Positions 1 to 57,380 of a DNA stretch of 57,380 bases are shown one piece after another. Both the position numbers and the translations under genes were made by a program. The stretch is from Cyanobacteria bacterium CG_2015-22_32_23 (GTDB lineage: Bacteria > Cyanobacteriota > Cyanobacteriia > Cyanobacteriales > Cyanobacteriaceae), in assembly GCA_009993045.1 (NCBI GenBank), contig JAACUG010000092.1, positions 1 to 57,380 on the forward strand, in the 5' to 3' direction. Numbering within the stretch: position 1 is the stretch's first letter; each line of letters begins with the position of its first letter. The notes under the pieces are model-generated. The model saw only the letters and a program-made list of their open reading frames with translations. It made no database searches and was not told the origin of the DNA.

Positions 1-1
1 A

Positions 2-82
2 CCAAAAGGCGGACGTAAGTCGGTTTTGGGGCATGAGCCTGTGAAGTTAGAAGCTAACACTGTAATCTTCGATTCAGTGTGA
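2..82 (+). CDS. C-terminal end of an unidentified protein (partial)
   Basis: An open frame enters from the left edge and stops at a TGA at 80-82. It gives 26 residues that begin PKGGRKSVLGHEP and end in NTVIFDSV. The frame is free of stops from the edge, and a normal-sized gap of about 105 bases follows before the next gene. I do not recognise the protein from this tail, and the start lies outside the window. It could be chance, but the absence of stops and the ordinary composition make a real gene end more likely. Confidence 0.5.
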   Translation, partial: PKGGRKSVLGHEPVKLEANTVIFDSV

Positions 83-187
83 GTAGTTCACTCTCATTTT
101 CATCCATTAATCACTTTTAAAAGTTAGCTTATTTAGATAGTCAATTAAATAAAATAATTAATACATTAGTATTTAATCTCTGGAAAT

Positions 188-796
188 ATGACACAAAAAG
201 ACTGGTTAGTAGATAATAACGGACAGTGTTTTGCTTATGACGTTGTTATGTCAGCAAAAGAGTTTTCTACTAAACCTTATCGACTTTACCGATTTTTAAC
301 AGACTTAGAAGATACTTTGGATTCTATAAATGATGATCTTTTAAGATTACAAGCTATTATTCCATTAGTGCGCCGATTATTAAAAGACTGTTTTTGGCTT
401 CAACTTTCTATGATTGAGCCTCATCCTGAAACTGGTTGGGAAGTTCTAATGTTATATGATGAGCCATCATTTCCCTTGACAATACAATTAGTTGCTTGGG
501 CCCCTGGTACAGTTTCCCCCATTCATAATCATGGTTGTTGGGGATTAGTGGCTTTATTAAGTGGATTAGAAAAAAACACTTTTTGGCAACGCACTCCTGA
601 CTTATCTACTAAAATTGAAACGGTGGGAGAACAACTATTAACTTCGGGAGATATTCTTTGTTTAATGCCCGATACTATCCATCAAATCAAGGCTCTGGGT
701 CATCAACCAACCATCAGCTTTAATTTATATGGTGAAACTAATTTTGACGCACGATTTGAGTTTGATCCTATTAAACACATCGCCAAGAATTTTTGA
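188..796 (+). CDS. Cupin-fold, cysteine dioxygenase-like metalloenzyme
   Basis: The 202-residue protein has the cupin motif HNHG near residues 113-116, followed by a conserved Gly/Glu stretch and a late His (DTIHQI, about residue 163). This is the iron-ligand layout of the cysteine dioxygenase type I-like cupins (predicted metal enzymes of the double-stranded beta-helix superfamily). Known members oxidise the thiol of cysteine or a related thiol; the substrate here cannot be read from the sequence. There is no signal peptide, so it is probably cytoplasmic. A short GGA sits just before the ATG. The two-component pair downstream follows after about 50 bases on the same strand and might be co-transcribed, but no functional link is known. 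Confidence 0.75.
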   Translation: MTQKDWLVDNNGQCFAYDVVMSAKEFSTKPYRLYRFLTDLEDTLDSINDDLLRLQAIIPLVRRLLKDCFWLQLSMIEPHPETGWEVLMLYDEPSFPLTIQLVAWAPGTVSPIHNHGCWGLVALLSGLEKNTFWQRTPDLSTKIETVGEQLLTSGDILCLMPDTIHQIKALGHQPTISFNLYGETNFDARFEFDPIKHIAKNF

Positions 797-847
797 TGAT
801 CAATTACTTAAATCGTTACAAAAAATTTATTAATGAGGAGAAATAGA

Positions 848-2278
848 ATGAATTTACTTCACCGTTTTTCTCAATTCCACAAAGTTTCTTTTTCTTCTCT
901 TCAATTTCGCTTGACTTTAGAGTTAGTCTCTTTATCGATTTTAGGATTAAGTAGCGTTGCTTTTTGGGCAGGGTGGCAGATGGAAAAAAATTTAGTTGCC
1001 GCGCACAAACAAACCTTAGAATATATTGCTAGGAGTTTTCCTGAACAATTACAGTTTTATACTCAAGAAAATTCCCTAGAAACTGGATTAGAAAAAATTA
1101 TTGATAAAGTTGCAACCCCCGAGTTAATCGTCTGGGTTAAAAATTCTCAAGGGGAACTTTTAGCACAATCTTCTACAAATCATTTTCTACCTGAATTTCA
1201 AGCCGTAGAATCTTTTTTTCAAGTGCCAGAAAAACCTCAAGTGATCAAATTCAATAATCGTGATATTGTTTTATGTGGAACTCCTTTAATGATCAATCAA
1301 AATTTTATTGGAAAGCTATACTTATCACAAGATATTACATCTGACCAACAAAAATTAAATTTAAGTATTTGGCGATTATCGTTGATTAGTATTGGTACGA
1401 TTACGATTCTAATTATGGTTATTTGTTATCGTATTGGGGAAAGTTTGCGCCCTCTTAAGCAAATGAGTGAAGTTGCTAGGGTTATATCGGCCGATGATTT
1501 AAGCGGGTCAAAATTAGGACTTAATCAAGCGCCACAAGAGATTTTAGGATTAGCTCAAGCCTTTAACGAAATGTTATTGAGACTTTCAGGCTCTTGGGAA
1601 CAACAACGACAATTTGTCGGTAATGTTTCTCATGAACTACGCACCCCCCTGACTATTATTGCAGGTTATTTGCAAAGCGTCTTGAGAAGAAGTGATAATT
1701 TAAGTACTCATCAAATACAGGCATTGGAAACTGCAACTAATGAAACAGAAAAAACCATTCGTATGTTGCAAGATTTACTCGACTTAGCCAGAGCAGATAG
1801 TGGACATTTACATTTTCGATGTCATCCTATTATGTTAAATACTCTAATCATAGAAGTTGCTCAAATGAGTCAAAAAGTAACTCAACGAAAAATAAATTTG
1901 ACTTTAACGGATGAAGATGTTATTACCTGTGCAGATCAAGATCGTTTACAACAGGTTTTAATTAATTTAGTGGATAATGCCCTTAAATATTCTTCCCCAC
2001 CCCACCCCATAGATATTATTTTAGCCAAAACAACGGATTCAGCTCTTATTCATGTACAAGATTATGGCGTGGGAATTACTTTGACTCACCAAAAGCGTAT
2101 TTTTGAACGATTTTACCGAGTAGATGAATCCAGAAATCGCTCTCAAAATGGTACTGGCTTAGGACTTGCCATCGCCAAAAGTCTAACAGAGGCAATGGAA
2201 GGAAGTATTACAGTTCGCTCTTCTCCCGAAGAAGGTAGTATTTTTACCGTTACTTTACCAATATGGAGGACATCATGA
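848..2278 (+). CDS. Membrane sensor histidine kinase (kinase-first pair)
   Basis: A classical membrane-bound sensor kinase. It has one transmembrane helix near residues 21-44, a periplasmic sensor region of about 130 residues, a second helix near 175-195, a HAMP linker, then the phosphoacceptor box (NVSHELRTPLT), N box (NLVDNALKYS), G1 (DYGVGI), F box (FERFYR) and G2 (GTGLGLAIAK), all intact. An upstream ATG at 833 is in frame, but the ATG at 848 has GAGGAG seven bases before it, so I place the start there. The stop codon overlaps the ATG of the response regulator by four bases (ATGA), which indicates translational coupling. The stimulus is not known. Confidence 0.88.
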   Translation: MNLLHRFSQFHKVSFSSLQFRLTLELVSLSILGLSSVAFWAGWQMEKNLVAAHKQTLEYIARSFPEQLQFYTQENSLETGLEKIIDKVATPELIVWVKNSQGELLAQSSTNHFLPEFQAVESFFQVPEKPQVIKFNNRDIVLCGTPLMINQNFIGKLYLSQDITSDQQKLNLSIWRLSLISIGTITILIMVICYRIGESLRPLKQMSEVARVISADDLSGSKLGLNQAPQEILGLAQAFNEMLLRLSGSWEQQRQFVGNVSHELRTPLTIIAGYLQSVLRRSDNLSTHQIQALETATNETEKTIRMLQDLLDLARADSGHLHFRCHPIMLNTLIIEVAQMSQKVTQRKINLTLTDEDVITCADQDRLQQVLINLVDNALKYSSPPHPIDIILAKTTDSALIHVQDYGVGITLTHQKRIFERFYRVDESRNRSQNGTGLGLAIAKSLTEAMEGSITVRSSPEEGSIFTVTLPIWRTS

Positions 2279-2955
2279 TAAATCATATTCTCATCGTAGA
2301 AGATGATCCTAAAATTGCTGAATTAATATCTTTAGAATTGACTTTAGAAGGTTATAAAGTTACAGTCTCATGGGATGGTATGGAAGCCCTAGCAGTAGCG
2401 AGAGAATCTTCACCAGATTTGATTATCTTAGACTGGATGTTACCAAGAATTTCTGGATTAGATGTGTGTTTACGACTGAGAAAAACAGGTATGAAAACAC
2501 CAATTATCATGTTAACCGCCAAAGACGAAATACCAGATCGAATCACGGGTTTAAATGCAGGAGCGGATGATTATGTTATAAAACCTTTCAATATGAAAGA
2601 ACTTTTAGCAAGAGTTAAAGCCCGTTTACGCCGTGTCAATGCAGAATATTCAGAGGTATTAACCTTTGAAGATTTAACCTTGAATCTTTTAACCAGAGAA
2701 GTTTATCGAGGAAAACAACTAATTGAATTAACCACTAAAGAATTTGATCTTTTAGAGTATTTCTTACATCATCCCCGTCAAGTTTTAAGCCGAAACCAAA
2801 TTATTGAAAATGTCTGGAGTTATGATTTTATCGGTGAGTCAAACATTATCGAGGTTTATATTCGTGCTTTACGTTTAAAGTTAGAAGTTAATCAATGTTC
2901 CCGTTTAATATATACTATTCGAGGCATCGGCTATGTTTTAAAAAAACAAATTTAA
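2275..2955 (+). CDS. OmpR-family response regulator, partner of upstream kinase
   Basis: The receiver domain (residues 1-120) has the acidic pocket (VEDD), the phospho-Asp in LDWMLP and the conserved Lys in VIKPF. A C-terminal winged-helix DNA-binding domain of OmpR type follows (TTKEFDLLEYF to IRGIGYVLKK). The protein is about 226 residues, normal for the family. A start at 2263 is possible, but the ATG at 2275 follows GGAGG at a 5-base spacing and overlaps the kinase stop as ATGA, so it is preferred. The regulator very probably takes phosphate from the adjoining kinase; target genes are unknown. About 200 AT-rich bases without a recognisable feature follow. Confidence 0.88.
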   Translation: MINHILIVEDDPKIAELISLELTLEGYKVTVSWDGMEALAVARESSPDLIILDWMLPRISGLDVCLRLRKTGMKTPIIMLTAKDEIPDRITGLNAGADDYVIKPFNMKELLARVKARLRRVNAEYSEVLTFEDLTLNLLTREVYRGKQLIELTTKEFDLLEYFLHHPRQVLSRNQIIENVWSYDFIGESNIIEVYIRALRLKLEVNQCSRLIYTIRGIGYVLKKQI

Positions 2956-3156
2956 CATTATATTTAAGATTTTGAGAATATTTTTTACTGATAAATTGAA
3001 CTTTTTTTTGATTAATAATTAAATATTTATTATTAAATACAAGCAGAAATAATTAATTAAGAACCTTAAATTATCATCACAATTATTTAATATTAGACTT
3101 ATAAAAAGTATCTGTGGTAAAATAGGTAAAATAATCCTTTTAAATGTCTTCAGCGA

Positions 3157-5481
3157 ATGAACTCTAATCTCGATTTTCTCAATCATCTTAACCTGTGTCA
3201 ACGTCAATCCGTAGAACATTTTTGCGGACCTTTATTAGTAGTCGCAGGAGCAGGTTCGGGAAAAACTAGAGCTTTAACCTATCGTATTGCTAATTTAATT
3301 TTAACCCATAATGTCCCTCCTGAAAATATTTTAGCTGTTACTTTTACTAATAAAGCAGCCAAGGAGATGAAAGAAAGAATTGAATTAATTTTCGCCCAAA
3401 AAATAGCTACAGAAAAACACGGGCAAAGATGGGATTTATTATCTGAATTAGAGCAAAAAAAAATAAAATCTAACGTTTATCGCAACACAATTAAACCTCT
3501 TTGGGTTGGTACTTTTCACAGTTTATGTGCTAAAATTTTGCGCTTTGATATAAATAAATATCAGGATGAAAAAGGAAGAGTTTGGCAAAGAAATTTTACT
3601 ATTTTAGATGAGTCTGATGTTCAAAGTTTAGTTAAACAAATTGTTACTAAAAAACTCAATCTTGATGATAAAAAATTTGAACCTCGTAAAATGCGCTATA
3701 GCATTAGCAATATTAAAAATTTAGGCTTATCTCCACAACAATATGCCGAAGAAAATCCAGATTATAAAGGTAGGGTTATCGCAGAAATTTATGAAGAATA
3801 TCAAAGTCAATTAGCAGCAAATAATGCCTTAGATTTTGATGATTTATTACTGATTCCCGTGCGAATTTTTCAACAAAATGAATCAGTTTTAGGTTATTGG
3901 CATCAACAATTTAAACATATTTTAGTGGATGAATATCAGGACACAAATCAAATTCAATATGAATTAATTAGACTTTTATCTACTAATAATGAGACGAATA
4001 AAAAACAATGGAATTGGCAAAATAGATCGGTTTTTGTAGTGGGTGATGCAGATCAATCTATCTACTCTTTCCGCATGGCAGATTTTACAATTCTGTTGAA
4101 TTTTCAAGCGGATTTTGGAGATAATTTACCCGATGAAAATACTCAAACTATGGTAAAATTAGAAGAAAATTATCGCTCCAGAGAAAACATTTTACAAGTA
4201 GCAAATCATCTCATTGAAAAGAATACTCAACGCATTGATAAAGTCTTAAAAGCAACTCGTGGACAAGGTGAAACTATCTATACTTATCGGGCAGATAATG
4301 AAAGGGAAGAAGCTAGTTTTGTTTGTCGAAAAATTATGCAATTAGTGCAAGAAAATCCTGAATTAAACTGGGGTGATTTCGCCGTTTTATATCGCATTAA
4401 CTCTCAATCTCGTGCCTTTGAAGATGAGTTAATTAATAAAAATATTCCCTATAATATTGTAGGAGGTTTAAAGTTTTATGAGCGTAAAGAAATTAAAGAC
4501 GCTTTAGCCTATTTGCGCTTAATAATTAACCCTGCTGATACTGTTAGTTTATTGCGAATTATTAATACTCCTAGACGAGGAATTGGTAAGACAACTATTG
4601 ATAATTTATTGAATGCTTCTCAACAATTAAATATACCTTTATGGGAAATTATTAATGATGAAACTTCTGTTAATACTATTGCGGGAAAAGCGGCAAAAAA
4701 AGTTAATCAATTTGCACAAATGATTGCTGATTGTCAAGATAAAATAATCGAAAAACCAGCTTCAGAAATTCTCAATCAAATTCTCAATTCTTCTGGTTAT
4801 TTAGATGATTTAAAAGAACAAGGTACAGATGAAGCAGAAAATAGGACAGAAAACCTCAATGAGTTAGTTAATGCTATGCTTCAATTTCAAGAAGATAACG
4901 AAGATTCTAGTTTAGAAGGTTTCTTGAGTAGCGCTGCTTTAGCCTCTGATTTAGATAATCTTCAAGAAGGAGAAAAAGCCGTTTCTTTGATGACTTTACA
5001 TTCGGCTAAAGGTTTAGAGTTTCCCATTGTTTTCTTGGTTGGTTTTGAGCAAGGTTTGTTGCCACATAATCGTAGTTTACGAGATCCTATGGATTTAGAA
5101 GAAGAAAGACGGCTGTGTTATGTGGGTATAACAAGGGCAAAAGAGCAATTATTTATCACCTATGCCAGAGAAAGATATTCTTGGGGAAATGTTGATTATT
5201 CCCCCCCCTCTCAGTTTTTGGAGGAATTACCTCAAGATTTAATTACCAGTAATTTGCGCTCTCGTCAATCTATTTCTAAAAAAGCCAAGGAAGAATCTGA
5301 ATCTTTATCTCCCTCTCAATCCCATGATTGGCAACAAGGCGATCGCCTGTATCATCCTCTTTTTGGCACGGGAATTGTAACTAATTTACTCGGATTAGGA
5401 AAGAAAAATACTATAGTTGTACAATTTGAAGTAGGGAAAAAAATTATTAATCCTAACCATACAAAACTAGAAAAAATTTAG
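3157..5481 (+). CDS. pcrA: ATP-dependent DNA helicase PcrA/UvrD
   Basis: A superfamily 1A 3'-5' DNA helicase of 774 residues used in repair and replication restart. The Walker A motif is GAGSGKT near residues 32-38, and motif II with the catalytic Glu is in LVDEYQDTNQ. Motif III (VGDADQSIYSFR) and the late motifs (TLHSAKGLEF, YVGITRAKE) are all present. The last 50 or so residues form the small Tudor-like tail seen in PcrA (HPLFGTGIV to KLEKI), which in Bacillus-type PcrA contacts RNA polymerase. Length and motif order are complete, and it appears monocistronic, with about 190-200 bases on either side. Confidence 0.93.
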   Translation: MNSNLDFLNHLNLCQRQSVEHFCGPLLVVAGAGSGKTRALTYRIANLILTHNVPPENILAVTFTNKAAKEMKERIELIFAQKIATEKHGQRWDLLSELEQKKIKSNVYRNTIKPLWVGTFHSLCAKILRFDINKYQDEKGRVWQRNFTILDESDVQSLVKQIVTKKLNLDDKKFEPRKMRYSISNIKNLGLSPQQYAEENPDYKGRVIAEIYEEYQSQLAANNALDFDDLLLIPVRIFQQNESVLGYWHQQFKHILVDEYQDTNQIQYELIRLLSTNNETNKKQWNWQNRSVFVVGDADQSIYSFRMADFTILLNFQADFGDNLPDENTQTMVKLEENYRSRENILQVANHLIEKNTQRIDKVLKATRGQGETIYTYRADNEREEASFVCRKIMQLVQENPELNWGDFAVLYRINSQSRAFEDELINKNIPYNIVGGLKFYERKEIKDALAYLRLIINPADTVSLLRIINTPRRGIGKTTIDNLLNASQQLNIPLWEIINDETSVNTIAGKAAKKVNQFAQMIADCQDKIIEKPASEILNQILNSSGYLDDLKEQGTDEAENRTENLNELVNAMLQFQEDNEDSSLEGFLSSAALASDLDNLQEGEKAVSLMTLHSAKGLEFPIVFLVGFEQGLLPHNRSLRDPMDLEEERRLCYVGITRAKEQLFITYARERYSWGNVDYSPPSQFLEELPQDLITSNLRSRQSISKKAKEESESLSPSQSHDWQQGDRLYHPLFGTGIVTNLLGLGKKNTIVVQFEVGKKIINPNHTKLEKI

Positions 5482-5669
5482 TTTACTAATTAATAGTTAA
5501 AAATGATGTAAAATCATCATAAATATGTCACTTTTGAGAAATTAGTATTTTTATCGAAGAAATAAAAAGAGAGTTTTATGCACTTTTACGAATTAATAAA
5601 ATTCCTTGAATATTTACAAAAAAATGCTATATAAAATTATATTGATGATAAGTATTAAGTTTTTAAAAA

Positions 5670-6347
5670 ATGAAAATATTAATAGTAGAAGATAATCAAG
5701 AAATTGCCTCAGCAACAGCAGAAATTTTAAAAAATAATCACTATTTAGTGGAAACAGCTTTTGATGGCAAAATAGGTTGGGAATTAGCTCAAACTATGAC
5801 TTATGATTTAATTATTTTAGATTTAATGTTGCCTAAAATAGACGGTATTACTATCTGTCAAAAGTTAAGAAAAATTCATTGTCAATCTTTAATTTTAATG
5901 TTAACAGCTAAAGACACCAATTTAGATCAAGTCATCGGTTTAGATGCAGGAGCTGATGATTACATTGTGAAACCTTTTGACTTAAAATTGTTATTAGCAA
6001 GAATTAGAGCATTATTAAGAAGAAATCAAGCTAATTTACCCCCCATTTTAACATGGGAAAACCTTAGTTTAGATCCTAGTAAATGTGAAGTAAAATATCA
6101 AGATAAATTGCTACATTTAACTCCTAAAGAATATCATTTATTAGAGCTTTTTTTATGTAATGGCGATCGCATTTTAACCAAATCGATGATAGTTGAAAGA
6201 TTGTGGTCATTAGAAGAAATACCATTAGAAGAAACGGTAAAAGTACACATAAAAGCCTTAAGAAATAAGTTAAAATCAGTAGGAGGAAACCCTAATTTAA
6301 TAGAGAATATATATGGCTTGGGTTATAGACTTAATCCCAATTTCTAA
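5670..6347 (+). CDS. OmpR-family response regulator (RppA-like)
   Basis: A 225-residue regulator. The receiver domain has VEDN, phospho-Asp in LDLMLP and the Lys in VKPFD, and is followed by an OmpR winged helix (LTPKEYHLLELF to NIYGLGYRL). Gene order (regulator first, then kinase, with overlap) and sequence style match the cyanobacterial RppA/NrsR/ManR class, whose members respond to redox state or metals. Which of these it is cannot be decided here, so no symbol is given. The ATG follows a weak, AT-rich leader without a clear ribosome site. It overlaps the following kinase gene by 35 bases in a different frame, so the two are coupled. Confidence 0.87.
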   Translation: MKILIVEDNQEIASATAEILKNNHYLVETAFDGKIGWELAQTMTYDLIILDLMLPKIDGITICQKLRKIHCQSLILMLTAKDTNLDQVIGLDAGADDYIVKPFDLKLLLARIRALLRRNQANLPPILTWENLSLDPSKCEVKYQDKLLHLTPKEYHLLELFLCNGDRILTKSMIVERLWSLEEIPLEETVKVHIKALRNKLKSVGGNPNLIENIYGLGYRLNPNF

Positions 6348-7683
6348 AGGGAAATTTCAAGATTTAAAAGCGAAACTAATCTTCTCTTATTTATCGGTAA
6401 TGATCACAATTTTTTCCTTATCAGGATTAGTGGTTTACCAAATTATAGCACATCATTTATATAAACAATTTGAAGAACATATGACTCGATGGGCTGAAAA
6501 TGCTAGTAAAATATTAGACTTAGTTAAACATGAGCATAAAGAATATTATCAAGAAACAGTTTCATCTTTAACATTAACGGATTTAATTAATAAAGCAGAA
6601 TCAAAGAATCAAGTAACTTCTAAAAATTTATTTGCAGAAAAAAATCAATCAATACAGTGGTTTAATGAAAAACATCAACTATTAATTCAAGAAGGAAATC
6701 TATCTAATAATTGGCTAACATTTCCTACTAATAAACAAACTCAAAATTACGATAAAGAAAAGCATCTTTTCTCCTTGATATTACCTGTTTATAGTAATAA
6801 TAAACCTAACACATTAATCGGATATATTAAAGTAACAGAATCAACTTTAACCTTAGAAAAAAATTTAAAGTTATTGCAATGGAGTTTAATTTTTACAGGT
6901 ATTTTTACTTTAGCATTAAGTACCATTGGAGGAATTTTTCTTACCCAAAAATCTTTAAAACCCATCAAAGCTAGTTTTGAAGAATTAAAACAATTTACCG
7001 CCGACGCATCTCACGAATTACGCACCCCTTTAACCGTAATTTCAACATCGACAGATGTAATCTTATCTCATCCAGAAAAAATTGACGCTTTAGACTTAAA
7101 TAAAATTAAAGCCATTACCAGCGCAACTCAACAAATGACAATTTTAGTGAGTGACTTATTATTACTAGCAAGAATGGATAATCATGAGAAAAAACAAGAA
7201 AAAGAATTAATTAATATCCCTATTGATGAAATGTGGGAAGATTTGCTAGATTTTGCTCAAATAAAAGCTGAAGAGAAAAAAATTACCTTAGAATCTCATT
7301 TAATCAATCATGTTTTTGTCAAGGGAAATATCAGTCATTTACAACGGTTATTTAGCAATATTCTCAATAATGCCATTCAATATACTGATGAAGGAGGAAA
7401 AGTTATCGTTACCATGGAGAAAAATTACCCCAACGTTTTGATAAAAATCAAAGACACTGGTATTGGTATTAAAGAAACAGAATTAAAACACATTTTTCAA
7501 CGTTTTTGGAGAGGAGAAGAAGGAAGAAATCATCGGCAAGAAGGTAGCGGATTAGGGTTAGCGATTGCCGAGAAAATTACCCTTAATTATGGTGGTAAAA
7601 TCACCGTTTCTAGTGAATTAGGAAAAGGAAGTCTTTTTTGTATTTATTTGCCTCTTAGTTTTTGTGATGAGGCGAAAAATTAG
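6313..7683 (+). CDS. Membrane sensor histidine kinase (RppB-like partner)
   Basis: A 456-residue sensor kinase with transmembrane helices near residues 22-45 and 190-215, and a periplasmic sensor region of about 145 residues between them. The cytoplasmic part has the H box (DASHELRTPLT), N box (NILNNAIQYTD), G1 (DTGIGI), F (FQRFWRG) and G2 (GSGLGLAIAE), all intact. No convincing HAMP domain separates TM2 from the H box, as in the ManS/RppB/NrsS class. The start at 6313 lies inside the regulator gene; the next in-frame Met (6400) would cut into the first helix, so the overlap start is kept. It is probably the cognate kinase of the preceding regulator. Confidence 0.85.
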   Translation: MAWVIDLIPISKGKFQDLKAKLIFSYLSVMITIFSLSGLVVYQIIAHHLYKQFEEHMTRWAENASKILDLVKHEHKEYYQETVSSLTLTDLINKAESKNQVTSKNLFAEKNQSIQWFNEKHQLLIQEGNLSNNWLTFPTNKQTQNYDKEKHLFSLILPVYSNNKPNTLIGYIKVTESTLTLEKNLKLLQWSLIFTGIFTLALSTIGGIFLTQKSLKPIKASFEELKQFTADASHELRTPLTVISTSTDVILSHPEKIDALDLNKIKAITSATQQMTILVSDLLLLARMDNHEKKQEKELINIPIDEMWEDLLDFAQIKAEEKKITLESHLINHVFVKGNISHLQRLFSNILNNAIQYTDEGGKVIVTMEKNYPNVLIKIKDTGIGIKETELKHIFQRFWRGEEGRNHRQEGSGLGLAIAEKITLNYGGKITVSSELGKGSLFCIYLPLSFCDEAKN

Positions 7684-7720
7684 AAAATAAAGGAAAATAA
7701 TTCATTAGACTTTATCTATA

Positions 7721-7755
7721 CAAAAGACAAAAGACAAAAGACAAAAGACAAAAAG
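7721..7755. repeat. Heptamer tandem repeat (CAAAAGA)n
   Basis: Four perfect head-to-tail copies of CAAAAGA (7721-7748) and a decayed fifth lie in the 317-base gap between a kinase gene and the PepSY-like gene. The array lies directly before copy A of the dispersed element at 7765. It is one of several 7-bp-period arrays in the window. Confidence 0.9.
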
Positions 7756-7764
7756 TAACAAAAA

Positions 7765-7824
7765 TTATTAGTTATTCTTCTTAATTTAAAATGTACAATC
7801 TTTAAATGCTTTACTACTTAGTCA
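7765..7824. repeat. Dispersed intergenic element, copy A
   Basis: This stretch matches, with several differences, two other intergenic stretches at 11512-11570 and 57005-57065. The shared core contains TTAGTTATT, an AT-rich middle and TAAATGCTTTA. Copy A is the most diverged (for example AATCTTTAAATG instead of AATCCCTAAATG). It encodes no protein. Confidence 0.75.
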
Positions 7825-7843
7825 ATTACAGTTAATGTCTATT

Positions 7844-7892
7844 ATTGATTATTGATTATTGATTATTGATTATTCACTATTCACTATTCATT
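7844..7892. repeat. Heptamer tandem repeat (ATTGATT)4(ATTCACT)2
   Basis: Seven units in perfect 7-base register: four ATTGATT, two ATTCACT and one ATTCATT. The array is intergenic. The rest of the 7684-8000 gap is AT-rich and shows only the ribosome site GGAG before the next ATG. Confidence 0.9.
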
Positions 7893-8000
7893 GTTTATTA
7901 TCTATATTGTGCTGATCAATTTCTTATCTTCCCTAAATCTTAACTTTTATTCTTTACAATTCGTAATTAAGTAACAAGAAGATTAACTGGAGATAGATTT

Positions 8001-8297
8001 ATGGATACCAAAACCTTAAGAAAATTACATCGCAAATTTGCGCCGATAGTATTTTTACCCGTGTTTCTTACCGCATTCACAGGAGTATTTTATCGAGTGG
8101 CGAGAAGTTGGTTTGGCGCTTCTGAGGAATTAGGAGACTTTATCATGTTTATTCATCAAGGAGAATTTTTAGGAAAAGACTTAAGAGTTTTTTATGTGCT
8201 TCTTAATGGTTTAGGATTAATTGCTATGGTAGCTACTGGAATTATCATGACAGGAATTTTTCGTAGCAAAAAAGTCAAAAAAGTAGATGAAAATTAA
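8001..8297 (+). CDS. Small PepSY-like membrane protein
   Basis: A 98-residue protein with a basic N-terminus (LRKLHRKFAPI) running straight into a hydrophobic helix at about 14-32, and a second helix near 67-87. The pattern of a His at the cytoplasmic face followed by PIVFLPVFLTAFTG resembles the first helix of PepSY-associated membrane proteins, of which this would be a minimal form. A single His in the loop (MFIHQGEF) might be a ligand. GGAG lies upstream of the ATG at a good distance. Function is unknown; an accessory role in membrane redox or iron processes is only a guess from the family. Confidence 0.65.
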   Translation: MDTKTLRKLHRKFAPIVFLPVFLTAFTGVFYRVARSWFGASEELGDFIMFIHQGEFLGKDLRVFYVLLNGLGLIAMVATGIIMTGIFRSKKVKKVDEN

Positions 8298-8517
8298 AGA
8301 TTATTTATCTTCTGTTAGCTTTATCTTTAAATATTTTATGTAAGTCAGTCAGTATTCGAGAAATTTAACTTACATTTTTGATTAAACTCCCTTTGTGTTG
8401 TCGGTTAGATGCAAATCAATTTATCAAAGTATTATTTAATTCTTTTTTCTCGAAAACTAGAGATGAGACTTATACACCACATGGAGTTAAAATAAACTAA
8501 ACAATAAATTATTGACG

Positions 8518-9627
8518 ATGAAAGTTAAAGCCGCCGTTGCCTTAGAAGCAGGAAAACCTCTCACTATCGAAGTCGTTGACTTACAACCTCCTCAAGCAGG
8601 AGAAGTGTTAGTAGAAATAAAAGCTACAGGAGTTTGTCATACTGATGCTTATACTTTATCAGGAAAAGATCCAGAAGGTTTATTTCCTAGTATTTTAGGT
8701 CATGAAGGTGCAGGAATTGTGGTAGAAGTAGGTAAAGACGTTAAAAGTCTTAAAGTTGGCGATCATGTGATACCTTTATATATACCAGAATGCCGACAAT
8801 GCGAATATTGTCTTAGTTTTAAAACAAACCTTTGTCAAGCCATTCGAGTTACTCAAGGTAAAGGTTTAATGCCAGATGGTAGTAGTCGTTTTTCCCTCCA
8901 TGGTAAACCTTTATACCATTATATGGGTACTTCTACCTTTGCTAATTATACCGTTGTGCCAGAAATTGCCTTAGCCAAAATTCGCCAAGATGTACCTTTT
9001 GAAAAAGTTTGTTATATTGGTTGTGGTGTTACCACTGGTATTGGTGCGGTAATTAATACTGCAAAAGTAGAAGTTGGCGCCAATGTAGTAGTTTTCGGCT
9101 TAGGTGGTATTGGTTTAAATGTCATTCAAGGCTGTCGAATGGTAGGCGCAAATATGATTATCGGTGTCGATATTAATCCTAGCAAAAAAGCCATCGCTGA
9201 AAAATTTGGGATGACACATTTTGTTAACCCTCAAGAAATAGAAGGAGATTTAGTTGCTTATCTCGTTGACTTAACCAAAGGAGGCGCAGATTATAGTTTT
9301 GAATGTATCGGTAACACCAAAGTTATGCGTCAAGCCTTAGAATGTTGTCATAAAGGTTGGGGAGTTTCTACTATTATAGGCGTTGCTGGAGGTGGAGAAG
9401 AAATAACTACAAAACCTTTTCAGTTAGTTACAGGTAGAATTTGGAAAGGAAGCGCCTTTGGGGGTGCAAAAGGAAGAACTGATGTACCAAAAATTGTTGA
9501 TTGGTATAAAGAAGGGAAAATTAATATTGATGATTTAATTACCCATATTATGCCTTTAGAAGATATTAACACCGCTTTTGATTTGATGCACAAAGGAGAA
9601 TCTATCCGCAGTGTCATAACATTTTAA
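8518..9627 (+). CDS. frmA: S-(hydroxymethyl)glutathione dehydrogenase (class III alcohol dehydrogenase)
   Basis: A zinc- and NAD-dependent enzyme that oxidises the glutathione adduct of formaldehyde; class III enzymes also reduce S-nitrosoglutathione. Catalytic zinc ligands are seen in GVCHTDAY and GHEGAG, with the third in GCGVTTG. The four structural zinc cysteines are in PECRQCEYC and NLC. The NAD fold motif is GLGGIG, and [11 protein letters not shown] is typical of class III. The frame extends to a TTG at 8512, but the ATG at 8518 gives 369 residues, the family's usual length, so I start there. It appears to stand alone. Confidence 0.93.
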
Positions 9628-9925
9628 GTAAAAAAAATAATTATTAATTTTTCATAACAATTAGAAAACGATTATTATTTCATTATTGATTATTAATTGT
9701 TAACATTGATACTGTTAAAAGAAATAAAGAGTTTTATTAATGAATTTGAGATTATCTAGTTTAGATTAATAGTTTTTAAAATTCATCTCAAGATGTAAAA
9801 TTTTATGCTTAATAATTATTTAAACTTGATATATCATTTATCTAGTAATCAAAGTTAACCGATGGTAAAGCTAGAAAAATTCTTAAAATGTTGATATTTT
9901 CAGGGGATTAATAGGAGTAAAACTG

Positions 9926-10393
9926 ATGAATTTTAGTCATATCCAATTTTGTAGCGATAAAACGAAAATAGATTTAGTACAATTATTAGAGTTATATAAA
10001 AATACTGCTTTTTGGGCGCAAAATCGTACTTTAGAAGACGTTAAAATTGCTATTATTAATAGTAATCCTGTAGTTTCCATTTGGGATAATCAACGGTTAA
10101 TCGGTAGCGCCAGAGCAACATCTGATGGAATTTATCGTGCTACAATCTGGGATGTAGTAATTCACCCTGATTATCAAGGTTATGGTTTAGGTAGTAAATT
10201 AGTAGAAACTTTAATCACTCATCCTCATCTTAATCGAGTAGAAAGAATTTATTTAACTACGACTCACCAACAAAAGTTTTATCAAAAAATTGGTTTTACA
10301 GAAAACCCCACGACTACTATGGTTTTATATAACCGTTATCCCACTACTAATGATTTTCTTAAAGAATCACAACAGTTAATAATTGATAATTAA
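9926..10393 (+). CDS. GNAT-family N-acetyltransferase
   Basis: A 155-residue protein of the GCN5-related fold. The acetyl-CoA binding loop is visible as HPDYQGYGLGSKL (Q-x-x-G-x-G/A pattern), preceded by the beta-strand that ends in IWDVVI and followed by a typical YQKIGF close to the end. The ATG is preceded by AGGAG at a suitable distance. The substrate cannot be predicted. The 298 bases upstream are AT-rich and show no repeat or hairpin that I can support. Confidence 0.85.
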   Translation: MNFSHIQFCSDKTKIDLVQLLELYKNTAFWAQNRTLEDVKIAIINSNPVVSIWDNQRLIGSARATSDGIYRATIWDVVIHPDYQGYGLGSKLVETLITHPHLNRVERIYLTTTHQQKFYQKIGFTENPTTTMVLYNRYPTTNDFLKESQQLIIDN

Positions 10394-10500
10394 TTCTTCT
10401 TCCACAAAAATTTTTAAACTAACCATTAAACATCTCCAAAAATTAAACATAAAATCAGTTTAAGATAAGAAATTATCAACTTTAACTATGATTGCTTTTT

Positions 10501-11274
10501 TCAATTAACAGGAAGAAATATCTGCCATTGTGTAGCGTTATTATTATCTTTATCAGAATTAATTACTAACTTACCTCCCATCATTTCTAATAAAGTTTCT
10601 CCTAACATAATTTTCATGCCATTAGAAAATTGAGGCATCTTATTTAACTGTTTCAACTCTTCCATCGGAGGTTTAATTAAGTCTATATTTTCACTAATAG
10701 TTAAATGTTGAGAAGGAAAGTTAATCTTGATTATCACTTGATTAGTCTCTTCTTTACTAACCACTTTTAAGATTATTTCTCCTATTTCACTATAATCAAT
10801 AACTACCTCAAGCAAGAAAAAAAGAATATTGGTTAATTTTTCTCTATCAACATTTACGATTATATTATCATTATCTTCTATCTTCTCTAACTTTAACTTC
10901 AGGTTACGATTCGCCGCCTGTAAACTCATTATTTCTTGGATGTCTTCTAATAATTCTGATAAATTAACTTTTTGTATTTCTAAATTTAGCCTACCTACTT
11001 CTATTTTAGATACTTCTGTTAATTGATCAATAATCCTCATTAATTTTTTAGCGTATTTATAAGCCTCTTCTATAAATTCCCTTTCTTCTTCCTTACTTTC
11101 ACACAAATCATTAATAATTAATTGATGTAATCCCATTAAACTACTTAAAGGTGAGCGAATTTCATGGGAGATTCTACCAAGAAAACCAGCTTTAAATTGA
11201 CTATTTTGTAAGGATTCTTGATAAGCAAGTTTAGTTTTAGTTAATTCTTCCGTAAGATTTTTTATCTCTGTCAT
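10501..11274 (-). CDS. Orphan soluble histidine kinase-like protein with degenerate ATPase domain
   Basis: A soluble protein with a short coiled N-terminus, then a clear phosphoacceptor helix (RISHEIRSPLSSL) with its second helix. The catalytic ATPase region that follows is eroded. The N-box position reads NILFFLLEVVIDYS, the G1 DxGxG box is missing, and the G2 region reads GMKIMLGETLLEMMGG instead of GLGLxL. It resembles a conserved cyanobacterial family of orphan kinases that begin MTEI; on that basis I choose the Met at 11274 over the upstream Met at 11325. Neither has a strong ribosome site. It may act as a phosphotransfer or scaffold protein rather than an active kinase. Confidence 0.7.
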   Translation of the reverse strand: MTEIKNLTEELTKTKLAYQESLQNSQFKAGFLGRISHEIRSPLSSLMGLHQLIINDLCESKEEEREFIEEAYKYAKKLMRIIDQLTEVSKIEVGRLNLEIQKVNLSELLEDIQEIMSLQAANRNLKLKLEKIEDNDNIIVNVDREKLTNILFFLLEVVIDYSEIGEIILKVVSKEETNQVIIKINFPSQHLTISENIDLIKPPMEELKQLNKMPQFSNGMKIMLGETLLEMMGGKLVINSDKDNNNATQWQIFLPVN

Positions 11275-11511
11275 GGGGATTGAATTTAATATTTTTTTGT
11301 GTAATGTTGTAATGGTATTTATCAACTCAAATTCTGATTAACTCTTAACTTATTTATTCTTGATTAATTCTTGAGTCAAAATAAGCTATCTTTCTTTCAT
11401 AACTAATAAACAAAACAATGATTAAATGGATTAAGAATAAAACTCCTCTGATAAGTAAGTAGGCAAAATTAATTGTATGTTTACTTGATAAAAGGTAAAA
11501 GGCAAAAAAGA

Positions 11512-11570
11512 TGATTAGTTATTTTTACTAATTTTAAAATATATAATCCCTAAATGCTTTAATACTTAAA
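11512..11570. repeat. Dispersed intergenic element, copy B
   Basis: Nearly identical to copy C at 57005-57065 and more distantly to copy A at 7765-7824. It is preceded by a short purine-rich heptamer tract (AAAAGGTAAAAGGC) at about 11490-11503. It sits in the 335-base gap 11326-11660 between two divergent genes; apart from this element the gap shows only AT-rich sequence. Confidence 0.8.
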
Positions 11571-11660
11571 GAATCAAAAGTAGAAGCCTTTACTAAAAGC
11601 CAGAAAACAATCTTTTAAAAAAAGTCTAATTACTAATTCCCTTTTTCCTAATTAATTCCT

Positions 11661-13289
11661 ATGTCTTCACCATCAAATAAACCTTATCAAAGTCGATTAT
11701 TTAATTTTATCAACAGACATTATATCAAGTTTAATAGTCAAATTAATGTTAAATTCCGTGAATTAAGGTATGTAGCCACAACAGGTTTACAAACTCTAAT
11801 TTTTCCTTTCTTTTGGCTATGGGAAAACACACAAAAAATTAATAATACCTTTTCTGCTTCTTCTTCCTCTGTCTCTTCTTCTTTAAAAGATTCTTCCTCA
11901 CAAAAAAAATTATTTTCAGGGGATGATGTAATTATCAATGTTAATGAGGCTATTAATCTTCATCCTCAATTAACATCTTTTCCTCTTAAAAATTTTCAAG
12001 GTTTTGCTAGTCGTATCAACGATAAACATATTATTTGTATTTTAGATAATAATAAATTTATAGATGTTATACCTCTGAATAAACAAGAAGAAGTTAGTAA
12101 TATTATCCATAATATAACCGATAAACTCACTGATATTCAACTTTTACCACCAACTTCACCATCAAACTTTTTTTCTCGATTTTTACACTGGTTTAATCTT
12201 TCGGGAAAGTCAAAAATTGACATTAACATTTCTCAAGATATTAATCATCTCCAAGAATCAGATTTAGTCATACATAATCAATTACCTTCCACATCCCCAA
12301 AAAATAAAATTATTCTATTCATTGACAGTTGTTTCGCTAGGTTAGAAAAGATAACATTTTTAAGAAATCCTATAGACAATGATGAAAATAATTTAGATAG
12401 TCAAAGTAAAATTACTAATGGGAAAAATCAAGATAATAATATGACTAATTATTCCCAAACATTAAATCCAGAAGACAAAGAAAAGTTATGGATTTTTATG
12501 TTAATTAAAGAAGCTATTAACTACTTTTTTAAGAAAGGGAATAATCAAGCTAGTCTCACCGAAAATAATTCTAATATTAACGATAAACTATCTTCTAAGG
12601 ATAACAATAAACTAAGTTTATCAGAGGAAAATATCACTAATAATAACGCTATTCAAAATATAATTATTCAAGTTCAAGATAATTTAGAAAATATTATCCC
12701 TTTTGTAAAAAATACCAGTGAGCAGATAATTAGTCAAGGTTTTACTCAACTAAATATTGCTAAAAATAATTTGCAAAATAAACTCAATAATCCCGATGAT
12801 CCTTTTCAAGTTAAGATATTAATTTGGGCTGCTATTGACTACTTTTTCAATCATAAAAATAAGCCTAAAAATCTATCATCTAACAGTAGTTTTTCAGAAA
12901 CAGAAATTATAGTTATCAATGAAGAAGTTGCAGATCCTTGGTTATTATGGGAAGATTTATATGGTTATAATGCCTTACCCTATTCTTCCATTAATGATCA
13001 TAATTCTCTTACCATTAATCAGGGTGAAGAAAATATAGAATTAGCAGTTTTAGATGTTGAAATTGATTACAAAAAAAATAACACCATCGTAGAAACAAAA
13101 AGCAATTTAAACAATATAATTATTCAAGAAGAAGAAGAAAAAAAAGAAATAGATGTAAACGTTATCGAGATAAAATACGAAAAACATTTATTAGAAATTA
13201 TCTTAGAAAAACTAGATCAAATTATCCTATGGTTAGAGGAAATTCTTGTTACAATAATCAATAGAATAAAATTATTAACTCAAAAATAG
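11661..13289 (+). CDS. Asn/Ser-rich hypothetical protein, cyanobacterial type
   Basis: A 542-residue protein that I cannot assign to a named family. The N-terminus (residues 1-60) is basic and aromatic and contains a possible amphipathic or membrane-seeking stretch (LQTLIFPFFWLW). A Ser-rich linker and a small folded-looking section around residues 90-155 (NVNEAINLHPQL, IICILDNNKFIDVIPL) follow. After this come long Asn/Lys/Ser-rich linkers carrying two copies of a short motif (LIKEAINYFF near 278, IWAAIDYFF near 390) and a conserved-looking WLLWEDLYGYNALPY near 430. The tail is a charged amphipathic helix. The architecture suggests short binding motifs on a flexible chain. It is convergent with ssb. 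Confidence 0.6.
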   Translation: MSSPSNKPYQSRLFNFINRHYIKFNSQINVKFRELRYVATTGLQTLIFPFFWLWENTQKINNTFSASSSSVSSSLKDSSSQKKLFSGDDVIINVNEAINLHPQLTSFPLKNFQGFASRINDKHIICILDNNKFIDVIPLNKQEEVSNIIHNITDKLTDIQLLPPTSPSNFFSRFLHWFNLSGKSKIDINISQDINHLQESDLVIHNQLPSTSPKNKIILFIDSCFARLEKITFLRNPIDNDENNLDSQSKITNGKNQDNNMTNYSQTLNPEDKEKLWIFMLIKEAINYFFKKGNNQASLTENNSNINDKLSSKDNNKLSLSEENITNNNAIQNIIIQVQDNLENIIPFVKNTSEQIISQGFTQLNIAKNNLQNKLNNPDDPFQVKILIWAAIDYFFNHKNKPKNLSSNSSFSETEIIVINEEVADPWLLWEDLYGYNALPYSSINDHNSLTINQGEENIELAVLDVEIDYKKNNTIVETKSNLNNIIIQEEEEKKEIDVNVIEIKYEKHLLEIILEKLDQIILWLEEILVTIINRIKLLTQK

Positions 13290-13353
13290 TCTTAACTGTT
13301 AATTGTTAGTATATATAGTCCAAATAACTAAAATATATTGAAATAATTTATTA

Positions 13354-13767
13354 TTAGAAAGGAATATTATCTAGTTTATTAGGATTAATAGCATCATCAT
13401 CTAAATCATCAGATTTATAGTCATTTAAACTGACAACTTTATTGTGAGGGGGATTACTGTTATTATTACCACCAAGAGGATAAATATGAGAAATCGTCAT
13501 TTCCGCAATTTTTTCTTTATATCCTTGTCTTTCAACTAAATCCATTTTTAAACGCCCAGTTAATACAACTTGATTACCTTCAGAGTATTTTTGCTCAATC
13601 TCCGTAGCCAAATTACCCCAAGCAACGGCTTTAAGAGTAAAAGGAGGATTATTAGGAGAAGGATTTTCAAACTCCACCATCATCTCAGTAACTGCCAATT
13701 GACTATCTTGAGTGTATCTTAATTGAGGATTACGAACGATTTTTGCCATTAAAACGCAACTATTCAT
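13354..13767 (-). CDS. ssb: Single-stranded DNA-binding protein
   Basis: A 137-residue OB-fold protein. The N-terminus MNSCVLMAKIVRNPQLRYT, the core FTLKAVAWGNLA and the strand QVVLTGRLKMD match the cyanobacterial SSB family. The acidic C-terminal tail ends in NIPF, the tip that in SSBs recruits RecG, RecO and other repair proteins; recG lies about 1.7 kb away in this window. SSB coats single-stranded DNA during replication and repair. Length is normal for short cyanobacterial SSBs, whose glycine-rich linker is brief. Confidence 0.88.
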   Translation of the reverse strand: MNSCVLMAKIVRNPQLRYTQDSQLAVTEMMVEFENPSPNNPPFTLKAVAWGNLATEIEQKYSEGNQVVLTGRLKMDLVERQGYKEKIAEMTISHIYPLGGNNNSNPPHNKVVSLNDYKSDDLDDDAINPNKLDNIPF

Positions 13768-13861
13768 AATTTTAACTTCTTACTTAACTATAATATAAGG
13801 TCATGATTTTTAACTATCTACTATTTTGCCACAATCAAACAAAAATAGTAGTTTAAAAATA

Positions 13862-14476
13862 CTAATTTTTTTTCATATCATGAAAATTACGAGATTTTCG
13901 GGGTTGACAAGGATTTCCCCATGCCATAGTTTCGGCAGGAATACTTTTAAAAACGCTACTTCTACCACCAATTACCGTATTAGCACCAATCTTAACACCT
14001 TGAGCCACAAAACAATCCGCCGCAATCCAAACTCCGTTACCAATAATGATAGGCGCAATAATCAGAGGAAAATTAACATGATTTGCATCATGACTACCTG
14101 TACAAAAATAGCATTTTTGCGATATAATAGAATTAGACCCAATTTTAATTTTGTCTAAACTATATAAATAAACTTGATCACCAATCCAACTATAATCCCC
14201 AATTTCCACTTTCCAAGGAAAATATATCTTAACACTGGGGCGGATAACAACATTTTTACCAATTTTTGCACCAAAAAGTCTTAATAAAGCACATCGAAAA
14301 CTATTAAGATTATGAGGAGTAATGGGAAAAATAATTGCTTCAATTAACCACCATAAAAGAATAAACCATTGAGGCTTACCTCGATTAAAGGAAGAATTAT
14401 ATTGACTTAAATCAAACCAAGATTTACTATCTAAAATAGGCTCTAATTCTGGTGTCATTGGGTTTTCATTATTCAT
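13862..14476 (-). CDS. WcaF-like hexapeptide-repeat acetyltransferase
   Basis: A 204-residue transferase of the left-handed beta-helix class. After an N-terminal region with SWFDLSQY and the aromatic helix WFILLWWLIEAI come hexapeptide turns: IGKNVVIRPSVKI, VEIGDYSWIGDQV, IKIGSNSIIS, then the family His in CTGSHD and IGNGVWIAADCFVAQGVKIGA (read as successive coils). Proteins of this family are annotated as colanic-acid or exopolysaccharide acetyltransferases (WcaF), adding acetyl from acetyl-CoA to a sugar. There are no other polysaccharide genes nearby, so the acceptor is unknown. The gene appears single. Confidence 0.82.
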   Translation of the reverse strand: MNNENPMTPELEPILDSKSWFDLSQYNSSFNRGKPQWFILLWWLIEAIIFPITPHNLNSFRCALLRLFGAKIGKNVVIRPSVKIYFPWKVEIGDYSWIGDQVYLYSLDKIKIGSNSIISQKCYFCTGSHDANHVNFPLIIAPIIIGNGVWIAADCFVAQGVKIGANTVIGGRSSVFKSIPAETMAWGNPCQPRKSRNFHDMKKN

Positions 14477-14700
14477 AAGAATATTAATGTATAAAAAATT
14501 TAATAATTAATAGAAATAGTTTAACAGTAAAGTTAGTATTTTATTAGATAATTAAATAGAAATAATAGTTAACATTTTAAAAAATATAAAAACTCCGATG
14601 AGATTTATATAGTATAAAATTATAATTTTTATTTGGGGTTTTATGGACTAAACATCAAAAAAAACTTAATAATTACTAACTCTAAAATATCCAAAATTTT

Positions 14701-15267
14701 ATGGAAAATTCTAACATAATTTTAGTCACAGGTGCAGCAAATTCAGGGAAAAGTGAATGGGGAGAATATTTAGTAAATAATAGTCAAAAACCAGTAATTT
14801 ATATAGCAACAGCTCAAAAAATTGATAATGATGAAGAATGGATGCTAAAAATAAAACAACATCAACAAAGAAGGCCAAAAAAATGGCAAACATGGGAAAT
14901 TCCTTTCGATTTACCTTTAGCAATTGAGCAAATTTCTGAGGATAATTGTATCTTAATAGATTCTCTTGGTACATGGGTAGCTAACTTTTTAGAAGAGGAT
15001 GAATTTAATTGGCAAATGCAAGTAGAAAAATTAATTTTTAGTTTAGAAAATACTTCTAATTATATAATTTTAGTAGCAGAAGAAACAGGTTGGGGTGTAA
15101 TTCCTGCTTATCCCCAAGGGCGCTTATTTCGTAACCGTTTAGGTAAACTTATTCGTTTAGTAGGAAGCATTGCAAACACTGTTTATTTAATAGTGGGAGG
15201 TTACGCCGTTGATGTGAGTAAAATTGGTGTCAAATTAGATAATTTACCTATGTTGGAAGCATTATAA
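14701..15267 (+). CDS. cobU: Adenosylcobinamide kinase / cobinamide-phosphate guanylyltransferase
   Basis: A 188-residue bifunctional enzyme of late cobalamin assembly. It phosphorylates adenosylcobinamide and then transfers GMP to it. The P-loop is GAANSGKS near residues 11-18. The guanylylated-His region appears as KQHQQRRP, with the second nucleotide motif in LIDSLGTWV. The conserved segment EETGWGVIPAYPQGRLFR and the C-terminal VYLIVGGYAVDV are typical. No other cobalamin genes and no recognisable B12 riboswitch are nearby. The gap to recG (234 bases) is AT-rich without visible features. Confidence 0.92.
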   Translation: MENSNIILVTGAANSGKSEWGEYLVNNSQKPVIYIATAQKIDNDEEWMLKIKQHQQRRPKKWQTWEIPFDLPLAIEQISEDNCILIDSLGTWVANFLEEDEFNWQMQVEKLIFSLENTSNYIILVAEETGWGVIPAYPQGRLFRNRLGKLIRLVGSIANTVYLIVGGYAVDVSKIGVKLDNLPMLEAL

Positions 15268-15501
15268 TTTGATAAATAAATTTAAAGATGATGATAATAG
15301 AGACTATATTTTATTATTATTTATAATGAACAATATCAATAACAAAAATAACGAGTTTATTCCCCATATTTTTTTTATATAAACATAAGTTATTCCTTCA
15401 TCTTTTTTTTTAAAATCCTATTTATATATAATTTTAATGGTAATAAATTAAGCTAAATTAACTATAAATAAATGTCATAATCTATAAAAAATTAACTATT
15501 A

Positions 15502-17991
15502 TTACATTAACATTTGACTACCGATTAACTTCCGATAACGTCTTTCTAACTCATCTTTTAAAGAAGGAGTATCTTTTAAATATTTGTGTTGTAATAAAAT
15601 CTTTTCAGCCGCTTCCCTAGCTAATACTAACACTTCTTGATCTTCCACTAAACTCGCTAAAGCAAAATCTGGTAAACCTGATTGACGACTACCTAATACT
15701 TCACCCGGTCCACGCAACCTCAAATCCATTTCGGAAATAAAGAAACCGTCTTGTGATTGCTCTAAAACACTTAATCTCTCCATAGCATCACCAGTTTTAC
15801 TGCTACTGAGTAATAAACAATAAGATTTATGACTACCACGTCCTACCCTCCCCCTTAACTGATGTAATTGAGATAAGCCAAAACGTTCGGCATTTTCAAT
15901 TAACATAACCGTAGCGTTAGGTACGTCAACCCCTACCTCAATAACCGTCGTCGAGACAATTATCTGAGTTTTATTATCCCGAAAAGCATTTAATGCCGCT
16001 TCTTTTTCCGCCGATGATAATCGCCCATGTAACAAGCCAATGTTAAAATCAGGGAAGATTTTTTCTTTAAATTTTTCATATTCTGCCACTGCGGCTTTTA
16101 CGTCTAACTTTTCTGATTCTTCAATCATGGGAAAAATCACATAAGCCTGTCTTCCTTGCGCTACTTCTCGCTTAATTAAATCATAGGCGTTTTGTCGTTG
16201 TCTTCCCGTTAATGCCGTTGTCTGAATTGCTTGTCTGCCAGGGGGTAATTCGTCAATTTGACTGACATCTAAGTCACCGTGAAGGGTTAAAGCTAGAGTG
16301 CGCGGAATTGGTGTTGCTGTCATACTCAATACATGAGGTGCTTTTCCTTTCGCTAATAATCTTCCTCGTTGTTGCACCCCAAATCTATGTTGCTCATCAA
16401 TTACAACTAACCCTAGATTACAAAAGTTTACAGGATCTTGAATTAAAGCATGAGTGCCGATTAAAAGGGGTAATTCGCCGCTTTGTAGTTGTGAATGAAT
16501 CCCCCGCCGCTTAGCCATTTTGGTTGAACCTGTAAGCAATTCTACGGGCAAATACAAGAGGTTAAACCACTCCACTATCTTGCGATAATGTTGCTCTGCT
16601 AATACTTCCGTTGGCGCCATCAAAGCGGCTTGATAACCTGATTGTAAGGCAGCTAATATAGCAAAAACCGCTACAATTGTTTTACCAGATCCCACATCTC
16701 CTTGTACTAAACGATTCATGGGAGAATCTGACTGTAAATCTGTTTCAATTTCGTTGATAACCCTTCGTTGAGCATTGGTTAATTTAAAAGGTAAAATGTG
16801 GTTAAATTCCTCAATTAGTTTTCCTTGAGGAGTAAATACTACTGCTTTACGGCTTTCTTTTTCTTGTTGTTTACGATGTAAAAAGCCTAACTGAAGATAG
16901 AAAAATTCATCGAAAATTAGTCTGCGTCTAGCTTGGCTTAGTTTATCTTGACTTTCTGGATAATGTATTTGGGCGATCGCAGTTTGTAAGTCAATTAAAT
17001 TATATTGTTGTTTAAGAATAACAGGTAAAGGGTCATTAATTTCTTGTAATGCGGGGATAGCTTCCACAACACTTTTACGAATAACATCGGCGGGGATACC
17101 TTCGGTAAGAGGATAAACAGGCAATAAACGCCCAATTTTGAGGGAATTAAGATTACCACCTTGAGAGTCTAAAACCTCAAATTCAGGGTTATCAAGGGTA
17201 ATGCCGTATTTATTTTCCTTCACCAAGCCAGAAGCAGCCAATAACGCTTCCACAGGATACATCCGCTTCAATTTTTCCTGCCAACCTCGATTACTAGAAA
17301 AATTACCAGCGAAAAAACGACTAATTTTTAATTCCCCAGTGGTATCTTGAAGAATAATGTTGAGTATAGTCAACTTTTTATTTTTTGGACTGCTAAAACA
17401 ATCACATTTTTTAACTTTACCGATAACCGTAACGGTTTCTCCTGCCTCCAAATCAGCAATATTAATTTGACGAGCATAATCAATGTGATCTCTGGGATAA
17501 TAAAAAAGTAAATCTCGAACTGTATAAATACTTAACTTAGCTAATAACTCCTTTTGACGATAACTAATTGTACTTAAATCCGTGACAGGTTGATCTAAGG
17601 TGATTTTTTTCGGGGTTGTCGCAGGAATAACAGGGGTAAGATTTGCCGTTTTTAGAGGATAACTAGGAGAATTATCTTCGGTGTCATAAAAATTGAGGTT
17701 ACTTGCTTGTAATTCTTGAACTTCGGTTATTAATGCTTCGGTATAGCTAATTAAATCAGCTCTTTGCTGTATATTTAACTGATGATAAATAGTATATTGT
17801 TGTGCTATTTTTTGCCAACGAAAAGCAATTAACAAATTATTGACAGGAGGAATTTTCGCAAAAGTTATACACAGAAATTCATGAAAGCGATATTGTTTCC
17901 CTTGCAAATTTGAATAACCATATTCTTTTTCTACGGTTAAGGCTTTCTCGATTCTTTGCCAATCAAAGCTATTATCCTTATTGTTATTCAT
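15502..17991 (-). CDS. recG: ATP-dependent DNA helicase RecG
   Basis: An 829-residue superfamily 2 helicase that remodels stalled replication forks and Holliday junctions. The N-terminal extension of about 130 residues is common in cyanobacterial RecG. It is followed by the wedge/OB domain (VTVIGKVKKC), then the helicase core: GDVGSGKT (Walker A), VIDEQHRFG (motif II), MTATPIPRTLA (motif III), and late motifs GLLHGRLS, TTVIEVGVDVPNA and QLRGRVGRG. The C-terminal DLRLRGPGEVLGSRQSG is diagnostic. All motifs are complete. An array of 7-bp-related repeats lies immediately upstream of its start. Confidence 0.95.
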   Translation of the reverse strand: MNNNKDNSFDWQRIEKALTVEKEYGYSNLQGKQYRFHEFLCITFAKIPPVNNLLIAFRWQKIAQQYTIYHQLNIQQRADLISYTEALITEVQELQASNLNFYDTEDNSPSYPLKTANLTPVIPATTPKKITLDQPVTDLSTISYRQKELLAKLSIYTVRDLLFYYPRDHIDYARQINIADLEAGETVTVIGKVKKCDCFSSPKNKKLTILNIILQDTTGELKISRFFAGNFSSNRGWQEKLKRMYPVEALLAASGLVKENKYGITLDNPEFEVLDSQGGNLNSLKIGRLLPVYPLTEGIPADVIRKSVVEAIPALQEINDPLPVILKQQYNLIDLQTAIAQIHYPESQDKLSQARRRLIFDEFFYLQLGFLHRKQQEKESRKAVVFTPQGKLIEEFNHILPFKLTNAQRRVINEIETDLQSDSPMNRLVQGDVGSGKTIVAVFAILAALQSGYQAALMAPTEVLAEQHYRKIVEWFNLLYLPVELLTGSTKMAKRRGIHSQLQSGELPLLIGTHALIQDPVNFCNLGLVVIDEQHRFGVQQRGRLLAKGKAPHVLSMTATPIPRTLALTLHGDLDVSQIDELPPGRQAIQTTALTGRQRQNAYDLIKREVAQGRQAYVIFPMIEESEKLDVKAAVAEYEKFKEKIFPDFNIGLLHGRLSSAEKEAALNAFRDNKTQIIVSTTVIEVGVDVPNATVMLIENAERFGLSQLHQLRGRVGRGSHKSYCLLLSSSKTGDAMERLSVLEQSQDGFFISEMDLRLRGPGEVLGSRQSGLPDFALASLVEDQEVLVLAREAAEKILLQHKYLKDTPSLKDELERRYRKLIGSQMLM

Positions 17992-18020
17992 TGTCTGTGA
18001 TAAATAAACCCATAATAGAT

Positions 18021-18130
18021 TAGGAGATAAGAGTTAGGAGTTAGGAGATGGAAAGGAAACGGGGAGTTAGGAGTTAGGAGTTAGGAGATGGAAAGGAAAC
18101 GGGGAGTTAGGAGAGAGAAAGGAAACAGGG
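18021..18130. repeat. Compound tandem repeat with GAGTTAG heptamers
   Basis: Three successive blocks, each built of one to three GAGTTAG/GAGATGG heptamers followed by AAAGGAAACGGG (third block AAAGGAAACAGGG). It lies in the 194-base gap between recG and the esterase gene. The same AAAGGAAACGGGGAG core recurs in the tandem duplication at 20502-20663. Confidence 0.85.
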
Positions 18131-18185
18131 AAGAATATTGAATAATCTATAAACTCATTATTTTAAACCTGAAACCTGATACTTT

Positions 18186-18797
18186 TTAACCAAGAATTTT
18201 AAGGACAAAATCTCTCAATAAGTGCATTTGAGCTGGTATAATTTCATGGGCGATGTTAAACTCATGATATTCAACATTAACTCCCACTGCTTCCAATTTT
18301 TGTTTAGTTTCTTGGGCAGTTTTTATCGGTACAACAGTATCTAATATACCATGAGAAATAAAAGTAGGGGGAAAAGGATTTCTCTCAGCAGTAGGTTGAA
18401 AATGTAAATAACCACTAAGACTAACCACCCCAGCCACAGGTAACTGTAAACCGACATCTAAACTCATCGCACCACCTTGAGAAAAACCACCAATAATAGT
18501 TTTAGAAAGAGGAATTTCTGTGGTGTCTTCTAAGGATAACAACCATTGATAAAGTTGATCTAAACTAGCCTCAATTCCTTCATTGTCATTTTCTAAAGCA
18601 TACCATGATCTACCACCAGATACTTGATAATGAGGGTAGGGTGCATTAGGAAATAAATATAAACAAGAAGGTAAATTTAACATAGATGTAAGAGCAGTTA
18701 AATCATGATAATTTGCTCCCCAACCATGTAATAAAACAAAGATAAATTCTGGTTTTTGCCCGTTAACTAAAGGGCTAGAAATTACATCTAAAGCCAT
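18186..18797 (-). CDS. Alpha/beta-hydrolase, phospholipase/carboxylesterase family
   Basis: A small esterase of about 203 residues. The nucleophile elbow is GGFSQGGAM near residue 103. The oxyanion region is in LLHGWGANYHD, and the catalytic Asp and His are likely in ILDTVVP and IAHEIIP. This is the carboxylesterase/acyl-protein thioesterase-like family, which hydrolyses short esters. An in-frame ATG exists at 18809, but the stretch after it reads GGAGGA and makes a ribosome site for the ATG at 18797, giving an N-terminus MALDVIS; I prefer that start. It lies 47 bases after kaiC in the same direction, so the two could be co-transcribed. Confidence 0.82.
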   Translation of the reverse strand: MALDVISSPLVNGQKPEFIFVLLHGWGANYHDLTALTSMLNLPSCLYLFPNAPYPHYQVSGGRSWYALENDNEGIEASLDQLYQWLLSLEDTTEIPLSKTIIGGFSQGGAMSLDVGLQLPVAGVVSLSGYLHFQPTAERNPFPPTFISHGILDTVVPIKTAQETKQKLEAVGVNVEYHEFNIAHEIIPAQMHLLRDFVLKILG

Positions 18798-18844
18798 TTT
18801 TTCCTCCATAAATATTAGGTAAAATAGTTGATTCAGATTATGAA

Positions 18845-20365
18845 TTATTCATCAAAAAGATTACTAAGGCGCTCAACTTCATTTTGAGTTGTGTACATAG
18901 GTGTACCAGCTAAGATACCCGTAACATTACGGAAAGGATGTCCAATGTGCATACCATTGTGATCAATCGTAAATTCTCGAATATCTTTATCATGCATTGA
19001 GCCTCGCATTTTTAATACAGTTATACCTCGACGCATTTCGCCGTACATTTCTACATAACGCAGTAAAATAATTGAGTCGGTAATAGTAGAAATATGTGCT
19101 TCTGTAATAGATGAGCCTCCTAATAAAGTAGGGGTTGTTGAAGTAAATAAACCGCCTATTTCCTGTTGTTTGATAAAGGAAGTTAAACCAATAATAAATT
19201 CTCGGAAACCCTTAAGGTTAGAAACCCTTTCCAAAGCGGAAAGACTATCTACTGCTACTCGATTAGGTTTAAATTCTTTGATAGTTTGTTTCATGTTGAT
19301 TAAATGATTTTCTAAACCAGTAGTTTCAGGATAACGACAAACAACTTTTAATTTGCCTTCTTTCTCCATTTTTTGAAAATCAACACCCCAACCGGTGGCA
19401 TTTCTGAACAATTGTTCTCTACTTTCTTCAAAAGCAAACACTAAACAACGCTCATTATTTTGTACTCCTCCTGCCATAAATTCTGTTACCATCAAAGTTT
19501 TTCCTGTGCCTGTTGCACCCGATACCAAAATAATCGAATCACGGAAAAAGCCTCCACCACACATTTTATCTAATTGATCACTACCTGAAGTTATACGAAT
19601 GTTAGAAGAATGTTGCTCTAATTCAATAGCCGATAAAGGTATAATTACCATACCTTGACCCGGAATAATTGTAAAAGGATATTCCCCTTTTTGATGATTA
19701 GTACCACGATATTTAAGAATTTCAATAGTGCGACGACGTTTCTCATCATTTAAGACGTTACGCAAAATAACCACATTATCAGCTACAAATTCTTCTACCC
19801 CATAACGACTAATCTCACCATATTCTTGAGTACGTTCAGCCGTCATAATCGCTGTTACACCCAGCTCCCTTAACGCCGAAGCCAATCTAAATAAATCATT
19901 TCTCACCTGTGCGCTATCCGCTAAATGGCTAAAAATCGCCCCTAAAGAATCTAAGGATACTCGCTTTGCAGAATATTTCCGAATGGCATATTCAATTCTC
20001 GCAATTAAAGCGCCTAAATCATATTCTCCTGTAACCATCGGTCTTTCACCCGGTTGAGGAGAAGCATCTACAAAAGCCCATTGTCTGTTTTCTTCCCATT
20101 CTCTTATTTTCCACCCAAAACCTGACATATTGCGTCTAATGGCTTTAGGTGGTTCTTCAAAAGTTACAAATACACCATTTTCTCCCCTTTTAATTCCCTC
20201 TACTAAAAATTGCGAAGCAAATACAGTTTTAGAACTTCCTGCCGTGCCTGAAACGAGAGTTGCCCTACCTTTTGGTAATCCACCTTCAGCTAAAAAGTCA
20301 AATCCGGGTATTCCCGTTTCTAGTTTTTCTATATAGTCAATATCTAATTCTGCTTCTTGACTCAT
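18845..20365 (-). CDS. kaiC: KaiC-family clock ATPase, probably KaiC3 type
   Basis: A 506-residue double-RecA protein. CI has Walker A at residues 40-47 (GTAGSSKT) and the catalytic Glu pair in VTFEEPP. CII has GATGTGKT and the pair in FAFEESRE. The CII phosphorylation sites are kept as neighbouring Ser426-Thr427 in AHISTITD, so autokinase activity is plausible. The extreme C-terminus (YTTQNEVERLSNLFDE) differs from the KaiA-binding tail of canonical KaiC1, and no kaiA or kaiB lies nearby. I therefore read it as the non-standard KaiC3 type, which in Synechocystis modulates the main oscillator. Residue 45 in the CI Walker A is Ser, not Gly. Confidence 0.87.
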   Translation of the reverse strand: MSQEAELDIDYIEKLETGIPGFDFLAEGGLPKGRATLVSGTAGSSKTVFASQFLVEGIKRGENGVFVTFEEPPKAIRRNMSGFGWKIREWEENRQWAFVDASPQPGERPMVTGEYDLGALIARIEYAIRKYSAKRVSLDSLGAIFSHLADSAQVRNDLFRLASALRELGVTAIMTAERTQEYGEISRYGVEEFVADNVVILRNVLNDEKRRRTIEILKYRGTNHQKGEYPFTIIPGQGMVIIPLSAIELEQHSSNIRITSGSDQLDKMCGGGFFRDSIILVSGATGTGKTLMVTEFMAGGVQNNERCLVFAFEESREQLFRNATGWGVDFQKMEKEGKLKVVCRYPETTGLENHLINMKQTIKEFKPNRVAVDSLSALERVSNLKGFREFIIGLTSFIKQQEIGGLFTSTTPTLLGGSSITEAHISTITDSIILLRYVEMYGEMRRGITVLKMRGSMHDKDIREFTIDHNGMHIGHPFRNVTGILAGTPMYTTQNEVERLSNLFDE

Positions 20366-20501
20366 TCATTTTCTCTCTATAATTCGCACCAACAATATTA
20401 TATTATCTAGTGTTATTTCTGGCGATGCAAGTTTATTCTTTATTAGGAGATAGGAGAGAGAAGTAATGAGTAATGAGTAATTCTTCAAGGATAGGAGATA
20501 A

Positions 20502-20663
20502 AAGGAAACGGGGAGATAGAAATTTATTTATCTTTGCCCTTTAATAGAAATTAGAAAGAAAACGAAGAGTTATCAACTATAAGGAAATGGGGAGTTAGAA
20601 ATTTATTTATCTTTCTTTGCCCTTTAATAGAAATTAGAAAGAAAACGAGGAGTTATCAATTAT
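20502..20663. repeat. Direct tandem duplication (79 + 83 bp) upstream of the ADP-ribosylglycohydrolase gene
   Basis: Copy 1 (20502-20580) and copy 2 (20581-20663) abut exactly, both beginning AAGGAAA and ending in TTATCAA(C/T)TAT. Copy 2 carries one extra TCTT. The ribosome site GAGGAG of the following gene lies in copy 2; the matching place in copy 1 reads GAAGAG. A short TAATGAG heptamer pair sits just upstream at about 20465-20480. This occupies most of the kaiC-divergent gap. Confidence 0.9.
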
Positions 20664-21726
20664 GATGAAAAATCCCATCAAAGGACTTTTGTTAGGTACA
20701 GCCGTAGGTGATTCTGTGGGTTTACCCGCCGAAGGAATATCGAGAAGACGTAATCAAAAGATTTTTCGAGGAAAATGGCATCAAAGATTAATCTTCGGTT
20801 ATGGAATGATTAGCGATGATACAGAGCATACTATATTTGTCGCTCAATGTCTTATTGCCTGTGGTGATAGGGAAGATATTTTTGTCAAAAGATTTTCTTG
20901 GTGTCTCAAATGGTGGTTATTATCATTACCTGCTGGAGTTGGTTTAGCTACTTTAAAATCTATTATTCGATTATGGTTAGGGTTTTCTCCTGATAAAAGT
21001 GGGGTATATTCCGCAGGAAATGGTGCAGCCATGCGTTGTGCCGTTATAGGTGCTTATTTTGCCCATAATTTGCCTAAATTAGACATTTTTCTCACATTAT
21101 CCACTAAAATAACCCACAGTGATCCTCGTGCTTTAATTGGTGCAAAAGCGATCGCCTATATTACAGCATGGATTGTTAGAGAAGATTTAAAGGAATGTCC
21201 AGATATTGACGAATTAGAAGTAATTTTAAGATTAGTTGAGGATAAAGAAGAAGAATGGCTAAATTTAACTAATCAATTGCTTTATGCCTTAAAACAAGGG
21301 TTATCCGTAGCAGAATTTGCCGAATTAATGGGACAAGAAAAAGGTATTTCTGGTTATGTATATACAACAGTTTCTATAGCAATTTATGCTTGGTATCAAC
21401 ATTTTGGCAATTTTAGAGATGCTTTAGAAGCAGTTTTTAATTGTGGTGGTGATACAGATACCACAGGAGCAATTACAGGAGCTTTATGTGGTGCAACCAC
21501 TGGAGAATTAAATATTCCGCAACCATGGCTGAAAAAAATCTCTGATTTTCCTCGAAATAGCGAACTATTAATCAAAATTGCTGATAAATTAACAGAAAAT
21601 ATTAATAATCAATATCAAAAAAACACTCCCGTTAGTTATGGTTGGTGGTGGATATTGCCAAGAAATTTCGTCTTTTTAATAGTAGTTTTAATTCATGGAT
21701 TTCGGCGTTTATTACCGCCTTTTTAA
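20662..21726 (+). CDS. ADP-ribosylglycohydrolase family protein
   Basis: A 354-residue protein of the DraG/ARH fold, which removes ADP-ribose from proteins or related substrates using two metal ions. Visible ligands are in SDDTEHT (residues about 52-58) and in the C-terminal GGDTDTTGAI; the N-terminal GLLLGTAVGDSVGLPAE is typical. A hydrophobic segment near the C-terminus (FVFLIVVLIHGF) suggests membrane association, unusual for classical DraG. GAGGAG lies eight bases before the ATG; the second Met is also possible. The gene ends seven bases from the convergent pentapeptide gene. The substrate is unknown. Confidence 0.85.
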   Translation: MMKNPIKGLLLGTAVGDSVGLPAEGISRRRNQKIFRGKWHQRLIFGYGMISDDTEHTIFVAQCLIACGDREDIFVKRFSWCLKWWLLSLPAGVGLATLKSIIRLWLGFSPDKSGVYSAGNGAAMRCAVIGAYFAHNLPKLDIFLTLSTKITHSDPRALIGAKAIAYITAWIVREDLKECPDIDELEVILRLVEDKEEEWLNLTNQLLYALKQGLSVAEFAELMGQEKGISGYVYTTVSIAIYAWYQHFGNFRDALEAVFNCGGDTDTTGAITGALCGATTGELNIPQPWLKKISDFPRNSELLIKIADKLTENINNQYQKNTPVSYGWWWILPRNFVFLIVVLIHGFRRLLPPF

Positions 21727-21733
21727 TCATTTT

Positions 21734-22738
21734 CTACAAATAAATTTTACCATCTGGCATAGTTACACCATCTAAAATAGCTTCGGATAAATTTACTCCC
21801 GATAAATCCGCATCTCGCAGACTTGCACCCGTTAAGTTTGTGTTTTTCAAAATTGCACCATTAAGACAAGCACCCCATAAATAAGCACCATGTAAGTTTG
21901 CATCGGTTAAATCCGCCCCCGTCAGATTTGCTAAATTCAAATTAGAAAAGCTCAAATCCGCTCCTCTCAAATCAGTTTCAGTTAGATTACTTTTCATGAA
22001 ATTTCCTTGAATAATCTGCGCCCCTCTCATTTGTACTTGTTGTAACTGAGCGTTATTCAAATTAGCTTTAGTTAAAATACTTCGACGTAATATCGCATTA
22101 CTTAAATTACTACCTGAAAGATTACTATTTTGTAATTTTGCACCGCTCATTTTAGCTTCTGTTAAATCTAAAGCACTAAAGTTACAACCTTGTAAATCTA
22201 AACCGTTAAGAAATGCACCTTTCAACTTAATACCTTGTAATTTTGCCCCTTGTAAGTTTGCACCGCTTAATCTAGCATGGTTTAAATTAGTCCAGTTTAA
22301 GTTTGCACCCTGTAAATTTGCCCCTCTTAAATTGATACCATCTAAATTTGCACCACAAAGATTAACATTGGGTAAATTCGCCATATATAAGCTAACCCAT
22401 GTCAAAATTGCACCGCTTAAAGTTGCACCTTCAAGATTAACTTTATGTAATTGCGCACCATGTAAATCTGCTTTCGTTAAATCCGCTTCCATTAATAAAG
22501 ATTCTTTTAACTTAACAAAACTTAAATTTGCACCATATAAAAAAGCTCCTCGTAAATCGGATTTTATCAGAAAACATCGCTCTAAATTTGACCATGCTAA
22601 ATGTGCATCCGTTAGTTTAGAATCTGATAAATTTGAGTTACTTAATTTCATGCCACTTAAGTTACTTTTACTGAGATTACTATGACGAAAATCTCTATCC
22701 CCTTGTCTATATCGTTTCAGTATATCATTGATTATCAT
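21734..22738 (-). CDS. Pentapeptide-repeat protein
   Basis: The 334-residue protein is almost wholly made of pentapeptide repeats of the A(D/N)Lxx form (for example GANLQGANLNWTNLNHARL), which fold into a right-handed quadrilateral beta-helix. The N-terminal cap IINDILKRYRQGDRDF is shared with the pentapeptide protein at 31289, including the pattern ILKxY-x-x-G-x-R. There is no signal peptide. Biochemical function of most such proteins is unknown; some mimic DNA, but nothing here points to that. Confidence 0.9.
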   Translation of the reverse strand: MIINDILKRYRQGDRDFRHSNLSKSNLSGMKLSNSNLSDSKLTDAHLAWSNLERCFLIKSDLRGAFLYGANLSFVKLKESLLMEADLTKADLHGAQLHKVNLEGATLSGAILTWVSLYMANLPNVNLCGANLDGINLRGANLQGANLNWTNLNHARLSGANLQGAKLQGIKLKGAFLNGLDLQGCNFSALDLTEAKMSGAKLQNSNLSGSNLSNAILRRSILTKANLNNAQLQQVQMRGAQIIQGNFMKSNLTETDLRGADLSFSNLNLANLTGADLTDANLHGAYLWGACLNGAILKNTNLTGASLRDADLSGVNLSEAILDGVTMPDGKIYL

Positions 22739-22929
22739 GATCTTTAATCCTAAAAATTTATTAAAAATTAACTAATTACTATTAACAATTTATGGTTAAA
22801 AAAAATTATATTTCTATATTATATTTCTTATTTTTCTTCTTTTTACTAAAACTTAATAAATTATTAATAAATGTATTTAAAATTTATGTTTGTTCATATA
22901 AATATATATTCTTTCTCTCCTAATTACCT

Positions 22930-24051
22930 ATGACAGATTTAGTTTTTATTGGTGGTGGTCATAGTCATGCGATCGCCTTAAAGTTATGGGGCAAAAAACC
23001 ATTATTAGGTATAAATATAACCTTGATTAGTAATGTTAAAAATACTCCTTATTCGGGAATGTTACCAGCTTATTTAGCAGGTTATTATAGTTATCAAGAA
23101 AGCCATATTAATTTAGAAAAACTATGTCAATTTGCCAGAATAAATTTAATTATTGATGAAGTAATAAATATAGATTGTCAAAACAAAAAAATAATGTGTA
23201 AATCGGGGGAAAAAGTTAACTTTGATTTACTCTCTATTGATATTGGTAGTAATCCTAAAATTAGTAATATTGAAGGAGCAAATTTATACGGAATACCAGC
23301 GAAACCAGTTCCGTTTTTATTAGAAAAATGGCAAGAAATTATTAAAAATAGTCAAGAAAATAACTTAGAGAATTTAATTTTAACATTTATAGGAGGAGGA
23401 GCAGGAGGAGTAGAATTAGCTATTAATACCCACAAAAGATTAACTAAGATTTTATCTCCAGAAAAATTAACTATTAATTTAATACATAAAGGAAATAGAA
23501 TTTTAGGAAATCATAATGAATGGGTAAGTTATAAATTAATGGACATTCTTATAAACAAAAATATTAATATTTATCTAAATTCCACAGTTAAAACTATCAA
23601 AAAAGAAGAAGTAATTTTAACATCAGGAAAACAAATTATCTCAAACTATCATTTTTTAGTGACAGAAGCATCCGCACCTTTATGGTTAAAAAATAGCTCA
23701 ATTATGACAGATGAAAATGGTTTTATTTTAATTAAAAATACCTTACAAAGTATCAATTATGATTTTATTTTTGCCACTGGAGATATTGCTAATATGATTA
23801 ATTATCCTCACCCAAAAGCAGGAGTTTTTGCCGTAAAACAAGGATTACCTTTATATGAAAATATCTGTAATTTATTAAACCATAAATCATTAAAATGTCA
23901 TTATCCCCAAAAATATTATCTAAATCTGATTGGTATTAGTGACGAAACCGCCGTTGCTAGTTGGGGTTATTTTAGCTGGGAATCCCCATTATTATGGTAC
24001 TTTAAAAAATACTTAGACACTGCATTTATGAAACAATTTACTGAACTATAA
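22930..24051 (+). CDS. FAD/NAD(P)H oxidoreductase matching the N-terminal half of cyanobacterial SelD fusions
   Basis: A 373-residue flavoprotein with an N-terminal dinucleotide fold (FIGGGHSHAIAL), the family-typical NTPYSGMLPAYLAGYYSY, a second nucleotide fold (FIGGGAGGVELA) and the FAD-contact motif FATGDIANM. It resembles the NADH dehydrogenase-like domain that many cyanobacteria carry fused to selenide, water dikinase (SelD). Here the frame ends at KQFTEL, about where the SelD domain would begin, and no SelD sequence is visible in the 145 bases that follow. It therefore looks like a stand-alone version. Electron donor and acceptor are not known. Confidence 0.8.
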   Translation: MTDLVFIGGGHSHAIALKLWGKKPLLGINITLISNVKNTPYSGMLPAYLAGYYSYQESHINLEKLCQFARINLIIDEVINIDCQNKKIMCKSGEKVNFDLLSIDIGSNPKISNIEGANLYGIPAKPVPFLLEKWQEIIKNSQENNLENLILTFIGGGAGGVELAINTHKRLTKILSPEKLTINLIHKGNRILGNHNEWVSYKLMDILINKNINIYLNSTVKTIKKEEVILTSGKQIISNYHFLVTEASAPLWLKNSSIMTDENGFILIKNTLQSINYDFIFATGDIANMINYPHPKAGVFAVKQGLPLYENICNLLNHKSLKCHYPQKYYLNLIGISDETAVASWGYFSWESPLLWYFKKYLDTAFMKQFTEL

Positions 24052-24196
24052 AGGTGAATTAGGAAAAAATTAAAAGATTGAATCCCCTTTAATTAAGCTA
24101 GAATTAAAACCATATATTAGCTAACTAATAATAGTCTTTAATACTAAGTAAAAATACTTAACTTAAATTTGCGTAAACCATCAGAGGTAAGATTAG

Positions 24197-27100
24197 ATGA
24201 CTCAGACTTCACCACAACAACCAAACCAAGAAAAAAATATCGACATTAAAAACAATAATTCATCGAGTATGAATGGAGTGGCGAATAACTCTCAAAAATC
24301 ATTTCCGAATAATAACGGTAAACCATCCGTAAAAAAAGATCAAGAGACAGGTGTTATTCCTTGGTGGCAAAATAAAAGTCTGAGGTTTAAAATGACTACC
24401 ACCGCCATTACTTTAGGTGTAGTACCGATTATTGTGGTAGGTACAATTATATCTATTGCCGTTAATAGTTCTTTCCGTGCCAAAATTGAAAAAAGTGAAA
24501 GAGGAGAAACAAGATTTATCTCTGACACAATGGTATCAAAACTTAATGAGACTTACTTAGATGTAAAAAGCATGGCTGAGTCTTTTCCCGAATCGGCAGA
24601 TTTTCTCAATAGAAATACCGTAAAATTAACAGAACAACTTAACGTTATCAAAAATACTTATCAGTTTTATGATAGCGTGGCATTATTTGATAGTCAAGGA
24701 AATGTCATTGCTCAAACCGAAGGAAAACCTTTAGAAAATCATTTAAACCGTAGTTATTTTCAAGAAGCCATCAAAAATAACGGTATCAGTATTAGTCAAC
24801 CTCTTATCTCTAAAGTTGATAATGTTTTTTCTATTTATGTTGTCTCCATTATTCAAAATCCCCAGACAAAAGAAAGATTAGGTTTTTTACGTTTGCGGAT
24901 ACCTGTAGCTAAATTAGGACAAGTTTTGACAGATGCTTATAAAGGGGAAGGAAAATCAGTTTATCTAACCGATGGTGAGAATAAATTATTCTTTTCCACT
25001 CAAGGAGAATTTCAAAACGGAAAATTAACCAGTGGAGAAAAAGCAAATACTGAAACCATTAAATCTGTCAACATCAATGAAGTTTTTAAAAACCTAAAAT
25101 GGGAAAAAGAAACAGAAGAAGCACAAAGTTTTATTGATTATAATCAAGTACAGAAAAAACAACAATTAATCGCTTATCAACCAGTTAAAACCGAATTAGA
25201 TAAAATTAACTTAGGTTGGACTGTACTTATATCTGAAGATGTAGATATAGCATTAGCACCCGTTAACCGCATTTTAAGTTACATTTTCTTCGGTATCGTA
25301 GTTTCAGGTGCAGTGGTAGGTTATATCGCTTATCTTTTAGCACAACAACTCATCAATCCCCTAGAAAAAACCGCTAAAACCATTAAAAAAATTAGTGAAG
25401 GAGATTTAGACGTAGAAGTAGAAGTCATTGGTAACGATGAAATTGCCGTTTTAGGTAAAAATATCAACGAAATGACAACCCAATTAAGAAGCCTTGTTAT
25501 TGAGCAACAATTATTTGCCAGTCAATCTACTTTATTAAAAAATATTACCTTAGAAATGACTAAGGCTTTTAACGTCAATCAAGTATTTGAAATCGCCGTC
25601 ACCGAAATTCGACAAGCCTTACAATCAGATCGAGTCATAGTCTATAGTTTTGATGAAACTTGGAAGGGTACAGTTATCGCCGAATCTGTCGATAGAAACT
25701 ACCCGAAAGCCCTAGGTGCCCAAATTCTTGATCCTTGTTTCGCAGGTAACTATGTCGATAAATATGTAAAAGGTAGAGTACAAGCAACCCCTGACATCTA
25801 TAAAGCAGGGTTAACCGACTGTCATTTACAACAATTAGAGCCTTTTGCCGTCAAAGCGAATTTAGTCGCACCAGTTATTGTAGAGGGTAAACTACTTGGT
25901 TTATTAATCGCCCATCAATGTTCATCTCCTCGTAACTGGCAAAGTGGAGAAATTGACTTTTTCATGCAAACTGCCACCCAAATGGGGCCAGCCTTAGAAA
26001 GAGTAATCTTGTTACAAAATCAGCAGTTAGATAGTTTCTTATCAGGAAAACTAAAAGATATAAGTTTCAAAATTGCCGAATCTTTAACTCAAGAGAAAAT
26101 TTTTGAAGTAGCCACAGAAATGGCTAGGGAAGCATTAAGATCTAGTCGAGTAATCATCTATCAGTTTGACGAAGATTGGAAAGGTACTATTATTGTTGAA
26201 TCTGTAGATCCTCAATATCCTAAAGCATTAGGAGCAAATATCAAAGATCCTTGTTTTGCTGATAAATATGTGGACAAATATAAACAAGGTAGAGTACAAG
26301 CGACTAATAACATTTATACCGCAGGATTAACTAGCTGTCATATACAACAATTAGAGCCTTTTGCCGTTAAAGCTAATTTAGTTACTCCTATTATTGTGGA
26401 AAATAATTTATTAGGATTACTTATCTCTCATCAATGTGACGCACCCCGACAATGGACAGAATCTGAATGTACTTTCTTATCTCAACTTGCCACCCAAATT
26501 GGCCCAGCCTTAGAAAGAATACAACTATTGAGCAAACAACAAGCATCGGAGTTAGAGCAAAGAAAAGCAAAAGAAACCATCCAACAACGAGCCTTAGAAT
26601 TATTGATGCAAGTTGATCCTGTTTCGAGCGGTGATTTAACTATTCGAGCCAGTGTCACAGAAGATGAAATAGGTACTATTGCTGACTCTTACAATGCGAC
26701 TATCGAAAGTTTAAGAAAAATTGTAACCCAAGTACAAGGCGGTACAAGAGCTGTAACTGAAGTTATTATTGAGCAAGAAGGTTTTGTCGATAATTTAGCT
26801 ACAGAGGTTATTCGTCAAGCGGAAGACATCAATGTCGCCCTTGAAAAGATACAAACTTTAGCCTTTAGTGCGCGTACTGTCTTAGATAATGCAGAAGAAG
26901 CAGAACAAGCAGTAAAACGAGCTAATCAAAGTGTAGAAGAAGGAGAAGTAGCCATGAATCGTACGGTGGACGGTATTCTTGCTATTCGAGAAACCGTAGC
27001 CGAAACAGCGAAAAAAGTTAAACGATTAGGAGAATCAACTCAGAAAATTTCTAAAGTAGTTAACCTCATTGGTAGTTTTGCCGATCAAACGAACCTTTTA

Positions 27101-27565
27101 GCGTTAAATGCTTCCATTGAGGCGGCTCACGCAGGAGAAGAAGGACGAGGTTTTGCGGTGGTAGCCGAAGAAGTTAGATCCCTTGCCCGTCAATCAGCCG
27201 ACGCAACGGCGGAAATTGAAAAAGTGGTAGCTGAAATTCAGGAAGAAACTAACGAGGTAGTTAAAGCGATGGAATCTGGTACAGAGCAAGTTGTAGAAGG
27301 TACAAGATTGGTAGAAGAAACCCGCGCCTCTTTGACTAATATTACCGCCGCTTCTGCTCAAATTAACCAGTTAGTTGCAGCGATCGCCACCGCCGCCGCC
27401 GAGCAGTCTCAAACCTCTGATGACATTACTGAAACTATGTCCGATGTAGCAGGAATCTCTAACGATACTTCTAACACTGTACAAAAAGTATCTCGTAGTT
27501 TCAGAAAACTATTAAAAGTATCCGAAAACTTAGAACAAAGTGTTAGTAAATTTAAAGTCAATTAA
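24197..27565 (+). CDS. Phototaxis-type chemoreceptor with two DXCF cyanobacteriochrome GAF domains (PixJ-like)
   Basis: A 1122-residue receptor: polar N-terminus, TM1 near residues 68-90, an extracytoplasmic Cache-like region, TM2 near 358-381, HAMP, GAF1 (about 450-610), GAF2 (about 625-780), a second HAMP-like unit ([19 protein letters not shown]) and a chemotaxis signalling domain with the hairpin tip around 955-1000 ([20 protein letters not shown]). GAF1 has DPCF (Cys514) and CH (Cys542); GAF2 has DPCF (Cys686) and CH (Cys714). This is the two-cysteine set that binds a linear tetrapyrrole in DXCF cyanobacteriochromes, which usually sense blue/green or violet light. No pixG/H/I/L genes are adjacent. 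Confidence 0.85.
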
Positions 27566-27575
27566 ACATCCTTAT

Positions 27576-27758
27576 AGCCTCCAATTTTGGGGAATAAAAA
27601 GGAGATTCGCCCCCAGCCCCCAATTTTGGGGAATAAAAAGGGAGATTCGCCCCCCAGCCCCCAAGTTTGGGGAGTAAAAAGGGAGATTCGCCCCCCAGCC
27701 CCCAATTTTGGGGAATAAAAAGGAGATTCGCCCCCCAGCCCCCAAGTTTGGGGGAGTC
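27576..27758. repeat. Tandem 39-41 bp repeats with hairpin cores
   Basis: Four full units and one partial, starting at 27576, 27615, 27656, 27697 and 27737. Each holds a CCCCAA...TTGGGG stem and the segment GGGAGATTCGCC. The array fills nearly the whole gap between the two chemoreceptor genes. The self-complementary cores could end or slow transcription from the first gene. GC content is far higher than in the neighbourhood. Confidence 0.92.
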
Positions 27759-27826
27759 AATTTTAAAGATCCCATTATTGAGGATTTAGGAACAAAATTA
27801 CTAATTACTAATTATCATTTATTACC

Positions 27827-30800
27827 ATGACACAAGCACCAGAAAAACCAAAACTAAACCTTTCGCAAAATTCTTATGTAGAACAACCTTCTCTTAATAT
27901 AGAGGAAGAAAAACAGAATACCCCACAACAACTTCCAACAGTTACATGGTTTTATAACCTTTCTATACGCAAAAAACAACTCGTAGTATTATTAACGGCT
28001 CAAACTATCTCCATTGTTGCATTATTAGCAGTAGGGGTAAATCAGGTTATTCAAGGCGGTAGGGAGCAACTTATTAACCAATCCGCTTCAGAATTAGAAG
28101 CCACAAAAACTAACTACAGCATCAAAGTTAATCAGATGGGGTTCGGTTTTCGTGGTCAATCTGATAATATTGCCATCATTAACGCTGCCTTAACTAAATT
28201 TAATGGTGGTACTTTAACACCTCAACAACGAGGCATTGTTAGACAAATTCTGCAAAACGAAATTAAAGCCCGTGATATTGAATATTCTACTTTAGTGGGT
28301 AGAGATAAAAAAATTATTGTTAATAGTAATCGAGATCGCACAGGAGAATTTTTTGATCCTCAAGGTTTAGTATCTGAAGTGATTAATAATCCTGAACAAA
28401 TAAAAATCACAGAAATCTTGCCATGGGATGATTTAAAACGAGAATCACCGCCGATTTTACCGAAATTACCTAAAGGACAACCTGTCCTCATTCGTTATAC
28501 TTTTACTCCCGTATTTAATCCTGATACCCAAGAAGTGATCGGGGTTTTAGTTTCTGGAGATGTAGTCAATCAAAAATATACCATCGTTGAACAAACTGCT
28601 AAAGAATTTGGTGGGGGTTATACCGCTATTTATAAAGTGTTAGGAGATAAATTTATTGTCGCTTCTTCTTTACACGAAACTGACGACGCTACTAACGAAG
28701 CCTTAACCGATGAAAGTCTTTTAAAACAAGCAGTTAAAAATTCAGGGAAAATTGTTTCAACTCGAGCTAAAGTTCATGATGCCATTTATACCCTGACGGC
28801 TCAAACTATTAATAACTTTAACAATGAACCCATCGCTATTCTAGTGCGCGGTACATCAGAGGCAAAACTCAATGAAATTATCTCTCGTAGTTTAACTGCT
28901 CAAGGACAAACCGCTGTTATAGTATTGATTGTCAATATATTTTTAATTTTAGTTTTAGGGAAAGTCATTGCGACTCCCATTGAATCTTTACAAATTACCG
29001 CAGAAAAATTTGCCCAAGGAAATTATCGTCTTCGTTCTAATATTAGAGGAAAAGATGAAATTGGTAAATTAGCTGATACTTTTAACTATTTAGCCGAAAA
29101 TATTGAACAAACCGAATCCATTTTAACCTTAGATTCAACTAAAATCAGTCTTTTTCAAGATATTACAGGTACAACTACTCTTGATGAGAATGACGTTAAT
29201 AAAGTTTTTGATCGAGCATTACCCAAAGCTAAAGAAATTTTAGAAGTTGATCGCCTTGTGATTTACCGTTTTAAACCAGACTGGAGTGGTTATATTAGCA
29301 ACGAAGCAGGAGATTTAGATTTACCTAGTGCTTTGAATGAAAATATCAACGATCCCTGTATTCCTTCAGAATTAAGACAGGCTTATATTAACGGGCGAGT
29401 TGTACCCACAGAAAACGTTTATACCGCAGGATTTGCTCCCGAACATGAAGACTTAATGCACCGTTTGAAAATTAAATCCAATTTAGTCGTCCCTATTGTA
29501 ACTCAAGGACAATTATTTGCATTATTAATCGCCCATCATTGCCGTCGCCATCATCAATGGGAAGAAAAAGAAATTGCCTTTTTAGGTCAAATTGCCTTAC
29601 GTTTTGGGGTAATTTTAGATAGGGTAAATATCCTTAAAGAGCAAATGTCAGCGGCCACAAGGGCTGAACAACTCAAAGAAATTACCCTTTCCCTAGCCGC
29701 TAGTTTAAATCGACAACAAGTATTAGATTCCGCCGTGACAGAAATTCGTTCCGCTTTAAAATGCGATCGCACTATTGTCTATGAGTTTGATGAAAATTGG
29801 AAAGGTACTATTATTGCTGAATCTGTAGCGTTAAATTGTCCTAAAGCTATCGGTGCAACCATTGCAGATCCTTGTTTTGCTGATAGATATGTAGAAAAAT
29901 ATACACAAGGTAGAGTTCAAGCTACTCCCGATATTTATAAAGCTGGTTTAACACCATGTCATCTTAAACAATTAGAACCTTTTGCCGTTAGAGCGAATTT
30001 AGTAGCACCAATTTTGGTTAACCGTAAACTTATCGGCTTGTTAATCTGTCATCAATGTTATGATGTGCGTAACTGGGATGCCAAAGAAATTGAATTATTT
30101 AGTCAATTATCTACCCAAGTCGGTTTAAGTATTGAAAGGGTAAAACTTCTTGAGCTACAACTAAACTCCGAACAAGTGCAACGAGAAGGAAAAGAATTAC
30201 TCCAAAGACGAGCATTAGAACTATTGATGCAAGTTGATCCAGTATCTAGTGGTGATTTAACCATTCGTGCTACGGTAACAGAAGATGAAATTGGTACTAT
30301 TGCTGACTCTTATAATGCCACCATTGAAAGTTTAAGAAAAATCGTATCTCAAGTACAAATCGCCGCTTTAGAAGTAGCTCAAACCACCATTACTAACGAA
30401 AATGATGTCAAAGTTTTACAAACAGAAATTCAAGAACAAGTAACTAATATTTCTGAAGCAATTTTAACCGTTAAGCAGATGAGTCGTTCTAGTAACCTTG
30501 TAGCCGAAAATGCAGAATTAGCAGAAGAAGCCCTCCAAAAAGCTCAAGAAAGCGTGGAAACAGGCGACTCAGCCATGAATCGTACAGTAAAATCTATCAT
30601 GGAAATTCGTTCTACCGTACAACAAGCCTCTGGGCAAGTTAAAAAGTTAGGAGAAACGACTCAAAATATTTCCACCGTAGTGGGACTTATCAGCAGATTT
30701 GCCGCTCAAACTCACCTTTTAGCGTTAAAAGCCTCCATTGAAGCAGCACGAGCAGGAGAACAAGGTACTGGTTTTGCGGTAATTGCAGAAGAGGTAAGGG

Positions 30801-31186
30801 CTTTAGCAACCCAATCCGCTCAAGCAACTGGTGACATTGAAAAACTGGTTAATGAAATTTTGAACGAAACTAAAGTTGTTGTCATAGCAATGGAAGAAGG
30901 TAGCGAACAAGTAATTGAGGGTAGTAAATTAGTGGAAGAAACTCGTCAAAGTTTAAACCAAATTGCGGCAGCTACTACTCAAATTAATGAATTAGTAGAA
31001 GCCATTGCTGCTGCTGCTTTTGAGCAATCAGAAAATTCTCAAGAAGTAACGGTTAAAATGGCAGATGTAGCTAAAATTGCTGAAAAAACTACCGCCTCCG
31101 TAGCACAATTATCTGATTCTTTTGTCGAATTACAACAAGTAGCTCGTACTTTAGAATCTAACGTTGCTCAGTTTAAAGTAAGTTAA
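27827..31186 (+). CDS. Chemoreceptor with one cyanobacteriochrome-type GAF and one non-chromophore GAF (PixJ-like paralogue)
   Basis: An 1119-residue paralogue of the preceding gene. TM1 is near residues 46-66, followed by an extracytoplasmic sensor region, TM2 near 360-382, HAMP, GAF1, GAF2, a HAMP-like unit nearly identical to that of its neighbour, and a chemotaxis signalling domain. GAF1 reads DPCI (Cys511), and the chromophore Cys position is Glu539-His540, so it should not bind bilin. GAF2 has DPCF (Cys683) and Cys711-His712, the complete DXCF set. The signalling tip is altered: [10 protein letters not shown] and GEQGTGFAV, where QTNLLALNA and GRGFAV are usual. It probably arose by duplication with its neighbour. 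Confidence 0.84.
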
Positions 31187-31192
31187 TCTTTT

Positions 31193-31216
31193 AAGCCTCA
31201 ACCTTGGGGCTTTTAA
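31193..31216 (+). terminator. Rho-independent terminator after the second chemoreceptor gene
   Basis: The stem AAGCCTC / GGGGCTT around a 6-base loop is followed by TTTT and lies just after the stop codon at 31186. Confidence 0.75.
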
Positions 31217-31288
31217 CAGTTAACAAAAAGTTACTTAAATCTTCTTAAACTTACTCATTTATTAAGCTATACTCTAGTAATGAGTAAA

Positions 31289-32233
31289 TTATCTATTTCT
31301 GAAGCCGCTTTTAATTTCATATCCTATAACTTTCTGAGGTTCGAGTGAACTCTCAAAATCTTTAAAAATCAACGAACAAAATTGTATATATTTTCTAATC
31401 CATTCTTGATAAAATTTCAACTGAGAATAATTAATTGTTTTTGTTGAATTTTCTTCAACAGTAATTAATCCTTGACTATTAATTTTAAATACATTAAGAT
31501 AATGATTATTAAAAGGACGAAAAAGTTCAATGTACTTCGTAGAAATAGTATTACCTAAATAATGACTAGCAATTTTCACGACATAATTGAAACTGTCTAA
31601 AATTTCCATTATTGTTATCTCTAAACTTTTTTTCATTCCCCATTCTTCAGGGTGAAAATTAAGATCAAATAAAGTCTGAATATCATACTCAGCATCTTTG
31701 AAAGACGTTTTGTTTAATGTAGTTGCCACAAGAGATGCCGAGCATAAAGTTGCTTCATCTAAAATAGTTTCCGTTAAATTACTCCTTGTTAAACATGCAT
31801 TAGTTAAATTAGCTTTTTTCAAATTAGCATAACTTAAATCGCTTTGATTAAAAGAAGTTCCTATTAAATTAGCATTGCTTAAATTAGCCTTGATTAAATT
31901 TGTATTAGTTAAATGTCCGTGAGAAAGATTACTTTTTTTAAAATTAGCTTTTTTACAGTTAGAATTACTAAGATTTGCACTAGTTAAATCTGCTAAATCA
32001 AAGATTACCCCAGTTAAATTACATCCTTTTAAATGAGCTCCCTTTAGTTTACATTTGCTCAAATTACTTTCTCTTAAATCTACATTTATCATAGTGACAC
32101 AACTTAAATCAGATCCTGATAAATCTAAATTTGTGAGGATTGCGCCTTTTAGATTAACATGAGCTAAATTAGCATGTAAAAAACTTCTTTGCCCTGAAGT
32201 ATATTCTTTTAATATATTAAGACTTTTTTTCAT
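31289..32233 (-). CDS. Pentapeptide-repeat protein with a C-terminal cyanobacterial domain
   Basis: Residues 1-18 form the same cap as in the other pentapeptide protein (ILKEYTSGQRSF). About 30 pentapeptides follow to residue 175. A linker (DIQTLFDLNFHPEEWG) leads to a domain of about 110 residues with the pattern VKIASHYLGN, SRP-like LFRPFNN and EWIRKYIQFCSLIFKDF. I recognise this last part as a cyanobacterial domain of unknown function that elsewhere occurs alone. No signal peptide. The function is unknown; the domain may be the effector part and the beta-helix a scaffold. Confidence 0.82.
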   Translation of the reverse strand: MKKSLNILKEYTSGQRSFLHANLAHVNLKGAILTNLDLSGSDLSCVTMINVDLRESNLSKCKLKGAHLKGCNLTGVIFDLADLTSANLSNSNCKKANFKKSNLSHGHLTNTNLIKANLSNANLIGTSFNQSDLSYANLKKANLTNACLTRSNLTETILDEATLCSASLVATTLNKTSFKDAEYDIQTLFDLNFHPEEWGMKKSLEITIMEILDSFNYVVKIASHYLGNTISTKYIELFRPFNNHYLNVFKINSQGLITVEENSTKTINYSQLKFYQEWIRKYIQFCSLIFKDFESSLEPQKVIGYEIKSGFRNR

Positions 32234-32329
32234 GATTTTTACCTTCTCAGCTTAACTACCACAAAATTAACACAATTTTCTCAACATATCAACATATATG
32301 TATTGTCTAATACACATAAGGAATAAAAT

Positions 32330-32482
32330 ATAATTGTTACCTATGACAACGAAATTGATGCAATTTACTTCAAACTATCTGATCATAAAATTAATAGTAC
32401 CGAACCCGAAACTGATAGAATTATTATTGATTACGATAAAGATAATAATAAAGATTGGTGTTCCAAAAATGAAGGACATTGA
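32330..32482 (+). pseudogene. Decayed DUF2283-type gene
   Basis: The frame reads IVTYDNEIDAIYFKLSDHK followed by TDRIIIDYDKDNN, which matches the DUF2283 pattern YDxExDALYIxLxD...GIxIDYDxxGN. At the place of the start codon there is ATA (32330), preceded by AAGGAATAAA as a would-be ribosome site. The usual C-terminus (VVGIEI-like) is replaced by an unrelated short tail ending at 32482. Loss of both the start codon and the C-terminal part suggests a dying gene. It lies in the 350-base gap 32234-32583, which otherwise shows nothing. DUF2283 genes often accompany toxin-like DUF4258 genes; none is seen here. Confidence 0.65.
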
Positions 32483-32583
32483 GTAAAAAAAACAGAAAAT
32501 GCAGCTAACAAGGCATCTTTTATTTAATATATTTGTTCCTGTTCTCTTGTCGAGAAGCTCATTTCTCCTATAACCTCCCCTAA

Positions 32584-33735
32584 TTAGATAACTGTGAGTT
32601 TATCACCATACCACATAGATTCTATTTCTTCGATGATTAATTTGCCTGTTTGATAGGTTTTTTCTGGACTATTTTCCGTTAATAATACCGTTACATGACC
32701 AAGTTTTCTACCTATACGAGATTCAGATTTCCCATACCAATGAACAAATGTACCTAAATTTTCAATGTGTTGTCGTTTCTCCAGATAATCAGAATTTGCC
32801 GATTCATAGCCTAGTAAGTTAATCATGACGGCGCCAGAAGTTTTTAAGTCGATATTCCCCAAAGGTTTTCCCGTGACTGCCTGTAACTGTAAAGCAAATT
32901 GAGAGGTATTACAAGCATCAATAGTATAGTGTCCTGAATTATGGGTGCGAGGTGCAGTTTCGTTAACTAGAATTTCCCCATTTTTCGTTAAAAATAATTC
33001 AATGGCTAACACTCCCACATAATCTAAGGCAATCAATAGTTTTTCTGTTATATACTCAATTTCCTTAATTTTATCCGCACTTAACAAAGCTGGGGCGATT
33101 ACCCAACGGCAAACTTGATGATGTTGATAAGTTTCCACCACAGGATAAATTTTAATTTCACCTTTAACACTACGAGCGGCGACAATAGCTAATTCTCGTT
33201 CAAAAGGGATAAATTCTTCTATTAATAAGGGAATATCCTCAAATTTAGGCAAAATATCGGTTAATTCTCCTTGAGAATGAATGATAATCGTACCTTGTCC
33301 ATCATAACCATGACGACGAGCTTTTAACACCAAAGGAAAAGAAAAAGAATCAAAATCTGAAATAGAGTTATACTCCCGAAAATGAGGCACGGAAAAATTA
33401 TTATTTCTCAAAAAACATCTTTGCTCATATTTATCTAATAACGGCGATAAACTAGAAAGACGAGGATAAAAACAAACTCCTTCATCCGCTAATTTTTGTA
33501 ACTCATCTAAATTAACAAATTCATTTTCAAAGGTAATAATATCAGAATGTTTAGCTAATTTTGCTGTAGCCATAAAATCATTGATAGGAGCAAAAATTAC
33601 TTTTGTAGCTAAATTAACGGCAGAATCAGAAGGGCTAGGAGTTTGTACTAAAATATCAATATCTTCTGAGGGTGCTACTTGTGCCATCATCCAAGCCAAT
33701 TGCCCTCCGCCTATCACTCCTATTTTTTTTCTCAT
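32584..33735 (-). CDS. purK: N5-carboxyaminoimidazole ribonucleotide synthase
   Basis: A 383-residue ATP-grasp enzyme of purine synthesis that carboxylates aminoimidazole ribonucleotide with ATP and bicarbonate. The N-terminal fold is IGVIGGGQLAWMM. The ATP-grasp core is seen in LKARRHGYDGQGT and LIEEFIPFERELAIVAAR, and the conserved active-site block is in NETAPRTHNSGHYTIDAC. Length is normal. No purE is adjacent. A hairpin between it and the upstream SLH gene suggests separate transcription. Confidence 0.93.
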   Translation of the reverse strand: MRKKIGVIGGGQLAWMMAQVAPSEDIDILVQTPSPSDSAVNLATKVIFAPINDFMATAKLAKHSDIITFENEFVNLDELQKLADEGVCFYPRLSSLSPLLDKYEQRCFLRNNNFSVPHFREYNSISDFDSFSFPLVLKARRHGYDGQGTIIIHSQGELTDILPKFEDIPLLIEEFIPFERELAIVAARSVKGEIKIYPVVETYQHHQVCRWVIAPALLSADKIKEIEYITEKLLIALDYVGVLAIELFLTKNGEILVNETAPRTHNSGHYTIDACNTSQFALQLQAVTGKPLGNIDLKTSGAVMINLLGYESANSDYLEKRQHIENLGTFVHWYGKSESRIGRKLGHVTVLLTENSPEKTYQTGKLIIEEIESMWYGDKLTVI

Positions 33736-33841
33736 TCTTTCACTGTATCTTCTGTGACTATTTCAGTGGTTATCTTAGCAGATTCTGGAGTTTTTTGTAG
33801 ATTTAATTTAATTTTCCATAAAATATTTTAAAAAACAAAAT

Positions 33842-33880
33842 TTTACTCTAAAGTAAAAACAAATTTAACCTTAGAGTAAA
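33842..33880 (-). terminator. Probable terminator of the SLH-protein gene
   Basis: A 10-base inverted repeat, TTTACTCTAA / TTAGAGTAAA, with a 19-base loop, is followed on the minus strand by ATTTTGTTTTTT. It lies between the stop of the SLH gene and the start of purK. Confidence 0.6.
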
Positions 33881-33928
33881 CTTAATTTAAACGAATAATA
33901 TGATCTTTTTATTTAATCTCATTAACCA

Positions 33929-35173
33929 TTAATTAATCACAAAGTCTTTATCTAAAATTACATTAAAATTAGAGTTAGGTTGGACTACTAATAAATCTAC
34001 TTTATTTAATCCTAAAAATTGAGGAATTAAAGTGGCTAATAATCCCGCACCCGTACCAATTAATAACTCTTCCGTGGCGATCGCCTTATCTCCTGTCACC
34101 GCAGAAATAGCCGCCGCCGCCGCAGTACCCAAAGCAGCATTTTTCAAAAGATTATTAAAATTAGTACTTTTAGAAATAGTTTCAGTTTTAGTAATAACTT
34201 GAGAAGAAGCACTAATATTATAAGTTTTACCCTTAGCTACTTGGACTTTTTGAGCAAAAAATCTTGTACCCTTACCAGAGGGACGCAATTCTCCTATAAT
34301 TTTACTATTCCGAGGAATTATCACTACACCATTATTAGCGACATCACTAGCAACTATTAAAGTCAAAGGTACAGTTTCATCTTTAGTTAATAAGATCTTT
34401 TGTTCTTCATATTTAACAGGAATATTAGTGCCATCAGCCAGACGAGATTTATTAACAGTAGGAGTTAAACCGACAATATAATTAGAATTAATAGCCTGTA
34501 ATTGTCCTTGAGAAACTAAAGCCTGATAAATAAAAGCGGCAACTTCTGCACGGGTAGCATTATTAACAGGATTTAATTGTTGTAAAGTAGGGTGATTAAC
34601 CACCAGTTTATTTTCTGTGGCAGCAGCTACGGGTAAACGAGCAAAATTAGAAATATTATTAGCATCGTTATAGAAGTTGAGAATACTATTAACATCCTGA
34701 TTAGAGCGATAATTTAACCCATTAGCTAAGGATACCAGAACTTGCTCCCTAGGAATATTTTGTTCAGGACGGAAAATTTGTCCGGGATAACCCGAAAGAA
34801 ATCCCATAGCGTAAGCATTATTAATAGCATTATTTGCCCAATAATTAGTTGATACATCAGAAAATTTAAGGGGAGATCTTACTTGATTTTTTCTGATCGC
34901 TTTTTGTAGCATAGCCGCAAACTGAGCTCTTGTAACGGGTGCGTCAGGTTTGAATGTTCCGTCAGGGAAACCAGCTATAACCCCTTCTCTTACTAAAGGA
35001 TTAATAAATTGTGCTGCCCAATAATTAGAAGAAACATCCTGAAATTGGGAATTTTGTGCCATTACAGCAACAGGATTGAATAAAGATGTAGCGAAAGGAA
35101 GACTTGTACTTACTCCCAAGGTAACAGTAAGAAGTAAAGCAGTCGTGGTTTTTGATTTATTTATTTTATTCAT
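33929..35173 (-). CDS. Exported S-layer-homology (SLH) domain protein
   Basis: A 414-residue protein with a signal peptide (basic start NKINKSKTT, hydrophobic core to about residue 39, AVMAQ). Three SLH units follow: FQDVSSNYWA...GFPDGTF...TRAQFA, FSDVSTNYWA...GYPGQIF...REQVL, and a weaker third ending TRAEVAAFIYQAL. SLH units anchor proteins to the cell wall. The C-terminal half has a beta-rich section (VPLTLIVASD, GVVIIPRNSKIIGELRP) and a Gly/Ala-rich stretch (NAALGTAAAAAISAVTG) that could be membrane-active. Similar cyanobacterial proteins have no assigned function. The gene is single, with 228 AT-rich bases after the S4 gene upstream. Confidence 0.85.
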   Translation of the reverse strand: MNKINKSKTTTALLLTVTLGVSTSLPFATSLFNPVAVMAQNSQFQDVSSNYWAAQFINPLVREGVIAGFPDGTFKPDAPVTRAQFAAMLQKAIRKNQVRSPLKFSDVSTNYWANNAINNAYAMGFLSGYPGQIFRPEQNIPREQVLVSLANGLNYRSNQDVNSILNFYNDANNISNFARLPVAAATENKLVVNHPTLQQLNPVNNATRAEVAAFIYQALVSQGQLQAINSNYIVGLTPTVNKSRLADGTNIPVKYEEQKILLTKDETVPLTLIVASDVANNGVVIIPRNSKIIGELRPSGKGTRFFAQKVQVAKGKTYNISASSQVITKTETISKSTNFNNLLKNAALGTAAAAAISAVTGDKAIATEELLIGTGAGLLATLIPQFLGLNKVDLLVVQPNSNFNVILDKDFVIN

Positions 35174-35358
35174 AGTAATACCTTAACATAAACATTTATT
35201 TTCAAGACCATATTTAGACCAAATAAGTTCCTAGAAGAAAATCAAAAGGTTTACTTAATAATCTTAATTAGTCTCTTTATTTTTTACTTAATTTTGTTTA
35301 GTTAAAAGTATTAAAAATTATTTTTTGACTTATGTTTTAGATTTGAGGATATTTTCTA

Positions 35359-35390
35359 TTCCAGACCCACTGTAAAATTATGATCTGGAA
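35359..35390 (-). terminator. Hairpin downstream of rpsD
   Basis: A 7-base inverted repeat, TTCCAGA / TCTGGAA, with an 18-base loop lies 11 bases past the rpsD stop. There is no clear T-run on the minus strand, so it may be a weak terminator or a transcript-end stabiliser. Confidence 0.4.
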
Positions 35391-35401
35391 CAGATAATAT
35401 A

Positions 35402-36010
35402 TTATGCTTTGCGAGAGTAGAACTCAATAATAAGTAATTCGTTGATATTTAAAGCAACCCATTCTCTTTCAATAACACCGTTAACTTTACCTACGAGGTT
35501 ATCTTTATCATATTCTAAATGACTGGGAAGGTTAGCCAAACCGGGGTTAAGTAGATTATTTTTAACAATATTAACAGAACGATCTCTCTTTCTAACGCTG
35601 ACAACATCACCAGGGCGACACTGATAACTAGCAATATCAACTACTTGATCATTAACCATAATATGACCATGATTCACCAATTGACGAGCACCCGGAATAG
35701 TAGGGGCCATGCCAAGACGAAAAACAGTATTATCAAGACGCATTTCTAATAATTGTAATAATACTTGACCAGTAGATCCGCCTACTCGACGAGCTTTTTT
35801 TACATAACGAATTAATTGAGTTTCACTCAAGCCATAGTTGTAACGAAGTTTTTGTTTTTCTTCGAGACGAACGGCATATTCAGAGCGTTTACGGCGATTT
35901 TGTCCGTGTTGTCCGGGTGGATATTGACGACGAGCATTTTTACGAGTTAAGCCGGGTAAATCTCCCAAACGACGCACTACCCTCAAACGAGGTCCTGTAT
36001 ATCGGGACAT
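35402..36010 (-). CDS. rpsD: 30S ribosomal protein S4
   Basis: A 202-residue primary 16S rRNA-binding protein needed early in small-subunit assembly. The N-terminus [20 protein letters not shown], the basic [15 protein letters not shown] and the S4 RNA-binding domain ([28 protein letters not shown]) are characteristic. This form lacks the N-terminal zinc cysteines, as in cyanobacteria and plastids. It stands alone, as is common in cyanobacteria, not in the S13-S11-alpha operon. The 268 bases towards folD hold no clear motif. Confidence 0.97.
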
Positions 36011-36278
36011 ACTTACTAATTTCTCCTTAGATATTTTTTATATTTAGACCCAAACATACTATCATATATCAAAAATTGCAAATCGGAAATAGGTCAACAA
36101 CTAAAATTACCTCAGTGAAGTATAAAATTTTGTTGAGGGAAGAAGATAGGATTAATAAAATAGGAGATTTTACTCATAATTGATTTAAACATTAGTTAAA
36201 TTGATTTTCAAGGATTATTTACTAAAGTTAATTTTTGAGAGGTTGATCAAATTTGGAAAAGCCACTACTGTTAAACCT

Positions 36279-37145
36279 TTATTTTTGATCAAGAATATAA
36301 CTATCGTAAGTATTTTGTAATAAGATAGCTATAGTCATTGGACCTACTCCACCCGGTACTGGAGTAATATAACTAGCGATTTCTTTAACTTCATTAAAAG
36401 CCACATCTCCCACTAACCTTCCTTTTCCGTCAGGAGTTTCTAAGCGATTAATGCCTACGTCAATAACTACGGCGTTAGGTTTTACCATATCCGCAGTTAT
36501 CATTTCAGGTTTTCCCACCGCCGCAATTAAAATATCTGCTTCTTTAGTTACTTCGGGTAAATTAAGAGTTTTAGAATGAGCAATAGTCACGGTGGCATTT
36601 TTTTCGAGTAACATTAAGGCAAGAGGTTTCCCTACTAAAATACTTCTACCGACAACGACAACTTTTTTCCCTACTAAATCAATGTTATATTCTGTCAAAA
36701 TTTCCATAACACCAGCAGGAGTACAACTTCTTAAGCCTTTTTCCCCTCTAACTAATTTGCCTAAGTTAATAGGGTGAAGTCCATCAACATCTTTTTCAGG
36801 GGCGATAGTATGTAATAATGCCACAGAATCGAAGTGATCAGGTAAAGGTAATTGTACTAAAATTCCATCTACAGAAGTATCATTATTTAATTCCTCGATG
36901 ACGGCTTCTAATTCTTCTTGAGTAATATCCGAGGGAAAATGTTTGCCAAAGGATTTCATCCCAATTTTTTGACAAGATTTTTCTTTATTTCTGACATAAA
37001 CCGCACTAGCAGGATTATCTCCTATCATTAACACCGCTAATCCGGGAGGGCGTTTTTTTTCTGCTATTTTTTCTTGAATAGCTATTTGTAAACGAGATTG
37101 AATTTTTTTTGCTAAATTTTTACCGTCTAAAATCTTAGCGACCAT
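36279..37145 (-). CDS. folD: Methylenetetrahydrofolate dehydrogenase / methenyltetrahydrofolate cyclohydrolase
   Basis: A 288-residue bifunctional enzyme of one-carbon metabolism that interconverts 5,10-methylene- and 10-formyl-tetrahydrofolate. The active-site block is [14 protein letters not shown] with its catalytic Tyr and Lys. The NADP-site block is [13 protein letters not shown], and the C-terminal [12 protein letters not shown] is diagnostic. All key residues are present and length is normal. Formaldehyde handling by the frmA product and one-carbon folate pools are metabolically related, but the genes are distant here. Confidence 0.96.
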
Positions 37146-37239
37146 GTTATTATTAGTTATTAAAAATCAAATTTAACATATACTTCAAACGATTATAAAA
37201 GCAAGTAGTGGCAAAATATCGTTTATTTAATTAATTTTT

Positions 37240-37694
37240 ATGAAGTTATCAGCTAAATCTCTCAGTTTACTTTCACTATCTTTTTTTTTTGGGGAATCAT
37301 TGGTTGTACCAATTTAATTAATTTTGGTTTAGCCTCCCCTGACACCACTAAAATTGAAGAAATCAAAAATCATCCAGATTTAAAAACAACCATTAAAGTA
37401 AAAGGAACAATCAAAAAAATTATTCCCTTACTAGGGCGTAAAGCCTATGAAATAAGTGATCAAACAGGTTCAGTATGGGTTATAACTGAGCAGAAAATTC
37501 CTGCTGTTGGTGAAGTTGTTTCTATAGAAGGTATTTTGAAATATCAAGATATTCTCATTGATGGGGAAAATCTGAAGGAGTTTTATCTTCAACAGGTAGA
37601 AAACCCTCAAAACAATAATTCTCATCAAGATTCTAAGCTAGAAGAAGAACAAATACTCGACTCAACTCCTGAGAAAGAAGAAAATAAGTTATAA
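37240..37694 (+). pseudogene. OB-fold lipoprotein gene, frameshifted in a T10 run
   Basis: An ATG at 37240 opens MKLSAKSLSLLSLSFFF, a lipoprotein-type signal. The frame then breaks at ten T residues (37281-37290) and stops at 37315. If one more T were present, translation would continue as WGIIGC (lipobox with the acylated Cys) and then an OB-fold-like domain: VKGTIKKIIPLLGRKAYEIS, DQTGSVWVITEQKIPAVGE, VSIEGILKYQDI. It would end after a Glu-rich tail at the TAA 37692-37694. The intact form would be a lipoprotein of about 150 residues. No start codon with a ribosome site opens the second frame by itself. Sequencing error, true mutation, phase variation or slippage remain possible. Confidence 0.75.
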
Positions 37695-37946
37695 CACAGA
37701 AGAAAATCCCTAGAAAAAAGGAAGAACTTTAATGAGTATTCCCTATAGAATATTTAATACCCTATACCTGATTCGTAATTTCTAATCACTTTTGCCAAAA
37801 AATTATCATAATAGTAGATATTGATTAATAGGATTATAAAAATAATCTACTCCTATTAAATAGTAAACTATTAAATTTAAGATTTTAAATCTAATTAACA
37901 TTTACCAAAAACAGTTATAATATAGTACAATTAAGGCAATTTGTGG

Positions 37947-40900
37947 ATGAAAAACGGAAAAATACGAATATACGATTTATCAAAAGAGCTTGTATTAGAT
38001 AATAAAGACGTATTAGAAATATGTTCTAAGTTATCCATTGAGGTAAAAAATCATAGCAGTACTATTACTGAATCTCAAGCCGAGAATATAAAAGAAGCAG
38101 CCAAAACCTATCATATGACATCTGCCAATAACCAAGTTAAAAAAAACACTACTAACCACCATAAAGAATCAAAAAATACCCCAACTTCAGACTTGAAACC
38201 AAAAAATAAAAAGCAAGAAATCCTTGCCATATACGCTAATAGCGATCAAGAATCTCCTGTTACCGATAACTCAAAAGACTCTCCGGTGCTTTTAACTCCC
38301 CCTCGCCCACAAATGTCTTCTTCGGAAACGGATCAAAGTATTACGACAAAACCTAAAGAATCAGTAGTTACCCCTGATTTGAGTTTAAAAGCGCAACCGC
38401 CACGTCCTCAAGTTAGTCCTAATAAACCCGTCAATAAACCAATAATTCCCATTACTTTATCTAATAAATCGGAGTTACCCAACAAAAGTAGTGATCATGA
38501 ATTAGCACAAGTATCAGGGGATCAAGAGACAACACCTAAGCCAAAGATTAATAAAATCAAAACAGGTACCCCACCACGTCGGTCTAAAAATAATCAGCGT
38601 CGTCGAGAATCTATAGAGGTTTTAGAAATAGATCCTTCTGATAAAGATGCGGCAGTTAAACCCATTAAAAAATCTCCTAATCTTAAAGAAGAAGGTAGTT
38701 TCGATACAGCGCCAAATAAACCGAATGCACCTAAGCCAAAACTACAACGACCCCCTCAACGACCAGTAGTGGTTGCCTCACCAGATTTAGATCTCGATGA
38801 AGATGTAGATGAAAACTCTCTCAATGTGGTTGATGATGATTTTGAAAGAGAACCTCTCCTTCTCGAAAAACCCACAAGGGCGAAACAAAAACCGAAAAAA
38901 CCTTTAGGTAAAGGAGAAGAGCCTACTTGGGAAGATGATGAGGATAGTTCTAAAGAAGGTAAAAAAACCGTTAAAAAACGCCGTTCTTTAGTAATTGATG
39001 ATGACGACGATGATTTAACAGATTATCTGGATGAGGATGATCTTGATGGCGAAATGCTTAATTTAGCTTTAGCACGTCCAGAAAAACAAGTTAGTGATCA
39101 ACAACCTAAGCCACCAGAAAAAAATCGCTCACCAAGAAGACAAAAACCAAAATTAGATAGAACTGAACTTAAAGTAGATAAAAAATTAAAATCTGATAAA
39201 CAACAATTACCTGAATTTATTACACTGAAGAAAAATCCGACTTTAAGAGAATTAGCAGAATTACTTAATACTCCCGATACAGAGATTATTAAACAACTTT
39301 TCTTTAAAGGTATTGCAGTTAATATTACCGAAACTCTAGATTTAGAGATAGCTCAAATGGTTGCAGCAGAGTTAGGAGTTGAAGTTATTACCGAAGAAGA
39401 AAAAGCTAATGCTACTAAAACGGAAATGCTCACAGAGACAGATCTTGATAACCTTCAAACTCGTCCTCCAGTAGTTACTATTATGGGTCATGTGGATCAT
39501 GGTAAAACAACTTTATTAGATTCTATCAGAAGTACAAAGGTCGTACAAGGAGAAGCAGGAGGTATTACTCAGCATATTGGTGCTTATCATGTGGATGTAG
39601 AGCATGAAGGTAAAACTCAGCAAGTTGTATTTCTTGATACTCCGGGTCACGAAGCCTTTACGGCAATGAGGGCAAGGGGTGCAAAAGTAACAGATATAGC
39701 AATTTTAGTTGTAGCAGCAGATGATGGTGTAAGACCACAAACCAAAGAAGCCATTAGCCATGCTAGAGCGGCTAAAGTACCTATTATTGTGGCAATTAAC
39801 AAAATTGATAAGCCAGACGCTAATCCAGATCGTGTTAAACAAGAATTAGTTGATTTACAGTTAGTACCTGAAGATTGGGGCGGTGATACTGTGATGGTAC
39901 CTGTTAGCGCTTTAAATGGTCAAAACTTAGATACTTTGTTGGAAATGATTGTCTTAGTGTCAGAAATGGAAGAACTTTCTGCGAATCCTGATCGTATGGC
40001 AAAAGGTACAGTTATTGAAGCACACTTAGATCGTGCTAAAGGACCTGTAGCTACTTTATTAGTACAAAATGGAACTTTACGAGTGGGGGATATTATCGTG
40101 GCTGGTTCTGTGGCGGGTAAAATCCGAGCGATGATTGATGATCGTGGAGATAAAGTAGAGGCTGCAACTCCTTCTTTTGCTGTAGAAATTCTCGGTTTAA
40201 ATGAAGTTCCAGCCGCCGGAGATGAGTTTGAAGTTTACAAAAATGATAAAGAAGCTAAAGCGATCGCCCAAAGTCGTGCTTCTGCTCAAAGGGATGACCG
40301 TTTACAACAAGCTATGTCTTCCCGTCGAGTTACTTTAAGTACTTTGTCTGCTCAAGCACAACAAGGAGAATTAAAAGAACTTAATTTAATTATTAAAGCT
40401 GATGTTCAAGGATCTGTGGAGGCTATTTTAGGATCGTTAAAACAGTTACCCCAAAAAGAAGTTCAAATTCGAGTTTTGCTTTCTAATGCTGGAGAAATTA
40501 CAGAAACTGATGTTGATTTAGCGGCCGCTAGTGGCGCCATTATACTTGGTTTTAACACAAGTTTAGCTCCTAATGCCAGACAAGCAGCAGAACAAGAAGG
40601 AGTTGATATTCGGGAATATAACGTAATCTATAAATTGCTTGATGAAATTGAAGGAGCAATGGAAGGATTATTAGATCCTGAAGAAATCGAGGAAAGTTTA
40701 GGGACTGCTCAAGTAAGGCTCGTATTCTCCGTAGGTAAAGGGGCTGTAGCTGGTTGTTATGTTCAATCTGGAAAAGTTCTCAGAAATCGCTTTATTCGAG
40801 TTTTACGCAACAATCAAGTGGTTTATAGCGGTAATTTAGATTCCTTACGTCGGGTAAAAGATGATGTTAAAGAAGTTGCCGCAGGTTTTGAGTGTGGTAT

Positions 40901-40988
40901 CGGTGTTAATAAATTTACTGACTGGCGAGAAGGAGATATCATTGAAGCCTATGAAATGGTATTCAAACGTCGTACTCTTTCTCAGTAA
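37947..40988 (+). CDS. infB: Translation initiation factor IF-2
   Basis: A 1013-residue GTPase that brings initiator tRNA to the 30S subunit and promotes subunit joining. The N-terminal domain [11 protein letters not shown] starts the protein, followed by a long low-complexity Pro/Lys/Asp-rich linker (to about residue 415). The second N-domain ([18 protein letters not shown]) and the G domain with [16 protein letters not shown] and NKIDKP come next, then the C-terminal tRNA-binding domains. The frame extends to a TTG at 37941, but ATG 37947 gives the usual cyanobacterial start [11 protein letters not shown]. The usual nusA-ylxR neighbours are absent upstream. A terminator follows. Confidence 0.96.
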
Positions 40989-41014
40989 TTTTACTCACTA
41001 GATTTTAAAATAAG

Positions 41015-41067
41015 ATAAGCTGTGAATCTTTCTAATTTATTGGGAATGTATTTTCAGCTTATTTTTT
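41015..41067 (+). terminator. Likely terminator of infB
   Basis: The 8-base stem ATAAGCTG / CAGCTTAT has a loop of about 32 bases and is followed directly by TTTTT. The loop is long, so confidence is moderate. Confidence 0.5.
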
Positions 41068-41110
41068 ATATTTGGTTTATGATTAATGATCATAAGTAAT
41101 TGCTGAATAT

Positions 41111-43273
41111 GTGATAATGTTACGAATTAACAATAATTCTTTTTATGTCTGGATAATTGCTTATATTATTGGTTTATTATTAACAGGATTTTTCTCCTTA
41201 TCTCAAGGACTTTTTTTCACTATTACTGTTTTAATTCTTACTCTTATTAGCAGTTTTTTACTCCCTAAATGGCGAAAGTTAAAGTTAAATCTTGTTACTT
41301 GTTTTATCGCTGGTTTAATGGTTATTAGCGGATTTTATTATCTACATTGGCGCACTCCAATCCCTGATAATCTCGATATTAGTCATCAAATAAATTCATC
41401 ATCACAAAATTTTAATTCTTCTATCACCGTCACGGGAATAATTTTAAATACTCCTCGATTAAATCAAAATAATAACGCTAGATTTGTCTTTCAAACACAA
41501 AAAATTGATAATAACGGGCAGGTTGAAAAAGTAACTGGAAAAGTTTATGTTACCGCACCTTTATTGCAAGTTACTGGTTTATATCCTTCTCAAATATTAA
41601 CCTTACAAGGAAGATTATATGCACCATTACCACCTTTAAATCCTGGAGGTTTTGATTTCGGTGGTTATTTAAAACGAGAAGGAATTTTTGCAGGATTCTC
41701 GGCTAATTCAGTAGAAATAACAAAAGAAGGTAATTGGTGGGGGAGGAATTTAGCTAATTTTCGTCAACGCATAATTCAAACCCATGTTCGTTTTTTAAAA
41801 GTACCTTATGGGAATTTAGTTAGTTCGATGGTAATAGGTAGTCGAGCGGTAGATTTAGACTTAGATTTACAAAACGCTTTTCGTACTGCTGGGTTAGCTC
41901 ATACCTTAGCCGCATCAGGATTTCACGTTTCTTTATTATTAGGTTGTATTTTATATTTAACTCGCTCTTATTCTCCCCGTGTACAGTTGATTATTGGTTT
42001 ATCAAGTCTTTTAATTTACACTACTTTAACGGGTTTCTTCCCCTCAATTTTACGAGCTTCTTTGATGGGAGTTGCGGTTTTAATCGCCATAATTAATGAT
42101 CGCTCAGTTAAAACTTATGGTAGCCTATTATTAGCCGCACTAATATTACTATTAGTCAATCCTTTGTGGATTTTTGATTTAGGTTTTCAACTCAGTTTTT
42201 TAGCTACTTGGGGTTTAATCGTCACTTTACCCGCCATTGTCAAAAAGTTAGATTTTTTACCGCCAACTATTGCCAATTTAATTGCTGTGCCTCTTGCTGC
42301 TACCATTTGGACTTTACCCCTTGTTTGTTATGCTTTTAATCGTATTCCCGTGTATGGAATTTTGACAAATGTTTTAGCAACTCCTTTGGTTATTCTTCTC
42401 ACTTTAGGAGGAATTTTTACGGCAGTTATTGGTGTGTTTATTCCTATTCTTGGAAGTGCAATTAGTTATCTTTTATTTATCCCGATTTTGTTATTAATTA
42501 ATTTAGTAGAAATAAGTAACAAATTACCTTTTAGTTCGTTAGCAGTGGGAGAAGTAAATATTTTTATCGTAATTACTGGCTACCTTCTTTTACTGATGAT
42601 TACTTTTAATAAATGGACTCAAAAAAAATGGCAAATAATTATAATATCAGGGTTAATTTTATTTATTCTTCCCTTAATTTATCAAAAACTAAATTTAGTA
42701 CAAATAACGGTAATGGCTAGTAGAAAACAACCAGTTATAATTGTCCAAAATCAAACTAATCATGCCGTCATTAATCTTAATGATAAAAATAATGTTAGAT
42801 TTAATATTGTCGCTTTTCTAAGAAATCAAGGGATAAATTCATTAGATTTAGTTTTAATTCCTTATGATGCTAGTAATAAAAATGCGTTAAATTTGTTAAG
42901 AGAATATATCAATGTTAAAAATATTAGTTGGCTAGAAAAAAACACCGTTAAAACTATTCAAATGATTGCTAAAACTCCTAATTATTTTCAGTTTAAATTT
43001 GCTGATAAAATTTGGTTATTAGTTATCAACAATCAAGATATTGATTTATCAAATATAGTCGATACAGATATTCTTATTTGGGATGGAAAAACCCTTAATA
43101 TTCAACAATTAAAACAAATTAAGATGAAGAAAGCGATCGCCAATAGAGATAAAATAAATCAAGAAATATTAGCCTATTTAGAAAGTAATAATATAGAGAT
43201 ATTTCCCTTAGAAAAAGGAGCAATTCAATGGCAACCAAACACAGGATTTAAAATTTTTAATAATGATTCTTAA
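41111..43273 (+). CDS. comEC: ComEC/Rec2 DNA-uptake channel protein
   Basis: A 720-residue polytopic membrane protein that forms the inner-membrane channel for single-stranded DNA during natural transformation. Helices at the N-terminus are followed by an OB-like DUF4131 region (ITVTGIILNTPR to LTLQGRLYAP). The competence domain comes next with the hallmark GLAHTLAASGFHVSLLLG, several more helices and LNPLWIFDLGFQLSFLATWGL (as LLVNP...FDLGFQLSF). The C-terminal part, which in full-length ComEC is a metallo-beta-lactamase-like nuclease, is short and lacks the HxHxDH signature. The start is GTG 41111 or ATG 41117; neither has a clear ribosome site. Confidence 0.88.
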   Translation: MIMLRINNNSFYVWIIAYIIGLLLTGFFSLSQGLFFTITVLILTLISSFLLPKWRKLKLNLVTCFIAGLMVISGFYYLHWRTPIPDNLDISHQINSSSQNFNSSITVTGIILNTPRLNQNNNARFVFQTQKIDNNGQVEKVTGKVYVTAPLLQVTGLYPSQILTLQGRLYAPLPPLNPGGFDFGGYLKREGIFAGFSANSVEITKEGNWWGRNLANFRQRIIQTHVRFLKVPYGNLVSSMVIGSRAVDLDLDLQNAFRTAGLAHTLAASGFHVSLLLGCILYLTRSYSPRVQLIIGLSSLLIYTTLTGFFPSILRASLMGVAVLIAIINDRSVKTYGSLLLAALILLLVNPLWIFDLGFQLSFLATWGLIVTLPAIVKKLDFLPPTIANLIAVPLAATIWTLPLVCYAFNRIPVYGILTNVLATPLVILLTLGGIFTAVIGVFIPILGSAISYLLFIPILLLINLVEISNKLPFSSLAVGEVNIFIVITGYLLLLMITFNKWTQKKWQIIIISGLILFILPLIYQKLNLVQITVMASRKQPVIIVQNQTNHAVINLNDKNNVRFNIVAFLRNQGINSLDLVLIPYDASNKNALNLLREYINVKNISWLEKNTVKTIQMIAKTPNYFQFKFADKIWLLVINNQDIDLSNIVDTDILIWDGKTLNIQQLKQIKMKKAIANRDKINQEILAYLESNNIEIFPLEKGAIQWQPNTGFKIFNNDS

Positions 43274-43369
43274 GATAATAAATCTTACAATTACAATTCA
43301 AAAAAAGCTGAATCAATCACAGTAAGGATTTTACTTGATTTTTAAGAAGTCTTTTTTTAATCCCCTTGC

Positions 43370-43394
43370 TATGTGCATAATTTATGTGCATAAT
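43370..43394. promoter_or_regulatory. Twin operator-like repeats before the RHH/GIY-YIG gene
   Basis: The 12-mer TATGTGCATAAT occurs at 43370-43381 and again at 43383-43394. Copy 2 lies in the dyad TTATG-TG-CATAA. The pair sits 26 bases before the preferred ATG (43420) of a gene whose N-terminus looks like a ribbon-helix-helix DNA binder. Such proteins commonly bind paired short sites at their own promoters, so this may be an autoregulatory operator. Confidence 0.45.
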
Positions 43395-43419
43395 AGAAAA
43401 TATAGAAATAAATAAAACT

Positions 43420-44700
43420 ATGGCTAGTATTAATATTTATATCAATGATGATTTAAAAGAAGAAATGGCTTTGGTGGAGGCGAATTGGTCTGAAGTTTGT
43501 CGTCAAGCTATCAACCTTGAAATTACTAAGAGTAGGACAGGTGAAATTACTTATGAGCCAAAAAACTTTGACCAAGGGAATTGGGATTATTCTTCTTTTG
43601 AGGAAAATTTTAATAATGATAATGTAATCATTAAACCTTATATAGATCATACAAATCCTAAATTACGCAATACCGTTAAAGTTGCTTCTCAATGGTTAGA
43701 AGAAATTAAACGAGAATTAGCGATGGCTAGATTAGACGGCAATTCCTTAGGAGAGTTTTTTCAAGGTGTCAGAAAAATTGAAGTTTTAGAACCGGGGAAA
43801 CCATGGAAAACAGGTTATTTGAAAATTAATTATCACATTGATTTTTACTTTCAAGACGATAATGTTACAGACACCATTGAAGGAGAAATTATTGATGTCG
43901 TAAATGCTCAAATTTCATCATCAGTGGCGACAAAAATAAACACCATCGAAACCATAGATCAATCAATTAGGTTAACGGAATTAGAACATTTAGGAATCAT
44001 TAGTGTTGATTTAGAACCGTTACCATCTAATTTGAAAGAAATACCAATGATGTATCCAGAATTATATAAACCGTTAAAAAAAGCCTTGGAGGAGAGTTTT
44101 TCTTTTAATAAATCAAATTTATCTAGTAAAAAAGTGAAGCAATGGTGGAAAGAATGGTATGACCATGAGTTATTAACTACTTCTGGAGATCTTGATCTAA
44201 AAACTTTTTTAGAAGATGAAGACGAAAGAGAAAACGATATTTCAGGTTATATAGATTCTGAATATTTTGTACTAAGAACCGAATTTTTGGAAGATTTAGA
44301 GTGTAATTGCGAAGAAGTGGGTTTTTTACATTATGACTTTGTTTATTTTTCTAGTTTCATTTTTGATTTATTTTACTTTACAAAAGAAGAAGATTTTAAA
44401 GATTTAAACTTAGAAAGTTTTGCCGAAATTGATTTTATCAATAAAGATGAATTACCTCATAAATCAGGGTTATATTTTGTGGTAGAAGATAACAACATTT
44501 ATGCTTTTGGATTTACAAAAAATCTTTATTATCATTGGGATAATCATAAACTTAACAAAAAAATAAATAGTGAAAATAACATTAAAATCTTGTTTATTCT
44601 GGTTGAATCTAATACTTATTTGCATAACATGGCTAATAACTTATTCCATACTTATCTTCAAAAGATTAACTTAGAAAACAATCCATATTTACACAATTAA
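43420..44700 (+). CDS. Ribbon-helix-helix-like / degenerate GIY-YIG fusion protein
   Basis: A protein of about 426 residues that I cannot place in a named family. The N-terminus (MASINIYINDDLKEEM ... NWSEVCRQAINLEI) matches ribbon-helix-helix antitoxin-like DNA binders. The middle (residues 60-330) is acidic, with VLEPGKPWKTGYLKINYHIDF. The C-terminus reads SGLYFVVEDNNIYAFGFTKNL then HWDNH, which follows the layout of a GIY-YIG nuclease domain. However, YIG is AFG, the catalytic Arg position after NL is not Arg, and the distal Glu is not evident, so nuclease activity is doubtful. I choose ATG 43420 over 43384 because the RHH begins there and the earlier ATG lies inside operator-like repeats. 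Confidence 0.6.
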   Translation: MASINIYINDDLKEEMALVEANWSEVCRQAINLEITKSRTGEITYEPKNFDQGNWDYSSFEENFNNDNVIIKPYIDHTNPKLRNTVKVASQWLEEIKRELAMARLDGNSLGEFFQGVRKIEVLEPGKPWKTGYLKINYHIDFYFQDDNVTDTIEGEIIDVVNAQISSSVATKINTIETIDQSIRLTELEHLGIISVDLEPLPSNLKEIPMMYPELYKPLKKALEESFSFNKSNLSSKKVKQWWKEWYDHELLTTSGDLDLKTFLEDEDERENDISGYIDSEYFVLRTEFLEDLECNCEEVGFLHYDFVYFSSFIFDLFYFTKEEDFKDLNLESFAEIDFINKDELPHKSGLYFVVEDNNIYAFGFTKNLYYHWDNHKLNKKINSENNIKILFILVESNTYLHNMANNLFHTYLQKINLENNPYLHN

Positions 44701-44715
44701 AAAGAGAGTAAAACA

Positions 44716-45057
44716 ATGAAATTTATTTTTCAATTATTAGGTATTGGTTTGATGCTTTTAGGAGTTTATTTATTAGGTAAAAATATTTTCTTTACCACTA
44801 ATGCTAGTCCTTATTTTTGGCGTGGCATTGCCGCAGATGTTTCTGTTTTCTCCTTAACTGCTGGGGTTATTGGCTTATTTATGTTTCCTAGAACTGCTAA
44901 ATTTTTTAGTTGGATTTTAATTGGTTTTGGGGTAGTTTTTGTTATTTATAGTAGTCGAGCTATTTTAAATCCTACCAGTTTATGGCAATTTTTTCTATCG
45001 ATTATGTCAATGGTAGGGGGTTTTAAACTATTGACAGATACACAGTTTGGTGGTTAA
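44716..45057 (+). CDS. Small polytopic membrane protein of unknown function
   Basis: A 113-residue protein with about four hydrophobic helices: LLGIGLMLLGVYLLG (8-22), FSLTAGVIGLFMF (43-56), FSWILIGFGVVFVIY (63-78) and LWQFFLSIMSMVGGF (88-103). I see no catalytic motif. It starts 16 bases after the RHH/GIY-YIG gene with AGAGAG near the ATG, so the two are probably co-transcribed. Homology was not recognised. Confidence 0.65.
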   Translation: MKFIFQLLGIGLMLLGVYLLGKNIFFTTNASPYFWRGIAADVSVFSLTAGVIGLFMFPRTAKFFSWILIGFGVVFVIYSSRAILNPTSLWQFFLSIMSMVGGFKLLTDTQFGG

Positions 45058-45071
45058 GAAAAAATCTCATT

Positions 45072-45109
45072 GTACTTAGTTAATATCAACAATTTTTTAC
45101 TAAGTACAT
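45072..45109. other. 10-bp inverted repeat between two hypothetical genes
   Basis: TGTACTTAGT and ACTAAGTACA are separated by 18 bases that include TTTTTT. No T-run follows on the plus strand, so it is either a weak terminator or a protein-binding site ahead of the gene at 45154. Confidence 0.5.
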
Positions 45110-45153
45110 ACACAAAAGTAAATAATATTTAGTAATTATTAAGGAGTAAAATA

Positions 45154-45660
45154 ATGTTAGAAGAAAAAATGCAAACAATAAAAAGTTTAGTTAATTCATT
45201 ACAGAATTTTTTTTGTGAAGATCAAGAAGCTAAAAAACAAGTCTATTTTGAGAAATTAGAACAGACATTAAATTTAACCATTAAAGTTTTTCAAAAGTAT
45301 GATAAAAAAATAACTCATGTTTATGAATTTTATGATAAGAATCAAACATTATATAATTATTTATATTTAGAAGAAGATGAAGCTAAATGGGAAATTAAAA
45401 CCAGAAATAATGCCGTTATATATGTTGATCATATAACCACCAAAGAATTAGTACAATACTGTTGGGAAAATCAAATGGATATAAAGCAATTTATAGAAAA
45501 ACTTTTTGAATATCTAAATCAATTTTTTACAAAAAAACAACAAATAGTGACAGCAGAAAAAAATAAATATAACACTGAAATAAGTTGTTTAGATGAGGCA
45601 ATTAATAACTTAGAAGAATTAATTAATGTTGATATTTCTGAAGATATAAAAAATAAATAG
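45154..45660 (+). CDS. Hypothetical coiled-coil protein
   Basis: A 168-residue, charged, probably soluble protein. Residues 1-60 and 110-165 have heptad-like helices (for example IKSLVNSLQNFF and LDEAINNLEELINV). The centre carries TRNNAVIYVDHITTKELVQYC. A ribosome site AAGGAG lies upstream of the ATG at proper spacing, which supports a real gene. I do not recognise a family. It may belong with the two preceding genes as an accessory block. Confidence 0.6.
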   Translation: MLEEKMQTIKSLVNSLQNFFCEDQEAKKQVYFEKLEQTLNLTIKVFQKYDKKITHVYEFYDKNQTLYNYLYLEEDEAKWEIKTRNNAVIYVDHITTKELVQYCWENQMDIKQFIEKLFEYLNQFFTKKQQIVTAEKNKYNTEISCLDEAINNLEELINVDISEDIKNK

Positions 45661-45746
45661 TCAATTTTTCTGGTTAATATTTACCTCCATTCGATGGTTT
45701 AAATATTTCATGAGACAGGTTTCAGGTTTAATTCCCCGCCCCCAAT

Positions 45747-46451
45747 TTAAGGACAAAAACCAAACCAATAACCTTTACCGTAAAGAGTATGAATTAAAAT
45801 AGGCTCATTTTCTGTTTCTATTTTACGCCGCAGTAAACGAACCATAGCGGCTACAACATTACTACTGGGTGCTTCTTCTTGTGACCAAAGATATTCAAAA
45901 ATTTGTTCTTGAGTTACTAATTCATTGATATGTAGGCTAAAAAACTGTAATAATTTTATTTCTTTTTCTGATAATTTAATTAATCTACCGTTACGATAAG
46001 CTATTTGATTATCAATTTCTAATTCTAGGTCAATAACTTTTAATTTATGGCTATTTTGCTGATTTTTCGATTTTAAACTAACAAAACGTCTTAATAACGC
46101 TCTGACTCTCGCTAATAATTCCCTTAACTCAAAAGGTTTAATTAAGTAGTCATCTGCACCAGCATCTAATCCTAATACTCTATCATCAAGGGTATCTTTT
46201 GCCGTGAGAAATAATACGGGCGTACTGGCAAATATGGGATCAGAATGCGATCGCAAATATTGACAAATTTCTAAACCACTTTTTTGCGGTAACATCCAAT
46301 CAAGAATCAGTAAATTATACTGACATTCTAAGGCTAATTTTAAGCCTGTATCACCTTCATGACAAATAGTTACATGATAACCCTCTTGAGTGAGAATATG
46401 ACGTAAACTTTGTGCTAATTCGATTTCATCTTCTACTAATAATATCTTCAT
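45747..46451 (-). CDS. Orphan OmpR-family response regulator
   Basis: A 234-residue regulator. Its receiver domain has VEDE, the phospho-Asp in LDWMLP and Lys in IKPFE. The winged helix runs LSEKEIKLLQFF to HTLYGKGYWFGF. No kinase gene is adjacent, so its partner lies elsewhere. It is divergent from hisG with only 57 bases between the start codons, so the two promoters must overlap or abut; regulation of hisG by this protein is possible but only inferred. The receiver carries a slightly long loop (SHSDPIFASTPVL). Confidence 0.87.
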   Translation of the reverse strand: MKILLVEDEIELAQSLRHILTQEGYHVTICHEGDTGLKLALECQYNLLILDWMLPQKSGLEICQYLRSHSDPIFASTPVLFLTAKDTLDDRVLGLDAGADDYLIKPFELRELLARVRALLRRFVSLKSKNQQNSHKLKVIDLELEIDNQIAYRNGRLIKLSEKEIKLLQFFSLHINELVTQEQIFEYLWSQEEAPSSNVVAAMVRLLRRKIETENEPILIHTLYGKGYWFGFCP

Positions 46452-46508
46452 TGACAGAATCTACCTTTAACTGATAATTAATAAATAACTTTAAAAATAC
46501 CCATAATT

Positions 46509-47144
46509 ATGTTAACTATCGCACTACCAAAAGGCGCGTTATTAAAAGATAGTATCGAACTTTGTCAAAAAGTAGGTCTTGATTTTAGTTTATTTCTTTC
46601 CTCTAGCAACCGTCAACTACAAATTGAAGATTCTCAAGGATTAGCAAAAGCATTATTAGTCAGAGCTCAAGATGTACCAGTATATGTGGAATACGGTCAA
46701 GCACATTTAGGGGTTGTTGGTTATGATGTTTTAAAAGAAAAAAAAGCCAATATCGCTAATGTTGCTAATTTAGGTTTTGGTTATTGTCGAATGTCTGTAG
46801 CTGTACCAGAGAATAGTCCTTATCGTAGTTCTATAGAATTACCAGCTCATGGTATCGTTGCTTCTAAATTTGTTAATTGTGCTAAAGAGTATTTTCGCAC
46901 TCTTGATTTACCTGTGGAAATTGTACCTCTTTATGGTTCAGTTGAATTAGGACCTATTACAGGAATGTCAGAAGCTATCGTAGATTTAGTTTCTACGGGA
47001 AAAACTTTACGAGAAAATGGCTTAATTGAAATTGATGTTTTATTTGAAAGTAGTGCCTATTTAGTGGCTAATCCTTTAACTTATCGTCTCAATACTTATA
47101 ACCTTAACCATTGGGTAAAAAAACTAATTGAAAAAGTTAATTAA
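46509..47144 (+). CDS. hisG: ATP phosphoribosyltransferase, short form
   Basis: The first enzyme of histidine synthesis, joining ATP and PRPP. The 211-residue length is the short HisG form, which needs the HisZ regulatory subunit for activity. Recognisable blocks are [44 protein letters not shown] and the PRPP-binding loop [18 protein letters not shown]. The gene is otherwise separate from other his genes, as usual in cyanobacteria. It overlaps or abuts the following hydrolase gene. Confidence 0.95.
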
Positions 47145-48759
47145 AGAAACTACATTTATGTTAACCCGTGACGGGGTTAAGTTAACTGCCGATATTTATC
47201 GCCCTGTCACCTCTGAAAAACTACCAGTATTGTTGATGAGGCAACCCTACGGAAAAGCCATCGCTTCCACGGTAGTTTATGCACATCCAAAATGGTATGC
47301 GCGTCAAGGTTATATTGTGGTTATTCAAGATGTTAGGGGTAGAGGGGAATCTGAAGGGGAATTTAGCCTCTTTGAGTCGGAAATTGAAGACGGTTACGAT
47401 ACTCTTGGTTGGGTAGCAAATCTTCAAGGATGCAATGGCAAAATCGGAATGTATGGATTTTCCTATCAAGGCATGACTCAATTATATTGCGCTATTAGTC
47501 AACATCCTGCCTTAAAAACTATTTGTCCTGCTATGATTGCCTATGATTTATACTCTGATTGGGCTTATGAAAATGATGCTTTTTGTTATGAGTTAAATTT
47601 GGCATGGGCGATACAATTAGCGGCTGAAACTGCAAGATTAAAAGGTGATTTTAAGGCTTATCAAATTCTTTATTTAGCTAGTCGCAATTTACCTTATCAT
47701 GACATTTCTATTATTTTAGAAGAAGTTTTAAGAAAATATTGTCCTAGTAATTTTTACTATCAATGGTTATCTCATCCTAAAAATAGCGATTATTGGCGTA
47801 ATTTATCTCCAAAAACTTATTTTAATGATGTTGATTTGCCTATGCTTCATATTGGCGGTTGGTTTGATACTTATTTACGAGGTACTTTAAATTTGTATCA
47901 AGAAATGACTAAAAAAAGCTCTTTTCAACAAAGTTTAATTATTGGTGCTTGGAGTCATCTTCCCTGGGGTAATACTTTAGGTGATCGCCATTATACCCAA
48001 GAGGCAAATAATAATATTAATGAGTTGCAAATACATTGGTTTAATAAATATTTAAAAGGTATTGAAACTTATAATTTATCTTTAAATAATATTCAATTAT
48101 TCCAAATTGGTAGTAATCAATGGATTAATGTTGATAACTATCAAAGCAATAAACAAATTAGATTTTACTTAAAAAGTACTGGTTTAGCTAATATTAAAGA
48201 TGATGATGGTAAATTAACTATTAATAATTATCAAAATATTGAACCTCAAGAAGATATAATTATTCATGATTTTTGGCGATCGCCTTCAAGTTTAGGATCT
48301 CATGCTAGTATCTTAGCAGGAAGTTTTGAAAGAAGTAAATTAGATAATCGTAGCGATGTTATTACCTATACATCAGATATTTTAACAGAAGATTTAGAAA
48401 TAATTGGGGATGTAGAATTAATAGTTTATGCTAATGCAGATAACGAAAATTTTGATTTATCCGCCGTAATTTCTCAAGTTTTCCCAGATGGAAAAGTTTA
48501 TAATTTTAGTCAAGGATATATAAAAGTTATGGAAAATAAACCTGAAAAACCAATTAATTTTAAATTGCAATCCACTTGTATAAAAATAGAAAAAAATACC
48601 TGCATTAGATTAAGTATTAGTTGTGCCAATTTCCCAGCTTATTCAATAAACTATGGTAAAATTAAACCTGAATTATCCCATTTAACTCCCATAACCATAA
48701 GTATTTTTTCTGGAAACCTTACCCCTTCTCAACTTATTCTTAATATCTCGAAAAATTAA
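47128..48759 (+). CDS. CocE/NonD-family (S15-type) hydrolase
   Basis: An alpha/beta hydrolase of about 540 residues related to X-Pro dipeptidyl-peptidases and cocaine esterase. The N-terminal [14 protein letters not shown] is typical, and the nucleophile is Ser112 in GFSYQGMTQ. The catalytic Asp and His are probably in [11 protein letters not shown] and [11 protein letters not shown]-terminal jelly-roll domain ([18 protein letters not shown]) completes the fold. The natural substrate is unknown. The start is uncertain: TTG at 47128 (overlapping hisG by 17 bases) keeps residues KETTFM that also occur in relatives, while ATG 47158 is the next choice. Confidence 0.82.
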
Positions 48760-48802
48760 TCATCAATCTCTAAAAATCTTTTGAATAAAATAAAAAAATA
48801 AC

Positions 48803-48831
48803 TTGCACATTTTCTTTTTTTTTGTTATAAT
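48803..48831 (+). promoter_or_regulatory. Strong sigma-70-type promoter candidate
   Basis: TTGCAC (48803-48808) and a perfect TATAAT (48826-48831) are spaced by 17 bases. It lies in the gap between convergent genes, with no coding gene after it on the plus strand, and points at the hairpin at 48846-48893. Confidence 0.6.
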
Positions 48832-48845
48832 TAAAGTATAAGAAT

Positions 48846-48893
48846 AACAGCCACCTTTTCTTGACCCGTTGCGGTCGGGGAGGGGTGGCTGTT
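48846..48893 (+). ncRNA. Candidate small structured RNA (or bidirectional terminator)
   Basis: A perfect 10-base stem, AACAGCCACC / GGTGGCTGTT, encloses 28 bases that contain a second small hairpin (GACC-CGTTGC-GGTC) and a G-rich stretch. The transcript predicted from the promoter upstream would begin near 48838, a few bases before the stem. A TATTTTT tract follows about five bases later. The two flanking genes converge here, so it could simply terminate both. The dedicated consensus promoter and GC-rich fold in AT-rich DNA favour a small RNA. I cannot match it to a named RNA family. Confidence 0.45.
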
Positions 48894-48956
48894 GCGTATT
48901 TTTATGGGTTAAATTAGGGGTTAGAAAGTGAAAATTATCACAATTAATTAATTTTG

Positions 48957-50993
48957 CTACTTACTCAGTTGATTTAATAGTTGAGCTATATCTGTTGCTG
49001 GTTCAAAACATGACATTTTATCACAAACAATACCAACACTATTAACAGGTAAATGAGGAGTTATTTTATAGGTAGTAACAGGTAAATATTTTTGCTGTAA
49101 TTGTTGTTTAATTTCTGGGGTAGTTTTGACACTTTTACCATGAAAATACCAGTTTAATGCACTAAATAAACTCGGACAACTAACAGAGGATTTTTCCATA
49201 ATTTCCTGAAAAAGTTTTAAGGTTTTTTCTGCTTTTTTTAAATACTCTAAATTGTCTGTTAATAAACTCAAACGTACTAAATTAGCGATGGCTATACCAT
49301 TAGGGGAAGGAGTAGCATTATCAAGATAACTTTTTTCTCGAATTAATAAGTCAGCAATATTATCTTCTGCATTATTATAATAACCGCCTTTGTCATGATC
49401 ATAACAATAGAGATCAAATTCTTGTTGTACTTTAATAGCATTGTTTAAATAAAATTCACTATGAGAGGGAGAATTTTCGGCTAAATCTAATAAAGCCTTA
49501 AGGAAAAAACTATAATCTTCAGCTTGGGCTAAGATACTAATATTACCATCATAATTAAGACGATATAAACGATTATTTTTCCATTGATGATTAAGAATAA
49601 AATTAGTCGCTTTTTCTGCTAAATTTAAGTACTCTTCATTGCCGAAAACTCCATAACATCTAGCTAAACCTGAAATCATTAAACTATTCCATGCTAGAAT
49701 CATTTTTGTATCCGTAACTGGGGGAATACGTCCTGCCCAATTAATACTTTTAGCTTCTTCATTATTTCTAGCTGGTTTAAATTGACTTAAAATAGATGAT
49801 TTTTCACCATAACGAATAGTAAATAATTTTTCTAAAGCATTTTTAACATTATCATTAATAGATTTATCTGGGTGTTTTTGCAATACATTTTTACCTTCAA
49901 AATTACCTATTTCAGTAATCATAAATGTATCACTAATAGCTGTTAATTCTTCAGAAGAAAGAATTGTTTTTAAATCTAAATAATGCCAGATATAAAAATC
50001 CCCTTCTTCAGGCTCAATATCATTAATATTAGTAAAATTATCAGCATCTTGAGAAGCATAAAAATAACCTTGATTACTCGTCATTTCTCGTTTTAACCAA
50101 TTTAAAGTACCTTCACAAGCAATTTTAAATTGAGGGTTTTTTTCTTCATTACTACTCCATAAATTAGCCAAAAATTCGATAATTAAACCATTATCATAAA
50201 GCATTTTTTCAAAATGAGGTACTGTCCATGTAGCATCAACAGTATAACGATGAAAACCACCGCCAACATGATCATAAATACCACCGTTGGCTAAGTCTAT
50301 ACCTCTTTGGATGGCTAAGGAATGATTTTGAACATCAATAATACTACTTTGTAACGTAATATTAGCATAAGGAATCATGGGAAAACGAGGGGAATTATAG
50401 TCATTTCTGGCAATGATTTTGCTTATATTTTCGATACCTTGATTCAACAATGTTAAAGTTAACTCAGAATCATCGGAAGGAGAAGTTACCCCATTATTTT
50501 GTAAATTCTTGAAAATTTCGGTTTTTAACGCCTCCAAATTATCTTTTTTCTGATGATAAAAGTCGTTGATAGATTCGAGAATTTGTTTAAAACCAACTCT
50601 TCCGTAACTTGGTTGTATAGGGAAGTAAGTCCCACCATAAAAAGGAATTAAATCATCAGGTGACAAAAATATATTTAAGGGCCATCCTCCTTGACCAGTC
50701 ATCATCTGCAAGGCTATCATATATATACTATCAAGATCAGGTCGTTCCTCTCGATCTACTTTAATGGCGACAAAATGTTCATTTAAGTAATCGGCGATGG
50801 TAGAATCAGAAAAAGCCTCACCTTCCATAACAGTACACCAATGGCAGCTAGAATAACCAATAGAAAGAAAAATAGGTTTATCTTGAGTTTTAGCTTTGTT
50901 TAAGGCTTCTTCTCCCCAAGAATACCAATTAATAGGGTTATAAGCGTGTTTACGGAGATATAAACTTTGAGTATTAAGTAAATTATTTGCCAT
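48957..50993 (-). CDS. YyaL-type thioredoxin-fold / six-hairpin protein (DUF255)
   Basis: A 678-residue protein. The N-terminal thioredoxin-like domain (residues 1-160) holds YLRKHAYNPINWYSWG and the CxxC site in GYSSCHWCTVME. The rest is an (alpha/alpha) barrel as in N-acylglucosamine epimerase-like enzymes, with GGIYDHVGGGFHRYTVD and WTVPHFEKMLYDN. This family is widely conserved (bacterial YyaL, animal SPATA20), but its reaction is not established. All hallmark residues are present. It reads as a single gene towards the candidate RNA. Confidence 0.9.
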   Translation of the reverse strand: MANNLLNTQSLYLRKHAYNPINWYSWGEEALNKAKTQDKPIFLSIGYSSCHWCTVMEGEAFSDSTIADYLNEHFVAIKVDREERPDLDSIYMIALQMMTGQGGWPLNIFLSPDDLIPFYGGTYFPIQPSYGRVGFKQILESINDFYHQKKDNLEALKTEIFKNLQNNGVTSPSDDSELTLTLLNQGIENISKIIARNDYNSPRFPMIPYANITLQSSIIDVQNHSLAIQRGIDLANGGIYDHVGGGFHRYTVDATWTVPHFEKMLYDNGLIIEFLANLWSSNEEKNPQFKIACEGTLNWLKREMTSNQGYFYASQDADNFTNINDIEPEEGDFYIWHYLDLKTILSSEELTAISDTFMITEIGNFEGKNVLQKHPDKSINDNVKNALEKLFTIRYGEKSSILSQFKPARNNEEAKSINWAGRIPPVTDTKMILAWNSLMISGLARCYGVFGNEEYLNLAEKATNFILNHQWKNNRLYRLNYDGNISILAQAEDYSFFLKALLDLAENSPSHSEFYLNNAIKVQQEFDLYCYDHDKGGYYNNAEDNIADLLIREKSYLDNATPSPNGIAIANLVRLSLLTDNLEYLKKAEKTLKLFQEIMEKSSVSCPSLFSALNWYFHGKSVKTTPEIKQQLQQKYLPVTTYKITPHLPVNSVGIVCDKMSCFEPATDIAQLLNQLSK

Positions 50994-51100
50994 AGAATAT
51001 TTGATGAGGAATTACCACCTCAGTTATTGATTAATAGGGAATGTTTCATGGTATTTTTTTTATAGCTATCAGCAATCAAATAGCCTTACACTTATGATAT

Positions 51101-51874
51101 TTAGCCATCAATGTTGACTCGTTGAGTAATCATTCTTAAACCATCCGCACGAATTAAGATGACAGAGTACCAATGATCTTCAGGGGTTAAAGGTAATTTA
51201 ACTCGTTTAAAAATACCTCCAGCGGATAAAGTGTCTAATTCCAAACTAGAAGGTTTTAGATATAAAGAAGAATCAATTTTTTCCTCTAAAGCAGCACCTA
51301 AAATTAAGTCAGAACCGACAGGATCTTGTAAAATAACATCAAAGTCAAATTCTTGTCCCGGTTTTGCTTTTTTAGGTAAATTAAAGGTAACAACGGGAGG
51401 TTTTTCTCCTGAAGTAATCTCATTTTTTTCCTCTAAAATATTGTATTTTATCAGTTGATTATTAACAAAATATTGTTCTGCTTTTATCTCAGAATTTAGG
51501 ATAAATTTTTGATTATTAATTATATAGCTACCTTCAATATTAGTAACAGTTGTAGCTACTAATTCATTGTTATTTTCTGTCCAAGATTCTATCTTCGTGG
51601 TGTATTTTAAGTTATCATATTTTGACCAAAATTTTTCTAAAGATGAGATAAACTTTTCATAGTTTAAACCATCACTATTAGTAAAGGAAGGAGAAATATT
51701 TTCCTTTGTGGATTTTAAATCTTTATTATTAGCAGCTAAATCTATTTTATTTACTAATTCTAAAAGTTCTTTTGGTGTATTATTATTTGATTGAGCTAAA
51801 GCAATATTTAATTTAGTAGCGGTAAAAGACAAACTTAAAAGTACTAAAAATAAAAAATTACAAGTTTTTTTCAT
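51101..51874 (-). CDS. Exported hypothetical protein
   Basis: A 257-residue protein with a signal peptide (KKTCNFLFLVLLSLSF, likely cleavage after ALA near residue 27). The first half resembles a cone-shaped SnoaL/NTF2-like fold (residues 35-145, repeated FxSLxKFW and antiparallel strands). The second half is a beta-sandwich-like section (KPGQEFDFDVILQDP, WYSVILIRADG). It is probably periplasmic or lumenal. I recognise no enzyme motif. Its neighbours give no functional hint. Confidence 0.7.
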   Translation of the reverse strand: MKKTCNFLFLVLLSLSFTATKLNIALAQSNNNTPKELLELVNKIDLAANNKDLKSTKENISPSFTNSDGLNYEKFISSLEKFWSKYDNLKYTTKIESWTENNNELVATTVTNIEGSYIINNQKFILNSEIKAEQYFVNNQLIKYNILEEKNEITSGEKPPVVTFNLPKKAKPGQEFDFDVILQDPVGSDLILGAALEEKIDSSLYLKPSSLELDTLSAGGIFKRVKLPLTPEDHWYSVILIRADGLRMITQRVNIDG

Positions 51875-51961
51875 GGTTTAATCAGAGAAAATAATTATTT
51901 GATTTATATTTTACTAACATTTTGCGATAATTATAGAATTTACCTGAATTGATAATAAGAC

Positions 51962-53128
51962 TTAATTCTTTACACCTAATTGATAAACTCTTCCTTTCCA
52001 TTTTCCTCCTTTTCCTTGCCAATATCTTACGGCAGAATCTATGGTCATAAAACTATATAATAAAGCAATAATAGGCAAAATGAAGGAATAAAAGAAGGGT
52101 AATTGATAAAATTTAACCGTAGGAAAATAACTTAACGTCATTAAAAATAAAGTAATAATTGACAATAAAATTATTAATAAATTACCAGTAAACAAACCGA
52201 AAAATAAAGTAAAAAATGGAACAAAATAAGTAATAAACATTCCTAAAATTGTGCCGATTAATAACCATAAAGAATAATTTAATTGAGTAAAAGCAGTACG
52301 AGCAACCATGTCCCAAATTGGGGTTAAACTATTATAAGATCTTAAACTGGTGGTAGTGTCACTTAAACCTAGCCAAATGCCATGATTGATGGGTAAAGTT
52401 TTTTTCACTAAACTAGCTAAAGTACAATCATCAATTAAAGCCTCTTTTAATGACTCAATACCACCGATTCTGGTTAAAGCAGATTCCCGAATTAAAATAC
52501 AACCACCTGCTGCCGCCGCTATTTTTTCATGGGGATTATTAACTAGAGAAAAAGGATATAATTTTTGAAAAAAGAAAATAAAAGCAGGAATTAATAATTT
52601 TTCCCAGAAACTTTCACACCGTAATTTAACCATTAAAGAAACTAAATCAAGGTTATTTTTTTCTGCCTTTGCTAATAATTGATTTAAGTTATTTGCCGAG
52701 TGTTTTATATCGCCATCAGTGAAAAGAAAATAATCATTTTTTAAGTGTTTTTTTGCCCAAGCAACTCCTTGAGACATCGCCCATAATTTACCACTCCAAC
52801 CAGCAGGTAAATTCTCCCCTTTTATAATTATTAATTGATTTTCTTTACCTTTTTTGACTGCTATTTTTTCCGCTATTTCCGCAGTCTTATCTTGACTTTG
52901 ATCATCAACTAAAATAATATTGAAAATGCCTTGATAATTTTGATTAAATAATGATTCAACACAAATAGATATACTTTCAGCCTCATTTCTAGCAGGAATA
53001 ATTACGGTAACTTGTGGTTGATTTTCTAAAGATAAATTCTCTAAATATTGATTACATAACCAAAAATTTCCCCTAAAAAGTATTAAATAAATCCAAATTA
53101 TTAAGGATAAAGTAATAATAATTGACAT
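51962..53128 (-). CDS. hpnB: HpnB-like family 2 glycosyltransferase
   Basis: A 388-residue membrane glycosyltransferase. An N-terminal helix anchors it, followed by the GT-A fold: VTVIIPARNEAESI, ILVDDQSQDKTAEIA, the divalent-metal DxD-like FTDGDI and the acceptor-side EALIDDCTLASLVKK. Four helices close the protein. The insert LPAGWSGKLWAMSQG is characteristic of the hopene-associated HpnB group, often encoded with hopanoid genes. No other hopanoid genes are in this window, so the acceptor is uncertain. Confidence 0.82.
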   Translation of the reverse strand: MSIIITLSLIIWIYLILFRGNFWLCNQYLENLSLENQPQVTVIIPARNEAESISICVESLFNQNYQGIFNIILVDDQSQDKTAEIAEKIAVKKGKENQLIIIKGENLPAGWSGKLWAMSQGVAWAKKHLKNDYFLFTDGDIKHSANNLNQLLAKAEKNNLDLVSLMVKLRCESFWEKLLIPAFIFFFQKLYPFSLVNNPHEKIAAAAGGCILIRESALTRIGGIESLKEALIDDCTLASLVKKTLPINHGIWLGLSDTTTSLRSYNSLTPIWDMVARTAFTQLNYSLWLLIGTILGMFITYFVPFFTLFFGLFTGNLLIILLSIITLFLMTLSYFPTVKFYQLPFFYSFILPIIALLYSFMTIDSAVRYWQGKGGKWKGRVYQLGVKN

Positions 53129-53196
53129 TAATAAACACCATAAAAAACAATGTCTTAATATTTTACTTTTAAAAGGATTTTTTTTCTCATCTTTAC

Positions 53197-53223
53197 AAAA
53201 AAAAGAAGGGACTTTGTAGTCCC
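53197..53223 (-). terminator. Rho-independent terminator of the hli gene
   Basis: On the minus strand, GGGACT-ACAA-AGTCCC is followed by TTCTTTTTTTT. It lies 66 bases beyond the hli stop. Confidence 0.85.
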
Positions 53224-53288
53224 CTTGATGGTTAAATTAGTTAATTCAACCTGTTATATTTAATTATCGAGTAATATTGTTTTACTGA

Positions 53289-53432
53289 TTACATTAAGCC
53301 TAATTGAGCTAAAATGCCTTTTCCAGTTAATAATTCGGTAGCAATTCCGATTACAAATCCCAACATTGCTAAACGACCATTCCAGTTTTCAGCAAAAGGG
53401 GTAAAACCGGCTTTAGATTCTTTGTTTTCCAT
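53289..53432 (-). CDS. hli: High-light-inducible protein (Hli/SCP)
   Basis: A 47-residue single-helix protein of the chlorophyll a/b-binding superfamily: MENKESKAGFTPFAEN, then the chlorophyll-binding motif ENWNGRLAMLGF, and a membrane helix ending TGKGILAQLGLM. Hli proteins bind chlorophyll and carotenoid in the thylakoid and protect photosystem II assembly and chlorophyll under strong light. AGGAGA precedes the ATG and a good terminator follows, so a short single transcript is expected. It is divergent from the cyclophilin gene across a 221-base gap. Confidence 0.93.
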   Translation of the reverse strand: MENKESKAGFTPFAENWNGRLAMLGFVIGIATELLTGKGILAQLGLM

Positions 53433-53520
53433 GATGAGTCTCCTGATAATATTAAAATTGCGTTTGTGTCAATCAATCTATAACAAGGTTAACATAAATT
53501 TTCAAAGTTGGCAACAAAAC

Positions 53521-53537
53521 TTTACATTAATTGTAAA
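53521..53537. promoter_or_regulatory. Inverted repeat TTTACA-N5-TGTAAA in the hli/cyclophilin gap
   Basis: A perfect 6-base dyad about 90 bases upstream of hli. On the hli strand it reads TTTACAATTAATGTAAA; the first half resembles the HLR1 half-site (TTTACAA/T) bound by RpaB at high-light genes, but HLR1 is a direct repeat, so this is only a candidate site. Confidence 0.35.
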
Positions 53538-53653
53538 AAGAATCAGAAATGCCTGAAAACAAGGTTTAACTGTATCATCTCAACATAAAAACCTAACTTT
53601 TTTGTGAAATAATAAGCTATGAAAGATTTAAAAAAAAACTACAAGACATAACA

Positions 53654-54775
53654 ATGAGACTTAATCCGTGGAAACGTATATTAAAAGTAACTATTACAAC
53701 AATCTTAGTTTTTGCAGTAATGATAGTATTTAATCCATCAGGGTTACAAACTGCTCAAGCCCAAACCGTCAAAAGAACAAGTATTCTTGCCCAAGGAGAC
53801 GCTATCACTGATCCTGAAGCGATTTTAAGATATGCTTTACCTATAGATAATGATATTATCAGACAAGTTCAACAGGATATTGAGAAAATAGCCAAAAATT
53901 TACGCTCAAAACGATGGGCATTAATACAAAAAGAAGTGAGAAATGCAGCTTTTGTGTTAAGACTTCATTTTGATGATCTTGTTACCAGTGTACCAGAACA
54001 GCTACAACCTAAAGCAAAAGAATTACTTACTTCCATCACCGAAGATGTAGCAAAATTGCAGGAATTAGTGGAAAAAGAAGATAAAGAACAAATTTCACTG
54101 GTTAGAGCCCGAATTTTAGATAATATCACCGAATTAGAAGAAGATATGGTAACAGGTTATCCCTTTACTGTACCTGAAGAATATGCTAATTTACCGCAAT
54201 TATTAGGTAGAGCAAAAGTAGAGGTAGAAACTACTCAAGGAAATTTAGTTATCGTTGTGGATGGTTATAGCGCACCCGTGACTGGTGGTAATTTTGTTGA
54301 CTTAGTAGAGCGTCAATTTTATGATGGTTTACCCTTTAATCGTGCCGAAGATTATTATGTATTGCAAACAGGAGACCCAGAAGGAAAAGAAGAGGGTTTT
54401 ATTGATCCAAAAACCAATGAGTACAGATCTATTCCTTTAGAGATATTGGTTAAAGGAGAAGATAAGCCTATTTATGGTTTAACCACAGAAGATGTCGGAA
54501 TGTATTTAGCACAACCAGTCTTACCCTTTAATGCTTTTGGTGCAGTGGCTTTAGCTCGTCCTACTACTGACCCTAATGGTGGTTCATCTCAATTTTTCTT
54601 CTTCAAGTTTGATACAGAAGTAACTCCCCCCGGATATAACTTAATGGATGGAAGATTTGCTATTTTTGGTTATGTAACTGAAGGTGAGGAAGTTTTAAAT
54701 AAATTAACGGCAGAAGACAAAATTATCTCCATGAAAGTAATTGAAGGGGAAGAAAATTTAATACAACCTAGTTAA
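53654..54775 (+). CDS. Thylakoid-lumen cyclophilin-type protein (CYP38/TLP40 homologue)
   Basis: A 373-residue protein with an export signal (basic start, hydrophobic ILVFAVMIVFN, cleavage near AQAQ at about residue 37). A helical N-terminal region of about 130 residues (EAILRYALPIDNDIIRQVQQ) and a cyclophilin-like beta-barrel (VEVETTQGNLVIVVDGY, GGNFVDLVERQFYDGLPFNR, GGSSQFFFFKF) follow. This is the plant CYP38/TLP40 and Synechocystis Sll0408 type, which assists photosystem II assembly; plant members lack strong isomerase activity. A stop-overlapping heptamer array begins at its last codons. Confidence 0.9.
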   Translation: MRLNPWKRILKVTITTILVFAVMIVFNPSGLQTAQAQTVKRTSILAQGDAITDPEAILRYALPIDNDIIRQVQQDIEKIAKNLRSKRWALIQKEVRNAAFVLRLHFDDLVTSVPEQLQPKAKELLTSITEDVAKLQELVEKEDKEQISLVRARILDNITELEEDMVTGYPFTVPEEYANLPQLLGRAKVEVETTQGNLVIVVDGYSAPVTGGNFVDLVERQFYDGLPFNRAEDYYVLQTGDPEGKEEGFIDPKTNEYRSIPLEILVKGEDKPIYGLTTEDVGMYLAQPVLPFNAFGAVALARPTTDPNGGSSQFFFFKFDTEVTPPGYNLMDGRFAIFGYVTEGEEVLNKLTAEDKIISMKVIEGEENLIQPS

Positions 54776-54888
54776 TAGTTAATAGTTGATAGTTAATAGT
54801 TAATAGTTGATAGTTAATAGTTAATAGTTGATAGTTAATAGTTAATAGTTAATAGTTAATAGTTGATAGTTAATAGTTGATAGTTAAA
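54770..54888. repeat. Heptamer array, 17 units of AGTT(A/G)AT
   Basis: Seventeen 7-base units in unbroken register (119 bases); five are AGTTGAT, the last is AGTTAAA, the rest AGTTAAT. The first nine units run as three AAG triplets. The array begins in the last sense codon of the cyclophilin gene, and the stop codon TAA is part of the first unit. Confidence 0.95.
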
Positions 54889-54947
54889 TTTCTTTCTCTA
54901 TTCTTGAATTTGTGAAAGAAGTGTAACGACTAATTAGTTATTAATTA

Positions 54948-55538
54948 TTAATTTTCTTCAAAGTCTTCGTCAAATAATAACTCTTCGAGAATCCAACTTA
55001 ATTCTTCTTCCTCCGATTGAAATACCTCGATGTTTCCTAATTTCTTTCTTTCTCCCACAAATAAAATAGGAGTTAAAGGAGTGCAAATATTATATTTTTG
55101 TTTTAAAGAGTAAAAACTAGCCAAAAATTGTAATTCTTCGGGCTCAATTTCTGAAGCGTGCTCGTCAATTTCAAGACTAATGATATTATTTTCTTCAAGA
55201 GGTGGTAATTCACCGCTAGTGGTTAAAATAAAACCTGTGCGTTTCAAGAAAAGATTTAATTCTCCTAATACTGCCTTAGCGTCATCGAAAATAGCCTCAA
55301 TTTCGTCACTATCTTCTACCATGATGGTTTCTGCGTATTCCTCATCATCGGTGTTGATTTCCTCTGTGAGAATCACAATCGCTAAATCTATCGGCATTAA
55401 CAAGACATAGTTTTTGCCCTCATACTCTATTTCATTTTCGACATAACAATCAAGCGATCGCCCTTCTTCGTCATGGATAGTGACAATCTCGGTGTGATCA
55501 AATTGCCCACTCTCTGAAGAAAATTGGGAGGAAGACAT
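54948..55538 (-). CDS. DUF3727 (DUF1292-like) protein
   Basis: A 196-residue acidic protein found across cyanobacteria and plastid-bearing plants. The N-terminal part (TIHDEEGRSLDCYVENEIEYEGKNY shortened here to its core GRSLDCYVE and YVLLMPID) is a DUF1292-like beta domain. The C-terminal part (NICTPLTPILFVGERKK) is the DUF3727 mark. The tail is Glu/Asp-rich. No catalytic residues are evident and no cell role is established. It is convergent with the cyclophilin gene across the heptamer array. Confidence 0.85.
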   Translation of the reverse strand: MSSSQFSSESGQFDHTEIVTIHDEEGRSLDCYVENEIEYEGKNYVLLMPIDLAIVILTEEINTDDEEYAETIMVEDSDEIEAIFDDAKAVLGELNLFLKRTGFILTTSGELPPLEENNIISLEIDEHASEIEPEELQFLASFYSLKQKYNICTPLTPILFVGERKKLGNIEVFQSEEEELSWILEELLFDEDFEEN

Positions 55539-55645
55539 AATTAATTTTAGCTAGAATTTTGATTAAAGTTAGTTTGTAAAATTTAGAATATCATAATTTG
55601 ATCCTAATAAATAAGTTTATTGGTGAGAATTTGAGAGAGGAATTA

Positions 55646-56866
55646 TCAAAAAATTAACCGCCAAATGTGTAAAGGTTCTGATTTACCTTTTACGACAATA
55701 GGTACACAATTTTTGACTTGAATTTTATCCTTTAAAGATTGATAAACCATATCAGAGATAGTTATTTCTCCTCCTGCAGTAGCATTTTCGATTCGTTTTG
55801 CCGTATTAACAACATCGCCAATGACAGCATAAGTGCGGACTTGATTACTTCCAATCACTCCTTCAATTACACTTCCTCCATGAACTCCACAACCAGCTTT
55901 TAAACCATGCTTTTTTAATAATTCCGTGGCTACTTTTTGCATTTGTTTTGCCGAAGTAATAGCTAATTCTGGGGAAGAATAAATTGCCATCACCTCATCT
56001 CCTGTTAAAGTAATTTTTAAAGGATTTCCGATAGTCGCTGCTGGTTCAACTACTTGATAATAATTATTTAGTAAAGCCGCAACATTATCCGCCGTATTTT
56101 TTTCACACCAAGAAGTAAAACCTCGAATATCAATAAATACAATTGTTCTTTCTTGACGTTGACATTCTAATTCGTGAGGATTAGTGACTCCCATATTTAC
56201 AGCATAACGACCCATTCCCCATTGAGCAAATTTTTTTAAAACTTTCGCTGTTATTTGTAATTTTTCTTTTTGAAATGTAACTTGTAAAGTTTGTAATCCG
56301 ATAAATAAACCCACCAGCATTAAACTAGAAACCAAAAATTTATACTCTACTGATAATTGTAAAAAAGAGACATTTTCAGGATCATATCGCCAAGCTAAAC
56401 TAAGATAAAGAGCAAATAACATTCCCATACGAATTAAACTTTCTAAAGGAATTACCCAAATTTTAGTTTGAGGAAACCAATGAAATCTAAATCCTTGTAA
56501 TATAGCAATTAATATGGAAAATAGCCATAAAATTTCATGATTTAATTGTCGAAAAAAATCCATTCCATCAAGGGGTAAATCAGTAAGAGTGTAAATTATA
56601 CTACCAATTAAATTACCCCAAAATCGATGGGCTTGAGGGCGAGATAAATACCAACACTGAATTAACATGGCAATGACGATTAAATAGTGATTTAATTCCG
56701 TGAAATATTCAAGCCACCCTTTCCATGCAATTTCACTCAAAATATTTAACATGAAGAAGTGACCACTATTTGTAATCAATTCACTTATAAAACTACTTAA
56801 TTGAGTGCCTTGCAGTCTTTTATCAACTTCATCTTGAGAATCAAATAGAGAAGATATGACATTCAT
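55646..56866 (-). CDS. Membrane-anchored class III adenylate/guanylate cyclase
   Basis: A 406-residue protein. The N-terminal half has about five to six hydrophobic helices (for example YLIVIAMLIQCWYL, ILWLFSILIAILQGF, FLVSSLMLVGLFIGL). The cyclase homology domain starts near residue 235. The first metal Asp is in FIDIRGF, the second in LTGDEVMAIY, and the transition-state Asn/Arg pair in VIGDVVNTAKRIE. These match a working catalytic site, so it should make cAMP or cGMP. The purine-selecting Lys region is two residues longer than usual (KITLTGDE), so I do not commit to the nucleotide. Confidence 0.87.
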   Translation of the reverse strand: MNVISSLFDSQDEVDKRLQGTQLSSFISELITNSGHFFMLNILSEIAWKGWLEYFTELNHYLIVIAMLIQCWYLSRPQAHRFWGNLIGSIIYTLTDLPLDGMDFFRQLNHEILWLFSILIAILQGFRFHWFPQTKIWVIPLESLIRMGMLFALYLSLAWRYDPENVSFLQLSVEYKFLVSSLMLVGLFIGLQTLQVTFQKEKLQITAKVLKKFAQWGMGRYAVNMGVTNPHELECQRQERTIVFIDIRGFTSWCEKNTADNVAALLNNYYQVVEPAATIGNPLKITLTGDEVMAIYSSPELAITSAKQMQKVATELLKKHGLKAGCGVHGGSVIEGVIGSNQVRTYAVIGDVVNTAKRIENATAGGEITISDMVYQSLKDKIQVKNCVPIVVKGKSEPLHIWRLIF

Positions 56867-57004
56867 AATTCGCTTTAATCAACAATTAAAACTTAAAATA
56901 CTATTATGTATCTAAAATAACCAAAATATTTATTTGCAGTCTTTGAATGGTAACAATAAGTAAATAGGAAAAAAGCAAAGGGCAATGGGCAATGGGCAAC
57001 TAAA

Positions 57005-57065
57005 GATTACTAGTTATTTTTATTAATTTTAAAATATACAATCCCTAAATGCTTTAATACTTACT
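57005..57065. repeat. Dispersed intergenic element, copy C
   Basis: Nearly identical to copy B (11512-11570), including TAGTTATTTTTA, AATTTTAAAATATA and AATCCCTAAATGC. It is preceded by the heptamer tract GGGCAATGGGCAATGGGCAA at about 56981-57000. It lies between the cyclase gene and the methyltransferase remnant. Confidence 0.85.
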
Positions 57066-57150
57066 CAGTTAGAAAATTGGACATTTAATCATTAACCACA
57101 GACAATAAGTAATGAGGATTAATTTTTAAAGTTTAAAGATTTAAAATACT

Positions 57151-57324
57151 ATGAATAATCAACTTTTTTACGGGGATAATTTAGAAGTTTTAAGAAGACA
57201 TATTAAAGACGAATCTGTGGATTTATGTTATATTGATCCTCCTTTTAACTCTAAGCGCAATTATAACCAAATTTATAACCCACATTCCGCACGTCATCAT
57301 GTAGTTCGTAAAAACAATACTTGA
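57151..57324 (+). pseudogene. Truncated DNA methyltransferase (N-terminal remnant)
   Basis: An ATG at 57151 gives NNQLFYGDNLEVLRRHI, then VDLCYIDPPFNSKRNYNQIY, which is the start of a site-specific DNA adenine/cytosine-N4 methyltransferase with the catalytic motif DPPF. After NQIYN the sequence changes to NPHSARHHVVRKNNT and stops at 57324. The family normally continues for hundreds of residues. The break could be due to an insertion or deletion whose other side lies beyond the window, or to a frameshift; the remaining 56 bases give no answer. It is probably non-functional. Confidence 0.75.
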
Positions 57325-57380
57325 ATTATATATAACTTTTATTCAGATATAGAAAATCTTTATCTTCTGACTAAAAATTA

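Follow-up and report, generated by a model that had tools for sequence, protein, structure and literature searches.

A tandem pair of PixJ-like receptors with a putative DXCIP-type GAF domain and a dispersed pix operon in a Geminocystis-type cyanobacterium

Among the systems described so far, the closest to the locus presented here is the tax1 operon of Synechocystis, whose genes are named pixG-H-I-J1-J2-L (sll0038-sll0043; PMC7076178). Only the second GAF domain of the PixJ1 receptor of this organism binds PCB, and in the model put forward for the pathway PixG and PixH signal to the pili (PMC5812497). A second point of reference is the DXCIP lineage of cyanobacteriochrome GAF domains, which are without the canonical Cys, attach their bilin solely through the Cys of the DXCIP motif, and show a green-absorbing dark state and a slightly blue-shifted photoproduct (PMC5578081, PMC6628166).

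The receptor pair described here lies in a window (the whole stretch of DNA that was analysed, 57,380 nucleotides) that corresponds to contig C122 of a genome of 3.27 Mb (142 contigs, 99.8% complete, 32% G+C). Among named relatives, Geminocystis sp. GBBB08 comes closest, with 86% identity over the GAF, and the host of the window is therefore a Geminocystis-type cyanobacterium (family Geminocystaceae). The two receptors are encoded by adjacent open reading frames and share the layout TM–Cache–TM–HAMP–GAF–GAF–HAMP–MCP; in both, Pfam recognises HAMP, a pair of GAF domains and an MCP signalling domain, with a dCache_1 domain in addition in receptor 1, and by hydropathy the periplasmic part of each is bracketed by two transmembrane stretches. 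The features of the pair, in the coordinates of the window, are the following:

24197..27565, + strand: receptor 1 (R1, pixJ1-like), 1122 aa (open reading frame, Pfam)
24386..24475, + strand: first transmembrane stretch of R1, aa 64-93 (hydropathy)
24509..25222, + strand: periplasmic dCache_1 domain of R1 (PF02743), fast evolving (Pfam, 48.3 bits against a cut-off of 45)
25247..25339, + strand: second transmembrane stretch of R1, aa 351-381 (hydropathy)
25334..25489, + strand: HAMP domain of R1 (Pfam)
25559..26026, + strand: GAF1 of R1, DXCF type, with DPCF at 512-515 (second Cys C514) and C542-H543
26075..26542, + strand: GAF2 of R1, DXCF type, with DPCF at 684-687 and C714-H715
26993..27457, + strand: MCP signalling domain of R1 (Pfam)
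27576..27753, + strand: 41-bp tandem array, 4.4 copies, in the R1-R2 spacer
27827..31186, + strand: receptor 2 (R2, pixJ2-like), 1119 aa (open reading frame, Pfam)
27983..28039, + strand: first transmembrane stretch of R2, aa 53-71 (hydropathy)
28040..28912, + strand: periplasmic sensor of R2, double-Cache-like (predicted structure)
28913..28969, + strand: second transmembrane stretch of R2, aa 363-381 (hydropathy)
28955..29110, + strand: HAMP domain of R2 (Pfam)
29180..29647, + strand: GAF1 of R2, putative DXCIP type, with DPCIP (C511) and E539-H540, without the canonical Cys
29696..30163, + strand: GAF2 of R2, DXCF type, with DPCF at 681-684 and C711-H712
30536..31078, + strand: MCP signalling domain of R2 (Pfam)

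With this architecture both proteins pass as membrane-anchored MCPs with bilin GAF domains, the bilin type being judged from motif and clade, and R1 adjoins R2 in all 13 complete genomes of the family. The second HAMP region is 96% identical between R1 and R2 at the amino acid level over 50 residues; recent gene conversion of this region was considered and is unsupported, because the identity of the R1 and R2 DNA within a genome does not exceed that between orthologues.

Three of the four GAF domains, namely GAF1 and GAF2 of R1 and GAF2 of R2, carry the DXCF motif with its second Cys together with the canonical Cys-His, the DPCF codons lying at 25730-25741, 26246-26257 and 29867-29878, respectively. 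The nearest solved structure is the GAF domain of TePixJ (E=3e-46 for R2 GAF2), and the pattern of motifs is the same throughout the 13 complete family genomes, except that two of them read CY instead of CH in R2 GAF2. Since the motifs fall at the TePixJ positions within full-length GAF matches and have been kept across the family, they are not chance occurrences. Mean pairwise identity within the family amounts to 0.79 for R1 GAF1, 0.82 for R1 GAF2 and 0.67 for R2 GAF2. In two Prochloraceae metagenome-assembled genomes (L055, L070) R2 GAF2 reads DPGF/FH, with both Cys residues lost. A tree of 154 GAF domains, into which the red/green references entered as PDB sequences, places TePixJ among the three DXCF GAFs and AnPixJg2, NpR6012g4 and Slr1393g3 outside them, its inner forks being weak.

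From motif and tree position, R1 would likely hold two blue/green DXCF sites, although GAF1, intact as it looks, need not be chromophorylated, because Synechocystis PixJ1 binds PCB by GAF2 only. It had been proposed, in the preliminary description of this DNA, that two bilin-type GAF domains in one chain could make a two-colour sensor. Applied to R1, this would mean that each of its two DXCF sites has a colour of its own and that the chain compares the two; both sites are complete, each is separately conserved in the 13 genomes, and DXCF photoproducts are known to span teal to orange (PMC6628166). The two domains are 65% identical, however, and share the same motif residues, so that different colours are not indicated and it is simpler to assume that their blue/green cycles are alike; no known colour-tuning difference was identified between them, sequence being an unreliable guide to tuning. 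We consider two-colour sensing by R1 unlikely. The proposal appears better suited to R2, which by its motifs combines a DXCIP with a DXCF site.

The first GAF domain of R2 is the one that departs from this pattern. Its motif reads DPCI followed by P (29351-29362), and Glu takes the canonical Cys position in front of the His. All 13 complete genomes of the family have both DPCIP and Glu-His, and the domain is about as conserved as the GAFs of R1 and more so than R2 GAF2, with 87 of 157 columns invariant and a mean pairwise identity of 0.81. The GAF tree unites 38 DXCI-type GAF1 domains, drawn from many cyanobacteria, in a single clade with a support of 100, and most of them retain D, C, I and H. 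The motif has been lost in just four of them (L053, L055, L063 and L077), with D, C or H gone and long branches. These two observations, the clade and the 13 family genomes, are not circular, unlike the invariant D, C and I of alignment A3, because the DXCI rows of that alignment were picked by motif. The AlphaFold model of the domain (pLDDT 91) finds its best matches among cyanobacteriochrome and phytochrome GAFs, TePixJ being the top match in Foldseek, with VIA-align Z values of 22-23. The original work on the lineage is reportedly that of Fushimi et al. in 2016, said to describe a phototaxis protein with a DXCIP GAF1 and a DXCF GAF2, which is the arrangement of R2; the same combination is reported for cce_4193 of a Cyanothece/Crocosphaera strain.

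Judged by motif and clade, in a tree whose characterised references included TePixJ, AnPixJg2, NpR6012g4 and Slr1393g3 but no DXCIP sequence, R2 GAF1 is a conserved, putative member of the known DXCIP lineage and gives no sign of being vestigial. The opposite reading takes it for a relic that carries no chromophore and has been kept only for a structural role between HAMP and GAF2, in spacing or in dimerisation. The replacement of the canonical Cys by Glu fits such a reading, and so do the four degenerate clade members, in which this clade position can be seen to decay, and the spacing between tandem GAF domains, which is 172 residues in 93 of the 118 junctions measured, as a spacer would need, and which is consistent with a fixed helical register. 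Against it stand the invariance of DPCIP and Glu-His in the family, the conservation of the domain and the retention of the motif by most of the clade, together with the fact that known DXCIP GAFs bind bilin without the canonical Cys (PMC5578081). A vestigial GAF1 thus seems decidedly unlikely, and because the DXCIP site is conserved across the whole family it is argued to be in use. As a member of the DXCIP lineage, R2 GAF1 would likely give its receptor a green-absorbing site next to the blue/green DXCF site of GAF2.

Returning to the preliminary description, which had seen in this DNA tandem PixJ-like receptors with three complete DXCF-type sites and one vestigial GAF domain, the receptors are confirmed by their open reading frames, their Pfam domains and their matches to TePixJ, and the three sites by their DPCF and Cys-His residues. 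The DPCI and Glu-His that it had read in R2 GAF1 are also there, as DPCI(P)/EH; the word vestigial finds no support in the case of a motif present in every complete family genome and a well-supported clade. A phylogeny against characterised cyanobacteriochromes, which it had recommended, agrees with these assignments: the DXCF GAFs group with TePixJ, apart from the red/green GAFs, and R2 GAF1 falls in the DXCI clade.

In Geminocystaceae R1 GAF1 reads DPCF/CH in 13 of 13 genomes and groups with the DXCF GAFs; several relatives have a receptor 1 whose GAF1 belongs to the DXCI class. AU tests were run on groups named after the tree had been seen. With the motif columns left out, a position of R1 GAF1 within the DXCI clade (p=0.00096) and a sister relationship to the R2 GAF1 of the family (p=0.012) were rejected; a looser arrangement, a branch with the DXCI clade and R1 GAF1 together on one side, was not (p=0.525). 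The simplest reading, and a likely one, is that a DXCF copy replaced an older GAF1 in R1.

The periplasmic domains differ in pace. The Cache domain of R1 evolves fast (mean family identity 0.31) and the sensor of R2 more slowly (0.60). No Pfam Cache model reaches its cut-off in R2, where the sole match is sCache_3_3 with 21.2 bits against 28.8. The AlphaFold model of this sensor (pLDDT 88.7) is matched in Foldseek by dCache-type sensors (TlpA, DctB, Tlp3, TlpQ), and the predicted fold is dCache-like; we call it Cache-like, without assigning it to a Cache family. Chemical input through these Cache-type domains is possible.

The spacer between the receptors is filled by the 41-bp array, which consists of G+C-rich stem-loop units (AGCCCCCAATTTTGGGGAATAAAAAGGGAGATTCGCCCCCC) and is absent from the R1-R2 spacers of 12 relatives. 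Promoter-like sites show no excess over chance; terminator-like sites are in excess, and the array contributes most of them. An extra open reading frame lies between the receptors in two genomes of the same genus (L160, 8875-9555; L157, 5431-5922), and the spacer is therefore a place of insertions.

In the window, the neighbours of the pair are an oxidoreductase and two pentapeptide-repeat-like open reading frames, and the claim that pix operon partners are missing from its vicinity is correct. The oxidoreductase is a stand-alone protein with a TIGR03169 domain, which owes its name to a fusion with SelD; it is encoded directly upstream of the pair (22930-24051), as also in two genomes of the same genus. 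The pentapeptide-repeat-like frames, on the minus strand (21734-22738 and 31289-32233), flank the block formed by the receptors and the oxidoreductase.

In a number of relatives the genes for a PatA-type regulator, CheY, CheW, receptor 1, receptor 2 and CheA follow each other in one run (Hydrococcus L052, L053, L055, L056, Moorena L061/L092/L100, L070, Chlorogloea L072 and Aliterella L087). L158 and L159, two genomes from the same genus as the window, have a CheA gene directly after receptor 2 on the same strand, and its product is 67 and 64% identical, respectively, to the CheA encoded on contig C19 of the window's genome. The search for pixG/H/I/L homologues elsewhere in the genome, which had been suggested earlier, did find counterparts: a pixG/H/I trio on contig C126 and pixL (CheA) on contig C19. 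The margin over the next paralogue is about twofold for the CheA on C19, three- to fourfold for the PatA-type protein and about threefold for CheW, both on C126; for the CheY on C126 it is slim (175 against 137 bits). The set thus lies in three unlinked places, with the pair on C122. One pixL and one high-identity pixG, in addition to the receptor pair, are present in each of the 13 complete family genomes, and in 11 of these pixL does not adjoin the pair. In a single-contig genome (G008) the pair is found at 3.53 Mb, pixG at 3.18 Mb and pixL at 3.14 Mb, so that the splitting of the operon is not an effect of assembly.

The PixL-type CheA of C19 (L037, 5609-12442, in G000) is a protein of 2277 aa with four Hpt stretches. 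Long PixL proteins (about 1870-2460 aa) are usual in the family, and the operon-borne relatives are shorter, at 1122-1415 aa, and contain one or two Hpt stretches. Another chemosensory operon, on C94 of G000, encodes an MCP (L034, 3377-5629) with a phosphonate-binding-type periplasmic domain; this MCP adjoins a dCache MCP.

The absence of any phototaxis machinery, which the preliminary description had named as a finding that would speak against it, does not apply to this genome. Besides the Che proteins, it encodes one ferredoxin-dependent bilin reductase and ATPases of the type IV pilus/type II secretion kind, whose T2SSE matches alone cannot separate pili from secretion. A BLUF protein (PixD type) was not found at threshold in the search. 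Further CheA proteins, at least three in number (C81, C94 and C140), are encoded in the genome as well, and because of these and of the unlinked pixGHI and pixL genes cross-talk is possible. It is nevertheless highly unlikely that the pair has left the Pix pathway and signals to a different Che system (C66/C81, C94 or C125/C140), or that it consists mainly of chemoreceptors acting through Cache: pixGHI, pixL and the pair do lie apart in this genome, pixL is away from the pair in most of the family and both receptors have Cache-type periplasmic domains, but pixG, pixJ1J2 and pixL are retained as a set in 13 of 13 complete genomes, pixL still adjoins the pair in two genomes of the same genus, and the GAF domains are far more conserved than the Cache domain of R1.

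Taken together, these observations point to the pair being the pixJ1–pixJ2 of a Pix (tax1-type) pathway, the operon of which has come to be split in Geminocystaceae, and to type IV pilus phototaxis as its likely function. The PixI of C126 and the PixL of C19 are its presumed partners, which gives a presumptive answer to the question, left open in the preliminary description, of the CheA/CheW-like proteins used. From them we infer a course of signalling in which bilin binding, colours, the direction of the signal and physical partnership with these Che proteins are all predicted. PCB produced with the bilin reductase of the genome would be taken up by the GAF domains. In the three DXCF domains it would be attached by the canonical Cys and isomerised to PVB, and a blue-/green-absorbing cycle would arise by reversible ligation of the DXCF Cys; in R2 GAF1 the bilin would be held by the DXCIP Cys only and absorb green in the dark state. 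Photoisomerisation would then act through the GAF–GAF helix and HAMP on the MCP domain, whose output would change the activity of PixL (CheA, C19) by way of PixI (CheW, C126), and PixL would phosphorylate PixG and PixH (C126), with the steering of type IV pili as the outcome. The identity of the pair and this mechanism, considered jointly, are in our judgement quite probable.

A further and more speculative proposal, which, taken as a whole, we regard as doubtful, is that the two receptors have divided their labour in this family. PixJ1 would have swapped an ancestral DXCIP GAF1 for a second DXCF GAF and would read the blue/green ratio twice, PixJ2 would read green intensity as well as colour with its DXCIP and DXCF sites, and both would feed one multi-Hpt PixL, making up a four-site colour-plus-intensity phototaxis sensor with periplasmic ligand domains.

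The pair is ordinary in kind: it adds one more member to the PixJ family, having a GAF domain of known lineage in place of a supposed relic and a dispersed pix operon. What it offers is the correction of a natural mistake, given that a GAF domain without the canonical Cys is not dead for that reason. Nor does the lack of neighbours have to imply a lack of partners: the genes of the Pix operon were retained in this family although the operon came apart, and two genomes still show an intermediate state, pixJ1-J2-L. The pair also provides a small natural system for testing how a single receptor combines bilin sites of two different kinds.

Compared with known systems, the pair resembles PixJ1/PixJ2 of Synechocystis (sll0041/sll0042) in being formed by tandem MCP receptors, of which PixJ1 has two GAF domains and two transmembrane stretches (PMC7076178, PMC5812497). 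The partners are of the same kinds as in tax1, and in relatives of the window the pair stands in the same operon order, whereas here the operon is found in three places. Compared by description, R1 has two complete DXCF sites, in contrast to PixJ1 with its single PCB-binding GAF2, and both receptors here carry Cache-type domains, unlike PixJ1/PixJ2. TePixJ of Thermosynechococcus (PDB 3vv4/4fof) shares DPCF and Cys-His with the DXCF domains, is 46% identical to R1 GAF2, and is both the best solved relative of R2 GAF2 and the structure that Foldseek ranks first for the model of R2 GAF1; it differs in the single GAF domain of its solved chain, and R2 GAF1 differs from it in having no canonical Cys and Ile for Phe in the motif. 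It is the DXCIP cyanobacteriochromes that R2 GAF1 resembles in these respects, with D-x-C-I-P, no canonical Cys and a DXCF GAF domain following in the same receptor.
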